Shown here: positions 1-64,000 of the stretch, piece by piece
How the letters are laid out: the number at the start of each line of letters is the position of its first letter
How positions within the stretch are numbered: the first letter of the stretch is position 1
The notes under the pieces: generated by a model
The model's input: the letters and a program-made list of their open reading frames with translations, nothing else
Told to the model about the DNA's origin: nothing
Database searches by the model: none
Translations under genes and position numbers: made by a program
Assembly: GCF_022884085.1 (NCBI RefSeq)
Contig: NZ_JAGGCS010000006.1
Span: 225,531 to 289,530 of the forward strand
DNA: 64,000 nt
Reading direction: 5' to 3'
Source of the DNA: Paenirhizobium cremeum
Lineage (GTDB): Bacteria > Pseudomonadota > Alphaproteobacteria > Rhizobiales > Rhizobiaceae

Positions 1-749
1 AGCAAGGGCGCATGGGCTACGAACTGCAGCCGCTGCAGGCCGGTATCGGCACCATCGCCAATGCCGTTCTGCACGGCTTCATCGATACGCCCTTCCATGA
101 CCTGAAGATGTATTCGGAAGTGCTGCAGGATTCGACTTTCGAACTTTTTGATGCAGGCAAGCTCACCTTTGCTTCGGGTTCATCGATCACCTTGTCGGCC
201 GGCATGTATCAGAAGGTGCTGCCGCGCCTTGCCGAATACAAACATCGCCTGATCCTGCGGCCGCAGGAGATCAGCAACCATCCGGAGGTTATCCGGCGTC
301 TCGGCCTGATCTGTATCAACACTGCGCTCGAATTCGACATCTACGGCAATGTCAACTCGACCCATGTGGGCGGCACCCACATGATGAACGGGATCGGCGG
401 GTCGGGCGATTTCGCGCGAAACGGCTTCATGTCGATCTTCGTGACCAAATCGGTTGCCAAGAACGGTGCCATTTCCTCCGTCGTGCCGATGGTAAGCCAC
501 GTCGATCACACCGAACACGATGTCGACGTGCTGGTAACAGAGGTCGGCCTTGCGGACCTGCGCGGTCTCGCTCCGCGCGAGCGTGCCGCGGTCATCATCG
601 CCAACTGTGTCGAACCGAGCTACCGCGATGCCCTGCAGGATTACTTCGACCGCGCGGTGAAGCGCGGCGGCCAGACGCCTCACGTCATCGAGGAGGCGCT
701 GTCCTGGCATGTGAACCTGCGTGAGAAAGGCACCATGCGGCCCGCCTGA
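1..749 (+). CDS. Acetyl-CoA hydrolase / succinyl-CoA:acetate CoA-transferase, C-terminal part (5' truncated)
   Basis: The open frame runs in from the left edge (first full codon at base 3) and stops at 747-749, so only about the last 248 residues are visible of a family near 500. It matches the C-terminal half of the class I CoA-transferase family that includes yeast Ach1 and AarC, which move CoA between acetate and succinyl-CoA or hydrolyse acetyl-CoA. Visible landmarks are MYSEVLQD, whose glutamate is probably the one that forms the acyl-glutamyl/CoA thioester, and the glycine-rich CoA loop GIGGSGDFARNG. The next gene is convergent and only 6 bp away. The family is clear; the preferred acyl substrate is not. 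Confidence 0.85.
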   Translation, partial: QGRMGYELQPLQAGIGTIANAVLHGFIDTPFHDLKMYSEVLQDSTFELFDAGKLTFASGSSITLSAGMYQKVLPRLAEYKHRLILRPQEISNHPEVIRRLGLICINTALEFDIYGNVNSTHVGGTHMMNGIGGSGDFARNGFMSIFVTKSVAKNGAISSVVPMVSHVDHTEHDVDVLVTEVGLADLRGLAPRERAAVIIANCVEPSYRDALQDYFDRAVKRGGQTPHVIEEALSWHVNLREKGTMRPA

Positions 750-755
750 GGCGGG

Positions 756-1058
756 TCACACGGCGCAATAGGTTCCGTAAAGAGCCGTAATCACGTTGCG
801 CGCCGGTTCGCTCTCTATCCGGTACCAGATGGTCTGGCCATCCCTGCGACCGGCGATGATCTTGTCGCGGCGCAGGAGCGCCAGATGCTGCGACACGGTC
901 GAATCCCGGATACCGAGAAATTCGGCGAGCTGCCCGACAGAGCGTTCGCCATCCACCAGTTGGCAAAGGATCAGCAGCCGGTGACGGTTGGCCAGCGCCT
1001 TGAGCAGTTCGCTGGCGTCGTCGGCCGCAGTTTGCATGGAATCGGGGTCAATTTTCAT
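756..1058 (-). CDS. ArsR-family repressor of the BigR/SqrR dithiol (persulfide-sensing) type
   Basis: This is a 100-residue winged-helix protein. The recognition region is about residues 40-75 (SVGQLAEFLGIRDSTVSQHL), followed by the wing GRRDGQTIWYRI. It lacks the metal-binding CVC box of classical ArsR. It has one cysteine in LILCQL (C32) and one in the terminal TYCAV (C98), 66 residues apart. That equals the spacing of the redox pair in BigR (C42/C108) and SqrR (C41/C107), which form a di- or tetrasulfide bridge on exposure to sulfane sulfur and release DNA. It is divergent from trxC, so it probably represses trxC and itself. No persulfide dioxygenase or sulfide:quinone reductase gene is adjacent. 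Confidence 0.8.
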   Translation of the reverse strand: MKIDPDSMQTAADDASELLKALANRHRLLILCQLVDGERSVGQLAEFLGIRDSTVSQHLALLRRDKIIAGRRDGQTIWYRIESEPARNVITALYGTYCAV

Positions 1059-1142
1059 TGTTGCGTATCTACGTTAGAATGAATATATTGTCAAGTGACC
1101 CACCCCGCCAGCATGGGGTTTGAAATCGCGGAGAATTGCAAG
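1059..1142. promoter_or_regulatory. Divergent bigR-like/trxC promoter region
   Basis: This 84-bp AT-rich gap separates the two divergent starts. It carries a short inverted repeat TCTA-CGT-TAGA at 1068-1078 and the stretch GAATATATTG at 1081-1090. An ArsR-family dimer site is expected here, but the repeat is short and could be chance. Confidence 0.3.
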
Positions 1143-1589
1143 ATGTCCGACGAGCTAAAAATCGTTTGTCCGCAATGTTCTGCCGTCAATCGGCTGTCAT
1201 CGGCGCGTCCGGCTGCAGAGGCGCGTTGCGGCAAATGCGGGCACGCGCTGTTCGCGGGGCATCCCGTGGAGGCGAATGGCGTCACTTTTGAAAAACACAC
1301 GAGCCGGAACGACATCCCGGTGCTGGTCGACGTCTGGGCACCCTGGTGCGGTCCCTGCCGCATGATGGCACCGGCCTTCGCGGAGGCAGCGGCGACTCTT
1401 GAGCCTTCCGTACGCCTTTTGAAGCTCAATTCGGATGCAGAGCCCCAGGTGAGCGCAGGCCTCGGCATCCGTGGCATTCCGACCATGCTGCTTTTTCGCG
1501 GCGGACGGGAAATCGGCCGCGTGTCTGGTGCAATGACCGCCCGCCAGATCGTCGACTGGACGAAGGGGACCCTCGGCGGCGCTGCCTGA
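1143..1589 (+). CDS. trxC: Thioredoxin 2 (TrxC), zinc-ribbon thioredoxin
   Basis: A 148-residue cytoplasmic protein-disulfide reductase. The N-terminal zinc ribbon uses two CxxC pairs (C9/C12 and C29/C32), and the thioredoxin fold follows with active site WCGPC (C69/C72) and the cis-proline in GIPTM. Both parts are diagnostic of TrxC. An upstream ATG at 1095 is in frame, but the ATG at 1143 is preferred because GGAG lies 9 bases ahead (1130-1133) and the protein then begins right before the zinc ribbon, as in E. coli TrxC (139 aa). The gene is divergent from a dithiol ArsR repressor, which suggests thiol or sulfane-sulfur control. Confidence 0.93.
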   Translation: MSDELKIVCPQCSAVNRLSSARPAAEARCGKCGHALFAGHPVEANGVTFEKHTSRNDIPVLVDVWAPWCGPCRMMAPAFAEAAATLEPSVRLLKLNSDAEPQVSAGLGIRGIPTMLLFRGGREIGRVSGAMTARQIVDWTKGTLGGAA

Positions 1590-1687
1590 CCGCCCGATCC
1601 AGAGGGAGTATGGGGACTGGAAACCGGCCTTGAAGCCCGCTAAAACTAAAGCCGCTGCTTGCGTCTTGCGTTGGAGGGCTGCCGTCC

Positions 1688-2995
1688 TTGACATCCGTCG
1701 AACTTGATACCGGAGTTCGAATTGCTCTCCTTCGCCGAGTTGGCTTGATCGTCCGTGGCCTTTGCGCCCTTTCGGTCGTCGTTCCGGTGCTTGCAGCCTG
1801 TGCCGGCCGGCCGATCGGCGTCATGGAGCCGGTCGGAAAGATCGCCGATGGAGCGACCCGAGTGGACCTGATTGCCGCGACCACCCGTGCGCCCGCAGCC
1901 GACAAGGCGATCCTCTTTACCGGGGAGCGCGGCACGGGCCTGATGATCGATGCGGTCACAATTTCCATTCCACCCGATGACAAACGGACCGTCGGCCAGG
2001 TGCAATGGCCCAAGAAGCTTCCGCCGGATCTTGAAAAGGATTTCGCAACGGTCGCTGTCGAGCCGATCGAGACGCGCCAGGAAGGCGAGAAATGGCTCGC
2101 CCGGCATGTGCCGAAAAGCCGCCGCGTCCTGGTCTTCGTGCACGGCTTCAACAATCTCTATGAAGAGGCGGTCTACCGCTTCGCCCAGATTGTGCATGAC
2201 TCAAAGGCGGACGTCGTGCCTGTCGTGTTCACATGGCCGTCCCGCGGGTCGATTTTCGACTACGCCTATGACAAGGAGAGCACCAACTATTCACGCGACG
2301 CGCTGGAGGATCTGTTGACCCAGATCGCGCGCAACCCGGCGGTAGGCGAGATCACTGTCATGGCCCACTCCATGGGAACCTGGCTTGCCGTCGAAGCCTT
2401 GCGTCAGATGGCGATCCGCAATGGGCGCATCGACCCGAAGATCGGCAACGTTATCCTAGCGGCGCCGGACCTCGATGTCGACGTGTTCGCCCAGCAGTTC
2501 CAGAGTTTCCGGGGCAAGGCGCCGCATTTCACGCTCTTCGTTTCGCGTGACGATCGTGCGCTGACGCTTTCCAAGCGTATTTCCGGCAATGTCGAGCGCC
2601 TCGGCCGCATCGATCCATCGGTTGAGCCCTATCGCAGTGAACTGGAAAAGGCCGGGATTACGGTTCTGGACCTGACCAAGCTGAAATCCGGCGACCGCCT
2701 CAATCACGGCAAGTTTGCAGAAAGTCCCGAGGTCGTTCGCCTCATTGGAGACCGCCTGATCGCGGGCCAAGCGGTGACGGAATCCCAGATCGGCATTGGC
2801 GAGAGCCTTGGCGCCGTGGCGATTGGCGCCACCAATACCGTGGGTCAGGCGGCGAGTTCTGTGATCTCGGCTCCGATTGCCATCTTCGATCCACGCACCC
2901 GCCGAAACTACGGTCAGCAATTGCTGCTTCTCGGCAATTCCGCCGGAAATACTGTCGGTGCGGTGGGAGACAGCCTGGGAACCGTGGGGAACTGA
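1688..2995 (+). CDS. Lipoprotein alpha/beta hydrolase of the DUF900 family
   Basis: A 435-residue protein with an N-terminal hydrophobic segment ending in the lipobox VLAAC (Cys near residue 37), so it is probably membrane-anchored outside the cytoplasm. The alpha/beta hydrolase core has FVHGFNN (oxyanion region, near 150) and the nucleophile elbow AHSMG (near 225), with later Asp and His residues able to complete a triad. This is the DUF900 esterase/lipase-like family, whose substrates are mostly unknown. The start used is TTG at 1688, supported by GGAGGG at 1673-1678; no better ATG gives the signal sequence. Its 3' end is only 4 bp from the convergent operon. The Ser/Thr/Gly-rich C-terminal 80 residues are unassigned. 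Confidence 0.8.
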   Translation: MTSVELDTGVRIALLRRVGLIVRGLCALSVVVPVLAACAGRPIGVMEPVGKIADGATRVDLIAATTRAPAADKAILFTGERGTGLMIDAVTISIPPDDKRTVGQVQWPKKLPPDLEKDFATVAVEPIETRQEGEKWLARHVPKSRRVLVFVHGFNNLYEEAVYRFAQIVHDSKADVVPVVFTWPSRGSIFDYAYDKESTNYSRDALEDLLTQIARNPAVGEITVMAHSMGTWLAVEALRQMAIRNGRIDPKIGNVILAAPDLDVDVFAQQFQSFRGKAPHFTLFVSRDDRALTLSKRISGNVERLGRIDPSVEPYRSELEKAGITVLDLTKLKSGDRLNHGKFAESPEVVRLIGDRLIAGQAVTESQIGIGESLGAVAIGATNTVGQAASSVISAPIAIFDPRTRRNYGQQLLLLGNSAGNTVGAVGDSLGTVGN

Positions 2996-2999
2996 CCGG

Positions 3000-3401
3000 T
3001 CAGCGCCTTCCCGGATGCAGAAGGAAGAGGGGCCTGCCGTAGTCGGCAAGCGTGCCGTCCTCGATCAGTCGTTCGGTCAAAATACCGTCCCGAGGCGCGA
3101 GCACGGGACGTAACAGCATGCCTATCTGCAGAAAACCGATGATTTCGCCTTCCCGCACGTGCCGTGGTAACTCGACCGGTTGCGGTGAGACGGGATGTGC
3201 CGAACGGAAGATGCCGATATGGGGTGACCCGATTTCGATCGGTGCGGGGAGCGGTAAAGTTTCGGCGGGTCGAGCGGGCGTTGCTTCGCTTATCCGGCCG
3301 TTGCCGGCGATGATATGCCTTGTCTCGTCCTCGTATTCGAATTCGGCGATGTCGTATCGTTCGAGAAGTCTAAGGACGGCCTCAAGCCATGCGTCGCTCA
3401 T
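3000..3401 (-). CDS. BCCP-like protein lacking the biotinylated lysine
   Basis: A 133-residue protein, last in the pxpA-BCCP-BC operon. It overlaps the stop of the biotin carboxylase gene by 4 bp, so it is probably translationally coupled. It resembles the biotin carrier encoded upstream: an N-terminal helix with a D-x-x-E-F-E-Y strand, a proline-rich linker, then a biotinyl/lipoyl-like barrel. At the biotin hairpin, the neighbour's [12 protein letters not shown] is here [12 protein letters not shown], so the modified lysine is Met/Leu and the domain cannot carry biotin. The PV-x-AP and G-x-L framework is kept, so it is not decaying at random. A structural or scaffolding role in the carboxylase complex is inference. 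Confidence 0.75.
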
Positions 3402-4759
3402 CGGCTCTTTCTCCCGAAACCCTCGGCGAGCAGGCGTTCGAGGTGATGGATGTCGAAGCCGCCATGTATGATGCCCGGTTCACCGAGAAGCGCCTGATGG
3501 AGCGCAATCGTTGTCTCCGGTCCGGCGATGACCGTTTCATTCAGCGCGCGCCGCATGCGGGCAAGCGCGACTTCGCGTGTTGGACCATGGGCGATCAGCT
3601 TGGCGATGAGCGAATCGTAATGGGGCGGGATCGTGTAGCCGGGATAGAGATGCGTATCCATTCGGATTCCAGGCCCGCCGGGCGCGATGAAGCGGGACAC
3701 CTCGGCTGGAGAGGGCGTGAAGGTGAAGGGATGTTCGGCATTGATCCGGCATTCGATGGCATGGCCGGAGAAAGCAACGTCCTCCTGTTTCACCTTTAGC
3801 GGTTCGCCCATCGCGATCTTCAGTTGTTCACGCACGATGTCGATGCCGGTGATTTCCTCCGTCACCGGATGCTCGACCTGAACCCGCGTATTCATCTCGA
3901 TGAAGTAAAACGAACCGTTCTCGTAAAGGAACTCGAAGGTTCCCGCTCCGCGATAACCGATGGCAAGACAAGCCTCGGCGCAGCGCCTGCCTATGCTGTC
4001 GATGGTCTCGGATGCGATGCCGGGAGGGGGCGCTTCCTCGATCAGTTTCTGGTGTCGGCGCTGGGTAGAGCAGTCGCGCGCGCCGAGATGGATCGCATGG
4101 CCGTGGGCATCGGCAAGCACCTGGATCTCCACATGGCGCGGAAATTCGAGGAAACGCTCGAGATAGACTTCCGGATTGCCGAAGGCGCGCCCGGCTTCCT
4201 CCCGTGCCATCTGTACCGCTGCGGCAAGCGCCGTTGGTTCGCGCACGATGCGCATGCCGCGCCCGCCGCCGCCGCCCGATGCCTTGACGATCAGCGGATA
4301 GCCGACTTCATCGCCGATTGCCGCGATGGCTTCCGGATCGTCCGGCAGGCTGCTGTCCGGTCCGGGCACGCAAGGCACGCCGGCTGCAATCATTGCACGC
4401 TTGGCCGCTACTTTGTCGCCCATCATGCGGATCGCGTCGGCAGGCGGTCCGACAAAGGCGAGCCCTTCCGCCTCGACCATTGCTGCGAAGCGGGCGTTCT
4501 CCGAGAGAAAGCCATAGCCGGGATGGATGGCTCCGGCGCTGGTCAACCTTGCCGCAAGCAGGATCTCATCGATGTCGAGATAGCTGCGGGCGGCCGGAGC
4601 CGGCCCGATACAGAGCGCCTGATCGGCGAGCTGTACGTGGCGCAGCTCCCGGTCGGCCTCGGAATGGATGGCGATGGTCCTGAGGCCAAGGTCGCGGCAG
4701 GCTCGGAGAATGCGCAGGGCGATTTCCCCGCGATTGGCGATCAGGACGCTGTCGAACAT
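3398..4759 (-). CDS. Biotin carboxylase subunit (AccC-type) of the pxp-linked carboxylase
   Basis: A 453-residue ATP-grasp enzyme, the normal length for AccC. It carboxylates carrier-bound biotin with bicarbonate and ATP. Visible are the N-terminal Rossmann-like start ([16 protein letters not shown]), the glycine-rich ATP lid [14 protein letters not shown], and the signature [14 protein letters not shown]. It sits 4 bp after the biotin carrier gene and overlaps the degenerate carrier gene. No AccA/AccD or acyl-CoA carboxyltransferase is nearby, while pxpABC genes flank it, so an accessory, non-fatty-acid carboxylase is likelier than the housekeeping acetyl-CoA carboxylase. Plain AccC duplication remains possible. 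Confidence 0.93.
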
Positions 4760-4763
4760 CGCC

Positions 4764-5225
4764 TCAGTCCGTCAGCAAAGTGATGAGAGGTGTCCCGGCT
4801 GTCACCGGCTGCCCGTCCTCGACGAGGATAGGGCCTATACGACCGGCAATGGGGGCCTCGACCGGATTGAGCATCTTCATCGCCTCGATGAGCGCAAGTG
4901 TCTGGCCTTCTTCGATCAGATCGCCTTCCCGGGCATAGGGGTCGGCGCCCGGCGCCGGTGCGCGGTAGAAGGTGCCGGGCAGGCCGGCGACCACGACCGT
5001 TTCGACGCTGCTTTCGACCTCCGGCAGAGCAAGCAGCGAAGCGATTTCGGCAGCGGCCATTGCTTCCGGCGTTTCGCTTCGCGCCGAGGCCGGAACGACC
5101 GATGCCCCGTTCCGGCCCGAGGTTTTGGAAAGGCGGATGCGCATGCCCGCCTCAGAAACCTCCAACTCGTTCAGCGTCGAATCCTGCAGCATTTCCATAA
5201 GTTTGGCGATAACGGCCAGATCCAT
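4764..5225 (-). CDS. Biotin carboxyl carrier protein (AccB-type) of the pxp-linked carboxylase
   Basis: A 153-residue carrier with an AccB-like N-terminal helix (about 1-30), an Ala/Pro-rich linker, and a C-terminal biotinyl domain with the intact modification site [15 protein letters not shown]. The lysine in AMKM would be biotinylated. It lies 9 bp after pxpA and 4 bp before the biotin carboxylase gene, so all are probably made from one transcript. It would shuttle carboxybiotin to a carboxyltransferase; in this locus the only candidates are the PxpB/PxpC pair encoded divergently. Confidence 0.92.
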
Positions 5226-5234
5226 GCGATGTCC

Positions 5235-5999
5235 TCAGCGCAGGAAGTTGCGGATGGTGATGCCGGCATCTTCGAGCCCGGCGCGCACGCGTGCCGCAAT
5301 CCCGACGGCGGACGGCGTGTCGCTGTGGACGCAGATGGAATCGATCGGCGTAACGATCGCCCGGCCGGTGATGGTCTCGATCGCGCCGTTCCTGACCATG
5401 CGCACCACCCGTTCCGCAGCGGTAGCAGCATCATGAATGACCGCTCCCGGCTTGCTGCGATGAACGAGGAAGCCTTCATCGGTATAAGCGCGGTCGGCGA
5501 AGATCTCGGAACGACAGGCAAGTCCCATCTCCCGCGCCAGCCGCTCCTGATGGCCGAGCGCGATGGTGAGGCAAACAAGCTTCGGATCGACCGCCTTGAT
5601 CGCATTGTTGACGGCCCGCGCGACGCTTTCGTCCTGCTGGGTCAGGTTGCCGAGTGCGCCATGGGCTTTCACATGAGTAATCGGGTGACCGACATAGGTT
5701 GCAAGCGCCTGTGCCGCGCCAATCTGGTAGGCGACGAGCCGTTCGATTTCTCCAGCCGAAAAGGGAATATTGCGCCGGCCAAAACCCCAGAGATCGGGAA
5801 AGCCGGGATGGGCGCCGACCGCCACGCCCTTTTCCTTCGCCAGAGCAAAAGTCTGCGCCATGATTTCGGGATCGCCGGCATGCAGGCCGCAGGCTATGTT
5901 GGCGGAACTGACGATCGACAGCATTGCCGCGTCGTCACCCATCCTGTAGGCGCCGAAGCCTTCGCCCATGTCTGAGTTGAGATCGACGCTGAGGCTCAT
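5235..5999 (-). CDS. pxpA: 5-oxoprolinase subunit A (LamB/YcsF family)
   Basis: A 254-residue cytoplasmic protein of the LamB/YcsF family, the usual length. It starts with the family signature VDLNSDMGEGFGAY and continues with SSANIACGLHAGDP and VGAHPGFPD. PxpA acts with PxpB and PxpC to hydrolyse 5-oxo-L-proline to glutamate with ATP. It is the first gene of a minus-strand operon with the biotin carrier and biotin carboxylase, and divergent from pxpB. Splitting the three pxp genes over two divergent operons with a carboxylase module is not the simple pxpBCA layout of Bacillus or E. coli. Confidence 0.9.
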   Translation of the reverse strand: MSLSVDLNSDMGEGFGAYRMGDDAAMLSIVSSANIACGLHAGDPEIMAQTFALAKEKGVAVGAHPGFPDLWGFGRRNIPFSAGEIERLVAYQIGAAQALATYVGHPITHVKAHGALGNLTQQDESVARAVNNAIKAVDPKLVCLTIALGHQERLAREMGLACRSEIFADRAYTDEGFLVHRSKPGAVIHDAATAAERVVRMVRNGAIETITGRAIVTPIDSICVHSDTPSAVGIAARVRAGLEDAGITIRNFLR

Positions 6000-6099
6000 G
6001 TCCTTGCTCCGTGTGTTCGGTCCTTGCCAATTCTAAGGGGAGCTTCGGGGAACAGACAATGGCGGCCGCGAAGAAATGCTTGGGGTCTCCACAGGCTTC

Positions 6100-6109
6100 T
6101 GATATATCA
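6100..6109. promoter_or_regulatory. Palindrome TGATATATCA in the pxpA/pxpB divergent promoter region
   Basis: A perfect 10-bp palindrome lies 17 bp before the pxpB start, in the 127-bp gap between the divergent pxpA and pxpB operons. Its position suits an operator for a dimeric regulator, for example of the GntR type, covering both operons. No second copy was noticed nearby. Confidence 0.35.
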
Positions 6110-6126
6110 CATCTGGCGAGGTTATC

Positions 6127-6807
6127 ATGACGGGCAGTATGAATGAGCAGGACGGCAATCCGAGAGTGAACGCGGAAGGCGCCGGTTCCCTCTTGCTCGA
6201 TGTTGCCGGCCCTGTCTTCGATCAGTCGAAGCAGGAGCGCATCTGGACGCTTGCGGAAGCCCTCAAGGGGCTTCCCGGCGTTCTTGAAACGGCGCCGGGC
6301 ATGAACAATCTCATGGTCGTTTTCGATCCCTTGCGACTTGATCCGGACGTGCTTCAGACGAAGCTTCTCGCCGCATGGGAAAAGGCCGAGGCCGGTCACT
6401 CGAGGGGCCGTCTCGTTGAAATTCCCGTTATCTATGGTGGGTCGGGCGGCGCGGATCTCGAGGAGGTCGCGGGTGTCAAGGGAATGACGCCGAAGGAACT
6501 GGTGAAGTTGCATGCCGCTCCGGTCTATTCGGTGGCTGCCGTGGGCGCGATGCCCGGCTTTGTCTATCTTTCCGGCCTCGATCCAAAGCTCGCAATCCCG
6601 CGGCGAGCGGTGCCGCGTATGGGTGTTCCCGAGGGTTCGGTGATTATCGGCGGTGCCCAGGCCGGCATCATGCCGCTCACGGCGCCGTCCGGCTGGCATA
6701 TTCTCGGCCACACCGACTTCCGTCTTTTCGATGCGTTCCGTGAACAGCCGGCGGCGCTCCGCCCGGGGGACAAGATCCGCTTTGTGCCCACGGAGGTCAT
6801 CGCATGA
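6127..6807 (+). CDS. pxpB: 5-oxoprolinase subunit B (KipI family)
   Basis: A 226-residue protein of the KipI/PxpB family. Recognisable pieces are an N-terminal alpha/beta part, then the cyclophilin-like part with LVEIPVIYGG, GAMPGFVYLSG, PRRAVPRMGVPEGSV and GIMPLTAPSGWHILG. It pairs with PxpC; together they resemble the carboxyltransferase domain of urea carboxylase. The start has GAGG 6 bases upstream. Its stop overlaps the pxpC start by 4 bp (ATGA at 6804-6807). The first 20 residues are an extra, probably flexible, extension. Confidence 0.9.
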   Translation: MTGSMNEQDGNPRVNAEGAGSLLLDVAGPVFDQSKQERIWTLAEALKGLPGVLETAPGMNNLMVVFDPLRLDPDVLQTKLLAAWEKAEAGHSRGRLVEIPVIYGGSGGADLEEVAGVKGMTPKELVKLHAAPVYSVAAVGAMPGFVYLSGLDPKLAIPRRAVPRMGVPEGSVIIGGAQAGIMPLTAPSGWHILGHTDFRLFDAFREQPAALRPGDKIRFVPTEVIA

Positions 6808-7808
6808 TCGAGATATTGACGACAGGCGTTGCCAACAGCGTACAGGATCTCGGCCGTTTCGGTTATCTCGAGGCTGGCGTTTCGCGTTCCGGCGCGATGG
6901 ATGGGCCGGCGCTCGAAACCGCGAACCTCCTGCTTGGCAATCGGCCGGAGGCCGCGGGACTGGAGATTGCAGTTTTCCCGTTCCGCGCCCGCTTCGATTC
7001 TTCAACTCTAATTGCCGTGACCGGTGCGGATTGCCCGGTATCGCTCGGCGGCAGGATCTATCCGAGCTGGTGGGTTCAGGAGGCTCGCGCTGGCGACGTC
7101 CTGGAGCTTGGCCTGCCGCGTTTCGGTGCGCGCGCCTATATCGGCTTTTCCGGGGGGATCTCCGTCCCTCCCGTGCTCGGCTCCGCCTCCACCGACATCA
7201 AGAGCGGCTGGGGTGGCTTCGGGGGCAGGGGCCTTCGGCGTGGTGACAGGCTGAAGCTTTCCCCTGGCACTTCAGTCCTTGCCAATCTGCCGGGTGGCTT
7301 TGGTCTCGATCCGGCCGAGATAAGGCTCAATGCCTCGGGAGGCGATGCGATCCGGGTTATCGCCGGCGCCGAACATCCGGTTTTCGATCCCGCTTCGCTT
7401 TCGGCTTTCGAAGCCGCGCCATGGCGGGTAACGGACGAGGCCAACCGTCAAGGCTACCGTCTTGCCGGTCCCGAACTGAAGCTGACCCGCCGTCTCGAAC
7501 TTCTCTCTCACGGCATCATGCCCGGCACGATCCAGGTGCCGCCATCCGGACAGCCGATCATACAGCTCGCCGAAGCGAATACCTGCGGCGGCTACCCGAA
7601 GATCGCGCATGTCATCGAGGCCGATCTCTGGCGCCTGGGGCAGGCGCCGGTCGGAACCGAACTGCGTTTCACCATCGTGAACCGCCACGAAGCGGTTGAA
7701 GCCTTGAAGCGCCAGCGGAGAGCGCTCGCGCGCGTGGCGGACGAAGCCGCGCTTGCCCGCCGGGACGCGACACGCCACCGGAGGACGGTCGGTCGTACGG
7801 CGGAATGA
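6804..7808 (+). CDS. pxpC: 5-oxoprolinase subunit C (KipA family)
   Basis: A 334-residue protein of the KipA/PxpC family. It opens with the family start IEILTTGVANSVQDLGR, followed by GYLEAGVSRSGAMD and NLLLGN, and has the later motif GQPIIQLAEANTCGGYPKI, which matches the substrate-site region of urea carboxylase carboxyltransferases. It is coupled to pxpB by ATGA and followed 26 bp later by the racemase-family gene. The Arg/Ala-rich tail (last about 35 residues) is probably disordered. Lactam substrate is inferred from family knowledge. Confidence 0.9.
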   Translation: MIEILTTGVANSVQDLGRFGYLEAGVSRSGAMDGPALETANLLLGNRPEAAGLEIAVFPFRARFDSSTLIAVTGADCPVSLGGRIYPSWWVQEARAGDVLELGLPRFGARAYIGFSGGISVPPVLGSASTDIKSGWGGFGGRGLRRGDRLKLSPGTSVLANLPGGFGLDPAEIRLNASGGDAIRVIAGAEHPVFDPASLSAFEAAPWRVTDEANRQGYRLAGPELKLTRRLELLSHGIMPGTIQVPPSGQPIIQLAEANTCGGYPKIAHVIEADLWRLGQAPVGTELRFTIVNRHEAVEALKRQRRALARVADEAALARRDATRHRRTVGRTAE

Positions 7809-7834
7809 ACCCTTTTGATTAACGGAGCAATCTC

Positions 7835-8875
7835 ATGAGATGGAAACGGACCCTTCAGCTTCTCGACGTGCATGCGGAAGGTGAGATCGGCAAGGTGGCG
7901 ATCGGAGGCGTGCCGAAGGTCCCGGGCGAGACGATTGCCGAGCAATTGCACTGGCTGAACACTGATCCCAAGGGCCAGGAACTGCGCCGCATGCTCGTGT
8001 TGGAGCCGCGCGGCGCGCCGATCGGTTCCGTCAATCTGCTGCTGCCGGCGAAGAACCCGAAGGCCGATGCAGGGTTTGTGATCCTGCAGCCTGACCAGGC
8101 CCACGCGAGCTCCGGTTCCAATTCCATCTGCGTCACCACCGCCTTGCTGGAAAGTGGCATCGTCGAAATGCAGGAGCCCGAGACGATCATCATGCTGGAT
8201 ACGGCCGCCGGACTCGTCCGGGCGACGGCCACCTGCCGGGACGGCCGCTGCGAGCGGGTGAGGCTCACCATGGTTCCCTCCTTCGTGCATGAACTCGACG
8301 TCGGTATCGATACCGCCGAATGGGGGCGAATCACCTTCGACCTGAGCTATGGCGGTATCTTCTATGCGCTTGTCGATGTCGGCCAGATCGGCCTCACGAT
8401 TGAAAAGGCCAATGCACGCGGTCTTGTCGAAGCGGGCATGATCCTCAAGGAGCAGATCAACCGAGCGATCCCGGTCGTGCATCCGGAAATTCCGGCCATC
8501 TCCGGTGTGGCCTACGTAATGTTCCGGGACGTCGATCCCGATGGCGCGATTCGCACCTGCACCACCATGTGGCCGGGGCGCGTGGATCGTTCTCCATGCG
8601 GAACGGGCAACTCCGCCAATCTCGCGACGCTCTATGCCCGCGGCAAGGTCAAGGTCGGGGACACCTTCAAGTCCCGCTCCATCATCGGTTCGGAATTCGA
8701 GGTAGGGCTTGATTCGGTTGCCGAGGTGGCTGGGCAGACAGCCGTGATCCCGACGATCAGCGGGCGCGGCTTCACCTTCGGATTGCATCAGGTTGCGCTC
8801 GATCCATTCGATCCGCTCGGGAACGGCTTTGCCCTGACCGATGTCTGGGGACCCTCCGCCGGGTCCATAGGCTAG
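7835..8875 (+). CDS. Proline racemase family enzyme with a Ser/Cys catalytic pair (4-hydroxyproline epimerase-like)
   Basis: A 346-residue enzyme of the PLP-independent proline racemase/4-hydroxyproline 2-epimerase/trans-3-hydroxyproline dehydratase family. The second catalytic motif is intact (DRSPCGTGNS, C255). At the first motif, where CGH is usual, it has SSGSN, giving Ser93. Ser/Cys pairs are known in some 4-hydroxyproline epimerases, and the Cys/Thr pair marks dehydratases, so epimerase-type chemistry is likelier. It is third in the plus-strand operon with pxpB and pxpC, linking proline- or hydroxyproline-like compounds to the lactam genes. The exact substrate cannot be read from sequence. 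Confidence 0.85.
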   Translation: MRWKRTLQLLDVHAEGEIGKVAIGGVPKVPGETIAEQLHWLNTDPKGQELRRMLVLEPRGAPIGSVNLLLPAKNPKADAGFVILQPDQAHASSGSNSICVTTALLESGIVEMQEPETIIMLDTAAGLVRATATCRDGRCERVRLTMVPSFVHELDVGIDTAEWGRITFDLSYGGIFYALVDVGQIGLTIEKANARGLVEAGMILKEQINRAIPVVHPEIPAISGVAYVMFRDVDPDGAIRTCTTMWPGRVDRSPCGTGNSANLATLYARGKVKVGDTFKSRSIIGSEFEVGLDSVAEVAGQTAVIPTISGRGFTFGLHQVALDPFDPLGNGFALTDVWGPSAGSIG

Positions 8876-9027
8876 AAAAGAAGAGAAGTTATCCTCGAAC
8901 AAAATTGGTAATAGTTCAGTAGGCTTCTTGTCGTCGCCCATCTTGCTATTGATGAAATGCAGGGAATATGTAGGAATTCCGCCCGCGCATCGCGTAAATT
9001 AGCAAGTATAATAAGTGGAACGCACAA

Positions 9028-9750
9028 TTGACGACAGGAGCCACCCTGCTGACAATCTCGCAAAGTTTGTCTTCTTTGCGTGGAGGCCCGATTTTTTCGA
9101 GTCTGACTGTGGAGGAGGACAGGGAGTGGTTGACGAAGTGCCACACCCGCAGCCTCTACGCCGGCGAAAGTCTCGTCGATTACGAGGATCTCACCAAGGA
9201 TGTATTTCTGGTGCAGAGCGGGGAGATGCGCGCGGTCTTGCGTTTCTCGGTTGGCAAGGAAGCTATTCTCGGGACGTTTCGGCGGGGCGACCTGATGGGC
9301 GAGCTGTCGGCGATCGACGATCTCTCCCGTTCGGCAAGCCTGATGGCGGTGACGGATGCGGTGGTAACCGTCATTCCCTATGCAGTTTTTCACGACATAT
9401 TGCGCACTTGCCCGGGCGTGACACGGGCATTGATGCAGCTCCTGTCTCTCCGCATCCGGGCCATGAACGAGCGGGTTTCGGAGCTTTCCTTCCTGGATAC
9501 CAAGCATAGGCTCTATAACGCCTTGCTGCGGCTCTCCCGTTCGCGCGGCGATGGCGGCGGCGAACGCATTATCTCGCCGCCGCTCGTGCATGCGGAGCTT
9601 GCCGAGCACATCGGTTCCAGTCGCGAGACGGTATCCCGCGAAATGTCCCGCCTGATCCGCGAGCAGCTGATCGAACGCACCAGCCGGGCGATCGTGCTGA
9701 AGAACCCCGTCGAGCTTTCGAGGCGGATTTCGAAGGCTCTGGAGGGCTAA
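9028..9750 (+). CDS. Crp/Fnr-family transcriptional regulator
   Basis: About 240 residues: an N-terminal cyclic-nucleotide-binding-like beta-roll (about 25-140, with GDLMGELSAIDD), a dimerisation helix, and a C-terminal winged helix with HAELAEHIGSSRETVSREM. There is no N-terminal Fnr-type cysteine cluster; cysteines occur singly at KCHTR and RTCPG. The start is uncertain: TTG at 9028 is used, but in-frame TTG codons at 9067 and 9076 are also possible, and AGGAG at 9036-9040 would favour a start after 9028. It follows the racemase gene by 152 bp and may or may not control the pxp locus. Confidence 0.85.
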   Translation: MTTGATLLTISQSLSSLRGGPIFSSLTVEEDREWLTKCHTRSLYAGESLVDYEDLTKDVFLVQSGEMRAVLRFSVGKEAILGTFRRGDLMGELSAIDDLSRSASLMAVTDAVVTVIPYAVFHDILRTCPGVTRALMQLLSLRIRAMNERVSELSFLDTKHRLYNALLRLSRSRGDGGGERIISPPLVHAELAEHIGSSRETVSREMSRLIREQLIERTSRAIVLKNPVELSRRISKALEG

Positions 9751-9756
9751 GCCCGC

Positions 9757-10185
9757 TCAGGGATAGATGACGCCCTTGCGCAGGATGACGTTGGCATAAA
9801 GCCGAGGTTCGCCCGTCTGGATGACCGCATGCGCCGCGCGTACGCGATCGTAGAAGGTAGCCCCCACCAGCGGCACGACATTCGTGTTGGGTTCGTGACG
9901 GGTGCAGCAGGCAATGATTTCCTGATGCACCGGATCGAGCCGCTGGGGGTCGGAACCCACTGTCGAGCGGAAGATTGCCTGTGGCACGAAGTCGTCGATA
10001 GGCAGCACACTGAGAACGGCGTTGAGCGCGGGAACCAACTGATGTCCGTCAAGGCGAACGAGGCGCCGTGCATGTTCCAGCGCCGGATAGTTGCCGTCGA
10101 CGATGGCGATCTCGTCGCCATGGCCCATGGCGCGCAGTGTCGCGAGCAGATCGGGGCTCAGAAGCGGGTCAATTCCCTTCAGCAT
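9757..10185 (-). CDS. RbsD/FucU-family sugar mutarotase
   Basis: A 142-residue protein with the family signature GHGDEIAIVDGNYP near residues 21-34, containing the catalytic-region histidine, and a C-terminal YANVILRKGVI strand. RbsD and FucU interconvert anomers or ring forms of ribose or fucose so the kinase receives the right form. Its start overlaps the end of frcR by 17 bp, so they are co-transcribed. Position beside the fructose transporter genes suggests a pyranose/furanose mutarotase for an imported ketose or ribose; that substrate is inference. Confidence 0.88.
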   Translation of the reverse strand: MLKGIDPLLSPDLLATLRAMGHGDEIAIVDGNYPALEHARRLVRLDGHQLVPALNAVLSVLPIDDFVPQAIFRSTVGSDPQRLDPVHQEIIACCTRHEPNTNVVPLVGATFYDRVRAAHAVIQTGEPRLYANVILRKGVIYP

Positions 10186-11419
10186 TGTCTATTTCCTTGA
10201 ACAGGACCGTCTGGTCGATGAGGTAACGGGCAAAGATCGGCAGGCTGGCGCCGCCGATGGCGCGGGCCTGGGGGCCGACGACGCCTTCTATGATATCGGG
10301 TGTGACGATCCCCTGCAGGTCGAGACGGTTGACTGCTGCGACCGTCGCCTTGACGAGGCGGGCGCGCACCCAGTCTGGAAAGCCGCCGTCGATGATCGCG
10401 GCCGAAAAGTCGATGATCGATACCGCCGCGACGATGGCCTGTGCCAGGGCGTCGGCGCTGTCCTGTATCCAGATTTCCAGCGGGTCCCCGAAATCGATCC
10501 ATTCCTCGGCCGCATACCAGAGAGGCTGCGGGTCGAGGCCGCGTTCGCGGAGCAGGTTTTCAAGGACGAAAATGGAGGCGATTTCCAACAACTGCCGGGT
10601 TTCGCCATGCTTGTTGCGCACGGGCAGGGGGGCAATCGCACCGGCTGTCCCGGTGCGCCCCACGAAGACCGACGAGTTCAGTACGATGCCGCCGCCGATG
10701 AACGAGCCGACATAGAAATAGATGAAGTCGGGATAGCGCGGGCCGGCGCCGAAGACGAGTTCCGCCCCGCATGCACTTGTCGCATCGTTCTGGAGATAGA
10801 CGGGATAGCTGATCCGCGCGGCGACTTCTGCCTGCAGGTCGAAGCCTCGCCAGGCGTCCATTGCGCCCTCGGGGGCGCCTACTTCCTCTGCCCAGTTCCA
10901 GAGTTCGAAGGGGGCGGCGATACCGACACCGGCGATGCTGTCTCTCTGAGCGGAGTGAATTGCAGCTTCGACTTCGGCAATTCCATCGCTGATGAAGGAA
11001 AGGATTTCCTCCGGATCCGGATAGCGATAGGTGCGATGGAGTTGCTTGCGGATCTTTCCGACAAAATCCATCAGCACGAGATCGGCGCTGCGTCGGCCGA
11101 TTTTCACGCCGAACGAGAAGACCGCCTCGGGGTTGAGATACATCGGTATCGAGGGCTGGCCCACCTTGCCGCGCATCGGTTCGCCGCGCATCAGCAGGCC
11201 GTCCTTTTCCAGTGCCCGCATGATGACCGAGACGGTTTGCGCGGAAAGACCGGTGCGCCTTGCGATATCGGCTTTTGAAAGTCCCAGGTGACGTCGCACG
11301 ACCGAAAGCACCAGTCGCTCGTTATAGGCGCGAACACGCACCTGATTAGCGCCGCCGCCGGTGCTGATCGGTTCGGGCGTGCGGGTCGGCGATGATGAAT
11401 TGTCGTGCGTCAGGGACAT
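10169..11419 (-). CDS. frcR: ROK-family repressor of the fructose transporter operon
   Basis: About 416 residues. The N-terminal winged helix (about 30-85) contains LSKADIARRTGLSAQTVSVIM, followed by a ROK sugar-binding domain with the conserved Asn-Asp in QNDATSACGAEL. The ATG at 11419 has a strong GAGAGGAG ribosome site and is preferred to the longer in-frame start at 11482. The usual ROK zinc motif (Cys-x-Cys-Gly-x-x-Gly-Cys) is missing: after GTAGAIAPLP the sequence runs RNKHGETRQLLEI. The gene is divergent from frcB with an inverted repeat between, as expected for an operon repressor responding to imported sugar. Confidence 0.85.
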   Translation of the reverse strand: MSLTHDNSSSPTRTPEPISTGGGANQVRVRAYNERLVLSVVRRHLGLSKADIARRTGLSAQTVSVIMRALEKDGLLMRGEPMRGKVGQPSIPMYLNPEAVFSFGVKIGRRSADLVLMDFVGKIRKQLHRTYRYPDPEEILSFISDGIAEVEAAIHSAQRDSIAGVGIAAPFELWNWAEEVGAPEGAMDAWRGFDLQAEVAARISYPVYLQNDATSACGAELVFGAGPRYPDFIYFYVGSFIGGGIVLNSSVFVGRTGTAGAIAPLPVRNKHGETRQLLEIASIFVLENLLRERGLDPQPLWYAAEEWIDFGDPLEIWIQDSADALAQAIVAAVSIIDFSAAIIDGGFPDWVRARLVKATVAAVNRLDLQGIVTPDIIEGVVGPQARAIGGASLPIFARYLIDQTVLFKEIDNAEGN

Positions 11420-11476
11420 GGCCGCTCCTCTCGACCCTCTCCTACCTTGAAGCAGCAGAGGGCGCCAGCATGTCAC

Positions 11477-11500
11477 ATCCAATTAATAATTCAATTGGAT
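11477..11500. promoter_or_regulatory. Candidate FrcR operator (8-bp inverted repeat)
   Basis: ATCCAATT and AATTGGAT form a perfect 8-bp inverted repeat with an 8-base AT-rich spacer, 58 bp upstream of frcR and just upstream of the -35 box of the frcB promoter. AT-rich dyads of this size are typical of ROK repressors. Confidence 0.6.
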
Positions 11501-11507
11501 TTATTTA

Positions 11508-11536
11508 TTGACGCTCGAATTTTCTGATGTTCTAAA
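11508..11536 (+). promoter_or_regulatory. Predicted housekeeping promoter of frcBCAK
   Basis: TTGACG at 11508-11513, a 17-base spacer and TCTAAA at 11531-11536 resemble a sigma-70-type promoter. It begins 8 bases after the candidate operator. A 5' leader of about 110 bases would precede frcB. Confidence 0.5.
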
Positions 11537-11653
11537 TGGCGACGTGGAGGAGCGGTACGGCCGAGAACGGCGTGCCCGACCGGGCAAATGGGTTTGCCCG
11601 GGCCGACATCTCGTGGCCGGAGGAGCCGGTCGAGTCTTTTTCGGGAGGAAAAT

Positions 11654-12679
11654 ATGAAAAAATCACTGATCGCAGCAGCCCTGTCCACGCTTGCTCTCGG
11701 CGTAGTCTTCGCCGCGCCGGCCAGCGCGGCCGACGTTTCCGCCTGCCTGATCACCAAGACGGATACCAACCCCTTCTTCGTGAAGATGAAGGAAGGTGCC
11801 ACCGCCAAGGCCAAGGAACTCGGCGTCACGCTGAAATCCTATGCCGGCAAGGTTGATGGCGACCATGACAGCCAGGTCGCGGCCATAGAATCCTGCATTG
11901 CAGACGGCGCGAAGGGTATCCTGCTCACCGCTTCCGATACCAAGGCCATCGTCGATCAGGTGAAGAAGGCGCAGGAAGCCGGTCTTCTGGTGATCGCGCT
12001 CGACACGCCGCTCGATCCGGCGGACGCAGCGGGCGCCACCTTTGCGACCGACAACCTTCTCGCCGGTAAGCTGATCGGCCAGTGGGCGGCAGCAACCCTC
12101 GGCGACAAGGCCAAGGATGCAAAGATTGGCTTCCTCGATCTCACTCCGTCCCAGCCGACCGTCGACGTTCTGCGCGACCAGGGCTTCATGATCGGCTTCG
12201 GCATCGATCCGAAGGACCCGAACAAGATCGGCGATGAAGACGATCCGCGCATCGTCGGCCATGACGTGACCAACGGCAACGAGGAAGGCGGCCGCAAGGC
12301 GATGGAAAACCTTCTCCAGAAGGACCCGGATATCAACGTCATTCACACGATCAACGAACCCGCTGCCGTCGGCGCCTACCAGGCTCTCAAGGCTGTGGGC
12401 AAGGAGAACGACGTCCTGATCGTGTCAGTCGACGGCGGGTGCCCGGGTGTCAAGTCTGTTGCTGCCGGCCAGATCGGCGCGACCTCGCAGCAATACCCGC
12501 TGCTGATGGCTTCGCTCGGCATCGAGGCGATTGCCAAGTATGCGAAGGACGGCACCAAGCCGCAGCCGACGCCCGGCAAGAGCTTCTTCGACACCGGCGT
12601 TTCGCTGGTGACCGACAAGCCGGCCCCTGGCGTGGAATCGATCGATACCAAGGTCGGCACGGAAAAGTGCTGGGGCTGA
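11654..12679 (+). CDS. frcB: Fructose ABC transporter, periplasmic binding protein
   Basis: A 341-residue type I periplasmic sugar-binding protein with a Sec signal peptide cleaved near residue 25 ([10 protein letters not shown]). The mature protein begins with the CUT2 pattern of a first strand followed by [14 protein letters not shown], and has VIALDTPLD and [16 protein letters not shown] regions typical of fructose/ribose binders. The ATG at 11654 has a perfect GGGAGGAA upstream. It is the first gene of frcBCAK, which imports fructose (and probably mannose and ribose, from work on the Sinorhizobium homologue). Confidence 0.92.
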
Positions 12680-12779
12680 TCGGCTGATCGATAACACCAC
12701 GACATCATGAAGAAGGGGCGGTGTAGGCCGCCCTTTCCGAAGGTGCAACGCACCTGTCCTATGGGATGGAGACACGTCC

Positions 12780-13838
12780 ATGGCAAGCATCCAGGAATTC
12801 GAGAAGGTTCTTGAAAAGAGCGACACGTCCGTTGCCGCGTTCGAGGATCATTCGCCCCTTCGCAGGATCCAGCATTTCCTGCATTCCACGCCGGCCGCAG
12901 TGCCGCTGATCGTGCTGATCGCATCGATCGTCATTTTCGGTCTGGCCATCGGCGGCAAATTCTTCTCCAGCTACACCCTCACCCTGATCCTTCAGCAGAT
13001 CGCGGTGGTGGGCATTCTCGGCGCGGCCCAGACCCTCGTGATCCTGACAGCCGGCATCGATCTGTCGATCGGCGTCGTCATGGTCATCTCGGCGGTGGTG
13101 ATGGGTAACTGCGCCCTGCATTATGGCATTCCCTCGCCAATCGCCGTCATCGTCGGGCTGGCGGTGGGCACGCTGTGCGGTCTCCTGAACGGGTTCCTGG
13201 TAGCCAAGATCAAGCTGCCGCCTTTCATCGTGACGCTTGGCACATGGAATATCGTCATGGCCACCAACTTCATCTATTCGGCCAACGAGACGTTGCGCGA
13301 TGCCGACATCGAGGCCATTGCGCCCTTCCTGCAGATCTTCGGCGAAAGCTTCCGGATCGGTAAGGCAGTGTTTACGCTCGGCGTCCTCTTCATGGTCCTC
13401 CTGGTCTTCGTGCTCTGGTATGCGCTCAATCATACCGCCTGGGGCCGACATCTCTATGCTGTCGGTGACGATCCGGAAGCGGCGCAGCTTGCCGGCATCC
13501 GTTCGGATCGTGTGCTGCTCGGCACCTATGCGCTGGCCGGGTTTATTGCAGCGCTTGCTGCCTGGGTTTCGATCGGCCGCAATGGTTCGATTTCTCCGTC
13601 CGCAGCCGTCACCGACTACAATCTTCAGGCGATAACGGCGGCGGTCATCGGTGGTATCTCGCTCTTCGGCGGGCGCGGTTCCATTCTCGGAACCTTGTTC
13701 GGCGCGCTGATCGTCGGTGTGGTGTCGATGGGTCTCAACATGCTTGGCGCCGATCCGCAATGGAAAGTGCTTCTGACCGGCGTCCTCATCATCTCGGCGG
13801 TTGCCGTCGACCAGTGGATCAGAAAGGTAGCAGGCTGA
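12780..13838 (+). CDS. frcC: Fructose ABC transporter, permease
   Basis: A 352-residue CUT2-type inner-membrane permease with about nine or ten hydrophobic segments. It has the family motif GIDLSIGVVM early, and the conserved cytoplasmic loop AVGDDPEAAQLAGIR that contacts the ATPase. The start has GGGATGGAG upstream. Its stop codon overlaps the frcA start by one base (TGATG at 13836-13840). Confidence 0.93.
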   Translation: MASIQEFEKVLEKSDTSVAAFEDHSPLRRIQHFLHSTPAAVPLIVLIASIVIFGLAIGGKFFSSYTLTLILQQIAVVGILGAAQTLVILTAGIDLSIGVVMVISAVVMGNCALHYGIPSPIAVIVGLAVGTLCGLLNGFLVAKIKLPPFIVTLGTWNIVMATNFIYSANETLRDADIEAIAPFLQIFGESFRIGKAVFTLGVLFMVLLVFVLWYALNHTAWGRHLYAVGDDPEAAQLAGIRSDRVLLGTYALAGFIAALAAWVSIGRNGSISPSAAVTDYNLQAITAAVIGGISLFGGRGSILGTLFGALIVGVVSMGLNMLGADPQWKVLLTGVLIISAVAVDQWIRKVAG

Positions 13839-14620
13839 TGGAACGCACCCCCATTCTTACCACCCGCGGTCTGGTCAAGCGTTATGGCCGTGTCACCGCT
13901 CTCGACAACGCCGATTTCGATCTCTACCCGGGCGAAATCCTCGCCGTGATCGGCGATAACGGCGCAGGCAAATCCTCGCTGATTAAGGCGATTTCCGGCG
14001 CCATCACGCCGGATGAAGGCGAGATCAGGCTGGACGGCAACCTCGTGAACTTCCGCAGTCCGATGGAGGCGCGCGACGCCGGCATCGAGACGGTTTACCA
14101 GAACCTCGCCCTCTCGCCGGCGCTTTCCATCGCCGACAACATGTTTCTCGGCCGCGAAATCCGCCGGCCGGGCATCATGGGATCGCTGTTCCGCACCCTG
14201 GACCGCAAGAAGATGGAAAAGGTCGCGCGCGACAAGCTTTCCGAACTCGGCCTGATGACCATCCAGAACATCAACCAGGCGGTGGAAACGCTTTCGGGCG
14301 GCCAGCGTCAGGGGGTTGCGGTTGCCCGCGCGGCGGCTTTCGGCTCCAAGGTTGTCATCATGGACGAACCGACAGCCGCACTCGGGGTCAAGGAATCCCG
14401 CCGCGTTCTCGAACTGATCCTGGAGGTCCGTTCGCGTGGACTGCCGATCGTGTTGATCTCGCATAACATGCCGCATGTGTTCGAGGTGGCCGACCGTATC
14501 CACATCCACCGTCTCGGACGGCGGCTCTGCGTCATCAACCCTAAGGACTATACGATGTCGGACGCCGTTGCCTTCATGACGGGCGCCCGTCCGGCGCCGG
14601 AAGAGAGCATCGCGGCATGA
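13838..14620 (+). CDS. frcA: Fructose ABC transporter, ATP-binding protein
   Basis: A 260-residue single ABC ATPase domain: Walker A GDNGAGKSS, signature LSGGQRQGVAVARA, Walker B VVIMDEPTAAL, and the switch histidine in VLISHNMPHVF. CUT2 sugar importers usually have one duplicated ATPase of about 500 residues; the single domain here must act as a homodimer, as in the known FrcA. An in-frame extension to 13760 lies inside frcC and is rejected. It overlaps frcK by ATGA. Confidence 0.93.
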   Translation: MERTPILTTRGLVKRYGRVTALDNADFDLYPGEILAVIGDNGAGKSSLIKAISGAITPDEGEIRLDGNLVNFRSPMEARDAGIETVYQNLALSPALSIADNMFLGREIRRPGIMGSLFRTLDRKKMEKVARDKLSELGLMTIQNINQAVETLSGGQRQGVAVARAAAFGSKVVIMDEPTAALGVKESRRVLELILEVRSRGLPIVLISHNMPHVFEVADRIHIHRLGRRLCVINPKDYTMSDAVAFMTGARPAPEESIAA

Positions 14621-15249
14621 CGTCAGCCATGTCGGCGGTTGACACACTGGCGAAAGCCATCAGCGAGCAGGCGGCGGGCTCTCCACGCTTGCTCGTTGCT
14701 ATCTCAGGGCCTCCGGGTTCGGGCAAGTCCACGCTCGCCGAAGCGCTGGAACGGGAACTGGTCGCGCGGGGCGTACCGACCTCCGTCTTGCCAATGGACG
14801 GCTTTCATATGGATAATGCCGTGCTGGAAGAACGCGGCCGGCTGGCGCGCAAGGGCGCACCCGATACCTTCGACGTCCGCGGACTGATCGATATCGTCCG
14901 CGCGGTTAGGGCCGGCGGAGAAGTTCTTGTGCCGGTATTCGACCGCAGCCGCGAGCTTGCCATTGCCGCTGCCCGCACGATTCCGGCGGGCCCGCGCATC
15001 GTGCTTGCCGAGGGCAATTATCTCCTGCTTGAAGACGAACCCTGGTTCGCGCTTGCGCCGCTCTTCGACCTGACGGTGATGATCGCGCCGCCGGCGGACG
15101 AACTCAGGCGGCGCCTCGAAGCCCGCTGGCGGGGTTTCGGCCTCGGCGAAGCCGAAGTCGCCGCCAAGGTCGAGCAGAACGACCTGCCGAACGGACGGCT
15201 CGTGCTTTCACGCAGCCGCAAGGCCGACTTCGTGTTCGGCGACAACTGA
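14617..15249 (+). CDS. frcK: FrcK, P-loop kinase of the fructose operon
   Basis: A 210-residue P-loop protein (ISGPPGSGKST near residue 30) of the uridine kinase/pantothenate kinase-like group, with the substrate-side motif PMDGFHMDN. It is the last gene of frcBCAK and starts within the frcA stop (ATGA). In Sinorhizobium the equivalent gene is called frcK; phosphorylation of an imported sugar or nucleoside is presumed, not proven. A fructokinase of a different family (frk) lies 7 kb downstream, so FrcK may serve another substrate. Confidence 0.85.
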   Translation: MTSAMSAVDTLAKAISEQAAGSPRLLVAISGPPGSGKSTLAEALERELVARGVPTSVLPMDGFHMDNAVLEERGRLARKGAPDTFDVRGLIDIVRAVRAGGEVLVPVFDRSRELAIAAARTIPAGPRIVLAEGNYLLLEDEPWFALAPLFDLTVMIAPPADELRRRLEARWRGFGLGEAEVAAKVEQNDLPNGRLVLSRSRKADFVFGDN

Positions 15250-15272
15250 TACCCAACCCGATTTGCCTGTTG

Positions 15273-15313
15273 CGCCGTCTTTTCCCTGAAACCAAAGGGA
15301 AAGGCGGCGTTTT
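15273..15313 (+). terminator. Rho-independent terminator of frcBCAK
   Basis: An imperfect 14-bp hairpin (about 15273-15287 with 15295-15308; loop GAAACCA) ends in GGCGGCG followed by TTTT. It is 24 bp after the frcK stop. Confidence 0.7.
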
Positions 15314-15493
15314 AGCTCCGTCTAAAAATTTAAGGAGCACTTAATGTAGCAACAGTTAAAATTGTCGCGATTTGCTTCAACGAATTTCAGGGTCCGGTTG
15401 CTACAACCCCTCCATGAACCGGTGAGGAATTTCCCCTTCAGTGTGGATGAAAGGGATGGAACTCGACAGCCGGCACGCTGGAGGACAGAACCA

Positions 15494-15886
15494 ATGACCA
15501 TTCTGATCGTGGAAGACAATGCCACCAACGCGCTGATCCTGAAGCGTCTCGCCGAAAAGGTCACGGACGAGGAAATCGTCATCGAGGCGGACGGGTCCCG
15601 CGCTCTCTCCCTTTGCCACAATACCTTCTTCAGCATGCTCGTCGTCGATCAGATGCTGCCCGGCATGAGCGGCCTGCAGTTCGTGAAGGCGATCCGCATG
15701 CTGCATCGCTATGACGATGTGCCGGTAATCATGGTCACAGCCGATCAGGATCCGAAGTTGCGTGAAACCGCGTCCGCAACGGGCGTCACCGGTTTTCTGA
15801 CCAAGCCCGTCGACGCCGTCACCTTCCGAGATCTGCTCGCAGCCCATGTCGGTCATGTGCCGCCGCCGCGCGTGGCTGCCCGCTGA
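15494..15886 (+). CDS. Single-domain response regulator (receiver only)
   Basis: A 130-residue CheY/DivK-like receiver without an output domain. It shows the acidic pair in VEDN (residues 7-8), the phospho-acceptor D52 in VVDQMLPG, the T/S switch in IMVTAD and the lysine in LTKPVD. The start at 15494 has GGAGGA upstream; an earlier in-frame start lacks one. It heads a signalling cluster with the hybrid kinase and the HD-GYP response regulator, and probably carries phosphate in that relay. It may instead act on a distant partner. Confidence 0.88.
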   Translation: MTILIVEDNATNALILKRLAEKVTDEEIVIEADGSRALSLCHNTFFSMLVVDQMLPGMSGLQFVKAIRMLHRYDDVPVIMVTADQDPKLRETASATGVTGFLTKPVDAVTFRDLLAAHVGHVPPPRVAAR

Positions 15887-15912
15887 ACCCTGGGAGCCGT
15901 CGGAACATCCGC

Positions 15913-16038
15913 ATGACGCACTTCTCCAACGCACTTCCGGATAGACTGCTTCGCCCGCTCCGTCTCATGGCGCTGCGCAATGGCGGACAGGTCGCCCGTT
16001 GCGGCGAGGAAGTCAAGCGCATCGGAGTGATGCTGTGA
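15913..16038 (+). CDS. Possible 41-residue ORF coupled to the hybrid kinase gene
   Basis: A small ATG-initiated frame lies between the receiver gene and the kinase gene. It encodes 41 residues rich in Arg and Leu (ending KRIGVML), and its TGA overlaps the kinase's GTG start by GTGA at 16035-16038. The junction suggests translational coupling. Its own ribosome site is weak (GGGAG about 16 bases upstream). It could be a coupling leader rather than a functional protein. I recognise no homologue. Confidence 0.4.
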   Translation: MTHFSNALPDRLLRPLRLMALRNGGQVARCGEEVKRIGVML

Positions 16039-18287
16039 CAGTCCTTTCTTCCAGCAGCGCAATCATGAAGAAGGCAGGCAGCACGACCCTGATCCTCCAG
16101 GTTCTGTCGACTGTCCTGCTGATCGTGCTGATTTTGCTGGCGATTGAGATTTCCCGGCAATTCCTTTCTCTTCATGACGGTGCCGGCGAAAATACCGTCT
16201 GGTCGGTCTACCAGCTCGACCGGGATGTCCGTGCGGCAGGAGCCGCCGCTGAGGAACTGCGTCGCCTTCCGGGGGATGTTCTTGGCGATGCATTGTCTCG
16301 GCGTCTCGATGCCCTTCGCTCTGGTGTCGCCCTCCTGCGCGAACCGCAGTTCAGCCGCGTCATTCTGGAAAATCCCGAAACCGCGCCCCTTTTCAACCGG
16401 ATTGCCGGCTCTGTTGAACGTCTTGCTCTCCTGTCTGGAAGCGGTGAGCAGGCATCACGGCCCGACGCGGCAAAGCTTGATGCACTCGCATCCGAGCTGG
16501 CTGAACTTTCCGAGGTGAGCGAAAGCCTTCTTGCTTATACCAACACCCGGCTCGGGAAAGAGCGGGCCGCCGCTCGGGCAAACATCGTCAGTCTCGAAAA
16601 GACTTCCGCGGTGATGCTGGGTCTTCTGATGGTCTCCGTGGTGTTTCTTGTCGTCACCCTTCGCCGTCAGCTGAAATCGGTTCGCAAGGCGGGCCTCGAA
16701 CTCGAAACCATGGCGAGGCAGCTTACCGAAGCGCTGGAAGGCGCCGATGCCGGCAATCGCGCCAAGTCGCAGTTCATGGCGACCATGGGGCATGAGATCC
16801 GCACCCCGCTCAACGCCATCCTCGGCATGTCCGAACTGTTGGAACTATCGCAGCTTCCGCCCGACGCACTTTCAAGCGTCAAGACCATCAGGTCCTCGGG
16901 CGAGGCGCTGCTCGAGATCATCAACGAGATCCTCGATTATTCGAAGATCGAACACGGCAAGCTGGAACTCGAGGAGCGCATCGTCGACGTTGCCGCTCTG
17001 GCAGAGACGACCGTCAGCATCATTCGCGGCCGCGCCGACGACCACGAGAATACCGTGGTTCTCGACATCCCGGAATCGCTCGATGCGCTCTATGTCCGCA
17101 CCGACCCCACCCGTCTCCGCCAGGTGCTCCTCAACCTGCTCTCCAACGCGGTGAAATTCACCAACAACGGTACGGTGACGCTCCGGCTGCGCGAATTCTA
17201 TCGCCTCGGCAAGCTGATGCTGCGTTTCGAGGTCGAGGACACCGGTATCGGCATCGATGAGGCCGGCCTTTCCAAGCTCTTCAAACCCTTCTCGCAGGTC
17301 GATGCCTCGATCAGCCGGAAATATGGCGGCACGGGCCTCGGCCTCACCATCTGCAAGCAGATCGTGGAGAAGCTTGGTGGCGAACTCGGCATGAGCAGCA
17401 CCGTCGGTGTCGGCAGCATCTTTTGGTTCGAGCTGGCAGTGGTTGCCGTGGGCAAGGACGAGATGCGCCGCCTTTCCACCGCCAAAAGCCATAAGGGGGA
17501 CGAGCTGCCGCAGCTTCGTGTTCTGCTCGTCGAGGACAACAGGGTCAACCAGCAGGTGGCAACCCGCTTCCTCAATCATCTGGGCCAGGATGTGGTCGTG
17601 GCCAACGACGGTGCGGAGGCGGTCGCCATCGCCGCAAGCCAGGCTTTCGATGTCATCCTGATGGACATGCAGATGCCGGTGATGGACGGCATCGAGGCCA
17701 CCCGCCGGATCATGTCCGGCGGCGGTCCCTGCGCCGGCGTTCCGATCATCGCGATGACGGCGAATGCCTCCGATGACGATCGCCGCCGCTGTCTCGATGC
17801 CGGCATGACCGGTTTCGAATCCAAACCCGTCACCATGGAAAGGTTGCGCAACGTGCTGTCCTCGCTGAACGAGACACTGGTGGCCGATTTCGTCGACACG
17901 CCGGCCGACGATGGCGCCTTGCCGGACCCCGTGCTGCTTGAGGGGCTCAATATTCCCGGCCTTCAGCAGCTCTGCCCGGATGGCCTCGACGAAGCCCGTT
18001 ACTCGGAGCTTGTGGACGCTCTCGGCGAGGATGTCTTCCAGGAACTGGTCGAATCCTTCTTCGACGATGCTTCCGCGCTCATTGGCGAACTGCATGGCGC
18101 GCTCGAAAGCCGCGACGCCGAACATGTCGACCGCGTGCTCCACACGATCAAGGGTGCGGCGGTGAATGTCGGGCTCAAGGAAATTGCCGGCAAGGCCAAC
18201 GCTCTGCGCGAGCAGCAGCCGACGACGGCCGATGTCGAAATGCTCAACAACGAAATCGAAACGATGAAGTTCAAGCTGGTCGCTTAG
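16035..18287 (+). CDS. Hybrid sensor histidine kinase with receiver and HPt domains
   Basis: About 750 residues. It has TM1 at 17-37, an extracytoplasmic sensor region of about 150 residues, TM2 at about 191-209, a coiled linker, HisKA with phospho-acceptor H253 (MGHEIRTPLN), HATPase with NAVKFT, DTGIGID and GGTGLGL, a receiver with LLVEDN and LMDMQMPVMDG, and a C-terminal HPt with HTIKGAAVNVG. This is a full four-step phosphorelay in one chain. GTG at 16035 is chosen because GGAG lies 7-10 bases upstream; ATG at 16065 has no ribosome site. The HPt could phosphorylate the receivers encoded on either side. Confidence 0.9.
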   Translation: MTVLSSSSAIMKKAGSTTLILQVLSTVLLIVLILLAIEISRQFLSLHDGAGENTVWSVYQLDRDVRAAGAAAEELRRLPGDVLGDALSRRLDALRSGVALLREPQFSRVILENPETAPLFNRIAGSVERLALLSGSGEQASRPDAAKLDALASELAELSEVSESLLAYTNTRLGKERAAARANIVSLEKTSAVMLGLLMVSVVFLVVTLRRQLKSVRKAGLELETMARQLTEALEGADAGNRAKSQFMATMGHEIRTPLNAILGMSELLELSQLPPDALSSVKTIRSSGEALLEIINEILDYSKIEHGKLELEERIVDVAALAETTVSIIRGRADDHENTVVLDIPESLDALYVRTDPTRLRQVLLNLLSNAVKFTNNGTVTLRLREFYRLGKLMLRFEVEDTGIGIDEAGLSKLFKPFSQVDASISRKYGGTGLGLTICKQIVEKLGGELGMSSTVGVGSIFWFELAVVAVGKDEMRRLSTAKSHKGDELPQLRVLLVEDNRVNQQVATRFLNHLGQDVVVANDGAEAVAIAASQAFDVILMDMQMPVMDGIEATRRIMSGGGPCAGVPIIAMTANASDDDRRRCLDAGMTGFESKPVTMERLRNVLSSLNETLVADFVDTPADDGALPDPVLLEGLNIPGLQQLCPDGLDEARYSELVDALGEDVFQELVESFFDDASALIGELHGALESRDAEHVDRVLHTIKGAAVNVGLKEIAGKANALREQQPTTADVEMLNNEIETMKFKLVA

Positions 18288-18303
18288 AACGAAGGAGGCG
18301 TCA

Positions 18304-19392
18304 ATGCGTATCTTGCTGGTGGACGACAACAGCACCAACCTGAAGCTTCTGACGAAGCTCGTCGGCAAGCTCGACAATTGCGAGGCCGTTGCTTTCTCGA
18401 GCCCGGATGAGGTTCTTTCCTCGCTGCCGGACATCGATTTCGACATTGCCATCATCGACTACCAGATGCCGGTCTATAACGGTGTCGAACTCTACACGGA
18501 GATCGTGCGCTTCGACAAATATGCCGATGTGCCGGTTATCTTCGTCACCGCCGATAAGGACATGACGACCCGAATGGCCGCGCTCAACGCCGGCGCGATC
18601 GATTTTCTTACCAAGCCGGTCAATCCGATGGAATTCCAGGCGCGTGTGCAGAATATCGTCAGCCTGTCGCGCGCGCGCCGTCAGCTAGCGGATCAGGCCG
18701 AGTGGCTGCGTCGCGAAGTGGATCGCGCCGTGGGCGAACTTCGGCAGCGCGAACAGGAAATCATTCACCGCCTGACGGTCGCTGCCGGTTACAAGGACCC
18801 GGAAACGTCGCGCCATACGCTGCGCGTTGCCGCCTATTCCGAGGCAATTGCGCTCGAACTCGGCCTTTCCCCGGAATTCTGCAACGACATCCGCATGGCG
18901 GCGCCGATGCATGACATCGGCAAGGTCGCGATGCCCGATACGGTGCTCCTGAAACAGGGCCGGCTAACCGAGGCGGAATACCGCCAGATGCAGGCGCATG
19001 CCCAGATCGGCAGCGATATCCTTGCGCGCTCCCATTCGTCGCTGCTGCAGCTCGCCTCGGAAATTGCCGTCAGCCATCACGAGCGCTGGGACGGCCAGGG
19101 CTACCCGAACCGGCTCGCCGGCACGGCCATACCGCTTTCCGGCCGGATCGTCTGCATCGCCGACAATTTCGACGCCCTGACCACGGAGCGCCCGTATAAG
19201 CCGGCCTGGAGTTTCGAACGCACCGTCGAACATATTCTCGGCCGTGCCGGCACCCAGTTCGATCCGGATTGTGTCGCTGCCTTCGAGCGTGCCCTGCCGC
19301 GCATTCGCCAGATCATGGAGGACGATCGTCGCGAACAGGCCCAGGAAGCTGTGCAGAAGACGTTTACCACCAGTAATGAAAAGGTTGCCTGA
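18304..19392 (+). CDS. Response regulator with HD-GYP cyclic-di-GMP phosphodiesterase domain
   Basis: A 362-residue protein 16 bp after the hybrid kinase. An N-terminal receiver (acidic DD at 7-8, D52 in IIDYQMPVYNG, K in LTKPVN) is joined by a coiled linker to an HD-GYP domain with MHDIGK and HHERWDGQGYPNRLAG, so the metal ligands and the GYP motif are intact. Such proteins hydrolyse c-di-GMP to GMP. Context makes it the likely output of the adjacent phosphorelay, lowering c-di-GMP when phosphorylated, or the reverse. Confidence 0.93.
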   Translation: MRILLVDDNSTNLKLLTKLVGKLDNCEAVAFSSPDEVLSSLPDIDFDIAIIDYQMPVYNGVELYTEIVRFDKYADVPVIFVTADKDMTTRMAALNAGAIDFLTKPVNPMEFQARVQNIVSLSRARRQLADQAEWLRREVDRAVGELRQREQEIIHRLTVAAGYKDPETSRHTLRVAAYSEAIALELGLSPEFCNDIRMAAPMHDIGKVAMPDTVLLKQGRLTEAEYRQMQAHAQIGSDILARSHSSLLQLASEIAVSHHERWDGQGYPNRLAGTAIPLSGRIVCIADNFDALTTERPYKPAWSFERTVEHILGRAGTQFDPDCVAAFERALPRIRQIMEDDRREQAQEAVQKTFTTSNEKVA

Positions 19393-19473
19393 GACGCGGT
19401 CCCGAAACGCGGCTTTGACCGGCTGGCGGAACATGGTATCTGCGGGCGACAATCGATGCCCGGAGGTTACATC

Positions 19474-20511
19474 ATGCGCTCGCTCACCATTCGCCGTCCG
19501 GATGACTGGCACCTGCATCTGCGGGACGGCGCCATGCTCGAAGGGGTGATCGGCGATACAAGCCGGCATTTCGCACGCGCTATCATCATGCCGAACCTCG
19601 TGCCTCCGGTCGTGACGACGGCGGACGCGCGGGCCTATCGCGAGCGCATCGTGAACGCCCTGCCGAAGGGCGATCGCTTCGAGCCCCTGATGACGCTCTA
19701 TCTTACGGAAGATACCAGCCCCGACGATGTCGAGGAGGGCAGGAAGAGCGGCCTCATCACCGCCGTGAAGCTCTATCCGGCCGGCGCAACCACCAATTCC
19801 CATGGCGGCGTGCGCAACATAGAAAACGCCATGCCGGTTCTGGAACGCATGGCGAAGATCGGTCTGCCGCTCTGCGTTCACGGAGAGGTGACGACCCCCG
19901 AGGTTGATATCTTCGACCGCGAGAAGGTCTTCATCGATACGGTCCTCGACCCGTTGCGCCGACGTCTGCCGGAACTGAAGGTGACGATGGAACATGTCAC
20001 GACGTCCGACGGCGTGGACTACATCCGTTCCTCCGCCCGCAACATCGCGGGATCGATCACCACACATCACCTCATCATCAACCGCAATGCCATTCTGGTG
20101 GGCGGCATCAAGCCGCATTACTATTGCCTGCCGGTCGCCAAGCGTGAAAGCCATCGCCTCGCACTCAGGGCTGCCGCCACGTCCGGCGACCCTCGCTTCT
20201 TCCTCGGCACCGATTCTGCACCGCATGTCGATCCGCTCAAGGAATGCGCCTGCGGTTGTGCCGGCATCTACACTTCGATCAACACCATGAGCTGCCTTGC
20301 CCATGTCTTCGAGCAGGAGGATGCGCTTGACCGGCTGGAGGCTTTCGCCTCGCTCAACGGGCCGGCCTGGTACGGCCTTGCCGCCAACGAGGAAACGATC
20401 ACGCTGGAGAGGGGTGACGAACCGGTGGTCTTCCCCGCCAAGATCGAGACTGGCGCGGGTCCGGTGACGGTCTTCGATCCGATGTTCCCGCTATTTTGGC
20501 GGGTCCGTTGA
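19474..20511 (+). CDS. pyrC: Dihydroorotase
   Basis: A 345-residue zinc amidohydrolase that cyclises carbamoyl-aspartate to dihydroorotate in pyrimidine synthesis. It shows the N-terminal metal motif [10 protein letters not shown], the lysine region [15 protein letters not shown] (carboxylated Lys), the histidines in LCVHGE, THHLI and the aspartate in GTDSAPH. This is the short E. coli-type PyrC. The ATG at 19474 has CGGAGG upstream and is preferred to 19456. Confidence 0.95.
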
Positions 20512-20626
20512 ATTGACCGCGAATTGCTAGGATTGTTGCGATCCGGGTAACCTTTTGGAGAGAACCGGTGGTTAGCCTTCGCCAAGGAAGATCGGCGGCG
20601 GTTTCACGCTGAAGAGAGCGCTTGGC

Positions 20627-21811
20627 ATGATGCTTGACTATAATTCTCTTCTGCTCGCCCTGGGTTTTTCCGCGACCTGTCTCATGGTGACCCTTCTGGG
20701 AACCTGGGTATCGCGTCGCACGGATTCCTTCCTGCTGACCCTCGTCGTCGCGCTGCTCTTCATCGTTATCGGTATCTTTGCCTACAGTTCCTACACGCTG
20801 GAAGCGGGTCTTCTCAGGGCGTCTTTTGCCTATGTCTTCCTGATGATCGGCTTCAGCATGATCTACGCGGGCTCCGTGCAGTTTAGGACCGGCGGGGCCC
20901 CCTGGACGCGATCGATCGTTCTTTCGATCGCCACCATCGCACCTGGATTGCCACTGATACTCGGCGGGCTCGATGGATTGGGCATCGTTTTCATGAATGC
21001 GGCCACCGCGTTGCTCCTGATCGGCACGGGATGGCAATATTGGCGTGCGCGTGCGGAGGCGCCGGGACCGCTCATCGGAATGGTTTTCCTTTATGTCGTC
21101 AGTGGACTGTCCTTCGCGCTGTGTGCCGCCGTGCTGATCGACAAACGCCAGTGGGTTCTCGGCCATGCGCCGGACAATTGGGCGGAAGATCTGAATATCG
21201 CGATTTGCATTGCGGGCATGTCCGGCATCGGCGCGCTGTCGCTTGCGCTTCACCAGTGGCGACTTGCGGCGCGCCATCGGCACGAGGCCAACACCGATCC
21301 GTTGACCGGGCTTCTCAATCGCCGGGCGCTTTTCGACCAGGTCGCCGGTCGCCCCATCGGATCGAAGACGGCGGTCGTCGTCTTCGATATCGATCGGTTC
21401 AAGTCGATCAACGACGAGCACGGCCACGCCACCGGCGATGCGGTCATCCGGATATTTGCGGAAGAACTGACGACCGGAACCGGTGGCCAGCAGACGGTCG
21501 CCCGACTGGGGGGCGAGGAGTTCGCCGTCATCCTCTCCAACACCCTGCCGGGCCGGGCCGAACGTGTGACCGGCGATATCGTCCGCAGCTTTGCCGCGCG
21601 CGAAATCCGGATCGGGGAGGCGGTGCTGCGATGCACGGTGAGCGCGGGCATTGCCTTCGGTACAAAGGAGACAGACAGCTTTGACGCAGTTCTGAGCCTC
21701 GCTGACGCGGCCCTTTATCAGGCGAAGCGCAACGGTCGTAACCGGGTCGAAATGGCAGACTTCCTGCACAGGGTCGAAACGGTGGAAACCCGTACCAACG
21801 TTTCCCCCTGA
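20627..21811 (+). CDS. Membrane-bound GGDEF diguanylate cyclase
   Basis: A 394-residue protein with about six or seven hydrophobic segments in the first 215 residues, followed by a GGDEF domain from NTDPLTGLLNRR with the active site RLGGEEF. An inhibitory RxxD site is absent: the residues before GGEEF read TGGQQTVARL. It should make c-di-GMP without classical product inhibition. It lies between pyrC and pyrE with no obvious operon link, about 1.2 kb from the HD-GYP protein that would destroy the same messenger. Confidence 0.92.
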   Translation: MMLDYNSLLLALGFSATCLMVTLLGTWVSRRTDSFLLTLVVALLFIVIGIFAYSSYTLEAGLLRASFAYVFLMIGFSMIYAGSVQFRTGGAPWTRSIVLSIATIAPGLPLILGGLDGLGIVFMNAATALLLIGTGWQYWRARAEAPGPLIGMVFLYVVSGLSFALCAAVLIDKRQWVLGHAPDNWAEDLNIAICIAGMSGIGALSLALHQWRLAARHRHEANTDPLTGLLNRRALFDQVAGRPIGSKTAVVVFDIDRFKSINDEHGHATGDAVIRIFAEELTTGTGGQQTVARLGGEEFAVILSNTLPGRAERVTGDIVRSFAAREIRIGEAVLRCTVSAGIAFGTKETDSFDAVLSLADAALYQAKRNGRNRVEMADFLHRVETVETRTNVSP

Positions 21812-21883
21812 ATGGCAGCACTATCTAGTATCCGCCGGCGCATGCTGCTATTCGCCTGACAAGGACGATCAAGGAGCGGGCGC

Positions 21884-22576
21884 ATGATTCAGACGACATT
21901 TCCCGAACCGGCCGTGATGGCTGAACTGGTGGCCAGGATGCTCTGGGAGATCAAGGCGGTGCATTTCAATGCGGCCGAACCTTACAAGCTCTCTTCCGGC
22001 ATGCGCAGCCCCGTCTACATCGATTGCCGCAAGCTCCTGTCCTATCCGCGCATCCGCTCGGCCGTCATGGATTTCGCCGCCGCGACCCTGATGCGCAATG
22101 CAGGCTTCGAGCAGTTCGACTGCATCGCTGGCGGCGAAACGGCTGGCATTCCTTTCGCCGCTCTCCTGGCGGATCGTCTCGGCCTGCCGATGATCTATGT
22201 CCGCAAGGCGCCCAAGGGGCATGGCCGCAATGCCCAGATCGAAGGCCATATGCCGGAAGCCGCCCGTGTCCTCGTCATCGAGGATCTGACGACGGCCGGT
22301 GGCAGCATGTTCAAGTTCATCGATGCCGTGCGCGCTGCCGGCGGCGTGGTCGATCACGGTATCGCCCTCTTCTACTACGGTATCTTTGCCGAAGCCGAGG
22401 AACGTTTCACCAACGGCAATGTGAAGCTGCATTACATCGCCACCTGGCGTAATGTGCTGGCCGTCGCGCGCGAGCAGAAGCTTTTCGATGAAAGGACGCT
22501 GACCGAGGTCGAGTCCTTCCTCGATGCCCCGCTGGCCTGGTCGGGCCGCCACGGTGGCGTCACGGAACTCGCTTAA
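21884..22576 (+). CDS. pyrE: Orotate phosphoribosyltransferase
   Basis: A 230-residue enzyme that converts orotate and PRPP to OMP. The PRPP-binding signature [13 protein letters not shown] is present near residue 130, with [12 protein letters not shown] and [10 protein letters not shown] before it. AAGGA precedes the start. It belongs to the same pyrimidine pathway as pyrC upstream and pyrD at 57.5 kb. Confidence 0.95.
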
Positions 22577-22655
22577 ACCGAAAGCAGCTCTGGCGTTTCC
22601 ACCCGGATTGCTTTAAATCGATTGAAAGTCGTTCTTGGTAAGGGAGGATGCCCGG

Positions 22656-23582
22656 ATGATCCTGTGCTGTGGCGAGGCGCTCATCGACATGTTGCCGCGC
22701 GAAACCACGCGCGGTGAGAGGGCATTTGCGCCCTATGCCGGCGGCGCGATCTTCAACACCGCAATTGCGCTCGGGCGCCTCGGCATTCCGACCGGTTTCT
22801 TCACCGGTCTTTCCGACGATATGATGGGCGACATCCTGCGTGAGACGCTGAAGCAGAGCAATGTCGACTACGCCTTCTGCGCGACGCTCTCGCGTCCGAC
22901 CACCATCGCTTTCGTCAAGCTGGTCGACGGGCACGCAAGCTACGCCTTCTATGACGAGAACACTGCCGGCCGGATGATTGCCGAGTCTGACTTGCCGGTG
23001 CTCGGCGACGATTGCGAGGCCCTGCATTTCGGTGCGATCAGCCTCATCCCCGAGCCGTGCGGCGCGACCTACGAAGCGCTGATGACCCGTGAACACGCGA
23101 AGCGCGTGATCTCGCTCGATCCGAATATTCGTCCCGGCTTCATCAAGGACAAGCAGGCGCATATGGCGCGCATCAACCGGATGGCAGCCATGTCCGATAT
23201 CATCAAGTTCTCCGATGAGGACCTTGCATGGTTCGGTCTGGAAGGCGATCAAGATACTCTCGCCCGTCACTGGCTGAACAAGGGTGCCAAGCTCGTGGTG
23301 ATTACCCGCGGTGCGGAAGGTGCCACCGGTTATACAGCCGGTTTCAAGCTTTCCGTGCCGAGTGAACGGGTTGAGGTCGTCGATACCGTCGGTGCCGGCG
23401 ACACCTTCGACGCCGGTATTCTCGCCTCACTGAAGCGTCAGGATAGACTTACCAAGGAAAAGATCGCCACGCTCGACGAAGCGGGTGTCGAGGCGGCGCT
23501 TCGACTGGGCGCAAAGGCCGCGGCGGTGACGGTTTCGCGGGCAGGGGCCAATCCGCCCTTCGCAGCGGAAATCGGGTTTTAA
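22656..23582 (+). CDS. frk: Fructokinase (PfkB family)
   Basis: A 308-residue PfkB-family sugar kinase. It has the N-terminal CCGEALIDMLP, the substrate-side GGAIFNTAIALGRLG, and the C-terminal catalytic motif DTVGAGDTFDAG, whose Asp is the base. The ATG at 22656 has AGGGAGG upstream. Fructose from FrcBCA would be phosphorylated here and passed to Pgi, encoded convergently next door. Specificity for fructose rests on this context. Confidence 0.9.
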   Translation: MILCCGEALIDMLPRETTRGERAFAPYAGGAIFNTAIALGRLGIPTGFFTGLSDDMMGDILRETLKQSNVDYAFCATLSRPTTIAFVKLVDGHASYAFYDENTAGRMIAESDLPVLGDDCEALHFGAISLIPEPCGATYEALMTREHAKRVISLDPNIRPGFIKDKQAHMARINRMAAMSDIIKFSDEDLAWFGLEGDQDTLARHWLNKGAKLVVITRGAEGATGYTAGFKLSVPSERVEVVDTVGAGDTFDAGILASLKRQDRLTKEKIATLDEAGVEAALRLGAKAAAVTVSRAGANPPFAAEIGF

Positions 23583-23609
23583 GGAAAATAAGCGCGGCCT
23601 CAGCCGCGC
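23582..23609 (-). terminator. Terminator of pgi
   Basis: A 7-bp GC hairpin (23592-23598 with 23603-23609, loop CTCA) contains the pgi stop codon in its loop and is followed on the minus strand by TTATTTTCCTT. It lies between the convergent frk and pgi. Confidence 0.65.
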
Positions 23610-25225
23610 GCATTTCGAAGAGCGGCGACGAGACCGGCCGTCGAGCTGTCGTGACCGGTTGCTGCGACCTTGCCTTCCACCACCGGCAAAAGGCCGGTCG
23701 CCAGTTCCTTGCCGAGCTCCACGCCCCACTGGTCGAACGAGTTGATGCGGAAGATCACGCCTTCCACGAAAACGCGATGCTCGTAGAGCGCGATCAATCG
23801 CCCCAGCGCGAACGGGGTCAACTGCTCGTAGACGAAGGTGATCGAGGGACGGTTGCCTGAAAACACCCGATGCGGCGCGAGGAAATCCGCTGTCGCTTCG
23901 TCCACGCCCTTTGCCGTCAGCTGCGCCTTGGCCTCGGCAAGCGTGCGGCCGCGCATTAGGGCCTCAGACTGGGCAAGGCAATTTGAAATCAGCAGTTCGT
24001 GCTGGTGGCGGAGGTCGGGCTCGAAGCCTTTGGCGGCGATCATGAATTCGGCCGGAATGATGCTCGTTCCCTGATGGATGAGCTGATAGAAGGCGTGCTG
24101 ACCATTGGTGCCGGGCTCGCCCCAGACGACCGGGCCGGAGGCGCCGGCGACCGGCTTGCCGTCGATCGTCACGCTCTTGCCGTTCGATTCCATGTCGAGC
24201 TGCTGCAGGTAGGCCGGAAAGCGCGACAGACGCTGGTCATAGGGCAGGATGGCCCGAGTCGGATAGCCGAGCACGTTGCGGTGATAAACGCCGATCGCGC
24301 CAAGCAGCATTGGCAGGTTCTTCGAAAACGGCGCCGTGCGGAAATGCTGGTCCATCGAATGGGCGCCATCGAGGAAGCGGCCGAAATTCTCAGGCCCGAT
24401 GGCGATCATCAGCGGCAGGCCGATGGCCGACCAGATCGAATAGCGACCGCCGACCCAATCCCAGAAGCCGAAGACACGATCGGCGGAGATGCCGAAAGCG
24501 GCGACCTTGTCGAGTGCGGTCGACACGGCAGCGAAATGCGCGCCGACGGCATCCTCGCCGAGCGCCTTGGCGATGAAGGCGCGGGCCGTCTGTGCGTTGG
24601 TCATCGTCTCTATGGTGGTAAAGGTTTTGGACGCCACGATGAACAGCGTCGTCTCCACAGAAAGCTGCTTCAGCGTATCTGCGATATGGGCGCCATCGAC
24701 ATTCGACACGAAATGCAGGCGCGGGCCATCATGAAAGGGAGCGAGCGCCAGTGTCGCCATGGCTGGGCCGAGATCCGAGCCGCCGATGCCGATGTTGACG
24801 ACGTCGGTGATGGTCTTGCCCGTCGCGCCGGTAAGCCGGCCGGAACGAACCGAATCGGCGAACCTTCCCATCGCTGCAAGAACGCCGTTGACGTCGGGTA
24901 TCACATCGGCGCCGTCAACGATCACCGGCGTATTTGCCCGATTGCGCAGCGCGGTATGCAGCACGGCACGGTTTTCGGTGAAGTTGATCTTCTCGCCGGC
25001 AAACATCGCGTCACGCTTTTCCGCGACGCCGGCGGCCATGCAGAGTTCTTCCAGCAGCGCCATGATTTCATCGTTCACGGCACATTTCGAGTAGTCCATC
25101 AGCAAATCGTCAAGGGACGTGCTGAACCGGGTGAAGCGCTGGGCGTCGGCGGCAAAGGCGGCTCGCAGATCCTCCGCGCGGGTGGCGGCGGCAGTGCTGA
25201 TGAGTTTGTCGATGATAGCCTGCAT
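23600..25225 (-). CDS. pgi: Glucose-6-phosphate isomerase
   Basis: A 541-residue enzyme that interconverts glucose 6-phosphate and fructose 6-phosphate. It has both family signatures: [14 protein letters not shown] in the first half and the later [12 protein letters not shown] region with the downstream histidine of [11 protein letters not shown]. The ATG at 25225 (MQAIIDKL) follows AGGGAAAAGAAG; the longer frame to 25261 is not needed. It is convergent with frk and downstream of fadD on the same strand. Confidence 0.96.
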
Positions 25226-25357
25226 CTTCTTTTCCCTGGTTGGCAAAGATGAGGGCGACACTATTCTGGGGAATGCGCCCGATCAAGGCGCACTCCGCGA
25301 GAATGAAACATCGACGGCAGGTATCGGCTCCGCCGGCCGGCCATTGTTGCAAAGACG

Positions 25358-27073
25358 TTACTTGGCGGCCGAACTGTCGCGGAGCTCGCGCCGCAGGATC
25401 TTGCCGACGTTGGATTTGGGTAATTCCGCGCGAAATTCGATGTAACGCGGGCGCTTGTAATTGGTGAGGTTTTCGGCGCAATGGGTCTTGAGCTCGGCCT
25501 CGGTCAGCGCCGGGTCCTTCTTCACGACGAAAAGCTTGACCGCCTCGCCGGAATGTTCGTCGGGAACGCCGATTGCCGCGCATTCCAGGACACCCGGATG
25601 CATGGCCGCAACTTCCTCGATCTCGTTCGGATAGACATTGAAACCGGACACCAGGATCATGTCCTTCTTGCGGTCTACGATCTTCACGTAGCCTCGCTCG
25701 TCCATCATGCCCATGTCGCCGGACCTGAAGAAGCCATCCGGGGTCATCACCTTGGCGGTTTCGTCGGGGCGCTGCCAGTAGCCGGCCATGACCTGCGGCC
25801 CGCGGATGCAGATCTCGCCGGTCTCGCCGATCGGCAGCGTATTCCCGTCCTCGTCTCGGATCTCGATATCGGTCGAAGGTAGAGGCAGGCCGATCATACC
25901 GGAAAACTCGTTGCTATCGAGTCGGTTCACGGTTGCGACAGGCGATGTTTCCGAAAGACCGTAGCCCTCGGTGATCGGGCAGCCGGTCATCTGGAACCAG
26001 CGTTCGGCGACGGGCCGCTGTACCGCCATGCCGCCGCCAAGCACCAGAAGCAGGGACGAGAAATCAAGCGATTTGAAGTCCGGGTTGTTCATCAGCGCAT
26101 TGAACAGGGTGTTCAGACCGGGAAAGATATGGGCCTTGTGCTGCTGAAGTTCCTTGACGAAGGCGGGAATATCGCGCGGATTGGCGATCAGAACATTGTG
26201 GCTGCCTGTCGCGACCCCCATCAGCGAATTCACCGTCAGCGCGAAGATATGGTAGAGCGGCAGCGCGCAGATGAAGGTCATTACCTCCGGCCGGCCCTTG
26301 CTGTTGAACGCCGCCTCGAGCCACAGTGCGATCTGCGCCTTGTTGGCCAGCAGGTTGGAATGGGTGAGCGTCGCGCCCTTGGAAACACCCGTCGTGCCTC
26401 CGGTATATTGCAGGAAGGCGATGTCATCGCCCGCGACATCGGATGGCTTCAGCGTCTGGCGTGCGCCTTCCGCCAACACGCGATTGAAGCTCTTGTGCCC
26501 GGGAATGGACCAGGCGGGCACGAGTTTCTTGACCTTGCGCACCACGAAATTGACGATGTGGCCCTTGAGGCCCAGCATATCGCCCATGGTGGCCACCACC
26601 ACATGCCGGATCGGAGTATGGGCGATCACCTGCTGGACAGTCCGGGCGAAGTTTTCAAGGACGAAGATGACCTTGGCGCCGCTGTCCTTCAACTGGTGTT
26701 CCAGTTCACGCGGCGTATAGAGCGGATTGACGTTGACCACGGTGAAGCCGGCTCGCAGTATGCCGTAGACCGTCACGGGATTTTGCAGGATGTTGGGCGT
26801 CATCACCGCTACACGGTCACCCTTCTGCAAGCCCTGCGCCTGCAGCCAAGCCCCGATCTTGCGCGACTGTGCTTCCAGTTCGCGATAAGTCATGCCGCGT
26901 CCCATGCTGGAAAAGGCGAGACGATCCGCATATCTGGCGCAACTGCTCTCGAAAAGCGCGCCGAGCGAGGCATGTTCCGGGGGAGGAACTTCCGCCGGCA
27001 CCGTAGACGGATAAGATGAAAGCCAGATTTTTTCCGCTGCCCGGCCGCTATGGCGGCTCGCGAGATCAGACAT
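25358..27073 (-). CDS. fadD: Long-chain fatty-acid-CoA ligase
   Basis: A 571-residue acyl-adenylate-forming enzyme that activates long-chain fatty acids to acyl-CoA for beta-oxidation. Motifs are the P-loop YTGGTTGVSKGATLTH, GYGLSETSP, the hinge region RSGDMGMMDERGYVKIVDR and DRKKDMILVSGFNVYP. The ATG at 27073 has GGGAGG upstream. The promoter overlaps a LiuR-like operator, consistent with control by acyl-CoA metabolism. Confidence 0.93.
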   Translation of the reverse strand: MSDLASRHSGRAAEKIWLSSYPSTVPAEVPPPEHASLGALFESSCARYADRLAFSSMGRGMTYRELEAQSRKIGAWLQAQGLQKGDRVAVMTPNILQNPVTVYGILRAGFTVVNVNPLYTPRELEHQLKDSGAKVIFVLENFARTVQQVIAHTPIRHVVVATMGDMLGLKGHIVNFVVRKVKKLVPAWSIPGHKSFNRVLAEGARQTLKPSDVAGDDIAFLQYTGGTTGVSKGATLTHSNLLANKAQIALWLEAAFNSKGRPEVMTFICALPLYHIFALTVNSLMGVATGSHNVLIANPRDIPAFVKELQQHKAHIFPGLNTLFNALMNNPDFKSLDFSSLLLVLGGGMAVQRPVAERWFQMTGCPITEGYGLSETSPVATVNRLDSNEFSGMIGLPLPSTDIEIRDEDGNTLPIGETGEICIRGPQVMAGYWQRPDETAKVMTPDGFFRSGDMGMMDERGYVKIVDRKKDMILVSGFNVYPNEIEEVAAMHPGVLECAAIGVPDEHSGEAVKLFVVKKDPALTEAELKTHCAENLTNYKRPRYIEFRAELPKSNVGKILRRELRDSSAAK

Positions 27074-27199
27074 GTTTACCTCCCGGTCAAAGTTTCCTTC
27101 ATGCCCGCCCTCCCGTGGCCGGCATGCCCCCTCCTCGACGCGCAAACCGAGCTTATGCCTTTGGTAAGCCGGTTCAAGCCCTCTTAGCTCTATATAACC

Positions 27200-27215
27200 T
27201 TAACGTAAGCGTCAA
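27200..27215 (-). promoter_or_regulatory. LiuR-like operator overlapping the fadD promoter
   Basis: Read on the minus strand the site is TTGACGCTTACGTTAA. Its TTGACG can serve as a -35 box with a TATATA/TATAGA -10 just downstream, so a bound repressor would block transcription. It shares 13 of 16 bases with the site before the nitronate monooxygenase gene. The remaining bases of the 310-bp gap 27074-27383 show nothing else clear. Confidence 0.5.
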
Positions 27216-27383
27216 TAAATCTCGTGCTCTTCGTCTTTGCCTTGGTCGCGGCTTTTCAATGTATTTCCAATGGCTCGAGCCGCTGCCGGCGAGAACCAGG
27301 TGTGTTTTGCGCGGGTGTTCAAGGAACACCGGAGCCGCTGGGGCGTTGCCCCTGACGTATCGAAGAGAAAAAGGAGGTGCATC

Positions 27384-27776
27384 ATGCTGCACGAAAGCGG
27401 ACAAACTTCTGGTCGTGACCCTTATGTGAAGGATACCCCGACCCTGATCGCCAGCGACAAGGTGGAAGGCACGGCTGTCTACGGCGCCGATGGCAAGCGT
27501 ATCGGTTCCATCCAGCGAATCATTCTCGAAAAGCGCGGCGGTCGCGTCGCCTATGCAGTCCTGAGTTTCGGTGGCTTCCTCGGTATCGGGGACGATTACT
27601 ATCCGCTGCCGTGGGAGAAGCTTACCTATGACGAGGAACTCGATGGATATCGGGTTGACCTGACCCGGGAGCAGATCGAGCGTGCACCGCGCTTCCGCAG
27701 CGAAGACCGCGACTGGTATCGCGAAAACGGCCGCTCCGTTTATGATTACTATGGCGTGCCGCCCTATTGGATGTAG
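27384..27776 (+). CDS. PRC-barrel domain protein
   Basis: A 130-residue soluble protein. The PRC-barrel core (about residues 22-95) shows the strand pattern ASDKVEGTAVYGADGKRIG, AYAVLSFGGFLGIGDDYYPLPW. The tail is rich in Arg and Tyr. ATG at 27384 follows a perfect AAGGAGG. PRC barrels occur in RimM and photosynthetic reaction-centre H subunits; single-domain versions are common in rhizobia with no proven role. It is monocistronic, with its own terminator. Confidence 0.85.
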   Translation: MLHESGQTSGRDPYVKDTPTLIASDKVEGTAVYGADGKRIGSIQRIILEKRGGRVAYAVLSFGGFLGIGDDYYPLPWEKLTYDEELDGYRVDLTREQIERAPRFRSEDRDWYRENGRSVYDYYGVPPYWM

Positions 27777-27795
27777 GACTTTCACCCTGAAAAGG

Positions 27796-27819
27796 CCCCG
27801 CTTCGGCGGGGTTTTTTTT
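27796..27819 (+). terminator. Terminator of the PRC-barrel gene
   Basis: The hairpin CCCCGC-TTCG-GCGGGG is followed by eight T residues. It is a textbook intrinsic terminator 20 bp after the stop. Confidence 0.93.
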
Positions 27820-28055
27820 ATGTAAAACGGGAAGGCAAAATCCCTTAAGTGACGGAGCAGGAAAGTAACGGGGGCTTTTGGCAGGATGAGCTTGGTTTAC
27901 GTTTCGCAATGCGGTAAGTGTTAACCGGCAATTAACATTTCTGAGTATCGGTCAGCGGAATGACCGGTTTTCGCGGTCGCTCGCCGGGTCTCCCAAGCCG
28001 GCGGAGGGGTCATGCGAGACTGCCATTCCCCACACAAAATCGAGTGGAGTCTGTT

Positions 28056-29363
28056 GTGCGCATAGCGATTATTGGTACCGGTTATGTCGGCCTCGTTTCG
28101 GGCGTCTGCCTTTCTGATTTCGGTCATGATGTCGTTTGTATCGACAAGGTCGAAGAAAAGATCTCCATGCTCAATAGCGGCAGAGTGCCGATTTTCGAGC
28201 CGGGTCTTGAGGAACTCATCAAGAAGAATGTCGCCGCCGGGCGTCTGAGCTTTACCACGGATCTCGCCGGCCCGGTCGGCGAGGCGGATGTTGTCTTCCT
28301 CGCCGTCGGCACGCCGTCGCGAAAGAGCGACGGTCATGCCGATCTTGCCTATGTCTTTGCCGCCGCCCGGGAGATTGCGCGCGCGGTGAAGGGGTTCACG
28401 GTCGTTGTCACCAAGTCGACGGTTCCCGTCGGTACGGGTGACCAGCTCGAACGAATCATTGCCGAAGAAAATCCGGATGCCGATGTCGCCGTGGTTTCTA
28501 ATCCGGAATTCCTCCGGGAAGGTGCGGCGATCGAGGACTTCATGGCGCCCGACCGCGTGGTCGTCGGCATGAATGACGATCGCGCCAAGACCATCATGGC
28601 CGATGTCTATGCAGCCCTCGATCCGCAGAAGCATCCGGTGCTCTTCACATCGCGTCGTACCGCGGAACTGACGAAATATGCGGCAAATGCCTTCCTCGCC
28701 CTGAAGCTTGCCTACATCAACGAGATCGCCGATCTCTGCGAACAGGTCGGTGCCAATGTGCAGGACGTGTCGAAGGGCATGGGCCTCGACAGCCGCATCG
28801 GCCAGAAGTTTCTCAATGCCGGCCCCGGCTATGGCGGATCGTGCTTCCCGAAGGATACGCTCGCCCTCGTCAAGACCGCGCAGGATCACAACAGCCCGAT
28901 CCGCCTCATCGAGACGATTGTCGGCATCAACGAGACCCGCAAGCGCGCCATGGCCCGCAAGGTTGAACGCGCCCTGGAAGGCGATATTCGCGGCAAGACC
29001 ATCGGCATTCTCGGACTGACCTTCAAGCCGGACACCGATGACATTCGCGAATCGCCGGCTCTGGCGATCGTCCAGGCCCTTCTCGATAAGGGTGCCATCC
29101 TTCAGGCCTACGATCCCGAGGGTATGCCCGCTGCCCGTGGCTTGATGCCGGAAATCAGCTATCGCGACGGTGTCGAAGACGTTGCGAAGGATGCCGATGC
29201 GCTGGTCATCATCACCGAGTGGAAGCACTTCCGCGCGCTCGATTTCGGGAAGCTGAAGTCGTTGATGAAGCAGCCGGTTCTGATCGATCTGCGCAACGTG
29301 TACGTACCGTCCGAGCCACTGAGCCACGGCTTCATCTACGACAGCGTTGGTCGTGCCGATTGA
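28056..29363 (+). CDS. ugd: UDP-glucose 6-dehydrogenase
   Basis: A 435-residue enzyme that oxidises UDP-glucose to UDP-glucuronate for polysaccharide synthesis; rhizobial copies are also called rkpK. It starts with the NAD-binding IAIIGTGYVGLVSG, has the middle-domain motif TKYAANAFLALKLAYINEIA and the catalytic cysteine in GGSCFPKDT, then FKPDTDDIRESPAL. GTG at 28056 is the start because GGAG lies 7-10 bases upstream and the Rossmann strand begins at once. The long opposite-strand frame here is a shadow. Confidence 0.95.
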   Translation: MRIAIIGTGYVGLVSGVCLSDFGHDVVCIDKVEEKISMLNSGRVPIFEPGLEELIKKNVAAGRLSFTTDLAGPVGEADVVFLAVGTPSRKSDGHADLAYVFAAAREIARAVKGFTVVVTKSTVPVGTGDQLERIIAEENPDADVAVVSNPEFLREGAAIEDFMAPDRVVVGMNDDRAKTIMADVYAALDPQKHPVLFTSRRTAELTKYAANAFLALKLAYINEIADLCEQVGANVQDVSKGMGLDSRIGQKFLNAGPGYGGSCFPKDTLALVKTAQDHNSPIRLIETIVGINETRKRAMARKVERALEGDIRGKTIGILGLTFKPDTDDIRESPALAIVQALLDKGAILQAYDPEGMPAARGLMPEISYRDGVEDVAKDADALVIITEWKHFRALDFGKLKSLMKQPVLIDLRNVYVPSEPLSHGFIYDSVGRAD

Positions 29364-29376
29364 CGATGCACGGTCG

Positions 29377-29441
29377 GGGCGCCTGTGTTCCGGCCCGATC
29401 TCCCCGAAACAAGAAGAGCGTCCCACACGGGCGCCCTTTTT
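29377..29441 (+). terminator. Probable terminator of ugd
   Basis: A 12-bp stem (29377-29388 with 29425-29436, one G-U pair) is followed by TTTTT. The loop is large (36 bases), so it is less certain than a compact hairpin. Confidence 0.55.
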
Positions 29442-29540
29442 GTTTGGGGGCACCGGCTCCACGCGGCAGGAACGGACCAGATGAAAACGATCGGACCCAT
29501 GCCGCTCGATTTTCCATCTCTCATTGGTTTTTGAGGAAAC

Positions 29541-29616
29541 TGGTGCCGCTTACGTGACTCGAACACGTGACCCCATCATTACGAATGATGTGCTCTACCG
29601 ACTGAGCTAAAGCGGC
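29541..29616 (-). tRNA. tRNA-Thr (anticodon CGT)
   Basis: The minus strand folds as a complete 76-base tRNA: acceptor GCCGCTT/AAGCGGC, D arm GCTC...GAGC, anticodon stem CATCA/TGATG with loop TTCGTAA, T arm with GTTCGAGTC, and an encoded CCA at 29541-29543. Anticodon CGT reads ACG (Thr). Confidence 0.96.
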
Positions 29617-29751
29617 CCTTGGCAACCGTCGTCTCTGCGGTTGCGATATGTCGGCGCTGATACAGGCATCGCGCCGGAATTTCAAGCGGGGAAATCGGTG
29701 GTGTTGCGGTTTTCCTCCTGATCGCCGCAACACCTCGTCTTAGAGCAGGTC

Positions 29752-30711
29752 TCAAAGCGAAAGGCGTGCGCGGGCCGCCTTGTATTCGTTCTCCAGCCGG
29801 TCGACGACCTTCGCCACGGGATCAATCGCCTTGACGGCGCCGATGCCCTGGCCGCAGCCCCAGATATCCTTCCAGGCCTTGGCGCCGGTGGTCGCCTTGT
29901 CGAAATCCATTTTCGATGGGTCTGCGACCGGAAGGTTGTCCGGATCCATCCCGGCGGCGACGATCGAGGGTTTCAGGTAATTGCCGTGTATGCCGGTGAA
30001 ATAGTTGGAATAGACGATGTCGCTGGCATGGGCCTCCACGATCGCCTGTTTGTAGGCATCGCTGGCGCGGGCCTCCGTGGTGGCGATAAACGGCGAGCCG
30101 ATATAGGCCATGTCCGCGCCCATCGCCTGGGCAGCCAGAATGCCGCCGCCAGTGGCGATCGCGCCTGCCAGCAGCAGGGGGCCGTCGAACCATTCGCGGA
30201 TCTCCTGCACCAGCGCGAAAGGCGACAGCGTACCGGCATGCCCGCCTGCTCCGGCCGCGACTGCGATCAACCCGTCGGCTCCCTTGCGGATTGCCGAATG
30301 GGCGTGACGGTTGTTGATCACGTCATGCAGCACGATACCGCCATAGGAATGCACCGCCGCATTCACTTCCGGCACCGCGCCGAGCGAGGAGATGACGATT
30401 GGCACCTTGTGTTTGACGCAGAGCATAAGGTCGTGTTCCAGCCGCTTGTTGGAGGTGTGCACGATCTGGTTGACTGCGAACGGGGCGGCGGGCCGATCCG
30501 GATTTCGCGCATTATGTGCCGCGAGTTCTTCGGTGATCCGGGCGAGCCATTCGTCGAGTTGGGCCTCGGGCCTTGCATTGAGCGCCGGAAAGGCGCCGAC
30601 GATGCCAGCCTTGCACTGCGCCAGCGTCAGGTCCGGATGGGAAATGATGAAAAGCGGCGAGGCGACCACAGGAAGCCTCAGGTTGTCGGACAGAACTGGC
30701 GGAAGCGCCAT
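29752..30711 (-). CDS. Nitronate monooxygenase (2-nitropropane dioxygenase-like)
   Basis: A 319-residue FMN-dependent TIM-barrel enzyme. It shows the N-terminal LRLPVVASPLFIIS, a catalytic-region His in HDVINNRHAHSAI, the flavin-phosphate loop VAAGAGGHAG and the later ATGGGILAAQAMGADMAYIGS. Class I NMOs oxidise alkyl nitronates such as propionate 3-nitronate. GGGGAGG precedes the ATG. The operator in front suggests co-regulation with fatty-acid or branched-chain amino acid catabolism genes. Confidence 0.9.
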   Translation of the reverse strand: MALPPVLSDNLRLPVVASPLFIISHPDLTLAQCKAGIVGAFPALNARPEAQLDEWLARITEELAAHNARNPDRPAAPFAVNQIVHTSNKRLEHDLMLCVKHKVPIVISSLGAVPEVNAAVHSYGGIVLHDVINNRHAHSAIRKGADGLIAVAAGAGGHAGTLSPFALVQEIREWFDGPLLLAGAIATGGGILAAQAMGADMAYIGSPFIATTEARASDAYKQAIVEAHASDIVYSNYFTGIHGNYLKPSIVAAGMDPDNLPVADPSKMDFDKATTGAKAWKDIWGCGQGIGAVKAIDPVAKVVDRLENEYKAARARLSL

Positions 30712-30732
30712 GGTAACCTCCCCACTATGACG

Positions 30733-30748
30733 TTTACGAAAACGTCAA
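30733..30748 (-). promoter_or_regulatory. LiuR-like operator upstream of the nitronate monooxygenase gene
   Basis: On the minus strand the site reads TTGACGTTTTCGTAAA, matching the fadD-upstream site at 13 of 16 positions. It also lies in a perfect inverted repeat (TGACGTTT-ACGA-AAACGTCA, 30728-30747). The rest of the 309-bp gap 30712-31020 shows nothing I can name. Confidence 0.5.
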
Positions 30749-31020
30749 TTGTCTACCAGAGTCCTGTCTTCGGGAAAAGGGTGTGGATGCCGGTCCGGCA
30801 CGTGAAAGCATCGCAAATAAGGCGGGGTCGGATCGGGCATCTTCATGTTCTTTCGATGCATGTCCTTCCCTTGCCGCCCGCCTTCCGGCCGGCGACTTTC
30901 TGCCAGGTATCGGTGGGAAGCGAAAGGGCGGGGCTTGCGGATCGGATCGGCAGCCGTTACCGAATCGTTAAGAAAACGGGTCTCGGCGGCGTCAATCCGC
31001 CTGAAGGAGCAGTATAGCCA

Positions 31021-32220
31021 GTGAGCGGATTGGAAACGGCCATCAGAAACGCTCTCGAGCGGTCGGATCGCACCAATGCGGAAACCCGTGCCCGCATCTA
31101 TCAGTCGGCGCGTCAGGCGCTCGAAAGCGGATTGCGCAAGCAGAATGTCAACGATCCCGAAACGATAGCCTATCAGCGTCATCGGCTGGAAACGGTCATT
31201 CATGCAATCGAGCTTGAGGAGCGGGCGCGCGTCGACGTTCAGGTTGCGCCGCCTGTGCCCGCGCCTTCAGCCTCTGTCCCCCCGGTCGCGACGCCCCCGG
31301 CGCCGGCTCGGCCGGGATTGCGCGAGGAACCGCGTTTCGCCGACCATCAGGCCGTTGAACGCCATGCGGGCGAACGCCCCGCCGTCGAGCCCTCCTTCGA
31401 TGTGGAATCTCCATCGCGGGAGGCAGATCCTTGGCTGGACGATCCGTCTGACAGAATCGAGCCCGAACCTGAAATCAGGGTGGGAGGGGACGTGTCCGCA
31501 AGGGGGAAAGGCCCCAAGCTCGATATTCGTCCGGAAGCCGTCGTTCGGCGCCGGCCCCGCCGGGGCTTTTATTCGCGGCTCTTCATATCCTGCACGCTTC
31601 TCGCGTCTCTCGGCATGGGTGTCTGGTGGGTCTATACCTCGGGCGTTCTGCTGACTGCGGCCGAGCGGGATACCAGCGTGCCCAATCCTCCGCCGCATGC
31701 GGAAGCCGAAGATTTCGACGCGGCCCAGCCGACCCAGGAGCCGAAGGCGCTCGATGCGCGCAGCGGTTTCTCCGACGACTGGATCGAGGTTTTCGAACCG
31801 AAGCAGATTTCTGCCATCCGTCCGCGTGGCAATGCCCTGGTCGATGTCGTCACCGCCAGTGACGGCACAGCCGTCCGCGTCCTTTCGCGCAGCGGCGATG
31901 CCGATGGCAGCGTGGAGATCACTTTCCCGACGGAGGTGCTGAGGGAAATGGCGGGTCGTACCTCGACCATCGCGCTAACCCTGCAGTCGGCAGATGACAA
32001 GCAGGTGCAGATCTCGGTCTCCTGCGAGTTCGATCGGCTGGGCGATTGCGCCCGCCATCGCTTCACCGCAAATCCTGAAAAGACGGACGCCCTTTTCCGG
32101 GTGTCGTTCGAACGATCGATTGCTCCGGGTACGCCCGGACGTCTCGTGCTGAATGGCGACCTGGCCGGCACCGGGCGCGGCATCAATCTCTACTCCGTGC
32201 GGGTGTTGCCGGGAGAGTGA
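31021..32220 (+). CDS. Conserved hypothetical protein with one transmembrane segment
   Basis: A 399-residue protein not assigned to a named family. Residues 1-70 form a predicted charged helical region (ALERSDRTNAETRARIYQSA). A Pro/Ala/Glu-rich low-complexity stretch follows, then basic residues RRRPRRGFYSR before one membrane helix near 190 (LFISCTLLASLGMGVWWVY). The C-terminal 170 residues look like an extracytoplasmic beta-rich domain with two cysteines (VSCEF, GDCAR) that could form a disulfide. The GTG start has AAGGAG 12-17 bases upstream. It is convergent with ppk2. Confidence 0.75.
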   Translation: MSGLETAIRNALERSDRTNAETRARIYQSARQALESGLRKQNVNDPETIAYQRHRLETVIHAIELEERARVDVQVAPPVPAPSASVPPVATPPAPARPGLREEPRFADHQAVERHAGERPAVEPSFDVESPSREADPWLDDPSDRIEPEPEIRVGGDVSARGKGPKLDIRPEAVVRRRPRRGFYSRLFISCTLLASLGMGVWWVYTSGVLLTAAERDTSVPNPPPHAEAEDFDAAQPTQEPKALDARSGFSDDWIEVFEPKQISAIRPRGNALVDVVTASDGTAVRVLSRSGDADGSVEITFPTEVLREMAGRTSTIALTLQSADDKQVQISVSCEFDRLGDCARHRFTANPEKTDALFRVSFERSIAPGTPGRLVLNGDLAGTGRGINLYSVRVLPGE

Positions 32221-32233
32221 CGCCGCCCGCGGG

Positions 32234-33121
32234 CTATTTCTTCGACAGGAAATCCGGGCCGGAACCGATGATTTTCCGATCGATCTTACCGATCTTTTCC
32301 TCGTCGCGGTCCTCGTAGTCGATCGATAGCAGGATGTGCCGGATAACGTTGAGGCGTGCCCGCCGCTTGTCGTTTGCCTTTACGATTGTCCAGGGCGCAT
32401 ACTCGGTATGGGTTTCCTTCAGCATCCGGTCGCGCTTTTCCGTATAATCGTCCCATTTGTTGAGGGCGGCGATATCCATCGGTGACAATTTCCAGACTTT
32501 GAGCGGATCGTGCCGGCGGTCATGGAAGCGTTCTAGTTGCATCTTTCGGCCGATATCCAGCCAGAACTTGAAGAAATGAATGCCGTCCTGTTCGATCAGT
32601 TTTTCGACGCGGGGCGCCTGTTTCAGGAAATCCTCGTACTGATCCTTGGTGCAGAAGCCCATGACGGGTTCCACGCCGGCGCGGTTGTACCAGGAGCGGT
32701 CAAACAGCACGAATTCTCCGCTTGTCGGGAAATGCGAGACATAGCGCTGGAAATACCACTGTCCGCGCTCGGTCTCGGTCGGCTTGGTGAGCGCGACGAC
32801 CCGGGCGGAGCGGGGATTCATGTAGGAGAGGGTGGCGTGGATGGTGCCGCCCTTGCCCGCGGCATCGCGGCCTTCGAGCAGCGCCATAACCCGTTTGCCG
32901 GTCTTCTGTTGCCAGAATTGCAGCTTCACCAGTTCGACCTGCAGTTTCTCCAGTTCGTCCTCGAACTCTTCCTCGTCCATTTTCTTGTCATAGGGAAAAT
33001 CACCGGAAGCGAGGGATTCGTCGTCGATCCATTTTGGCAGTTTGGGATCGTCGATGTCGAAGATGCGGCTTTCCCCGTCGATGACAAGCGTGACGGCACG
33101 GCTTTCCTGTCCGGTTTCCAT
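32234..33121 (-). CDS. ppk2: Polyphosphate kinase 2
   Basis: A 295-residue P-loop kinase of the PPK2 family, class I length. It transfers phosphate between polyphosphate and nucleoside diphosphates. Visible motifs are Walker [13 protein letters not shown], Walker [14 protein letters not shown], and the lid region [15 protein letters not shown]. The ATG at 33121 has GAGAGGAAAG upstream; the in-frame extension to 33307 lacks homology. It is divergent from phoR, in keeping with phosphate storage genes near the Pho regulon. Confidence 0.93.
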
Positions 33122-33350
33122 ATTCTTTCCTCTCCCGGTTCGGCGACGATGCGATCGTAATCCGCCAAAGGGACATATTTGCTGCGTTGTTTCAAGATCT
33201 TGCTGAAATAACACCGCGGGTTCGCCGCTGTCGTGTTCAGTCATGGGGATAACCGGGGGGAATGATGGCGGCCCCCGCATAGATCTGTCATGAATCGGCG
33301 ATATCACGGTTGTTTGATGATCGGCTACGCATCCATCAGGCGAGGTTCTT

Positions 33351-34616
33351 GTGGCAGAAAGTTCATTCGAGTGGCGCAGGCTCCTGCGGCGGATGCGGTC
33401 CGGCTGGGCTTACCTGCTGGCGGCCGTGCTGATTTCCGTCGCCGCCTATCTGTCCGGCGCCGATCCTGTATTTGCCGTCATTCTCCTCGTCCTCGGCGTT
33501 CTGGCCATCCTGGTGCAGAAGGGCGACGAACAGGCTGAGGTTTCCTTCGTCGCCCCGCCAGAACATGTTGCGGACGAGGCGGGGGACGACGAGCCGGTTT
33601 TGCCTGTCATCTTGTCAACGCTCTCCGCATTGGACCTGCCGGTCTTCATCATTGGCAGGGACGGCATGCTGCGAGGGCAGAATTTCGCGGCGGAGAAAGC
33701 CTTCGGAGCCCTCTCCCCAGGGCAGCATATCTCCGCGCGCTGGCGCTCTCCGAGCATTCTCGACATGGTGCGAGAGACGATCGCGACAGACGAGCCGAAC
33801 CAGATCGAACATTCCGAACGGCTTCCCTCCGAACGGGTCTATATTGTTCGGATCGCCCCGGTGCCGCAGTCTGCGGAAAAGGGCGGTGAAGCACTCTTCC
33901 TTCTGTCGTTCAGGGACATTTCGGAGCTGCGCCGGCTGGACCGCATGCGCAGCGACTTTGTCGCCAACGCGAGCCACGAGCTTCGCACGCCGCTCGCTTC
34001 TTTGCGCGGTTTCATCGAAACGATGCAGGGGCCGGCGCGCGGCGATCCGAAGGCGCAGGAGCGGTTTCTGGCAATCATGCTTGAACAGGCCAACCGAATG
34101 AGCCGGTTGGTGGACGATCTTCTCTCGCTTTCCCGGCTGGAGCTGAAAGCCCATCTGGCCCCAGACCAGAAGGTGGATCTGGTGCCGGTGATCGGCCACG
34201 TGCGGGATTCCCTGACCCCTCTGTCCAGGGATCTCGATGTCGAAATCCGCCTGCACTTGCCGGAAGATAGGGTCGAGGTTCTGGGGGATCGCGACGAACT
34301 GGTCCAGGTCTTCGAAAACCTCATTGAAAACGCCTGCAAATACGGGCAGGAGGGGCGTGTCGTCGATGTCTATGTGCGCAATCCGCAAGGTGGTCCGGTC
34401 GAGGTCAGCGTTCTGGATTTCGGCCCCGGCATTCCAGCCGAACATGTTCCGCGATTGACGGAAAGATTCTACCGCGTCAGCGTCGCCGACAGCCGGTCCA
34501 AGAAAGGCACCGGTCTCGGTCTCGCAATCGTCAAGCACATCCTGACACGGCACCGCGCAAGGCTCATCGTCAAGTCGGCCGTTGGCGTGGGTACGGAGTT
34601 CACCGTCCGCTTCTGA
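33351..34616 (+). CDS. phoR: Phosphate regulon sensor histidine kinase
   Basis: A 421-residue membrane kinase. Two N-terminal hydrophobic segments (about 20-60) precede a PAS-like domain ([18 protein letters not shown]), the HisKA box [17 protein letters not shown], and HATPase motifs [17 protein letters not shown] and GTGLGLAIV. This is the standard PhoR layout without a large periplasmic sensor. The start is GTG at 33351. It lies just upstream of pstSCAB-phoU-phoB and should phosphorylate PhoB under phosphate starvation. Confidence 0.93.
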
Positions 34617-34730
34617 AGGCTCGCCGCCGTCCGCCTCGCCCGGTCGGGTGAAATGTTGCAGCGGTTGACACAAAAACCGCGCCAAATGCCCCCGTGCCTT
34701 AAGAAAAGTTTTAAATATCAACAGCTTGAT

Positions 34731-34763
34731 ATGTCATAAATGTTTCATCGAACTGACATAAAA
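34731..34763 (+). promoter_or_regulatory. Pho box (three 11-bp repeats) upstream of pstS
   Basis: Three consecutive 11-mers, ATGTCATAAAT, GTTTCATCGAA and CTGACATAAAA, match the PhoB direct-repeat unit (TGTCA-type core plus AT-rich tail). A possible -10 (TCTAAG) lies at 34780-34785, placing the box in the -35 position as PhoB activation requires. The pstS start is 102 bp downstream. Confidence 0.88.
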
Positions 34764-34864
34764 GGGTGGGTGAACAGGGTCTAAGAAGGGCCTGCCGATC
34801 GCGACGACAATGAATGCCGTTGGCGGTCGCATCGACACACAAGCCCACTGACGGGAGATTTTGT

Positions 34865-35890
34865 ATGAACATCCTCAAGATTTCGGTTGCAGCCCTGGTT
34901 GCCTCCGTCGCCTTCGCTGGCGCCGCTGCTGCTCGCGACCAGGTGCAGGTCGCTGGCTCCTCGACCGTTCTGCCCTATGCCAAGATCGTCGCTGAAACCT
35001 TCGGCGAGACCTTCTCCAACTTCAAAACCCCGGTTGTTGAGTCCGGCGGTTCGTCCGCAGGTCTCAAGGAATTCTGCAAGGGCGTTGGCGCTGAAACGAT
35101 CGACATTGCCAATTCTTCGCGCAAGATCAAGGATTCCGAAGTCGAGGCCTGCAAGGCTGCCGGCGTGACGGAAATCCAGGAAGTCAAGTTCGGCTATGAC
35201 GGTATCGTCTTCGCCGTCGATGCTTCCAACAAGGATCTCGCGCTGACCCCGGCCGACATCTACAAGGCTCTGGCCGCTGAAGTCGTCGTTGACGGCAAGC
35301 TGGTTGCCAACCCCTACATGAAGTGGTCGGAAGTCAACAAGGATCTGCCGGACGTTGAAATCGCAGCCTTCATTCCGGGCGAAAAGCATGGCACCCGTGA
35401 AGTCTTCGAAGAAAAGGTTATGGCCCACGGCTGCAAGGACACCGGCGCACAGGACGTAATCAAGACGCTGGTCGACGAAAAGACCGCGCCGAAGAAGTGC
35501 ATTGCTGTTCGCAAGGACGGCAAGGCTGTCGATATCGACGGTGACTACACCGAAACGCTCGCTCGCATCGACGCCAACAAGACCGCTGTCGGCGTCTTCG
35601 GCCTCTCCTTCTATGAAAACAACGCCGACAAGCTGAAGGTCGCCACCATCAGCGGCGTCAAGCCGAGCGTTGAAACCGTCGCTTCCGGCGAATATCCGGT
35701 TTCCCGCCCGCTGTACTTCTACGTCAAGAAGGCCCACCTCGGCGTGATCCCGGGCCTGAAGGAATACGTTGAGTTCTTCCTCGACGATCAGATGGTTGGC
35801 CCGGAAGGCCCGCTGGCTGCTTACGGCCTGGTACCCGCCCCGGATGCAGAGCGCGAAGCCGCTCGCACCCAGTTTGCCGAAGGCAAGTAA
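34865..35890 (+). CDS. pstS: Phosphate ABC transporter, periplasmic phosphate-binding protein
   Basis: A 341-residue secreted protein with a signal peptide cleaved after AGAAAAR. The mature start has VAGSSTVLPYAK and then ESGGSSAGLKEFCKG, the phosphate-binding loops, with GEKHGTREVFEE later. It captures inorganic phosphate for PstCAB. The ATG at 34865 has GGGAG upstream. Codon use is strongly biased, consistent with high induced expression. Confidence 0.95.
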   Translation: MNILKISVAALVASVAFAGAAAARDQVQVAGSSTVLPYAKIVAETFGETFSNFKTPVVESGGSSAGLKEFCKGVGAETIDIANSSRKIKDSEVEACKAAGVTEIQEVKFGYDGIVFAVDASNKDLALTPADIYKALAAEVVVDGKLVANPYMKWSEVNKDLPDVEIAAFIPGEKHGTREVFEEKVMAHGCKDTGAQDVIKTLVDEKTAPKKCIAVRKDGKAVDIDGDYTETLARIDANKTAVGVFGLSFYENNADKLKVATISGVKPSVETVASGEYPVSRPLYFYVKKAHLGVIPGLKEYVEFFLDDQMVGPEGPLAAYGLVPAPDAEREAARTQFAEGK

Positions 35891-35899
35891 TGAGAATTC

Positions 35900-35933
35900 C
35901 CGGCGCGGCGTTTTCGCCGCGCCGGTTTCTTTC
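35900..35933 (+). terminator. Strong hairpin between pstS and pstC
   Basis: A perfect 11-bp GC-rich stem (35900-35910 with 35915-35925, loop TTTT) is followed by TTTCTTTC. It should terminate or stabilise most pstS transcripts so that pstS is expressed above pstCAB. Confidence 0.85.
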
Positions 35934-36060
35934 GTGAATACTGTGGCCGTCCCGCTAATGCTCCGGCCTGGGCCGCTGGCCCATTTTTTAAGTCGTGATC
36001 AGGTGAAACTTCGAGCAACGGACGCATGGTGGTCAGGCCTGCAGGTCCGGGGAAGTGACG

Positions 36061-37548
36061 ATGAGTACATCTCTTCTGCTGCTGATAGTGATCGTCATAG
36101 GCATCGTCGCCTATGTGATCGGTTCCTCGAGAGCCGCAAGTCTCGCTGCGGGCAGGCCCTCCAGCCTTCATTCCCGTTACGGCTATCATGGCGCATTTTC
36201 TGCGCTTGTTGCCATATTGCCCGCCGTTCTGCTGCTGGCCGTTTGGGCTGCAGTCACGCCGGCCATGGTCGAAAGCCGCGTCGCCGCGACTTTTCCGGAA
36301 GAGGTCAAGGCGCTGCCCGAAACGACGCGCAACCTCAACTACGGCATGATCTCGTCGATTGCGAACGGTCTGCGTCGGCTTGACGACAACGGACGTGCTG
36401 CGGTTGAGACTGCAGCTCCGGCCGAGATACGCGCGCTGCTCGCAGAACGCGGTGTCGCGATCGCCGATGATCCGCAGCCCTACATGGTGACGGCCGCGAA
36501 GGCGATGATTGAGTTCGCCGACACCAATCGTCTCGCCATGGTCGTCGCCGTGATAGCCGTCGCCGTCATCGGCGCAATCGTCAGCCAGCGCCTGATCGCC
36601 CCCCGTTTCCGCGCACGCAATCGCGTCGAACAGATGATGCTCATCGGCCTGATCGTCGCATCGTCGATCGCGATCCTGACGACCGTCGGCATCGTGCTGT
36701 CCATGCTGACCGAGGCGATCCACTTCTTCCGCATGGTTCCGGCCTGGGAGTTTTTCTTCGGAACAGTGTGGGACCCGCGATTTGCGGCCGCCGGTTCGAC
36801 GGACTCCTCCGGTCAGTTCGGCCTGCTGCCGCTTCTGCTGGGCACGCTTTACATCGGCTTCGTCGCCATGCTGTTTGCGGTGCCCGTCGGCCTGTTTTCA
36901 GCCATCTACATGGCCGAATACGCGACCCCGACGGTCCGCTCCATCGCCAAGCCGCTGCTGGAAGTCCTGGCAGGCATTCCGACGATCGTCTACGGCTTCT
37001 TCGCGATGACCACCGTCGGTCCCTTCCTGCGCGACCTTTCGGCTCAACTCAGCGGTCTTGCGACCGGCAACTATGTCAGCTTCATTCAGGCGCAGAGCGT
37101 TCTGACCGCCGGTTTCGTCATGGGCATCATGCTCATCCCATACGTTTCCTCATTGTCGGACGACATCATCACCGCGGTTCCCCGCGCGCTGCGTGACGGT
37201 TCGCTCGGCCTCGGCGCCACGCGGTCGGAGACAGTCAAGCGCGTCATCCTTCCGGCTGCTCTTCCCGGCATCGTCGGCGCCTTGCTGATGACCGCATCCC
37301 GCGCTATCGGCGAAACCATGATTGTGGTGCTCGCCGCCGGCGTTGCTGCCCGCATGCAGCTCAATCCGTTCGAACCGATGACCACAGTGACCGTCAAGAT
37401 CGTCAACCAGCTCACTGGCGACCTCGAGTTCACCTCGCCGCAGACGCTGGTGGCTTTCGCCCTCGGCATCACGCTGTTCGTCATCACGCTTTGCCTCAAC
37501 ATCTACGCGCTCTACATCGTGCGCAAATACCGGGAGCAGTACGAATGA
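36061..37548 (+). CDS. pstC: Phosphate ABC transporter, permease PstC
   Basis: A 495-residue inner-membrane permease, longer than the 319-residue E. coli PstC because of two extra N-terminal membrane segments and a loop (first about 200 residues), as in other rhizobia. The permease core shows GTLYIGFVAMLFAVPVG and the cytoplasmic EAA-type loop LGATRSETVKRVILPAALPG. ATG at 36061 is preferred to GTG at 36055. Its stop overlaps the pstA start (ATGA). Confidence 0.93.
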   Translation: MSTSLLLLIVIVIGIVAYVIGSSRAASLAAGRPSSLHSRYGYHGAFSALVAILPAVLLLAVWAAVTPAMVESRVAATFPEEVKALPETTRNLNYGMISSIANGLRRLDDNGRAAVETAAPAEIRALLAERGVAIADDPQPYMVTAAKAMIEFADTNRLAMVVAVIAVAVIGAIVSQRLIAPRFRARNRVEQMMLIGLIVASSIAILTTVGIVLSMLTEAIHFFRMVPAWEFFFGTVWDPRFAAAGSTDSSGQFGLLPLLLGTLYIGFVAMLFAVPVGLFSAIYMAEYATPTVRSIAKPLLEVLAGIPTIVYGFFAMTTVGPFLRDLSAQLSGLATGNYVSFIQAQSVLTAGFVMGIMLIPYVSSLSDDIITAVPRALRDGSLGLGATRSETVKRVILPAALPGIVGALLMTASRAIGETMIVVLAAGVAARMQLNPFEPMTTVTVKIVNQLTGDLEFTSPQTLVAFALGITLFVITLCLNIYALYIVRKYREQYE

Positions 37549-38873
37549 GCCAGGTCGTCACCCCCGCCTCGACTGCGGTCTCCGGCGCCGCCAGAACCTC
37601 CGGACGCCGCGATATCGGCATCAAGCGCCGCTATGCCGCAGAACGTCGTTTCCGTGCCTATGGCGTTGCCGCCATCGCCTTCGGTCTGCTGTTCCTGTTC
37701 CTCCTGCTGTTCTCGGTCGTTTCCAAGGGCTATACGGCTTTTGAACAGACGATGATTACCGTTCCGATCGAGTTTTCGGAAAAGGTCATCGACCCGAATA
37801 ACAAGCGGGCAGAAAACCCGAATGTGTTGCAGATGGCGAATTATCCGCTTCTGGCAAGGGATGCGGTCGCCAAAGTCCTCGGTGTCGATACGAGTGATCG
37901 CGTCAAGGCGCGCGCCGTTCAGGACATGCTGTCCGACAGCGTTCGCGTGGCATTGCGCGATATGGTTCTTGCCGATCAATCGCTGATCGGAAAGACGGTT
38001 CCGGTGACCCTGCTTGCCAACGCCAACATCGACTCCGCCTACAAGGGCCAGATCGATCTGTCGGTTGCCGAGCAGAACCGCAAGGTTTCCGACCAGCAGC
38101 TCGCATGGATGAACCAGCTCGCCGAAAGCGGCGCGCTTGCCGGACACTTCAACACCGGCATTTTCGTGAACGGCGCATCCAGCCGTCCGGAAGCGGCGGG
38201 TGTCGGGGTGGCACTCATCGGTTCGGCCTACATGATGCTGATCGTCCTCGTGCTTTCGCTGCCGATCGGTGTCGCGGCTTCAATCTACCTTGAAGAGTTT
38301 GCCCCGAAGAACCGCTTCACCGACCTGATCGAAGTGAATATCAACAACCTTGCTGCCGTCCCCTCGATCGTATTCGGTCTTCTTGGTCTTGCGGTGTTCA
38401 TCAACTTCATGGGCCTGCCGCGTTCGGCCTCGATTGTCGGCGGTCTCGTGCTGACGCTGATGACCTTGCCGACCATCATCATTGCCACGCGTGCGGCTTT
38501 GAAGGCCGTGCCGCCGTCTATCCGCGCTGCCGCGCTCGGCCTCGGCGCTTCGAAGATGCAGACGGTCTTCCATCATGTGCTGCCGCTTGCCATGCCGGGC
38601 ATTCTGACCGGCACGATCATCGGCCTGGCGCATGCTCTCGGTGAAACGGCACCGTTGCTGCTGATCGGCATGGTGGCTTTCGTCGCCAACTATCCAGGTA
38701 CGCCGCTCGAGCCGTCGACCGCCCTTCCGGTGCAGATCTACCAGTGGGCGAACGAGGCGGAGCGTGCTTTCGTCGAACGTACATCGGGAGCGATCATTAT
38801 TCTGCTCCTGTTCCTTCTGGTAATGAATGTGGGCGCAATCCTGTTGCGGCGACGCTTCGAACGGCGCTGGTAG
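37545..38873 (+). CDS. pstA: Phosphate ABC transporter, permease PstA
   Basis: A 442-residue permease, also extended at the N-terminus relative to E. coli PstA (296 aa). One membrane segment near residue 45 is followed by a periplasmic region of about 150 residues, then the permease core with [25 protein letters not shown] and the EAA loop [20 protein letters not shown]. The start overlaps pstC by ATGA. It forms the membrane channel with PstC. Confidence 0.93.
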
Positions 38874-38886
38874 AGGGAGAAGAGAC

Positions 38887-39702
38887 ATGAACATGATGTC
38901 GGAATCAGCAGTTGAAAAGGCGCTGGATCAGAAAATGAGCGATGTGAACTACAAGATGATTGGCAAGGACGTCTCGGTTTACTACGGCGAGAAGCGCGCG
39001 CTTTTCGACGTGAACCTAAACGTTCGCGAGCATACGGTAACCGCGCTCATCGGCCCTTCGGGCTGCGGTAAGTCGACCTTCCTCAGGACGCTCAACCGCA
39101 TGAATGACACGATCGACGGTTGCCGGGTCACCGGCAAGATCACGCTCGACGAGATGGACATCTACGATCCGTCCATCGATGTGGTCGAACTGCGCGCCCG
39201 CGTCGGCATGGTTTTCCAGAAGCCGAACCCGTTCCCGAAGTCGATCTACGAGAACATTTCCTACGGCCCGCGCATCCATGGTCTCGCCAAGTCGAAGGCC
39301 GATCTCGACCAGATCGTCGAGACCAGCCTTCAGAAGGCCGGCCTCTGGAACGAGGTGAAGGACCGCCTCCATGAGTCTGGCACCGGTCTCTCCGGCGGCC
39401 AGCAGCAGCGCCTGTGCATTGCCCGTGCAGTCGCCGTCAGCCCGGAAGTCATCCTGATGGACGAGCCTTGCTCGGCACTCGATCCGATCGCGACCGCCAA
39501 GGTCGAGGAACTGATCCACGAGCTCAGAACCAACTTCACGATTGTCATCGTGACGCACTCCATGCAGCAGGCGGCCCGCGTTTCCCAGCGCACGGCGATG
39601 TTCCACCTCGGTCTGCTGGTCGAGGAAAACGATACCGACAAGATGTTCACCAATCCGGACGATCAGCGCACGCAGGACTACATCATGGGCCGCTTCGGCT
39701 GA
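38887..39702 (+). CDS. pstB: Phosphate ABC transporter, ATP-binding protein PstB
   Basis: A 271-residue ATPase that powers PstCA. It shows Walker [11 protein letters not shown], the PstB-specific stretch [16 protein letters not shown], signature [14 protein letters not shown] and Walker [17 protein letters not shown] at 38887 has AGGGAGAAGAG upstream, 13 bp after pstA. Confidence 0.96.
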
Positions 39703-39750
39703 TGTCGCCGCATCCGGTGATCGATCTTCCATTTCAAGGATACCAAGAAC

Positions 39751-40464
39751 ATGTCTTCATCGCATATCTACTCGGCCTATGACGAGGAACTGAAATACCT
39801 GATGCGCCGCATCTCCGAGATGGGTGGGCTTGCCGAACAGATGGTGGGCGACAGCATTCGCGCGCTTGTCAATTCCGATGCCGCCCTTGCCCAGAAGGTC
39901 ATTTCCGACGACGTCATCATGGATGCCGCCGAGCGCGAGATCGGCGACAAGGCGATCGTCACCATCGCCCGCCGCCAGCCGGTTGCAGCTGATCTTCGCG
40001 AGATCATCGGCGCGCTCAAGATTGCCAATGACCTGGAGCGGGTCGGCGATCTCGGCAAGAGCAACGCCAAGCGCGTCATGGCCGTTCAGGCCACCGGCGT
40101 TCCGCGCAAGCTCGCCCGCGGCATCGAGCATCTGTCGGAGCTTGCGCTCGTGCAGCTCAAGGAAGTGCTCGACGTCTACACGACACGCTCGGCCGAAAAG
40201 GCCAAGTCGATTCGTGATCGCGACGAGGAGATCGACGCCATCTATACCTCGCTCTTCCGCGAGCTTCTGACCTACATGATGGAAGATCCGCGCAACATCA
40301 CCAGCTGCACGCATCTTCTGTTCTGCGCCAAGAACATCGAACGGATCGGCGACCATGCCACCAATATCGCTGAGACGATCTACTACATGGCGACCGGCGC
40401 TCAGCCGGAAGGCGAGCGCCCGAAGGAAGACCTGACAGCTACCGTCGGCGCCATCGCCGAGTGA
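39751..40464 (+). CDS. phoU: Phosphate transport system regulator PhoU
   Basis: A 237-residue all-helical protein with two PhoU three-helix repeats (about 10-110 and 120-215), carrying the metal-contact motifs ANDLERVGDLGKSNAKR and KNIERIGDHATNIAE. It signals phosphate sufficiency from PstSCAB to PhoR and restrains the system. It follows pstB by 48 bp and precedes phoB by 32 bp. Confidence 0.95.
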   Translation: MSSSHIYSAYDEELKYLMRRISEMGGLAEQMVGDSIRALVNSDAALAQKVISDDVIMDAAEREIGDKAIVTIARRQPVAADLREIIGALKIANDLERVGDLGKSNAKRVMAVQATGVPRKLARGIEHLSELALVQLKEVLDVYTTRSAEKAKSIRDRDEEIDAIYTSLFRELLTYMMEDPRNITSCTHLLFCAKNIERIGDHATNIAETIYYMATGAQPEGERPKEDLTATVGAIAE

Positions 40465-40496
40465 GCCGTCGGTCCTGAGAGAGGTAGTTGAAGTCG

Positions 40497-41180
40497 ATGT
40501 TGCCCAAGATTGCTGTCGTTGAGGACGAAGAAGCACTGAGCGTGCTTCTTCGTTACAATCTCGAGGCTGAAGGTTACGAGGTCGAGACCATCCTGCGTGG
40601 CGATGAAGCGGAGTTGAGGCTGCAGGAGCGGGTTCCCGACCTGCTCATCCTCGACTGGATGCTGCCCGGTGTCTCGGGCATCGAGCTTTGCCGCCGGTTG
40701 CGTATGCGGCCGGAGACGGAACGTCTGCCGATCATCATGCTGACGGCCCGCGGCGAAGAAAGCGAGCGCGTGCGCGGTCTGGCGACCGGGGCGGATGACT
40801 ATGTCGTCAAGCCGTTCTCGACCCCGGAACTGATGGCGCGTGTCAAGGCCATGCTGCGCCGCGCACGTCCGGAGGTCCTCTCCAGTGTCTTGCGTTGCGG
40901 CGATATCGAACTGGACCGCGAGACCCATCGGGTTCATCGCAAGAGCCGCGAAGTCCGGCTTGGGCCGACCGAATTCCGTCTGCTGGAGTTCCTGATGGCT
41001 TCCCCCGGGCGCGTTTTCTCGCGTTCCCAGCTTCTGGACGGCGTCTGGGGCCACGACATCTATGTCGACGAACGCACGGTCGACGTGCATGTGGGTCGCC
41101 TTCGCAAGGCTCTCAACTTCTCGAATATGCAGGATGTGATCCGCACCGTGCGCGGCGCGGGATATTCCATGGAAGCCTGA
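40497..41180 (+). CDS. phoB: Phosphate regulon response regulator PhoB
   Basis: A 227-residue OmpR-family regulator: receiver with acidic EDE at 9-11, phospho-acceptor D53 (LILDWMLPG) and K in VVKPFS, then a winged-helix DNA-binding domain (LGPTEFRLLEFLMASPGR and DERTVDVHVGRLRKAL). It binds the Pho box upstream of pstS. ATG at 40497 gives the conserved start; the TTG at 40488 sits too close to the GAGAGAGG ribosome site. Confidence 0.95.
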   Translation: MLPKIAVVEDEEALSVLLRYNLEAEGYEVETILRGDEAELRLQERVPDLLILDWMLPGVSGIELCRRLRMRPETERLPIIMLTARGEESERVRGLATGADDYVVKPFSTPELMARVKAMLRRARPEVLSSVLRCGDIELDRETHRVHRKSREVRLGPTEFRLLEFLMASPGRVFSRSQLLDGVWGHDIYVDERTVDVHVGRLRKALNFSNMQDVIRTVRGAGYSMEA

Positions 41181-41224
41181 TTGGGTTTTTCCAGGATCAC
41201 ATTGCGGATACGTTGTGACAGACA

Positions 41225-41250
41225 AAAAACGGGCCGAAAGGCCCGTTTTT
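41225..41250. terminator. Bidirectional terminator between phoB and gcrA
   Basis: AAAAACGGGCC-GAAA-GGCCCGTTTTT is a perfect 11-bp hairpin with an A tract before and a T tract after. It can end transcripts from both convergent genes. Confidence 0.93.
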
Positions 41251-41282
41251 ACATTTCCGGTTTTGTCCGAAGACGCCGGACT

Positions 41283-41807
41283 TTATCGAGCCGACCTACG
41301 CCTGTCGCCAACCGGCTGGTAGGCGAGCTTGGCGTGATAGTTGCAATAAGGGGAATTATCGGACGACTCGCAGCCGCAGAAATGGAAATCGTCCTTCATA
41401 GGATCGCCGATCGGCCACTTGCAGGTGCGTTCCGTGAGTTCCGTCAGCGCCAGACGCCGGGAAATCGGCACGACCACGTTGCTCGCCGGAGCGATATCGA
41501 TTTCCTCGATGCCTTCGATCTCGATTTCTTCCTTGAGCATGTTGGCGCCGGCAGGCCGCGCAACGGTGCGGGTGGTGACGCGCGGCGCATAGTTCTGGGC
41601 GCGGGGCGGCGTCGCCGTGCGCTTTGCCGTCCGCGTCGTCGCGACGCTGCCGCCGGCCTTGGCGCGGCCCGGAAGGCTGAGGCGGTGAACTTTGCCGATA
41701 ACGGCATTGCGGCTCACTCCGCCAAGTTGCGCGGCAATCTGGCTCGCGCTCAAGCCTTCGGCCCAAAGCCGCTTCAGCTTTTCTACTCGCTCATCCGTCC
41801 AGTTCAT
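41283..41807 (-). CDS. gcrA: Cell-cycle regulator GcrA
   Basis: A 174-residue alphaproteobacterial global regulator that recruits sigma-70 RNA polymerase to promoters holding methylated GANTC sites. The N-terminus MNWTDERVEKLKRLWAEG plus ASQIAAQLG and SRNAVIGKVHRL forms the conserved HTH. The C-terminal sigma-interacting domain has TCKWPIGDP and the cysteine-rich CGCESSDNSPYC. The ATG at 41807 follows GGAG; the longer frame to 41921 adds non-conserved sequence. It is divergent from argD across a gap rich in GANTC sites. Confidence 0.95.
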   Translation of the reverse strand: MNWTDERVEKLKRLWAEGLSASQIAAQLGGVSRNAVIGKVHRLSLPGRAKAGGSVATTRTAKRTATPPRAQNYAPRVTTRTVARPAGANMLKEEIEIEGIEEIDIAPASNVVVPISRRLALTELTERTCKWPIGDPMKDDFHFCGCESSDNSPYCNYHAKLAYQPVGDRRRSAR

Positions 41808-41954
41808 GCCATTTTCTCCGCCGGTCGCAATTCGTGCTGGCAGAATCCCTCGCCGTTGCTTCGGAAAATTCCGAAACAAAACTGCCTCGATACTGTCGGT
41901 GACTAATTCCGCCGCATGCAATTTCTTTATTGGTTCTTAACCTAGTGTGAGGCT

Positions 41955-41991
41955 GACTCCGTGACAAGAGTCGGCGGAATCATCGGGAATC
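41955..41991. promoter_or_regulatory. Cluster of four GANTC (CcrM methylation) sites
   Basis: GACTC at 41955, GAGTC at 41968, GAATC at 41977 and GAATC at 41987 are spaced 9-13 bp apart. CcrM methylates GANTC in alphaproteobacteria and GcrA reads the methylation state. The cluster sits 148 bp upstream of the gcrA start. Confidence 0.65.
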
Positions 41992-42106
41992 GATTTCGAA
42001 GTTTTCCCCAACTTGCTACCGAGGCGCGATCGTGTTCGCCCATGCGCCGCTTGGCTCTGTCCCTCGACTCCGAGTGGCGAAAATTCCGCTTTTCCGCGGT
42101 GTTTCG

Positions 42107-42135
42107 TTGACAGGGAGGGGCGAAATGACGATAGT
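42107..42135 (+). promoter_or_regulatory. Candidate promoter ahead of argD
   Basis: TTGACA at 42107-42112, a 17-base spacer and GATAGT at 42130-42135 resemble a sigma-70-type promoter. Transcription would begin near 42142, at the base of the hairpin. It also overlaps GGGAGGGG and an ATG at 42125 that could begin a leader peptide for an upstream transcript. Confidence 0.4.
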
Positions 42136-42141
42136 GCAGCC

Positions 42142-42170
42142 GCCGCCGCAAGGCGGCATTTTTGATTTTT
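42142..42170 (+). terminator. Hairpin with T-tract upstream of argD (attenuator or 5' stem-loop)
   Basis: GCCGCC-GCAA-GGCGGC is followed by ATTTTTGATTTTTT on the plus strand. No plus-strand gene ends before it, since gcrA points away, so it would act on the argD leader: as an attenuator if transcription starts upstream, or as a 5' stabilising stem if it starts at about 42142. Confidence 0.55.
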
Positions 42171-42245
42171 TGGACCCGGCGGAACAGGGGTTCCGGTCGG
42201 TCCGCACCCGAAAAGACAAAAGCTCTTCGAAAGGAGTCTTTCGCT

Positions 42246-43448
42246 ATGGCCGAGGCCTCTCCGCTTTATCAGACTTACATGCGCGCTCCGCTGCGTTTCG
42301 AGCGAGGCGAGGGCGTGTGGCTGATTACGGAAAACGGAGAGCGATATCTCGATTTCGCAGCGGGTGTCGCCGTGAATTCGCTGGGCCACGCCCACCCTCA
42401 TCTCGTCGGCGCATTGCGTGAGCAGGCCGATAAGGTCTGGCATCTTTCGAACCTCTATGAGATCCCAGGCCAGGAAAAGCTCGGCAAGCGCCTGACCGAG
42501 GCGACCTTTGCCGACCGGGTGTTTTTCACGAATTCCGGTGCAGAGGCGCTTGAATGCGCCATCAAGACGGCCCGCCGCTATCAGTTCTCCAAGGGACATG
42601 GCGAGCGGTTCCACATCATCACTTTCGAAGGCGCCTTCCATGGCCGCACGCTGGCGACGATTGCCGCTGGCGGCCAGGCGAAATATCTCGAAGGCTTCGG
42701 CCCCAAGGCGCCGGGTTTCGATCAGGTGCCTTTCGGCGATCTGGAAGCTGTGAAGGCGGCGATCACCGACGAGACGGCGGCGATCCTCATCGAGCCCGTT
42801 CAGGGCGAGGGAGGCATCCGCACCGCGCCTGCCGGTTTCCTGCGGGAACTGCGCAAGATCTGCGATGACAACGGTCTTCTCCTGATCTTCGACGAGGTCC
42901 AGTGCGGGATCGGCCGTACAGGCAAGCTGTTCGCCTACGAATGGACGGGTATCACGCCTGACATCATGGCCGTGGCAAAGGGCATTGGCGGCGGGTTTCC
43001 GCTCGGCGCCTGCCTTGCGACAGAAGACGCTGCCTCGGGCATGAAGGCCGGCACTCATGGCTCCACTTATGGCGGCAATCCGCTTGCCATGGCAGTCGGC
43101 AATGCCGTTCTCGATGTCGTCCTCGCCGACGGTTTTCTCGAACATGTGCGCGACGTTGCGCTCGTCTTCCGCCAGGGTCTTGCCGAGCTCAAGGACCGGT
43201 TCCCCGGTGTCATCGAGGAGATACGCGGCGAAGGCCTTATGCTTGGCATCAAGGCGAAGGTGCCTTCCGCGGAACTGCTGCAGGCGATGCGCGACGAGCA
43301 TATCCTCGGCGTACCGGCGGGCGATAACGTCATCCGCCTTCTGCCGCCGCTTGTCGTCACGACCGAGGATGCCAGGGAGGGGCTGAACCGCATCGGCCTT
43401 GCGGCGGAAAAGGTTCAGACGACACTCGACACGACTGCCCGGATTTAA
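42246..43448 (+). CDS. argD: Acetylornithine aminotransferase
   Basis: A 400-residue PLP enzyme of the class III aminotransferases that converts N-acetylglutamate semialdehyde to acetylornithine in arginine synthesis. Motifs are [38 protein letters not shown] and the PLP lysine in [14 protein letters not shown]. The ATG at 42246 follows AAAGGAG. argF begins 12 bp after its stop. The long minus-strand frame covering argD and argF is a high-GC shadow. Confidence 0.94.
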
Positions 43449-43460
43449 ACAGGTAACAGC

Positions 43461-44378
43461 ATGGCCGCTCCCAAGCATTTTCTCGATCTTTCGGCAGTCA
43501 ATTCTTCCGACCTTCGGCAGATTCTCGAAGACGCCAAAACCCGCAAGCAGGCCACGAAGGCCGGCACGGCTGACAAGCCGCTGGCCGGCAAGATGCTGGC
43601 GATGATTTTCGAAAAGCCGTCCACCCGCACGCGCGTATCTTTCGATGTGGGCATGCGCCAACTCGGCGGCGAAACGCTGTTCCTGTCCGGAACCGAGATG
43701 CAGCTTGGCCGTGCCGAAACCATCGGCGACACAGCCAAGGTTCTCTCGCGCTACGTCGATGCCATCATGATCCGCACGACCGATCATTCCCGGTTGCTGG
43801 AAATGGCGGAGCATGCAACCGTTCCCGTCATCAACGCGCTGACGGACAGCACGCATCCCTGCCAGATCATGGCGGATGTCATGACCTTCGAGGAGCATCG
43901 CGGCCCGATCAAGGGCAAGACCATTGCCTGGACGGGTGATGGCAACAACGTGCTTCATTCCCTGGTCGAAGGCGCCGCCCGCTTCGGTTACCGCATGAAC
44001 ATGGCGGTGCCGCTCGGTTCCGAGCCCGACGATAAGTTCCTGAACTGGGCCCGCAACAATGGCGGCGAGATCATGTTGTGCCATGAGGCCGAACGGGCCG
44101 TCGACGGAGCCGACGCGGTTATCACCGACACGTGGGTGTCGATGAACCAGGAGCATAAGGCGCGTGGGCACAATGTCTTCCAGCCCTTCCAGGTCAATTC
44201 GTCGCTGATGAAGCGCGCTTCGGCTGATGCGCTGTTCATGCATTGCCTGCCTGCCCATCGCGGCGAGGAGGTGACCGACGATGTGATCGACGGGCCGCAA
44301 TCCGTAGTGTTCGATGAAGCGGAAAACCGTCTCCATGCCCAGAAGGCGATCCTTGCGTGGTGCCTCGGCGCCATCTGA
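43461..44378 (+). CDS. argF: Ornithine carbamoyltransferase
   Basis: A 305-residue enzyme that makes citrulline from ornithine and carbamoyl phosphate. It has the carbamoyl-phosphate motif [26 protein letters not shown], the ornithine-side DTWVSMNQE and [13 protein letters not shown]. It is co-transcribed with argD. Length and motifs are standard. Confidence 0.96.
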
Positions 44379-44427
44379 GTACATGACGTGCCGGAGCGTT
44401 GTTTAACGGGATTGTGCCGGCCATTCG

Positions 44428-44456
44428 CTTGACCTTGTTGTGCAAGGACCCCATTT
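44428..44456 (+). promoter_or_regulatory. Heat-shock (RpoH) type promoter of hslO
   Basis: CTTGAC at 44428-44433, a 15-base spacer and CCCCATTT at 44449-44456 closely match the sigma-32 consensus (CTTGAA and CCCCATNT). It lies 62 bp before the hslO start, and Hsp33 is a known heat-shock regulon member. Confidence 0.75.
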
Positions 44457-44517
44457 GTGCCGAAAATGGGGTGTTCGCCCCGCATCTTTATGCGCCTCGG
44501 CGCCAGGAGTTCATGAC

Positions 44518-45507
44518 ATGCAAAGCAGGCCTGCCGAACTCGGCGAATTCGGTTTCGCCGGAGACGACCGCGTTGTCCCCTTCCAAGTGGAGGGGCTCGA
44601 TGTGCGCGGCCGAGCCGTACAGCTCGGTCCCTTGCTCAACACAATTCTCGGACGGCACGACTATCCGCAGCCCGTGGCGCAGTTGCTTGCGGAAGCGATC
44701 GTCCTGACGGTTCTGATTGGAACCTCTCTCAAGTTTGAGGGCAAGTTCATCGTCCAGACGAAGAGTGATGGCCCGGTCGATCTGCTCGTCGCCGATTTCT
44801 CGACGCCGGAGAACCTGCGTGCCTATGCGCGGTTCAATGAAGAAGCGCTGGCGGAAGCCATTGCCGCTGGCCGCACCTCGCCGCAGGAGCTTCTCGGGAC
44901 GGGCGTTCTGGCCTTTACCATCGACCAGGGCAGTTTCATGCAGCCCTATCAGGGCATCGTGCCGCTGGACGGGGCCTCGCTTGAAGATATAGCCGGCGTT
45001 TATTTCCGCCAGTCGGAGCAGATCCCGACCCGCGTGCGTCTCGGCGTGGCCGAACTGTTCGATCGCGATGGGGAAGGGCGTCCGCGCCGCGGCTGGCGGG
45101 CCGGCGGCCTGATTGCGCAATTCCTTCCCGAAGCGCCGGAGCGAATGCGTCAACCGGACCTGCACGGTGGCGACGGCGATAACGGCGAACGGGCATTCTC
45201 CGAAGACGATTCCTGGTCGGAAGCCCGCATGCTGGTCGAGACGATCGATGCGGACGAACTCACCGATCCGCAGGTCGGGATCGAACGCCTGTTGTTCCGC
45301 CTGTTCCACGAGCGCGGCGTTCGGGTCTACGAGCCGCAGGCTGTCTATGATCGCTGCAGTTGTTCGCGTGAAAAGGTAAAAGGCGTGCTGAAGGGATTTT
45401 CCGAAGACGAGATCGCCTCCAGCTCTGAAGATGGCAAGATCACCGTCACCTGCGAGTTCTGCTCGACAGTGTATCACTATGAGGCGGAAGAGGTTCGCGA
45501 CGCCTGA
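44518..45507 (+). CDS. hslO: Hsp33 redox-regulated chaperone
   Basis: A 329-residue cytoplasmic holdase that is activated when oxidation releases its zinc. The zinc cysteines are intact at the C-terminus: CSC followed about 30 residues later by CEFC (YDRCSCSREKV and VTCEFCSTVYHY). The N-terminal domain shows LLAEAIVLTVLIGTSLKFEGKF. ATG at 44518 has AGGAG upstream. Expression probably comes from the RpoH-type promoter just upstream, independently of argDF. Confidence 0.95.
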   Translation: MQSRPAELGEFGFAGDDRVVPFQVEGLDVRGRAVQLGPLLNTILGRHDYPQPVAQLLAEAIVLTVLIGTSLKFEGKFIVQTKSDGPVDLLVADFSTPENLRAYARFNEEALAEAIAAGRTSPQELLGTGVLAFTIDQGSFMQPYQGIVPLDGASLEDIAGVYFRQSEQIPTRVRLGVAELFDRDGEGRPRRGWRAGGLIAQFLPEAPERMRQPDLHGGDGDNGERAFSEDDSWSEARMLVETIDADELTDPQVGIERLLFRLFHERGVRVYEPQAVYDRCSCSREKVKGVLKGFSEDEIASSSEDGKITVTCEFCSTVYHYEAEEVRDA

Positions 45508-45509
45508 GG

Positions 45510-45530
45510 AGGCCGCTCTGCGGCCTGTTC
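45510..45530. terminator. Hairpin between convergent hslO and apaG
   Basis: AGGCCGC-TCT-GCGGCCT is a perfect 7-bp stem with a 3-base loop, followed by GTTC. The T tract is weak, so termination strength is uncertain. Confidence 0.5.
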
Positions 45531-45535
45531 AGAGG

Positions 45536-45928
45536 TTAGTTAAGGATGCGCTGCATGCCCGGTGCGTCGAGCGAGAAGGCGGGGATGGCGACGTCGAATT
45601 CGTCGCCGTCGTCCGTTTCCATCCGATAGTGGCCGAACATCATGCCGGATGGAGTGTCCAGCGGGCAGCCCGAGGAATACTCGTAGGTGTCGCCGGGCCG
45701 CAGACGCGGCTGTTCGCCGATCACGCCCGGTCCGCTGACCTCGTCGACCTGACCGTTCTGGTCGGTGATGTGCCAATAGCGATGGGTAAGCCGGACAGGC
45801 ACCTTGGAATGATTGGCGATCACGATCCGGTAGCCCCAGACATAGCGACTGTCATCCGGATCGGATTGCTCCTCCAGATAGTATGGCTCGACGCAGACCT
45901 CTATATCTCGTGTCAGGGCGCGATACAT
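45536..45928 (-). CDS. apaG: ApaG protein
   Basis: A 130-residue single-domain beta-sandwich protein (DUF525). It carries the family stretch [20 protein letters not shown] and the C-terminal [22 protein letters not shown] with the preceding [13 protein letters not shown]. ApaG binds nucleotides or pyrophosphate in structural studies and is linked to Co2+ resistance in enterobacteria; its role is unsettled. It is convergent with hslO. Confidence 0.95.
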
Positions 45929-46133
45929 GCACCAGACCTTCTTAATGCCTCACTTACCATAGCTTACAGCAAGCGGCCCGGCTCTGGAATTCAATAATGC
46001 CGGAAAGGTTACCGGCTGCCTTGGGTAACGTCGTTAACGCTAATGGTTGCGCGGTGAAACCGTTCCGGGCGAATATGCTGGAACCGCCCGGAAGTGCCGC
46101 GTCGGCGGCCTTTTGGCCGCCGGGCTTGATGCC

Positions 46134-47318
46134 TCAGGCGGGTACCGACTTCAGCGCGCGGGCGAAATCTTCGAGAAGGTCGTCCGTGTCCTCGATGCCG
46201 CAGGAAAGACGCAGGGTGCCGCCGGAAATCCCGAGTTCGGCACGAGCCTCCTCGGTCAGGTTCTTGTGGGTAGTGGTGGCCGGATGGGTAATCAGGCTCT
46301 TGGCGTCGCCCAGATTGTTGGAGATCTTCACGACCTCAAGGGCATTCTGGAGCGCGAACGCGGCAGCCTTGCCGCCCTTGAGTTCAAGTGCGACAAGCGT
46401 CGAGCCACCCTTCATCTGCTTGGCGACGATATCGGCCTGCGGGTGGTCGGCCCGACCCGGATAGATGACCTTGGCGATCTGCTTCTGCTCGGCCAGGAAA
46501 TCGGCTATGCGCGCAGCGTTGCGGGCCTGCTGGCCGATACGCAGCGGCAGCGTCTCGACGGCCTTCAGCAGCGTCCAGGCGTTGAACGGCGACATGGACG
46601 GGCCGGTGTGGCGGAAATAGTCCTGGAAGTTCTCCTCGATCCATTCCTTGCTCGAAAGCACAACGCCGCCGAGGCAGCGCCCCTGTCCGTCGATATGCTT
46701 GGTCGCCGAATAGACGACGACATGAGCGCCGAGTTCGAGCGGCTTCTGGAACAGCGGCGTTGCAAAGACGTTGTCGACAACGACCTTCGCTCCGATCTGG
46801 TTGGCAAGCTTTGCCACCCCGGCAATGTCGACCACTTCGAGCGTCGGATTGGTCGGGCTTTCGAGGAACATGACCTTGGTATTGGGACGGATCGCCTTTT
46901 CCCAGTTTTCCAGGAAGCGTCCGTCGACGAGCGTGCATTCGATGCCGTATTTGGGGGCGAGCGTTTCGACCACCCAGCGGCAGGACCCGAACAGGGCGCG
47001 TGCCGCAACGATATGGTCGCCCGCCTTCAACTGGCAGAGGATGGCGCCGGCGACGGCGGCCATACCGGAAGCGGTGGCGCGGGCTTCCTCGGCGCCTTCG
47101 AGCAGGCACATGCGCTTTTCGAACATGTCGTTGGTCGGGCTGCCGTAGCGGGCATAGATGAAGCCGTCATCCTCGCCCTTGAAGCGGGCTTCCGCCGCCT
47201 CCGCCGTTTCGTAGACGAAGCCCTGGGTGAGATAGATCGCCTCTGAGGTTTCGCCGAACTGTGAACGGAGGGTTCCGCCATGCACCAGCTGCGTTGCCGG
47301 ACGCCAGTTCTTGCTCAT
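46134..47318 (-). CDS. metZ: O-succinylhomoserine sulfhydrylase
   Basis: A 394-residue PLP enzyme of the Cys/Met metabolism family that makes homocysteine directly from O-succinylhomoserine and sulfide. Motifs are YARYGSPTNDMFE, the PLP lysine in YSATKHIDGQGR and FLESPTNPTLE. The SAM-II riboswitch immediately upstream supports the MetZ assignment and predicts repression when SAM is plentiful. Cystathionine gamma-synthase or lyase is the main alternative. Confidence 0.92.
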   Translation of the reverse strand: MSKNWRPATQLVHGGTLRSQFGETSEAIYLTQGFVYETAEAAEARFKGEDDGFIYARYGSPTNDMFEKRMCLLEGAEEARATASGMAAVAGAILCQLKAGDHIVAARALFGSCRWVVETLAPKYGIECTLVDGRFLENWEKAIRPNTKVMFLESPTNPTLEVVDIAGVAKLANQIGAKVVVDNVFATPLFQKPLELGAHVVVYSATKHIDGQGRCLGGVVLSSKEWIEENFQDYFRHTGPSMSPFNAWTLLKAVETLPLRIGQQARNAARIADFLAEQKQIAKVIYPGRADHPQADIVAKQMKGGSTLVALELKGGKAAAFALQNALEVVKISNNLGDAKSLITHPATTTHKNLTEEARAELGISGGTLRLSCGIEDTDDLLEDFARALKSVPA

Positions 47319-47337
47319 GCCATGCGCCTTTCAAAAC

Positions 47338-47430
47338 AAAAAAACCGGTCGCAGGAAGCAGACCGGTTTCACCCCGGTCTCTTTAGCCATTTGTTTAACG
47401 TGGCTGCAAGCCGACCGGCCAAATCACCAC
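47338..47430 (-). ncRNA. SAM-II riboswitch with terminator, controlling metZ
   Basis: On the minus strand, 47430-47381 carries the SAM-II aptamer pattern: GTGGTGATTTGG, CTTGCAGCCACG, then AAATGGCTAAAG. Two mutually exclusive hairpins follow. An antiterminator pairs AGACCGG (47360-47366) with CCGGTCT (47374-47380), and a terminator pairs 47342-47350 with 47361-47369, followed by seven U residues. SAM binding should favour the terminator and shut off metZ. SAM-II is typical of alphaproteobacterial met genes. Confidence 0.9.
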
Positions 47431-47513
47431 GGGATAAGGCTGCATTACGCCTATCTCGGGCTTGCGTCAATTCCTTGAGTTTGGTTTTGTCGGCTCCGAA
47501 AAGGATGGGCAGA

Positions 47514-48611
47514 ATGATGAGGAATTCGGGGATTTTGGCCGACCGTGCCATCGGCGCACTGTTCGGAGAAGGCCGGTTGAAGAGCGAGGTCATGCTCGAC
47601 CACGACCAGATCCAGCCGGCGAGCCTCGATTTGCGTCTAGGCTCAAAGGCCATGCGTGTGCGTGCGAGCTTCATGCCGGGTCGCGCCCATACGGTTGCCG
47701 AAAAGCTCGAACGGTTGACGCTCCATGAGATCGACCTGAGTGAGGGAGCCGTTCTCGAGACTGGGTGCGTCTATATCGTACCCCTGATGGAAAGCCTCGA
47801 CCTGCCGGAAGAAATCTCGGCGTCGGCGAACCCGAAAAGCTCGACCGGCCGGCTCGATATCTTTACCCGCGTGATGGTCGATCATGCCCAGGAGTTCGAC
47901 AAGGTGCCTGCGGGTTACCGGGGACAGCTTTATCTGGAAATCAGCCCGCGGACGTTCCCGATCATTGTCCGGCGCGGCTCTCGCCTCTCTCAGATCCGCT
48001 TCCGCGTCGGGCATGCCCTGCTCAACGAGAAGGATTTGCTGGACCTGCACGCAGCCGAGACCCTTGTGGCGAGCGATGCTCCCAACGTTTCCGGCGGTGG
48101 CATCGCGCTCTCCATCGACCTCAGGGGTTCGGGCAGCGACGGATTGATCGGCTATCGCGGCAAGCATCATACCGCCGTCATCGATGTCGACCGCAAGGAC
48201 GCACACGATATTCTGGATTTCTGGGAACCGCTCTACAGTCGTGGCGGCAACGAGTTGATCCTCGACCCGGACGAATTCTACATCCTCGTTTCGAACGAGG
48301 CGGTTCATGTCCCGCCGCTCTATGCGGCCGAGATGACACCCTATGATCCGCTGGTGGGAGAATTCCGCGTGCATTATGCCGGCTTCTTCGATCCCGGCTT
48401 CGGTCATGCGGCGGCCGGCGGTTCGGGCAGCCGGGCGGTGCTCGAGGTGCGCAGCCATGAAGTGCCCTTCATCCTCGAACATGGCCAGGTGATCGGCCGA
48501 TTGGTCTATGAGCACATGCAGGAACACCCGCAGGGCCTTTATGGCGCCGGCGTCGGTTCGAACTATCAGGCCCAGGGCCTCAAGCTATCCAAGCACTTCC
48601 GCCGGGGTTGA
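47514..48611 (+). CDS. dcd: dCTP deaminase (2'-deoxycytidine 5'-triphosphate deaminase)
   Basis: About 365 residues, roughly twice the 190 of E. coli Dcd: a two-domain version common in rhizobia. The first half shows GILADRAIGAL, QPASLDLRLG and ANPKSSTGRLDIFTRVMVD, the family's nucleotide-binding core. The second half repeats the fold with LRGSGSDGLIGYRGKHH. It converts dCTP to dUTP for thymidylate synthesis. The start may be ATG 47505, 47514 or 47517; AAGGA at 47500-47504 best fits 47514. Its end overlaps the convergent channel gene by 27 bp. Confidence 0.88.
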   Translation: MMRNSGILADRAIGALFGEGRLKSEVMLDHDQIQPASLDLRLGSKAMRVRASFMPGRAHTVAEKLERLTLHEIDLSEGAVLETGCVYIVPLMESLDLPEEISASANPKSSTGRLDIFTRVMVDHAQEFDKVPAGYRGQLYLEISPRTFPIIVRRGSRLSQIRFRVGHALLNEKDLLDLHAAETLVASDAPNVSGGGIALSIDLRGSGSDGLIGYRGKHHTAVIDVDRKDAHDILDFWEPLYSRGGNELILDPDEFYILVSNEAVHVPPLYAAEMTPYDPLVGEFRVHYAGFFDPGFGHAAAGGSGSRAVLEVRSHEVPFILEHGQVIGRLVYEHMQEHPQGLYGAGVGSNYQAQGLKLSKHFRRG

Positions 48612-49394
48612 CCGTCCCTCGGCGCGTATCATGGCCACCTCGCGGCGAAGCGCCCGCAACTCGTCGAGGATCTGCCTTTGCTCTTCAGCCATCTTGTCCT
48701 GCGCATGCTGTGTCGGGATCTCGTGTTCGGCCTGCATCGAGGACACGATAATGCCGATGAACAGGTTGAGCACGGTAAATGATGTCGCGACGATGAACGG
48801 GATAAAGAACACCCAGGCAAGCGGGTGCAGCGCCATGACCGGCCGAACCACCTCGCTCGTCCATCCCTCGAGTGTCATCACCTGAAACAGTGTGAAGGCG
48901 GAGGTGGCGATCGAGCCGAAGAGATTGGGAAAATCCGCAGCAAACAGCTTTGTGGCCGCGACGGACGAGACATAGAAGACGAGGCCGAGCAGCAGGAAGA
49001 TCGATCCCATGCCGGGAAGGGCGGAAAAAAGCCCGCCCACGACCCTGCGCATCGACGGAACCGCGGAGATCAACCGGAAGATCCGGATTACCCTCAGTGC
49101 GCGCAGGATGGAAATGCTCTCCGTCGCGGGGACGATCGAAATGGCGATGACGCCAAGATCGAAGATGCGCCACGGCTCGCGAAAGAAATCCCGGCGATAG
49201 ACCAGAAGCTTTGCCACGAGTTCGAGCACGAAAAGGCCGAGCAGGAACTGATCCGCCCAATGCAGAAAATGACCGAAACGCGCCATCAGTTCGGGCGAGG
49301 TCTCAAGCCCGAGTGTCAGCGCATTGGCAAGGACCAGCGCGGTGATGGCGGATTCGAAGGCGTGGGACTCGATGAGCCGGCGCAAGGCATTCAT
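48585..49394 (-). CDS. Single-domain voltage-gated cation channel (NaChBac/CavMr type)
   Basis: A 269-residue six-helix channel subunit that would assemble as a tetramer. S4 carries regularly spaced arginines (ILRALRVIRIFRLIS), the pore helix and filter read FQVMTLEGWTSE, and S6 is VLNLFIGIIVSSM. A C-terminal coiled coil (EEQRQILDELRALRREV) resembles the NaChBac tetramer bundle. The filter has Gly where Na-selective channels have Ser (TLESW); Gly at this place is reported for the Ca-selective channel CavMr. Ion selectivity is therefore open. ATG at 49394 is preferred over the longer frame. Confidence 0.88.
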   Translation of the reverse strand: MNALRRLIESHAFESAITALVLANALTLGLETSPELMARFGHFLHWADQFLLGLFVLELVAKLLVYRRDFFREPWRIFDLGVIAISIVPATESISILRALRVIRIFRLISAVPSMRRVVGGLFSALPGMGSIFLLLGLVFYVSSVAATKLFAADFPNLFGSIATSAFTLFQVMTLEGWTSEVVRPVMALHPLAWVFFIPFIVATSFTVLNLFIGIIVSSMQAEHEIPTQHAQDKMAEEQRQILDELRALRREVAMIRAEGRSTPAEVLG

Positions 49395-49561
49395 GATGAA
49401 ACCGTAGCAACAGAAAAGAGAGAATATCCGAAGCGCATCTTGGCGGCCCGAGGTTAATATCTTCCCTTGGAAATGATCTGTAGGGCACCCCGCGCGTTCG
49501 TCTCGTCCGCGGCTTTCACTCTTGACATGACGCTGCAACTGTTGGAACTGTGCGGGCCGTT

Positions 49562-49635
49562 GCGGGTGTAGCTCAATGGTAGAGCAGCAGCTTCCCAAGC
49601 TGAATACGAGGGTTCGATTCCCTTCACCCGCTCCA
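49562..49635 (+). tRNA. tRNA-Gly (anticodon CCC)
   Basis: A complete 74-base tRNA including encoded CCA: acceptor GCGGGTG/CACCCGC, D arm GCTC...GAGC, anticodon loop TTCCCAA (anticodon CCC, reads GGG), and T arm with GGTTCGATTCC. No integration-like repeat of its 3' end was seen downstream. Confidence 0.96.
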
Positions 49636-49652
49636 GCTTTCCCGATTGTGCT

Positions 49653-50873
49653 TCATGTCTCGTTTTTGTGGCTCATGCCTATCCGCTCCCTGAGCGGCAA
49701 CAGGCCGGCAAGCGTTAGAAGTGTGAAGATTGCCCCGCCGATGAAGGTGCCGGTTGGGCCCATGCCGTCCCAGATCGCGCCGGCGATCACGCTTGCAAGA
49801 AGCAGCGCCAGACCCGTCACCAGGTTGAACATGCCAAAGGCAGTCCCCCGCAACGTCGGTGGCGCCGTATCTGCGACCAGCGTCGACAGCAGGCCCTGCG
49901 TGAAGCCCATGTGCAGACCCCAGAGTGTTGCCCCCAATGCAAGGCCGGCAACGCCCGGAGCGAAAGCAAGCACAAGATCGGCGGCAAGCAGCAGGAGAAG
50001 CCCGCTCGCAAGCAGCGACAGCCGGTTCATCCGGTCGGAGAGTGCACCGACAGGATAGGCCGACAGGAAGTAGGCGACGTTCATGACCACCATGATTGAC
50101 GGCACAAGGGCGATGGATACGCCGATATCCTGTGCCTTGAGCACGAGGAAGGCTTCGCTGAAGCGCGCCAGCGTGAAAGCCGAGCCGACGATCACCACCC
50201 ACCAATAGGTCGCTCCGAGCTTGGCGAGTTCCTTGCGGCTGAGCGGTGCACGCACCTTGTGCTGGCCGTCACCGCGCTTCGGGTCCTCGACCGCAAAAAC
50301 GGCCAATCCCGCGGAAAGAAAGGCCGGAACCACGGCGATCCAGAAAACGAGCGTGAAATTTTCGGAGAAGAGCGCCATGAAAAGGATAGCAAGCAGGGGG
50401 CCGAGCAGAGCGCCCGCGGTATCCAGCGATTGCCGGAGGCCGAAGGCTGCACCGCGCAGGTCGGGCGGCGTTATGTCGGTAATCAAAGCATCGCGCGGCG
50501 CCCCGCGAATACCCTTGCCGATGCGGTCGATGAAGCGGGCCGCTACGAGAAAGCCGATGTGAGGCGCGAGCGGAAAGATCGGCTTGGTCAGGGCCGCGAC
50601 CCCGTAACCAAGCGCCACGAGCAGTTTTCTCTTGCCGAGCCAGTCGCTCAGGGCGCCGGAGAAGACCTTGGTGATCGCAGCGGTCGCTTCCGCGATGCCT
50701 TCGATGATACCGACCGCGAGTGTCGATGTGCCGAGAACGCCGACCATGTAAAGCGGCAGTAGCGCATGGATCATTTCCGAGGAGATGTCCATGAAGAAGG
50801 AGACGAAGCCGATGGTCCAGATGCTGCGCGGCACTCTGCGCCAGGCAGCGATTGCCGTCCTCTTGTGGCCCAT
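49653..50873 (-). CDS. MFS transporter
   Basis: A 406-residue, twelve-helix major facilitator. It has the loop motif GALSDWLGKRKLL between helices 2 and 3 and a similar second-half motif GALSDRMNRLSLL, with RFIDRIGKGIRGAPRDALI in the first half. The latter stretch is typical of a subgroup annotated as multidrug-like or unknown-substrate exporters. It starts 73 bp from the glycosyltransferase gene stop on the same strand. Substrate cannot be inferred. Confidence 0.88.
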   Translation of the reverse strand: MGHKRTAIAAWRRVPRSIWTIGFVSFFMDISSEMIHALLPLYMVGVLGTSTLAVGIIEGIAEATAAITKVFSGALSDWLGKRKLLVALGYGVAALTKPIFPLAPHIGFLVAARFIDRIGKGIRGAPRDALITDITPPDLRGAAFGLRQSLDTAGALLGPLLAILFMALFSENFTLVFWIAVVPAFLSAGLAVFAVEDPKRGDGQHKVRAPLSRKELAKLGATYWWVVIVGSAFTLARFSEAFLVLKAQDIGVSIALVPSIMVVMNVAYFLSAYPVGALSDRMNRLSLLASGLLLLLAADLVLAFAPGVAGLALGATLWGLHMGFTQGLLSTLVADTAPPTLRGTAFGMFNLVTGLALLLASVIAGAIWDGMGPTGTFIGGAIFTLLTLAGLLPLRERIGMSHKNET

Positions 50874-50946
50874 CGTCCGAAGCTCCGGTTGGTCCGACGC
50901 ATTGAGGGCGGCGGTGGTGAAGATGTTCGGGATTCGGCCGCTGCCG

Positions 50947-52920
50947 TCAAGCGGGCTCGGGGCTCGTCTCGGCGGATGGCAGAGTCGCTGCCTGCGGCGA
51001 TTGAGCTGCGATCGGTTGATGCGGTGTCTTGTTCCAGAAGAATGGGCGAGAGCGGAGCTCGAACACGGCGCGCCATGCGGCGACGGAGGTCATGACCCAG
51101 TAAAACGGAACGCCGGCCCAGCGACGTCCGATCCGCTTCTTCTCATGCTCGGTCATCGCGGCAGCCCCAAGCGCAAGGAAGGCCGCATAGCTGCCGAAGA
51201 TGTTGATGAAGTCGATCGAGAAGAGCACCGCCTGCAGCAGGCCGATGTTTTCCGCCGGGCTTTGCATCATCGCAATGGCCGATGAAGCGAGGAAAAAGAT
51301 GATGGCGGGGTGGGCGAGCGAGGAGATGAGCATGCCGCCCACCATCAGTTGGACCACGAGAAAGGCGATGACGCCCATCTCCCGTGCCGTCCTCACCGGC
51401 TCGCGCATCAGCACCAGCCAGGTCTGCAGCCAGCCCTTGAACCAGCGGGTTCGCTGGCCGAGCCAGACAAGCGTTGTGGTCGGCGCATCCTCCAGCGTCT
51501 GGCGGCGCATGGTTTGCGAGCGATAGCCCTGCCGATAGAGGCGCATGCCGAGATCGGCATCCTCCGTGACGTTGAAAGGGTCCCATGCGCCGACTTCGAT
51601 AAGCGGGCGGGTGCGGAAATGGTTGGAGGTGCCGCCGAGCGGCAACGGCATCCGGTAGCGGGAGAGAACGGGCAGCAATCGCCGGAAGAGTGCCGAATAT
51701 TCAAGCGCGAACAACGCGCTCATGTAGGATTGTTCGATATTGGTGATGATGAGCGGGGCCTGCAGGCAGGCGACTTCCGGTGGCGCCGCCAGGAACCTCG
51801 CATGGGCTTCCCGCAACTGGCCGGGATGTGGCCGGTCCTCGGCGTCGTATACGGCGACATAGGCGCCCCGTGCGCCGGCAAGCGCATAGGTCAGTGCCTT
51901 CGGCTTCGTGCGGGGCGCCACGGGCGGAACTTCGACGATCTCGATGTGCGGACCGGGCGCAAGTGCCCGGATTGCCGAAATCGTTGCCGCGTCGTCGGCC
52001 TCGCATACCAGCTTGATATCGAGCCGGGACCGCGGCCAGTCGAGACGATCAAGCGCAGCCAGAAGCTGCGGCACGACATCCTGTTCCCTGTAGAGCGCGA
52101 CAAGAACCGTGTAGACGGGCAAATCGCCGTCCTCCCGGTTTGCGGGCAGATGGCTTTTCGGGCGATTACCATGGAAGAGAGCGGCAAGACGAAGCTGTAG
52201 TGCCGCGAGATAGAGCAGGGACAGAACGATATGGGTCGTCAGCACGGCCTCTTCCGGGAGAAGCAGGAAGAACGCAATGGCGAGGCTGAGCAGGGTGCCG
52301 GAGAAAAAGCCCTGCCGTCCCGTCATGACGATGCGAGCCGAATGCCGGGGGTGCTGTTCGAAAAGGTGATTGACGCTTCGCTCCACCCGCCGTTCCGCAC
52401 CGGCTCTCCAGGCGACCGCCCGGATTGCCGAAGGCGTCGCGATCGCCAGCGCATTTCGAAGTGCGGGAAAACGCTGAAGCCGTTCGATCAGGTGGTCTAT
52501 GCGCTTGGCTTCCGGAGCGATCAACGTGACAGGCGGGCGGCTCGCATCGTGCAGGCGGATCGTGCAGGGCCGTTTCAACTGGCTGTCGAGCCCCCGGTGA
52601 TCGACGACTGCCGTCTCGGGAATGGTCTCGACGAAGGGCAGCCGCAATAGCCTGGCCATGGCTTCGTAATAGGCCTCTTCGCGCACGTGACCGCTGGTCA
52701 GCAGTTCCCGCTCGATCGTCGTGCCGTTCGCAATGGCCGCGCGGCCCATGCGCGCGATTAGCGGCTTTGCGAAGCCCAGTGATTTCAGGATCAACGCTTC
52801 GGCCTGCAGCGAGGACAGATTTCCCGAACCGCCATCCGTCGTTGCCATATTTTCGGATTTTTCACGCAATGCCGCTGTGGCGGCCGCGTGCTCCGGACTG
52901 CCGTATTCCCCGATCTGCAT
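50947..52920 (-). CDS. Membrane glycosyltransferase family 2 with N-terminal GspE-like domain
   Basis: A 657-residue processive-type GT2. Residues about 30-160 resemble the N-terminal domain of type II secretion ATPase GspE (LLRLPFVETIP then LIAPEAKRIDHLIERL). Two membrane helices near 205-245 precede a cytoplasmic GT domain with VLVALYREQDVV, the DxD-like YDAEDRPHPGQL, TEDADLGMRLYRQG and QRTRWFKGWLQ, the acceptor-site motif of cellulose/hyaluronan synthases. Four or so helices follow. The product polymer is unknown. Start is uncertain: ATG 52920 has no clear ribosome site. Confidence 0.85.
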   Translation of the reverse strand: MQIGEYGSPEHAAATAALREKSENMATTDGGSGNLSSLQAEALILKSLGFAKPLIARMGRAAIANGTTIERELLTSGHVREEAYYEAMARLLRLPFVETIPETAVVDHRGLDSQLKRPCTIRLHDASRPPVTLIAPEAKRIDHLIERLQRFPALRNALAIATPSAIRAVAWRAGAERRVERSVNHLFEQHPRHSARIVMTGRQGFFSGTLLSLAIAFFLLLPEEAVLTTHIVLSLLYLAALQLRLAALFHGNRPKSHLPANREDGDLPVYTVLVALYREQDVVPQLLAALDRLDWPRSRLDIKLVCEADDAATISAIRALAPGPHIEIVEVPPVAPRTKPKALTYALAGARGAYVAVYDAEDRPHPGQLREAHARFLAAPPEVACLQAPLIITNIEQSYMSALFALEYSALFRRLLPVLSRYRMPLPLGGTSNHFRTRPLIEVGAWDPFNVTEDADLGMRLYRQGYRSQTMRRQTLEDAPTTTLVWLGQRTRWFKGWLQTWLVLMREPVRTAREMGVIAFLVVQLMVGGMLISSLAHPAIIFFLASSAIAMMQSPAENIGLLQAVLFSIDFINIFGSYAAFLALGAAAMTEHEKKRIGRRWAGVPFYWVMTSVAAWRAVFELRSRPFFWNKTPHQPIAAQSPQAATLPSAETSPEPA

Positions 52921-52972
52921 GACTCTGTTACATCGTCATACGTGATGACGCCCCACATACCCCTGGATCGGC

Positions 52973-53854
52973 ATGATAATGAAACACTCCACGTTTTCAT
53001 CCCCGGATTTCAGGGGGTTGCAGCTTATAATTGCATATCTTCTGGCGGTTCTTTCCACATTTTTCGTTCCCGGCACGGCTCGCGCCGATGACATGCCGGT
53101 CATGTTCGACGTGCGCGAGCGGCTGGTACGGCCGGATCTTTCGACGCTGCTGCGGTTGCGCTTTCTCACAACCACGGATTTTCCACCGTTCAATTTCACC
53201 GACCAGACCGGCCGGCTCGCAGGCTTCCATGTGGAGTTGGCGCGCGCCATCTGTATTGAGCTTGGCATCGAGAACAAGTGTCAGATTCAGGCCTTGCCCT
53301 ATGCCGAGCTTGAGACGGCGTTAAACGGCGGACAGGGGGAAGCGATCATCGCCGGGGTCGCGGTGACGGAGGAGATGCGCAGGCGCTTTGCATTCACCCG
53401 GCCGTTCATGATGCTGCCGGCGCGGTTCGTTCGCAACAGGCAGGCGGAGCTTGCGGGGCAGGATGCCCGCGCCTTGTTCGGCCGCCCCGTCGGTGTCATG
53501 AGCAATACGGCCCATGAGGCCATGCTCAAGGCCTTCTTTCCCGATATTCGCGCGGTTGGGTTCACTGACCGGGCTGCGATGCTGGAGGAACTGAAGCAGC
53601 GCAAGATTGATGCTGTTTTCGCCGACGGCCTTCAGCTCTCGTTCTGGGCATCGGGTGAGGCCTCCGCCGGCTGCTGCACCCTGTTCGACGGGCCTTATGT
53701 GTCGGAACGTTTTCTCGGCGAAGGCCTGACGGTCATGGTGCGCAAGCAGGACGCGAACCTCGCGCAGGCGCTGGACAGCGCACTCGCAGCCCTGTCGCAC
53801 GATGGCCGGCTGGAGGAAATCTACCTGCGGTATTTTCCCTACGGACTGTTCTGA
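52973..53854 (+). CDS. Periplasmic solute-binding protein, amino-acid ABC type (orphan)
   Basis: A 293-residue protein of the SBP_bac_3 family. A signal segment (LQLIIAYLLAVLSTFF, cleaved near ARADD) is followed by the strand LRFLTTTDFPPFNFTDQTGRL, then GFHVELARAICIELG and GVAVTEEMRRRFAFTRPF, all family hallmarks. No permease or ATPase is adjacent, so it is an orphan or a receptor-like binder. The start may be ATG 52973 or 52979. Confidence 0.87.
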   Translation: MIMKHSTFSSPDFRGLQLIIAYLLAVLSTFFVPGTARADDMPVMFDVRERLVRPDLSTLLRLRFLTTTDFPPFNFTDQTGRLAGFHVELARAICIELGIENKCQIQALPYAELETALNGGQGEAIIAGVAVTEEMRRRFAFTRPFMMLPARFVRNRQAELAGQDARALFGRPVGVMSNTAHEAMLKAFFPDIRAVGFTDRAAMLEELKQRKIDAVFADGLQLSFWASGEASAGCCTLFDGPYVSERFLGEGLTVMVRKQDANLAQALDSALAALSHDGRLEEIYLRYFPYGLF

Positions 53855-53880
53855 AACGGCGTCTCGGTCACCGGTGCCAC

Positions 53881-54294
53881 TCAGAGCGAACGGTAGCGGA
53901 TGACGGCGGAATGTTCGATCGCCGCGCAGGTCAGCTTGTCCAGGTTGAGGCGGTCCCGAAGCAATTGCAGGAAGCGGATTTCTTCCGGCTTGACGGCAAG
54001 ATCGACGGCCATGATCTCGACGGCGAGCGCATAGGCAGCGCGATAGGCATGAGGCGGCAGCGCGTCTTTGATTGTCTCGAGTGCGATATCGAGACCTTCC
54101 TGCCCGGCGAGGATCTCCGCGCAGCGCTGCGAAACCTCGATCAACCGCTCCTTTTCGAAGCTTGCGAATACCGGAAGGATGTCGATCAGTTGGCCGATCC
54201 GGCGCAGTTCTTTCTCGTTCATCGAGTTGTCGACGGCGGAGGCCATCACCATGACGAAGATAAGGGCGTCATGGGGCGTTACGCGGTTTGTCAT
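53881..54294 (-). CDS. TerB-like (tellurite resistance TerB family) helical protein
   Basis: A 137-residue all-helical cytoplasmic protein with the TerB pattern: an acidic metal-contact helix start (VMASAVDNSMNEKELRRIGQL) and a second, symmetric one (AVEIMAVDLAVKPEEIRFLQLL). In rhizobia such proteins stand alone, apart from ter operons, and their function is unknown. It is convergent with the binding-protein gene. Confidence 0.82.
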   Translation of the reverse strand: MTNRVTPHDALIFVMVMASAVDNSMNEKELRRIGQLIDILPVFASFEKERLIEVSQRCAEILAGQEGLDIALETIKDALPPHAYRAAYALAVEIMAVDLAVKPEEIRFLQLLRDRLNLDKLTCAAIEHSAVIRYRSL

Positions 54295-54366
54295 CTGCTC
54301 AGGGTTCCTCGTTGTTTTGGCGGAGAGTAGGAAGTGATGGCGCCGCTTTCAAGTTCGCCCCGCGGA

Positions 54367-55089
54367 TCAGCGCGGATCGCCGCCGAACAGTCCAAGACGC
54401 GCCGAACGCGCCTTTTCGGTCAGCGGCCGAAGTGGTGAGCCCTGTGGGGTCTCGACCCAGCCGTTTTCCGCAAGCCAGGAGGAAAGGTCGATCTCTCCGA
54501 GCCGGCAACGGGTTTCAAGCGTTCCCTGCCATTCCGCGCCGTCGACGTCGCAGGTGACTGTGCGGTTTCTGATGAACAGCCGCTGCTGCGTGCGCGCCAG
54601 CATGCCGCATGGCCATTGCGTGCCTCCGGCGCCCGTGCATGTACGGGCCGGGTCCGTCGGCTCTATGTCGGCAAGCTTCAAGATTCTGTCCCCGAAGGTC
54701 AGAATGCCGGCTTCCGCAGTCTGCGGCCGAGGCAGGGCGATGCCTTCGCCTTGCCCCGTCGCGGTTTGTGTGCCGGAAGACTGCTGTGGTTGCGTCTGCG
54801 CAATGATGGTTCCGGTGGATGCGGCCTCCGCCGCATTTTTTTCAGGCAGGCCTGCGGACTGCTGTTCGCCATCCTGTGCCGCTGGTTCGAGCGCGGAGGA
54901 TGCTTCCGACGAAATCTCCGGTTCCGCCGCCGGCGGAACATCTGTGATGTCGATAGTCTCCATGGTCGACGGATCGAACTCGGACGCGGTCTCTTCGGCC
55001 GTGTCGATATTGCGCGCACCCGCGACGACGGCGATCCCCCACAGCGTCAGGCCGGCAAATCCGATGACGAGCGTCGATGCTGATCGCAT
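54367..55089 (-). CDS. SNase-fold (thermonuclease family) membrane-anchored protein
   Basis: A 240-residue protein with an N-terminal hydrophobic anchor (TLVIGFAGLTLWGIAVVAG), a long Ala/Glu/Ser/Gln-rich linker (about 28-125), and a C-terminal SNase-like domain (GDRILKLADIEPTD ... WLAENGWVE). The catalytic Arg and Glu pattern of staphylococcal nuclease is not clearly kept, so nuclease activity is doubtful. Two cysteine pairs may form disulfides outside the cytoplasm. It starts 12 bp after the S24 repressor gene, so they are one operon. Confidence 0.75.
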   Translation of the reverse strand: MRSASTLVIGFAGLTLWGIAVVAGARNIDTAEETASEFDPSTMETIDITDVPPAAEPEISSEASSALEPAAQDGEQQSAGLPEKNAAEAASTGTIIAQTQPQQSSGTQTATGQGEGIALPRPQTAEAGILTFGDRILKLADIEPTDPARTCTGAGGTQWPCGMLARTQQRLFIRNRTVTCDVDGAEWQGTLETRCRLGEIDLSSWLAENGWVETPQGSPLRPLTEKARSARLGLFGGDPR

Positions 55090-55101
55090 AGGTCGTAATT
55101 C

Positions 55102-55755
55102 CTATTGGCTTGCCCAGATGATGCGGGCGATCCACTCGACATCGGCCATGTCGAGATTGCGGTTCGGATGTTCGGGGTTGAGGGAGATGAGTTCGATCGC
55201 CTTCGCGGTCTGCCGCGCCAGCACCTTTGCCATCACCTCGCCCTCGCGAGTCTTGACCACCACCCGGTCTCCACGGCGCACTTGAGCGCCCGGCTCGACG
55301 ATCAGAACGTCGCCGTCACGGTAAAGCGGCTTCATGCTGTCGCCCTGTACCTCAAGCGCGTAGACGCCGGCTTTCAGACCCGGGGCCGCCGGAAATTCGA
55401 CGAGGTCCCAGCCCTGGCCGGCCGGAAATCCGCCATCGTCGAAGAACCCGCCGGCGCCTGCCTGCGCAAAGCCGAGAAGCGGGATCGATCCGGCCTGCGG
55501 CGGAAACGTGCCGTTCGGAACGCCGTCGCTCTGCATGTAGCTCATGAACTGGTCGATGCTGGCACCGGTTGCCTCCAGGACCTTGGAGATCGATTCCGTC
55601 GATGGCCAGCGCATGCGGCCGTCGGACGCGATCCGCTTGGATTTGTTGAACGACGTGGGATCGAGACCGGCGCGGCGCGCCAGTCCGGAGGGGGTCAGGT
55701 GATGCCGTTCGGCAAGCCTGTCGATCGCGGCCCAGATCTTGTCGTGCGAAAGCAT
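55102..55755 (-). CDS. HTH transcriptional regulator with S24/LexA-like peptidase domain
   Basis: A 217-residue LexA/C2-repressor-like protein. The N-terminal HTH (about 1-70) has TPSGLARRAGLDPTSFNKSKR. The S24 domain has the serine in QGDSMKPLYRDGDVLIV and the lysine in VVVKTREGEVMAKVLAR. Between them, GFAQAGAGGF offers an Ala-Gly bond in the LexA-type cleavage position, so self-cleavage under DNA damage is possible. Chromosomal copies are common in rhizobia. It is upstream of the SNase-fold gene. Confidence 0.88.
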   Translation of the reverse strand: MLSHDKIWAAIDRLAERHHLTPSGLARRAGLDPTSFNKSKRIASDGRMRWPSTESISKVLEATGASIDQFMSYMQSDGVPNGTFPPQAGSIPLLGFAQAGAGGFFDDGGFPAGQGWDLVEFPAAPGLKAGVYALEVQGDSMKPLYRDGDVLIVEPGAQVRRGDRVVVKTREGEVMAKVLARQTAKAIELISLNPEHPNRNLDMADVEWIARIIWASQ

Positions 55756-55837
55756 TGTCGCCCATGCTCCAAGCCCTGACGCATTCCTTCCTGCCGGGCG
55801 CTGGCCGCGATTCTAGCGAAGCCATTCCCTGGAGTAA

Positions 55838-55869
55838 AGACCAAAGAGGAATAAAATCCTCTTTGGTCT
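55838..55869. repeat. Perfect 12-bp inverted repeat upstream of the S24 repressor gene
   Basis: AGACCAAAGAGG and CCTCTTTGGTCT flank an 8-base AT-rich centre. It lies 83 bp upstream of the S24 gene start and 13 bp after the stop of the response regulator gene. It could be an operator for the S24 repressor or a terminator for the regulator gene; the T tract after it on the minus strand is only TTTACT. Confidence 0.75.
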
Positions 55870-55881
55870 GCTGCCGGTCCG

Positions 55882-56529
55882 TCAGGCGACCATCGCCATG
55901 TTGATCTTGCTGAGCTGGATCACGGCCTGGGTACGGCTGTCGACCTTGAGCTTCAGCAGGATGGCCGAAACATGCGCCTTGATGGTCGCTTCCGAAACGC
56001 CGAGTTCATAGGCGATCTGCTTGTTGAGCAGTCCTTCGCCGAGCATGCCGAGAACACGGCTCTGCTGCGGGGTCAGCGTGCGCAGGCGATTGATGAGATC
56101 GGCAACATCCGGATCCTGTTCCTGCCCGCCATGATAGAATTTCGGGGTCCAGATATCGCCTTCGAGGACGGACTGGATCGCCGCGCGGATATCGTCGATG
56201 CCGGAGGATTTCGAGATGAAACCGGAGGCGCCGAGTTCAAGCGCACGGCGAATGGTGGTCGGATCGTCGGAGGCCGACACGATGACGATTGGTAGGCTGG
56301 CGAATTCTGCGCGCAACGCCATCAGGCCGGAAAAGCCGGAGACGCCTGGCATTGCGAGATCGAGCAGCAGCAGGTCCGCTTCCGGATGGGCGGATGCGGC
56401 CTTGCGGGCTGCCTCGAAATCACCGGCTTCGATGATCGTCTGTTCGCCTTCTAACCCCCCGACAGCCTGTCGAAGCGCTCCGCGGAAAAGCGGATGGTCG
56501 TCTGCAATGATGAAAGTGGATGCCGTCAT
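55882..56529 (-). CDS. LuxR/NarL-family response regulator
   Basis: A 215-residue regulator: receiver with acidic ADDH near residues 9-12, phospho-acceptor in LLLLDLAMPGVSG and K in GFISKSS, then a LuxR-type HTH (LTPQQSRVLGMLGEGLLNKQIAYELGVS, IKAHVSAILLKL). ATG at 56529 has a GGGAGGGGG site upstream. No sensor kinase is adjacent, so the partner is elsewhere. Confidence 0.92.
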   Translation of the reverse strand: MTASTFIIADDHPLFRGALRQAVGGLEGEQTIIEAGDFEAARKAASAHPEADLLLLDLAMPGVSGFSGLMALRAEFASLPIVIVSASDDPTTIRRALELGASGFISKSSGIDDIRAAIQSVLEGDIWTPKFYHGGQEQDPDVADLINRLRTLTPQQSRVLGMLGEGLLNKQIAYELGVSEATIKAHVSAILLKLKVDSRTQAVIQLSKINMAMVA

Positions 56530-56616
56530 GTCGAAGCCCCCTCCCAAGAGCGAAGTCCTTACGCCGCGCCGGCGGATGTTTTTCTTTTAGCCGCTGCTGT
56601 GAATATATACAATGGT

Positions 56617-57048
56617 CTATGTTTTGTTCGAAGAACCATTCTCTTCTTGTTGCTTGAACTCTTCCACCAGTCCGAAGAAGGCGCGCATGAAGCGTTCCAT
56701 GATGCCGATGGAGCGTTCGATCTCCTCGTCGGATGGCAGGTCTTTTCCTGATTTCGCAAGCGGTTGACCGTCTCCCAACGTCTTTTCGATTGCTGCGACT
56801 CTTTTCTCCAGACGGTCCAGTTCCTCTTCATAGGCCGCGCGTTCGTCGGCGGCCATCCGGCAGGTCAGCGTGCCGTCTTTCTCCTGGCAAAGCGTCAGCG
56901 CGCCGGTCCTGCGGTCGAGCCGCACGAAACTCGAATCGGTCTTTTCGAGTGTGAAACGGGTGGTGTCGGCGTCCTGGGCAAGGGCCTGAGTGGCGCCACA
57001 GGCCAGCACACTCAGCAGCGGCACTGCCATCAGACTTATCGGCTTCAT
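56617..57048 (-). CDS. Secreted coiled-coil protein of unknown function
   Basis: A 143-residue protein with a clear signal peptide (LMAVPLLSVLACGATQALAQ, cut near residue 24). The mature part has a short beta region (FVRLDRRTGALTLCQEKDGTLTCRM) with two cysteines, a Glu/Lys/Arg-rich coiled coil (DERAAYEEELDRLEKRVAAIE) and an amphipathic C-terminal helix. Similar small proteins occur in rhizobia, with no known function. The ATG at 57048 is chosen because it begins the signal peptide. Confidence 0.75.
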   Translation of the reverse strand: MKPISLMAVPLLSVLACGATQALAQDADTTRFTLEKTDSSFVRLDRRTGALTLCQEKDGTLTCRMAADERAAYEEELDRLEKRVAAIEKTLGDGQPLAKSGKDLPSDEEIERSIGIMERFMRAFFGLVEEFKQQEENGSSNKT

Positions 57049-57167
57049 GCATCTGTCTCCCGAAATGACCCGACACCGAAGGATGAAGCGGTGATGGGCG
57101 TGGACAAGCCGGGCACTTTCCGGCAAACCGCATGCATCGATCGCATCGGAGACGGAAGGACGCGCCC

Positions 57168-57512
57168 TTGCAACGCATCATATACAAGATCGTGCCGCAG
57201 GAATTATGGCAAGAGGCGCGGGCCGAAGGTATATTTCGCGGCGCGGCCATCGACCTTCAAGATGGCTATATTCACTTCTCGACGGCGGAGCAGGCCGTGG
57301 AGACGGCGCAGCGTCATTTCGCCGGTGTTGCCGGCCTGCTGCTGGTCGCCGTGGAGGCGGCGGCCCTCGGCGATGCGCTGCGTTACGAGCCATCGCGGGG
57401 CGGGGATTTCTTCCCGCATCTTTACGCCGACCTGCCACTTGGCGCCGTGCTTTGGGAAAAGCCGCTGCCGCTGAAGCCGGACGGCACCCATGACTTTCCG
57501 GAGATGGCATGA
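57168..57512 (+). CDS. DUF952 family protein
   Basis: About 114 residues of the DUF952 family, recognised by IIYKIVPQELWQEA, GIDLQDGYIHFSTAEQ-like text (here AAIDLQDGYIHFSTAEQA) and the C-terminal FPHLYADLPLGAV. The fold is related to ADP-ribosyltransferase-like RNA 2'-phosphotransferases; activity is unproven. TTG at 57168 has GAAGGA upstream and fits the family start. Its stop overlaps the pyrD start by ATGA, so the two are translationally coupled. Confidence 0.85.
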   Translation: MQRIIYKIVPQELWQEARAEGIFRGAAIDLQDGYIHFSTAEQAVETAQRHFAGVAGLLLVAVEAAALGDALRYEPSRGGDFFPHLYADLPLGAVLWEKPLPLKPDGTHDFPEMA

Positions 57513-58600
57513 TGATCGATGCATTCAGGACTTTTGCCCGCCGCGGCCTTTTTCTCTTTGATGCCGAAACGGCACACGGCATGTCGATCGCTGCGTTGAA
57601 ATCCGGCCTCCTGCCGGCCTGCCGCCAGTCCGAGGATTCCCGGCTTGCCGTAACGGTCGCGGGTCTCCGCTTCCCAAACCCGCTCGGCATGGCCGCAGGC
57701 TACGACAAGAACGCCGAAGTGCCGGACGCTCTCTTACGCCTCGGCTTCGGTTTCGCCGAAGTCGGCACGCTGACGCCGAAGCCGCAGTCCGGCAACCCGA
57801 AGCCACGCATTTTCCGTCTGGAGCGGGACATGGCGGTCATCAACCGTCTGGGCTTCAACAATGAAGGCCATGAGGCGGCTTTTGCGCGTCTTTCCGCCAG
57901 GCGGCCTTCCGGCATCGTCGGCGTCAACATCGGCGCCAACAAGGACAGCGCGGATCGCATCGGCGATTATGTCCTCGGTATCAGGCGCTTCCAGTCGGTT
58001 GCGGATTATTTCACCGTCAATATCTCGTCGCCGAACACGCCCGGCCTGCGCGACCTGCAGGCTCGCGAAAGTCTGGCGGCTCTCCTTTCCGCCGTTCTCA
58101 CGGCCCGCGACGAGGGTGCGAAGGCGACCGGCAAGCGGCGGCCGGTCTTCCTGAAGATCGCGCCGGATCTGACCGAAGAGGGCATGGACGACATTGCCGA
58201 AGAAGCGCTGACCCACGATCTCGATGGCCTGATCGTTTCCAACACCACCCTGTCGCGGGAGGGGCTTGTCGATGCCCGTCTTGCCGATGAGACCGGAGGC
58301 TTGTCCGGGCGGCCTTTGTTCGAAAAGTCGACGGCGGTTCTCGCGCGCATGCGCAAGCGGGTCGGTGCCGCGCTTCCGATCGTCGGTGTTGGCGGTGTTT
58401 CGTCTGCCGAGACGGCACTGGAAAAGATCCGCGCGGGCGCCGACCTGGTGCAACTCTATTCCTGCATGGTGTATGAGGGGCCGGGTCTTCCCGGTAGCAT
58501 CGTCCGAGGTCTCTCGGCGCTTATGGATCGGGAGAAGGTGAACTCGGTTTCGCAGTTGCGCGACACCAGATTGGATCACTGGCTGGCGGTAAAGGTCTGA
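57509..58600 (+). CDS. pyrD: Dihydroorotate dehydrogenase (quinone)
   Basis: A 363-residue class 2 flavoenzyme of the inner membrane surface that passes electrons from dihydroorotate to quinone. It has the N-terminal helical extension of class 2, then FPNPLGMAAGYDKNAEVPD, NRLGFNNEG, the catalytic-loop NISSPNTPGLRDLQ (Ser nucleophile/base) and VGVGGVSSAETALEKIRAGA. Its end overlaps the convergent MATE gene by 25 bp. Confidence 0.95.
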   Translation: MMIDAFRTFARRGLFLFDAETAHGMSIAALKSGLLPACRQSEDSRLAVTVAGLRFPNPLGMAAGYDKNAEVPDALLRLGFGFAEVGTLTPKPQSGNPKPRIFRLERDMAVINRLGFNNEGHEAAFARLSARRPSGIVGVNIGANKDSADRIGDYVLGIRRFQSVADYFTVNISSPNTPGLRDLQARESLAALLSAVLTARDEGAKATGKRRPVFLKIAPDLTEEGMDDIAEEALTHDLDGLIVSNTTLSREGLVDARLADETGGLSGRPLFEKSTAVLARMRKRVGAALPIVGVGGVSSAETALEKIRAGADLVQLYSCMVYEGPGLPGSIVRGLSALMDREKVNSVSQLRDTRLDHWLAVKV

Positions 58601-59919
58601 GCGAGCTTGCGCGGCAGGATCGCGGCAAGGGTGAGGCCGCGGAGTGCCAGAAAGACGTTCAGCGCCAGCCAGAGGCCGTGATTGCCGAGCGTCGGGGCAA
58701 ATAACGCAAGCGCTGCACAATAGCCGGCAAGCGCGACGAGCATCATGTTGCGCATCTCGCGCGACCATGTTGCCCCGATGAAGACGCCGTCCATCTGGAA
58801 GGCGAGCGCACCGGTCAGTGCCGTGAGCGCTGCCCAGGGCAGAAAATCGCGCGCCAGCGCCCGCACGGGCTCAGAGGTGGTCATGACGTCGATCAGCGTG
58901 CCGCCGAGAACGAGGAAGAACAGGGCGCAGACCGAGGCAAGCCCGAACGACCAGATGGCCGTGAGCCGGATTGCCCGTTCGAAGCCGATGCGGAAACGGG
59001 CGCCGACGGCCCTTCCGGTAATCTGCTCGGCGGCGTTGGCCATGCCGTCGAGGAAGAAGCTTGCAATCAGGAAGAAATTCATCAGCAGCGCATTGGCCGC
59101 CAGCAGTTCCGGTCCGAAAAGTGTGCCGATCCGGGTCTGCAGCGTGAAGGCGGCCACCAGCGCCAGGGAACGGATCATGATGTCGCGGTTGATGGAAAAC
59201 AGCGCTTTCAGCTTTTCGCGGGATAGAACGACCGGCAGCTTGGGGCGCGGGGTTCCGCGAAAGGCAAACAGCATGTAAGCGAGCCCGGCGATGAAGGCGA
59301 CGGCTTCGCCCGCCAGCGTTCCCCAGGCAACACCGGCAATGCCGAAATCGAGCCAAAGCCCCAGCCAGATCGACAGGACGATGTTCACGCCGTTGAGCAG
59401 GATCTGCAGGGCAAGTCCGATGGAGCCCCGCCCCATGCCGAGCACCGAGCCCAGCAGGGTGAAGTTGCCGAGCGTCAGCGGCGCTCCAAGCACGCGGATA
59501 GCGAAATAGGTCGCAGTCGCCTCGGCAACCCGTCCTTCCGCACCCATCAGCACGATGCCGATGCGCAGGATCAATGGCGAAGCCGCAAGGACGACGACGC
59601 CGAGGCCGATTGACAGCAGAAAGGAGCGGTAGAAGACCGCCTGCTGTTCTACCCGATCAGCCCTACCGAGCGCCTGCGCGGTCAGTGCCGTGGTCGAGGC
59701 GCGTACGAAGCCGAAGGCGGCGAAGATCAGATCGAAGAGAACGGCTGCAATCGCCAGCCCCGCAAGAGCTTCCGCCGAACCGGTGCGTCCCACAACTGCC
59801 GTTCCGGTGAGACCCAGCAGTGGCGTGGTGACGAAGCCGAGCGTCATGGGGACGGCGATCGACAGCACCAGTCGATGTGTCACCGCGAAGGAGTTCTGCT
59901 GTCTGCCGGCCTGATCCAT
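58576..59919 (-). CDS. MATE family efflux transporter
   Basis: A 447-residue, twelve-helix multidrug/toxin extrusion protein of the DinF-like branch. Recognised features are the N-terminal IAVPMTLGFVTTPLLGLTGTAVVGR, GAEGRVAEATATYFAIR and the half-way repeat MIRSLALVAAFTLQTRIGTLFG. It probably exports organic cations in exchange for Na+ or H+. Substrates are unknown. Confidence 0.92.
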   Translation of the reverse strand: MDQAGRQQNSFAVTHRLVLSIAVPMTLGFVTTPLLGLTGTAVVGRTGSAEALAGLAIAAVLFDLIFAAFGFVRASTTALTAQALGRADRVEQQAVFYRSFLLSIGLGVVVLAASPLILRIGIVLMGAEGRVAEATATYFAIRVLGAPLTLGNFTLLGSVLGMGRGSIGLALQILLNGVNIVLSIWLGLWLDFGIAGVAWGTLAGEAVAFIAGLAYMLFAFRGTPRPKLPVVLSREKLKALFSINRDIMIRSLALVAAFTLQTRIGTLFGPELLAANALLMNFFLIASFFLDGMANAAEQITGRAVGARFRIGFERAIRLTAIWSFGLASVCALFFLVLGGTLIDVMTTSEPVRALARDFLPWAALTALTGALAFQMDGVFIGATWSREMRNMMLVALAGYCAALALFAPTLGNHGLWLALNVFLALRGLTLAAILPRKLAQTFTASQ

Positions 59920-59952
59920 GCCATCGCTCTTTTCCGGCCGGGCGGGAATCGC

Positions 59953-60462
59953 TCAGGCCGATAGCACCATGGCCCAGAAAGGTCTGTTGGCGGAAGAGGG
60001 CGCGTGGGCCACGGCAACGCCAAGCCCGTTATATTGGCCGAGCATGTTTTCGAGATGCTTCTTCGAGTCGATCCAGGCCTGTACCGCCCGCTCGACCGTG
60101 TCCTGGCCCGTTGCAATGTTTTCAGCGGCAGGCAAAGGCACTTCACCGGCTTTCATGCGGCTCAGAAAGCTGTCGTTGAAGCCGATCAGATGGGACATCT
60201 TGTCGGCCCTGGCCATACGTCGCGCCTGGAAGATCGCCGCCGTCTCCGCCGCCGGGTTCTTGGAAAGCGCGCCAAGTCCCTTCTTTGCGCGCAGCGCGTT
60301 GACGAGCGGAAGTGCCGCGTCCGTCTCGGGCTTGGCCGTGTCGTCCGAAACTGTCAGCACTTCCGTGCTGCGGCAGCCGGCAAGAGCGATCGCGAGCCCG
60401 CTGCCGGCAAGAATCAGCAGGCCGCGGCGCTGCAATGGCTGAGCGATGACGGAAAGCTGCAT
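59953..60462 (-). CDS. CAP-domain (SCP/PR-1) lipoprotein
   Basis: A 169-residue lipoprotein: hydrophobic leader ending in the lipobox ALAGC (Cys about residue 30), then a CAP domain with LVNALRAKKGLGAL, ADKMSHLIG, AAENIATGQDTVERAVQAWIDS and the C-terminal WAMVL. Bacterial CAP proteins act in the envelope with poorly known functions. It starts one base after the DUF6460 gene stop, so they form an operon. Confidence 0.9.
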   Translation of the reverse strand: MQLSVIAQPLQRRGLLILAGSGLAIALAGCRSTEVLTVSDDTAKPETDAALPLVNALRAKKGLGALSKNPAAETAAIFQARRMARADKMSHLIGFNDSFLSRMKAGEVPLPAAENIATGQDTVERAVQAWIDSKKHLENMLGQYNGLGVAVAHAPSSANRPFWAMVLSA

Positions 60463-60463
60463 G

Positions 60464-60730
60464 TCAGTTGCGGCTATTGAAAAGACGAAGAACGATGAAA
60501 ACCGGTATGACGACAGTCGCCCCGAGCAGGAGATAATCGCCGACCCGTCCGAGCGCGGCGAAGCCCCTGTACCAGAGTTCGAGGAAGAAATGACGGATGC
60601 CTTCCACGATGTCGAGCGGATAGATGCCGAAGACGGTCATGATGAAACCGACGATCAGCGATACGACCACAAGCTTGACGAGGGTCCGGCCCGGTGTGTC
60701 GCCCAGAAATCTGTTCACTCGATCCGACAT
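60464..60730 (-). CDS. Small inner-membrane protein (DUF6460-like)
   Basis: An 88-residue protein with two hydrophobic helices (LVKLVVVSLIVGFIMTVFGI and LLLGATVVIPVFIVLRLF) separated by a loop with DIVEGIRHFFLELWYRGF. The start MSDRVNRFLGDTPGR is typical of this small rhizobial family. Function is unknown. It is upstream of, and coupled to, the CAP lipoprotein gene. Confidence 0.85.
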   Translation of the reverse strand: MSDRVNRFLGDTPGRTLVKLVVVSLIVGFIMTVFGIYPLDIVEGIRHFFLELWYRGFAALGRVGDYLLLGATVVIPVFIVLRLFNSRN

Positions 60731-60874
60731 GCAAATCTCCTGTTTCGCCTGAGATAGGTCGACTCTTCCGGTCCCGCAAGCGCGGTGCGCGGACGGCCGG
60801 CGCGCAGCGCAGCAAATAGCTCTTGTGTTTTTCTCACGTATCGGTCAAGACCGCGCGCCGCCAGAGGTTTCATC

Positions 60875-61819
60875 ATGCAGACGATCCAGTTCTCGTCCGG
60901 CGACGTTATCGCCGACCGCCGCGCCGATTATGCCCGAATGCTTGCCGAAAGTGGCGATCCTGCGGCAGCAGCCGAATTGATGGAACAGGCGCTGGAACTG
61001 GCGCCCGAATGGGCCGCCGGCTGGCTGCGCTTTGCCGAATATCTGGAAAAGGCGGGAGACGGTAAGCGAGCGATAAAAGCCTTACGGAAAGTCGAGGAAC
61101 TCGATGCGGAGGAAATCTTCGGCGCGCGGCTGAAACTCGCGCTGCTTGGCGCTGTCGATGTGCCGGTCCAACCTCCGAGCCGCTATGTCGAGGCACTTTT
61201 CGACGATTATGCCGACCGCTTCGAGGCCGCCCTCGTCGAACGGCTCGATTACAGTGTGCCGCAGAAACTCTCGGCGCTTCTCGCGCGCTACCATGGCGAC
61301 GCCCCGCCTTTCCGGCTTGCCGTCGATCTCGGCTGCGGAACCGGCCTTTTCGGCGTGGAGGTCCGTTCAATCGTGAAGCGTCTCGAAGGCTTCGACCTTT
61401 CCGTCAACATGCTGGCCAAGGCCGCGGAAAAGGGCGTCTACGATCTGCTCGGGCGCGCTGACCTTTCGCTCGATGCGGAAGGGTCCGGTCTGTTTGGCGC
61501 AGGGCTTGCCCGGCATCGTGCCGATCTGCTGACTGCGGCCGATGTGCTGATGTATCTCGGTGACCTTGATGCGGCCCTGTCGCTCGCAACCGAGTTGTCC
61601 CGGCCGGGTGCTCTCTTTGCATTTTCCGTCGAGGATGCCGGCACGGACGAGGGTTTCCATCTCGCGCCGTCGCTCCGCTATGCCCATTCTGAGGCGCATG
61701 TGCGCGCGAAGCTTGTCGCTGCGGGCTTCGAGGTCGCCGATATCGAGCGAACAGTCATTCGCATGGATGGCGGAAAACCCGTCTCCGGTATACTTTTTAT
61801 TGCGGTGCGAAAGGCATGA
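60875..61819 (+). CDS. TPR-containing class I SAM-dependent methyltransferase
   Basis: A 314-residue protein. Residues about 15-95 form TPR-like helices (AAAELMEQALELAPEWAAGWLRFAEYLEKAG). The methyltransferase domain follows, with the SAM-binding LAVDLGCGTGLFG near 165, an acidic LEGFDLS on strand 2, and YLGDLDAALSLA. Similar TPR-methyltransferases are common in rhizobia; the target is unknown. The ATG at 60875 is chosen over 60785 because the earlier part is not conserved-looking. Confidence 0.87.
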   Translation: MQTIQFSSGDVIADRRADYARMLAESGDPAAAAELMEQALELAPEWAAGWLRFAEYLEKAGDGKRAIKALRKVEELDAEEIFGARLKLALLGAVDVPVQPPSRYVEALFDDYADRFEAALVERLDYSVPQKLSALLARYHGDAPPFRLAVDLGCGTGLFGVEVRSIVKRLEGFDLSVNMLAKAAEKGVYDLLGRADLSLDAEGSGLFGAGLARHRADLLTAADVLMYLGDLDAALSLATELSRPGALFAFSVEDAGTDEGFHLAPSLRYAHSEAHVRAKLVAAGFEVADIERTVIRMDGGKPVSGILFIAVRKA

Positions 61820-61936
61820 TCCGACCGAAAATTGCGAAGATTGCGATAGGTCAGTATTGCTTACGTATTGCGCTTGCGAACACCTGAATCTGCGCTACCC
61901 TAAAGCCATCGAAGCCCGGTATCCGGAGATGGTGGC

Positions 61937-62575
61937 ATGGCACAGATCAGCAGCATGTTGGGTATCTGGAACACGAACCCCTCTCGTCACACGCCCGTGG
62001 AAGACATACAGGGAATTCTGGCCGGGGTCATGATTTCCGCGCTCGGCCTCTATCTTCTGGCAAAAGTGGGATTGCTGACCGGCGGCATGGCCGGGTTGGC
62101 CTTCGTCATCCATTACTGGAGCGGCGTGAGCTTCGGTCTTCTCTTCTTCCTGTTCAACCTGCCGTTCTATTGGCTTTCACTGCGTCGCGTCGGCGTCGAT
62201 TTCACCCTGAAGACCTTCGTCGCCGTCGGCCTGACTTCTTTCCTCGTTGAAATCGAGAGCCGTTTCCTCGTTATCGAGACGGTCGCGCCCTTCTGGGCCG
62301 CTGTGCTTGGCGGCCTGCTTCTTGGTTTCGGCCTTCTTGCGCTTTATCGCCACCGCGCAAGCCTTGGCGGCCTCGGCATTCTCGCGGTCTATATCCAGGA
62401 TCGTTTCGGTATCCGCGCGGGCCTTGTCCAGCTCGCCTTCGATCTCTGCATCATGGCGCTCGCCTTCGCGGTTCTCTCGCCCATGGTGGTTGCCTATTCG
62501 GTGGTCGGTGCTGTCGTGCTCAATCTCTTCCTTGCGATCAATCACCGCTCGGACCGCTACATCGCTCTCCGCTGA
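61937..62575 (+). CDS. YitT-family membrane protein (first of a tandem pair)
   Basis: A 212-residue protein with five or six membrane helices. It has the family start DIQGILAGVMISALGLYLL, the GLLTGGMAG motif, a central RHRASLGGLGILA and the C-terminal NLFLAINHRSDRY. GGAG precedes the start. The YitT family (DUF161) has no established transport substrate. The next gene is a clear paralogue. Confidence 0.9.
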   Translation: MAQISSMLGIWNTNPSRHTPVEDIQGILAGVMISALGLYLLAKVGLLTGGMAGLAFVIHYWSGVSFGLLFFLFNLPFYWLSLRRVGVDFTLKTFVAVGLTSFLVEIESRFLVIETVAPFWAAVLGGLLLGFGLLALYRHRASLGGLGILAVYIQDRFGIRAGLVQLAFDLCIMALAFAVLSPMVVAYSVVGAVVLNLFLAINHRSDRYIALR

Positions 62576-62655
62576 AACCTGTTCGCCTTGCCTCTTGAGC
62601 AATTGTCTCGGGCGCGATACCGAAACTGAAAGGCTTCAAAGGAGAGAGTCGGTTT

Positions 62656-63300
62656 ATGGCGACAGGTGAGGTGAAGACGCGGTTAAAGGGCTTGCTGGCG
62701 TCTTCGGCCGAACGGCATTCGCTCGTCGACGATGTGCAGGGTGTGCTCGCCGGCAGCATGCTGGCGGCTCTCGGTGTTCTGTTGCTGTCGGGTGGAAAGC
62801 TGCTTTCAGGCGGAACGGCGGGCGTGGCCTTCCTGCTGCATTACCTGACGGAGACCGGCTTCGGCCCCATCTTCTTCATCCTCAACCTGCCGTTCTATTA
62901 TTTCGCCTACCGGCAACTCGGCGCGGCCTTCACCATCAAGACCTTTTCCGCTGTGGCCCTGACGTCGTTCCTCACAGCAACGCTGCCACGCTTCGTCTCG
63001 TTCTCCTCGCTCGACCCCCTGATCGCCGGGGTCTTCGGCGGGTTGCTCGTGGGAACAGGCATGTTGGCGCTCTTTCGCCACCGGGCGAGCCTTGGCGGGT
63101 TCGGCATCCTCGCGCTCTATCTGCAGGATCGCTTCGGCTGGCGCGCCGGACTGGTGCAACTCGGCTTCGATGGCCTCGTGCTGGTCTTTTCCTTTTTTGT
63201 CGCCACGCCCTTCATCATCTTCTGCTCGGTCATGGGCGCTGTCGTGCTCAATCTGACGCTTGCCATCAATCACCGGAAAGACCGCTACATCGCGATGTAA
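62656..63300 (+). CDS. YitT-family membrane protein (second of a tandem pair)
   Basis: A 214-residue paralogue of the gene 80 bp upstream, with the same layout: DVQGVLAGSMLAALGVLLL, LLSGGTAGVAFLLHYLT, RHRASLGGFGILALYLQDRFGWRAGLVQLGFD and NLTLAINHRKDRY. The near-identical central and terminal motifs point to tandem duplication. The two may form a heteromer. Function is unknown. Confidence 0.9.
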   Translation: MATGEVKTRLKGLLASSAERHSLVDDVQGVLAGSMLAALGVLLLSGGKLLSGGTAGVAFLLHYLTETGFGPIFFILNLPFYYFAYRQLGAAFTIKTFSAVALTSFLTATLPRFVSFSSLDPLIAGVFGGLLVGTGMLALFRHRASLGGFGILALYLQDRFGWRAGLVQLGFDGLVLVFSFFVATPFIIFCSVMGAVVLNLTLAINHRKDRYIAM

Positions 63301-63332
63301 CGGTCTTTCTGCTGGCATCAACCCGACTGGTG

Positions 63333-63794
63333 TCAGGCCGCAACGGCCGGCTGGTCGATCGGATGCTGGGAGCGGAACCCGACCGCTATGCGGTTCCAGA
63401 CGTTGATAGTCCCGATTGCGACCGTGATGTTGGCAATTTCCGCTTCGCTGAAATATTCCTTCAGCGCTTGGAACTCAGCGTCCGGTGCGCCGGTGGCGGC
63501 AATATTGGTGACGGCATCGACCCAGGCGAGCAGGGCCCGTTCGCGAGGCGTGTAGATCGGCGATTCCCGCCACACGCTCATCAGGTTGATCCACTGCTCG
63601 GAAAGACCGTCGTGGCGGGATTCCTTCACATGCATGTCGACGCAATATGCGCAGCCATTGATGATCGATGCCCGAAGCTTGATCAGGTGGATTTCGGCGC
63701 GGCTGAGGCCGCTGTTCTGCACGAAGAGTTCGAGTGCATAGACGGCCTTGAATGCGGCCGGGGATGCCTTCTGGAGATCGAGACGCGGATGCAT
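63333..63794 (-). CDS. AhpD/carboxymuconolactone decarboxylase family protein
   Basis: A 153-residue helical protein of the AhpD-like alkylhydroperoxidase group. The redox motif CAYCVDMH (CxxC followed by His) is intact near residue 45, with IKLRASIINGCAYC before it and ERALLAWVDAVT after. It probably reduces peroxides or supports a thiol relay. ATG at 63794 follows AGGAAAG. It is 13 bp downstream of the partial gene at the window edge, so the two are probably co-transcribed. Confidence 0.9.
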   Translation of the reverse strand: MHPRLDLQKASPAAFKAVYALELFVQNSGLSRAEIHLIKLRASIINGCAYCVDMHVKESRHDGLSEQWINLMSVWRESPIYTPRERALLAWVDAVTNIAATGAPDAEFQALKEYFSEAEIANITVAIGTINVWNRIAVGFRSQHPIDQPAVAA

Positions 63795-63807
63795 GGCTTT
63801 CTTCCTT

Positions 63808-64000
63808 TCATTCCTGCCCCTGGCGGGCGGATTTGCGTTCGTTGATTTCGAGGAAGGCACAGCCGCGGGCGGCGATACCTCCATCGTCGGTGGCGTTCAG
63901 ATCCGAAATAAGATCCGCGATGCTCGTCTTCTTGAGCTCCGCCCGGTAGACGCGCTCGGCCGCCAGCATCGCAGCGGCAATCCCACAGGGTCTTTCGAAA
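63808..64000 (-). CDS. C-terminal end of an unidentified protein (truncated by the window)
   Basis: An open minus-strand frame runs from the right edge to a TGA at 63810-63808, giving about 64 residues. Visible text includes ERPCGIAAAMLAAERVYRAE, ELKKTSIADLISDL and FLEINERKSARQGQE, an apparently helical, charged C-terminus with two cysteines. I do not recognise the family. Its position 13 bp upstream of the AhpD-like gene suggests an operon. Confidence 0.55.
   Translation of the reverse strand, partial: FERPCGIAAAMLAAERVYRAELKKTSIADLISDLNATDDGGIAARGCAFLEINERKSARQGQE

Follow-up and report, generated by a model that had tools for sequence, protein, structure and literature searches.

A recurrent pxpABC-biotin carboxylase gene set suggests that an amide ring is opened by first attaching CO2

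Results

The window analysed here is a stretch of 64,000 nucleotides from Paenirhizobium cremeum (contig NZ_JAGGCS010000006.1, positions 225,531 to 289,530 of the forward strand). Between its positions 3000 and 8875 lie two divergent gene sets, bcL-BC-BCCP-PxpA on the minus strand and PxpB-PxpC followed by a proline-racemase-like gene on the plus strand, which confirms the gene content that the original prediction had assigned to two divergent operons:

3000..3401, minus strand: bcL, a 133-aa BCCP paralogue with QIGML replacing EAMKM and hence no biotinyl lysine
3398..4759, minus strand: BC, an AccC-like biotin carboxylase of 453 aa with its motifs present
4764..5225, minus strand: BCCP, a biotin carboxyl carrier protein of 153 aa, with biotin lysine K117 within EAMKM
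5235..5999, minus strand: PxpA, a LamB/YcsF-family hydrolase subunit, by profile match
6000..6126: divergent intergenic region, 127 bp between the two gene sets
6127..6807, plus strand: PxpB, KipI-like, carboxyltransferase subdomains C/D
6804..7808, plus strand: PxpC, KipA-like, carboxyltransferase subdomains A/B
7835..8875, plus strand: proline-racemase-family enzyme, epimerase-like, with a Ser93/Cys255 pair

We take the motifs of BC to be catalytic, and the divergent intergenic region is presumed to hold both promoters. PxpA is the single LamB_YcsF match of the whole genome, and both PxpA and PxpB score above the curated cut-offs for 5-oxoprolinase (363.5 against 226 bits and 195.6 against 145.55 bits, respectively). 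PxpC lies below the equivalog cut-off (NF045499; 297.2 against 500 bits) and passes the broader model TIGR00724; its predicted fold matches both E. coli YbgK, with 42% identity in the structural alignment, and the CT domain of urea carboxylase. BCCP falls marginally short of the TIGR00531 cut-off (114.4 against 115.2 bits). Among the nine proteins scanned, HyuA/HyuB-type subunits gave no match.

Conserved co-occurrence of BC and BCCP with pxpABC, proposed in the original prediction as a check, is borne out by wider sampling. Across the phylum sample of 299 genomes, BC was found within the cluster at 23 of the 102 PxpA places (one a fragment only), the remaining 79 having no BC in the fetched stretch; in the family sample the figure was 29 of the 39 places examined (a fortieth was not fetched, and the BC of one locus, L076, is in two frames). 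BC-linked PxpC proteins fall into three lineages, each with a different architecture and with stand-alone PxpC between and among them, in a fasttree phylogeny that used 202 of the rows covering more than 80% of the profile and carried long-branch warnings. The window locus belongs to the lineage that we call type 1, a clade of its own in this tree. Viral contigs searched for PxpC and for bcL gave no match to either.

For a type-1 PxpC query we took the best 80 of at least 585 loci, a choice that informs on the architecture of type 1 but not on its frequency; L059 and L195 represent one locus, so that one of the 80 is counted twice. The set comprises 10 complete gene orders, or 16 when BC-less and incomplete loci are included. 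Types were sorted automatically and three were then set by hand: a housekeeping control (L085) was removed, L166, with a broken BC, was moved to type 2 and L204 to BC-less type 1. The apparent incompleteness of L210, L257 and L267 may stem from their position at contig edges. BC is missing from ten distinct loci that keep both carriers, and in 4 of 6 such genomes the sole free single-domain BC is a presumed AccC. Aminotransferase, SDR and RraA aldolase genes are among the neighbours of other type-1 loci, as judged from mechanically called ORFs (no more than three per side, and ignoring clusters that resemble reverse-strand frames).

The second carrier recurs in this lineage. The predicted fold of bcL is that of a BCCP, and when type-1, BC-less and bcL-only loci are taken together (85 in all), each has exactly one carrier without lysine at the biotin column, where 84 have another residue and one a gap. 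Exactly one lysine-bearing and one lysine-less carrier were present at 78 of the 80 type-1 loci (the best 80 of at least 585), and in L204 BCCP and bcL are fused. To our knowledge, a conserved carrier subunit without the lysine would add a novel type of component to biotin enzymes.

The BC of type-1 loci is likewise distinct. A quick LG+G4 tree, itself with long-branch warnings, included 35 of the 67 type-1 rows (32 of these drawn at random), and 34 of the 35 formed one clade of their own (SH-aLRT 98) with AccC outside. The original prediction, which saw no AccA/AccD or acyl-CoA carboxyltransferase at the locus, holds on this point: none lies beside BC and BCCP within the 20-kb stretch L084, and the four Carboxyl_trans genes of the genome, AccA/AccD-type genes among them, are all on other contigs. 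A separate accBC is also present elsewhere in the genome, contrary to the circumstance that the same prediction had named as counting against it. Each of the five other BCs of the genome can be assigned to a carboxyltransferase, although for one, presumably a pyruvate carboxylase, the assignment uses frame length alone. A frame of 1193 aa elsewhere in the genome combines BC and CT_C_D and ends in a carrier. For the BC of the locus, PxpB/C is the sole carboxyltransferase-type partner adjoining.

We also looked for residues that separate BC-linked from stand-alone PxpB and PxpC, as a signature of carboxybiotin use, and found no such set; the conserved residues of PxpA, PxpB and PxpC are identical with and without BC. 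Which PxpB/PxpC proteins transfer carboxyl groups is thus not readable from sequence alone. The clearest single mark of type 1 is a glutamine at E. coli PxpC position 245, present in 85 of the 86 type-1 rows and in 5 of the 79 stand-alone ones. The position of E. coli PxpA Tyr110 is glycine or alanine in 82 of 83 type-1 rows; the impression of a larger pocket in type-1 PxpA/PxpB than in E. coli-like 5-oxoprolinases was weakened, however, by the finding of Gly, Ser or Ala there in 33 of the 91 PxpA rows of the stand-alone kind.

Discussion

From the gene content and homologies, the conserved linkage, the missing lysine of bcL and the predicted folds of PxpC and bcL, we infer, with a probability of roughly 0.55, that the locus encodes a split, urea-carboxylase-like, multi-subunit biotin enzyme coupled to a ring-opening hydrolase. 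BC would carboxylate biotin on BCCP with ATP and bicarbonate, and PxpB and PxpC, as a carboxyltransferase of the urea carboxylase kind, would pass the carboxyl group to a lactam, at its amide nitrogen (or oxygen). The activated ring would then be hydrolysed by PxpA and the resulting carbamate would shed CO2, so that bicarbonate would act catalytically and ATP would pay for the uphill hydrolysis. The substrate is most likely a 5-oxoproline-type lactam, either substituted or derived from proline, as suggested by the type-1 neighbours together with the proline-racemase-like gene in the window. The lysine-less bcL is probably a structural pseudo-carrier: a BCCP duplicate that would have lost its lysine and that probably helps in the assembly of BC, BCCP and PxpBC or occupies a second carrier site. 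The split machine of the original prediction is partly supported, by the conserved linkage, the dedicated BC clade and the accBC elsewhere in the genome, whilst carboxyl transfer and the proline-derived substrate stand as proposals. Also in its favour are the retention of both carriers at BC-less loci, the BCCP-bcL fusion of L204 and the binding of PxpB/PxpC homologues to a carboxylase complex with AccA3 in PDB 9yx5; against it count the 79 of 102 PxpA places of the phylum sample that lack BC in the stretch fetched, and the few type-1-clade PxpC rows without a carrier there. If the scheme is correct, biotin carboxylases would have one more class of acceptor, next to urea, acyl-CoAs and 2-oxo acids, and genes beside pxp would be wrongly annotated as 'acetyl-CoA carboxylase'.

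A tentative alternative, which we consider rather unlikely, is that PxpABC here is an ordinary ATP-dependent 5-oxoprolinase and that BC, BCCP and bcL are merely co-regulated, serving another reaction, for example with a carboxyltransferase encoded elsewhere. The sameness of the conserved PxpA/B/C residues with and without BC would fit, as would the 5 of 91 type-1-clade PxpC rows for which the stretch fetched shows no carrier, although one of these five sits at a contig edge. C. glutamicum pxpTABC, described without BC genes, is required for growth on 5-oxoproline, a result that does not imply independence from biotin proteins made elsewhere (PMC13274462). Co-regulation sits less easily with a linkage that spans three lineages of the tree and 10 complete gene orders, and with the retention of BCCP even where BC has been lost. 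Moreover, a single acyl-CoA-type carboxyltransferase was matched in the 218 fetched stretches, and that one (L120) adjoins a PxpABC without BC.

It is also conceivable, if doubtful, that carboxyl transfer takes place but activates the lactam through its oxygen, or carboxylates a non-lactam substrate, with PxpA acting on a later intermediate. Urea carboxylase, whose carboxyltransferase is related, yields allophanate, which is carboxylated on nitrogen and so speaks for the amide nitrogen. The PxpA/PxpB/PxpC trio is moreover named 5-oxoprolinase in print (PMC13274462). Carboxylation of a lactim oxygen is nevertheless among the mechanisms proposed for caprolactamase (PMC8453981), and the aminotransferase, SDR and RraA aldolase neighbours would suit other substrates.

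The proposed chemistry could extend further than these loci. All PxpABC enzymes may originally have activated lactams with carboxybiotin. Loci that carry a BC and BCCP of their own would display this openly, with the pseudo-carrier obligatory in type 1, whereas BC-less type-1 and stand-alone PxpABC would borrow in trans the housekeeping AccC/AccB or, in mycobacteria, AccA3. Taken as a whole, we think this broad reading unlikely.

KipI is a kinase inhibitor, and a PDB molecule name agrees. PxpB/PxpC could by analogy be regulators that bind biotin carboxylase, with the locus tuning carboxylase activity; although an acyl-CoA carboxylase complex carries a bound pair of this kind in PDB entry 9yx5, the pair here is accompanied by a dedicated BC and BCCP and not by an acyl-CoA carboxyltransferase, and the neighbours are catabolic, making this very improbable. 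Public annotation, which names BC and BCCP acetyl-CoA carboxylase, and the listing of accB and accC of S. aureus with the fatty acid synthesis genes (PMC11315280) might suggest that the two proteins form another half of that enzyme, serving lipid synthesis. This is scarcely credible when the genome holds its own accBC and AccA/AccD-type genes elsewhere and the BC clusters with other Pxp-linked BCs, apart from AccC.

Several known systems resemble the locus in part. All three subunits are shared with the PxpABC 5-oxoprolinases of E. coli, B. subtilis and C. glutamicum, from which the locus differs in its dedicated BC, BCCP and bcL and in a PxpC that belongs to the type-1 clade, under the 5-oxoprolinase cut-off. 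PxpB and PxpC have a carboxyltransferase fold, yet PxpBC is assumed in print to phosphorylate 5-oxoproline directly with ATP (PMC13274462); use of carboxybiotin by these loci would directly explain that mismatch. We noticed no report of a biotin-dependent role for PxpABC in the open-licence PMC literature. BC, BCCP and PxpABC also occur together in S. aureus, in a six-gene operon that combines pxpBC, accBC and pxpA and that was interpreted in the publication as fatty-acid and amino-acid genes, the excerpted account naming no bcL and giving no joint function (PMC11315280). In PDB 9yx5, the M. smegmatis PxpB/PxpC homologues MSMEG_0435-0436 are bound to the LCC complex, so that, as at the locus, such a pair stands alongside a BC-BCCP protein, here AccA3, which serves other carboxylases too (PMC11001197). 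Unlike the locus with its PxpA, that entry gave no match to a LamB/YcsF protein, and as the complex is by title an acyl-CoA carboxylase, the pair there could be a regulator. Caprolactamase CapAB provides a precedent for lactam opening that depends on ATP and bicarbonate, as proposed here, with lactim carboxylation one of three mechanisms put forward by its authors, but it belongs to another protein family, with an actin-like ATPase subunit and a Zn subunit, and no biotin is named in the excerpted report (PMC8453981). A further parallel, in domain content, is urea carboxylase (K. lactis UC/UA; TIGR02712), whose BC, CT_A_B and CT_C_D domains and biotinyl lysine are all found at the locus on separate proteins, each below the single-chain cut-off of 1303.85 bits (BC 458.9, PxpC 163.7, BCCP 30.4 and PxpB 23.7 bits). 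By comparison with that enzyme, the locus has separate subunits, an extra pseudo-carrier and an adjoining PxpA, and probably acts on a substrate other than urea.

Anatomy of the locus

Family scans back each name in the arrangement first noted in the window, with two divergent gene sets, PxpA, BCCP, BC and bcL on the minus strand against PxpB, PxpC and PRF on the plus strand:

3000-3401, minus, bcL, carrier-like protein (BCCP paralogue without the biotinyl lysine)
3398-4759, minus, biotin carboxylase (BC), AccC-type motifs
4764-5225, minus, BCCP, EAMKM with lysine 117
5235-5999, minus, PxpA
6127-6807, plus, PxpB
6804-7808, plus, PxpC
7835-8875, plus, PRF, proline-racemase-family enzyme

Spacing is tight, from 4-bp overlaps up to gaps of 4, 9 and 26 bp, and the divergent PxpA–PxpB gap is 127 bp. 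We take the AccC-type motifs of the BC to be catalytic. Downstream of the PRF gene lies a CRP/FNR-type gene (9028-9750), a possible regulator; a DUF900 alpha/beta hydrolase gene (1688-2995), of a neighbour family that also names loci L189 and L190, converges on bcL. Genes for a ROK regulator and for sugar ABC transport occupy 10169-14620, and the remaining window, its frames read by eye, resembles ordinary chromosome (pst, arg and pyr genes).

The genome contains six biotin carboxylase matches, and the possibility raised originally, that it has no accBC other than that of the window, does not hold: one match is paired with a BCCP on contig C30 as the housekeeping accBC, and we assign to it the AccA/AccD-type genes of C11 and C29. 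Carboxyl_trans genes adjoin two matches (C12, C33), and two more sit in 1193-aa frames, that on C7 combining BC with a urea-carboxylase-type CT domain and that on C29 presumed, from its length and carrier end, to be pyruvate carboxylase. The remaining match is the window BC, whose adjoining carboxyltransferase-type proteins are PxpB and PxpC only. The genome gives no LamB/YcsF match other than PxpA.

Conservation and architecture

A LamB/YcsF gene is present in 27 of 61 family genomes. At 39 of the 40 places where one lies, all those examined, a BC belongs to the cluster in 29 (in L076 split over two frames), both carriers occur without BC in one, and none is found in nine. Linkage of BC with pxpABC is conserved. 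Across a phylum sample of 299 genomes, drawn evenly, 92 carry the gene, and all 102 places were examined; counted from the tables, 23 of them have BC within the cluster, including one fragment (L166), and 22 of the 92 genomes hold these. At the other 79 the fetched stretch contains no BC, which speaks against the carboxylation reading. BC genes seem broken or fragmented in L166, L245 and L076, the clusters being otherwise recognisable.

BC-linked loci show three architectures. In type 1, PxpA/B/C are accompanied by BC, bcL and a separate BCCP (~150 aa); type 2, found at 16 of the 39 family places (e.g. L061, L065), has the very regular order PxpA, 80-aa BCCP, BC, 290-aa PxpB, PxpC; type 3 has a BC-BCCP fusion, with PxpB mostly fused to PxpC. 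In a fasttree PxpC tree, which gave long-branch warnings and was rooted on the genome's own urea-carboxylase-type CT domain, the 20 type-2 rows form one clade (support 96), and the 16 type-3 rows lie in a 17-row clade (support 99) whose extra row, L050, has no BC nearby. Type 1 falls in a clade of 89 rows (support 94), which grows to 91 if two outliers are counted (77), five rows being without any nearby carrier; its sister is a stand-alone clade holding E. coli PxpC, both together having support 98. Bradyrhizobium iriomotense L244 has one PxpA flanked by two PxpBC pairs, plus BCCP, BC and bcL, and a single 180-aa frame (L204:8945-9484) fuses BCCP with a lysine-less carrier.

Ten distinct loci keep both carriers with BC absent from the fetched stretch. 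In four of the six such genomes searched, the presumed AccC is the only single-domain BC, the rest being multi-domain or acyl-CoA-type, and AccC would then be the natural donor, BC being shared in that case; the other two have one further free BC, which in genome G003 adjoins a type-2 pxpA (L074). Of 35 BC rows sampled from complete type-1 loci, 34 group in a separate clade (SH-aLRT 98) that excludes AccC.

Substrate and mechanism

The neighbours that recur around 80 type-1 loci (the best 80 of 585) are LysR regulators (37 loci), an aminotransferase (36; representative above the PRK06107 cut-off), an SDR (31 loci) and, less often, an RraA-type aldolase (12; representative above the PRK09262 cut-off). 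In the window itself, the ORFs counted on either side of the cluster include none of these four. A locus on a Mesorhizobium plasmid also has an Ldh-family oxidoreductase, an FAD-binding oxidoreductase and proteins of the epoxide hydrolase and proline racemase families. A hydroxylated or otherwise substituted 5-oxoproline would fit a pathway in which the ring is opened to give an amino acid, with transamination and aldol cleavage. Gluconobacter type-1 clusters (L207, L212, L214) have HyuA/HyuB genes nearby, related to caprolactamase and acetophenone carboxylase.

The window PRF has Ser93 and Cys255, the pair given for a 4-hydroxyproline epimerase in PMC4113996, a legend of which numbers the Cys 236. 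Eight other PRF rows (seven distinct) share these motifs; L203 has Ser/Thr, and only one motif was found in each of L190 and L224. Against NCBIfam the PRF gave no match above cut-off. This favours some proline-like substrate.

The original prediction of a split, urea-carboxylase-like machine is supported in part, in that the unit exists, is conserved and is broader than first proposed; the chemistry we infer. BC would load BCCP, and PxpB/C would pass the carboxyl group on to the lactam, whose ring PxpA would open, the carbamate then releasing CO2. This scheme is chemically plausible because caprolactamase, whose uphill reaction requires ATP, needs bicarbonate as well, and its authors put forward carboxylation as one possible mechanism (PMC8453981). 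Against it, no residues separating BC-linked from stand-alone PxpB/C were found, and the published view of PxpABC is direct phosphorylation (PMC13274462).

Comparison with known systems

Split UCT genes were remarked by Lombard and Moreira (2011), according to whom functional data were then unavailable (PMC3199775). An S. aureus operon with accBC has been read instead in terms of fatty-acid and amino-acid metabolism (PMC11315280), and the genome paper on L. pentosus reports an additional BC/BCCP copy independently of pxpBC (PMC12427679). The window locus is a non-member by the urea carboxylase model, its PxpC lies below the curated 5-oxoprolinase cut-off, and caprolactamase belongs to a different protein family. 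To judge by its anatomy, the locus would work like a urea carboxylase divided into separate proteins and joined to a lactamase.
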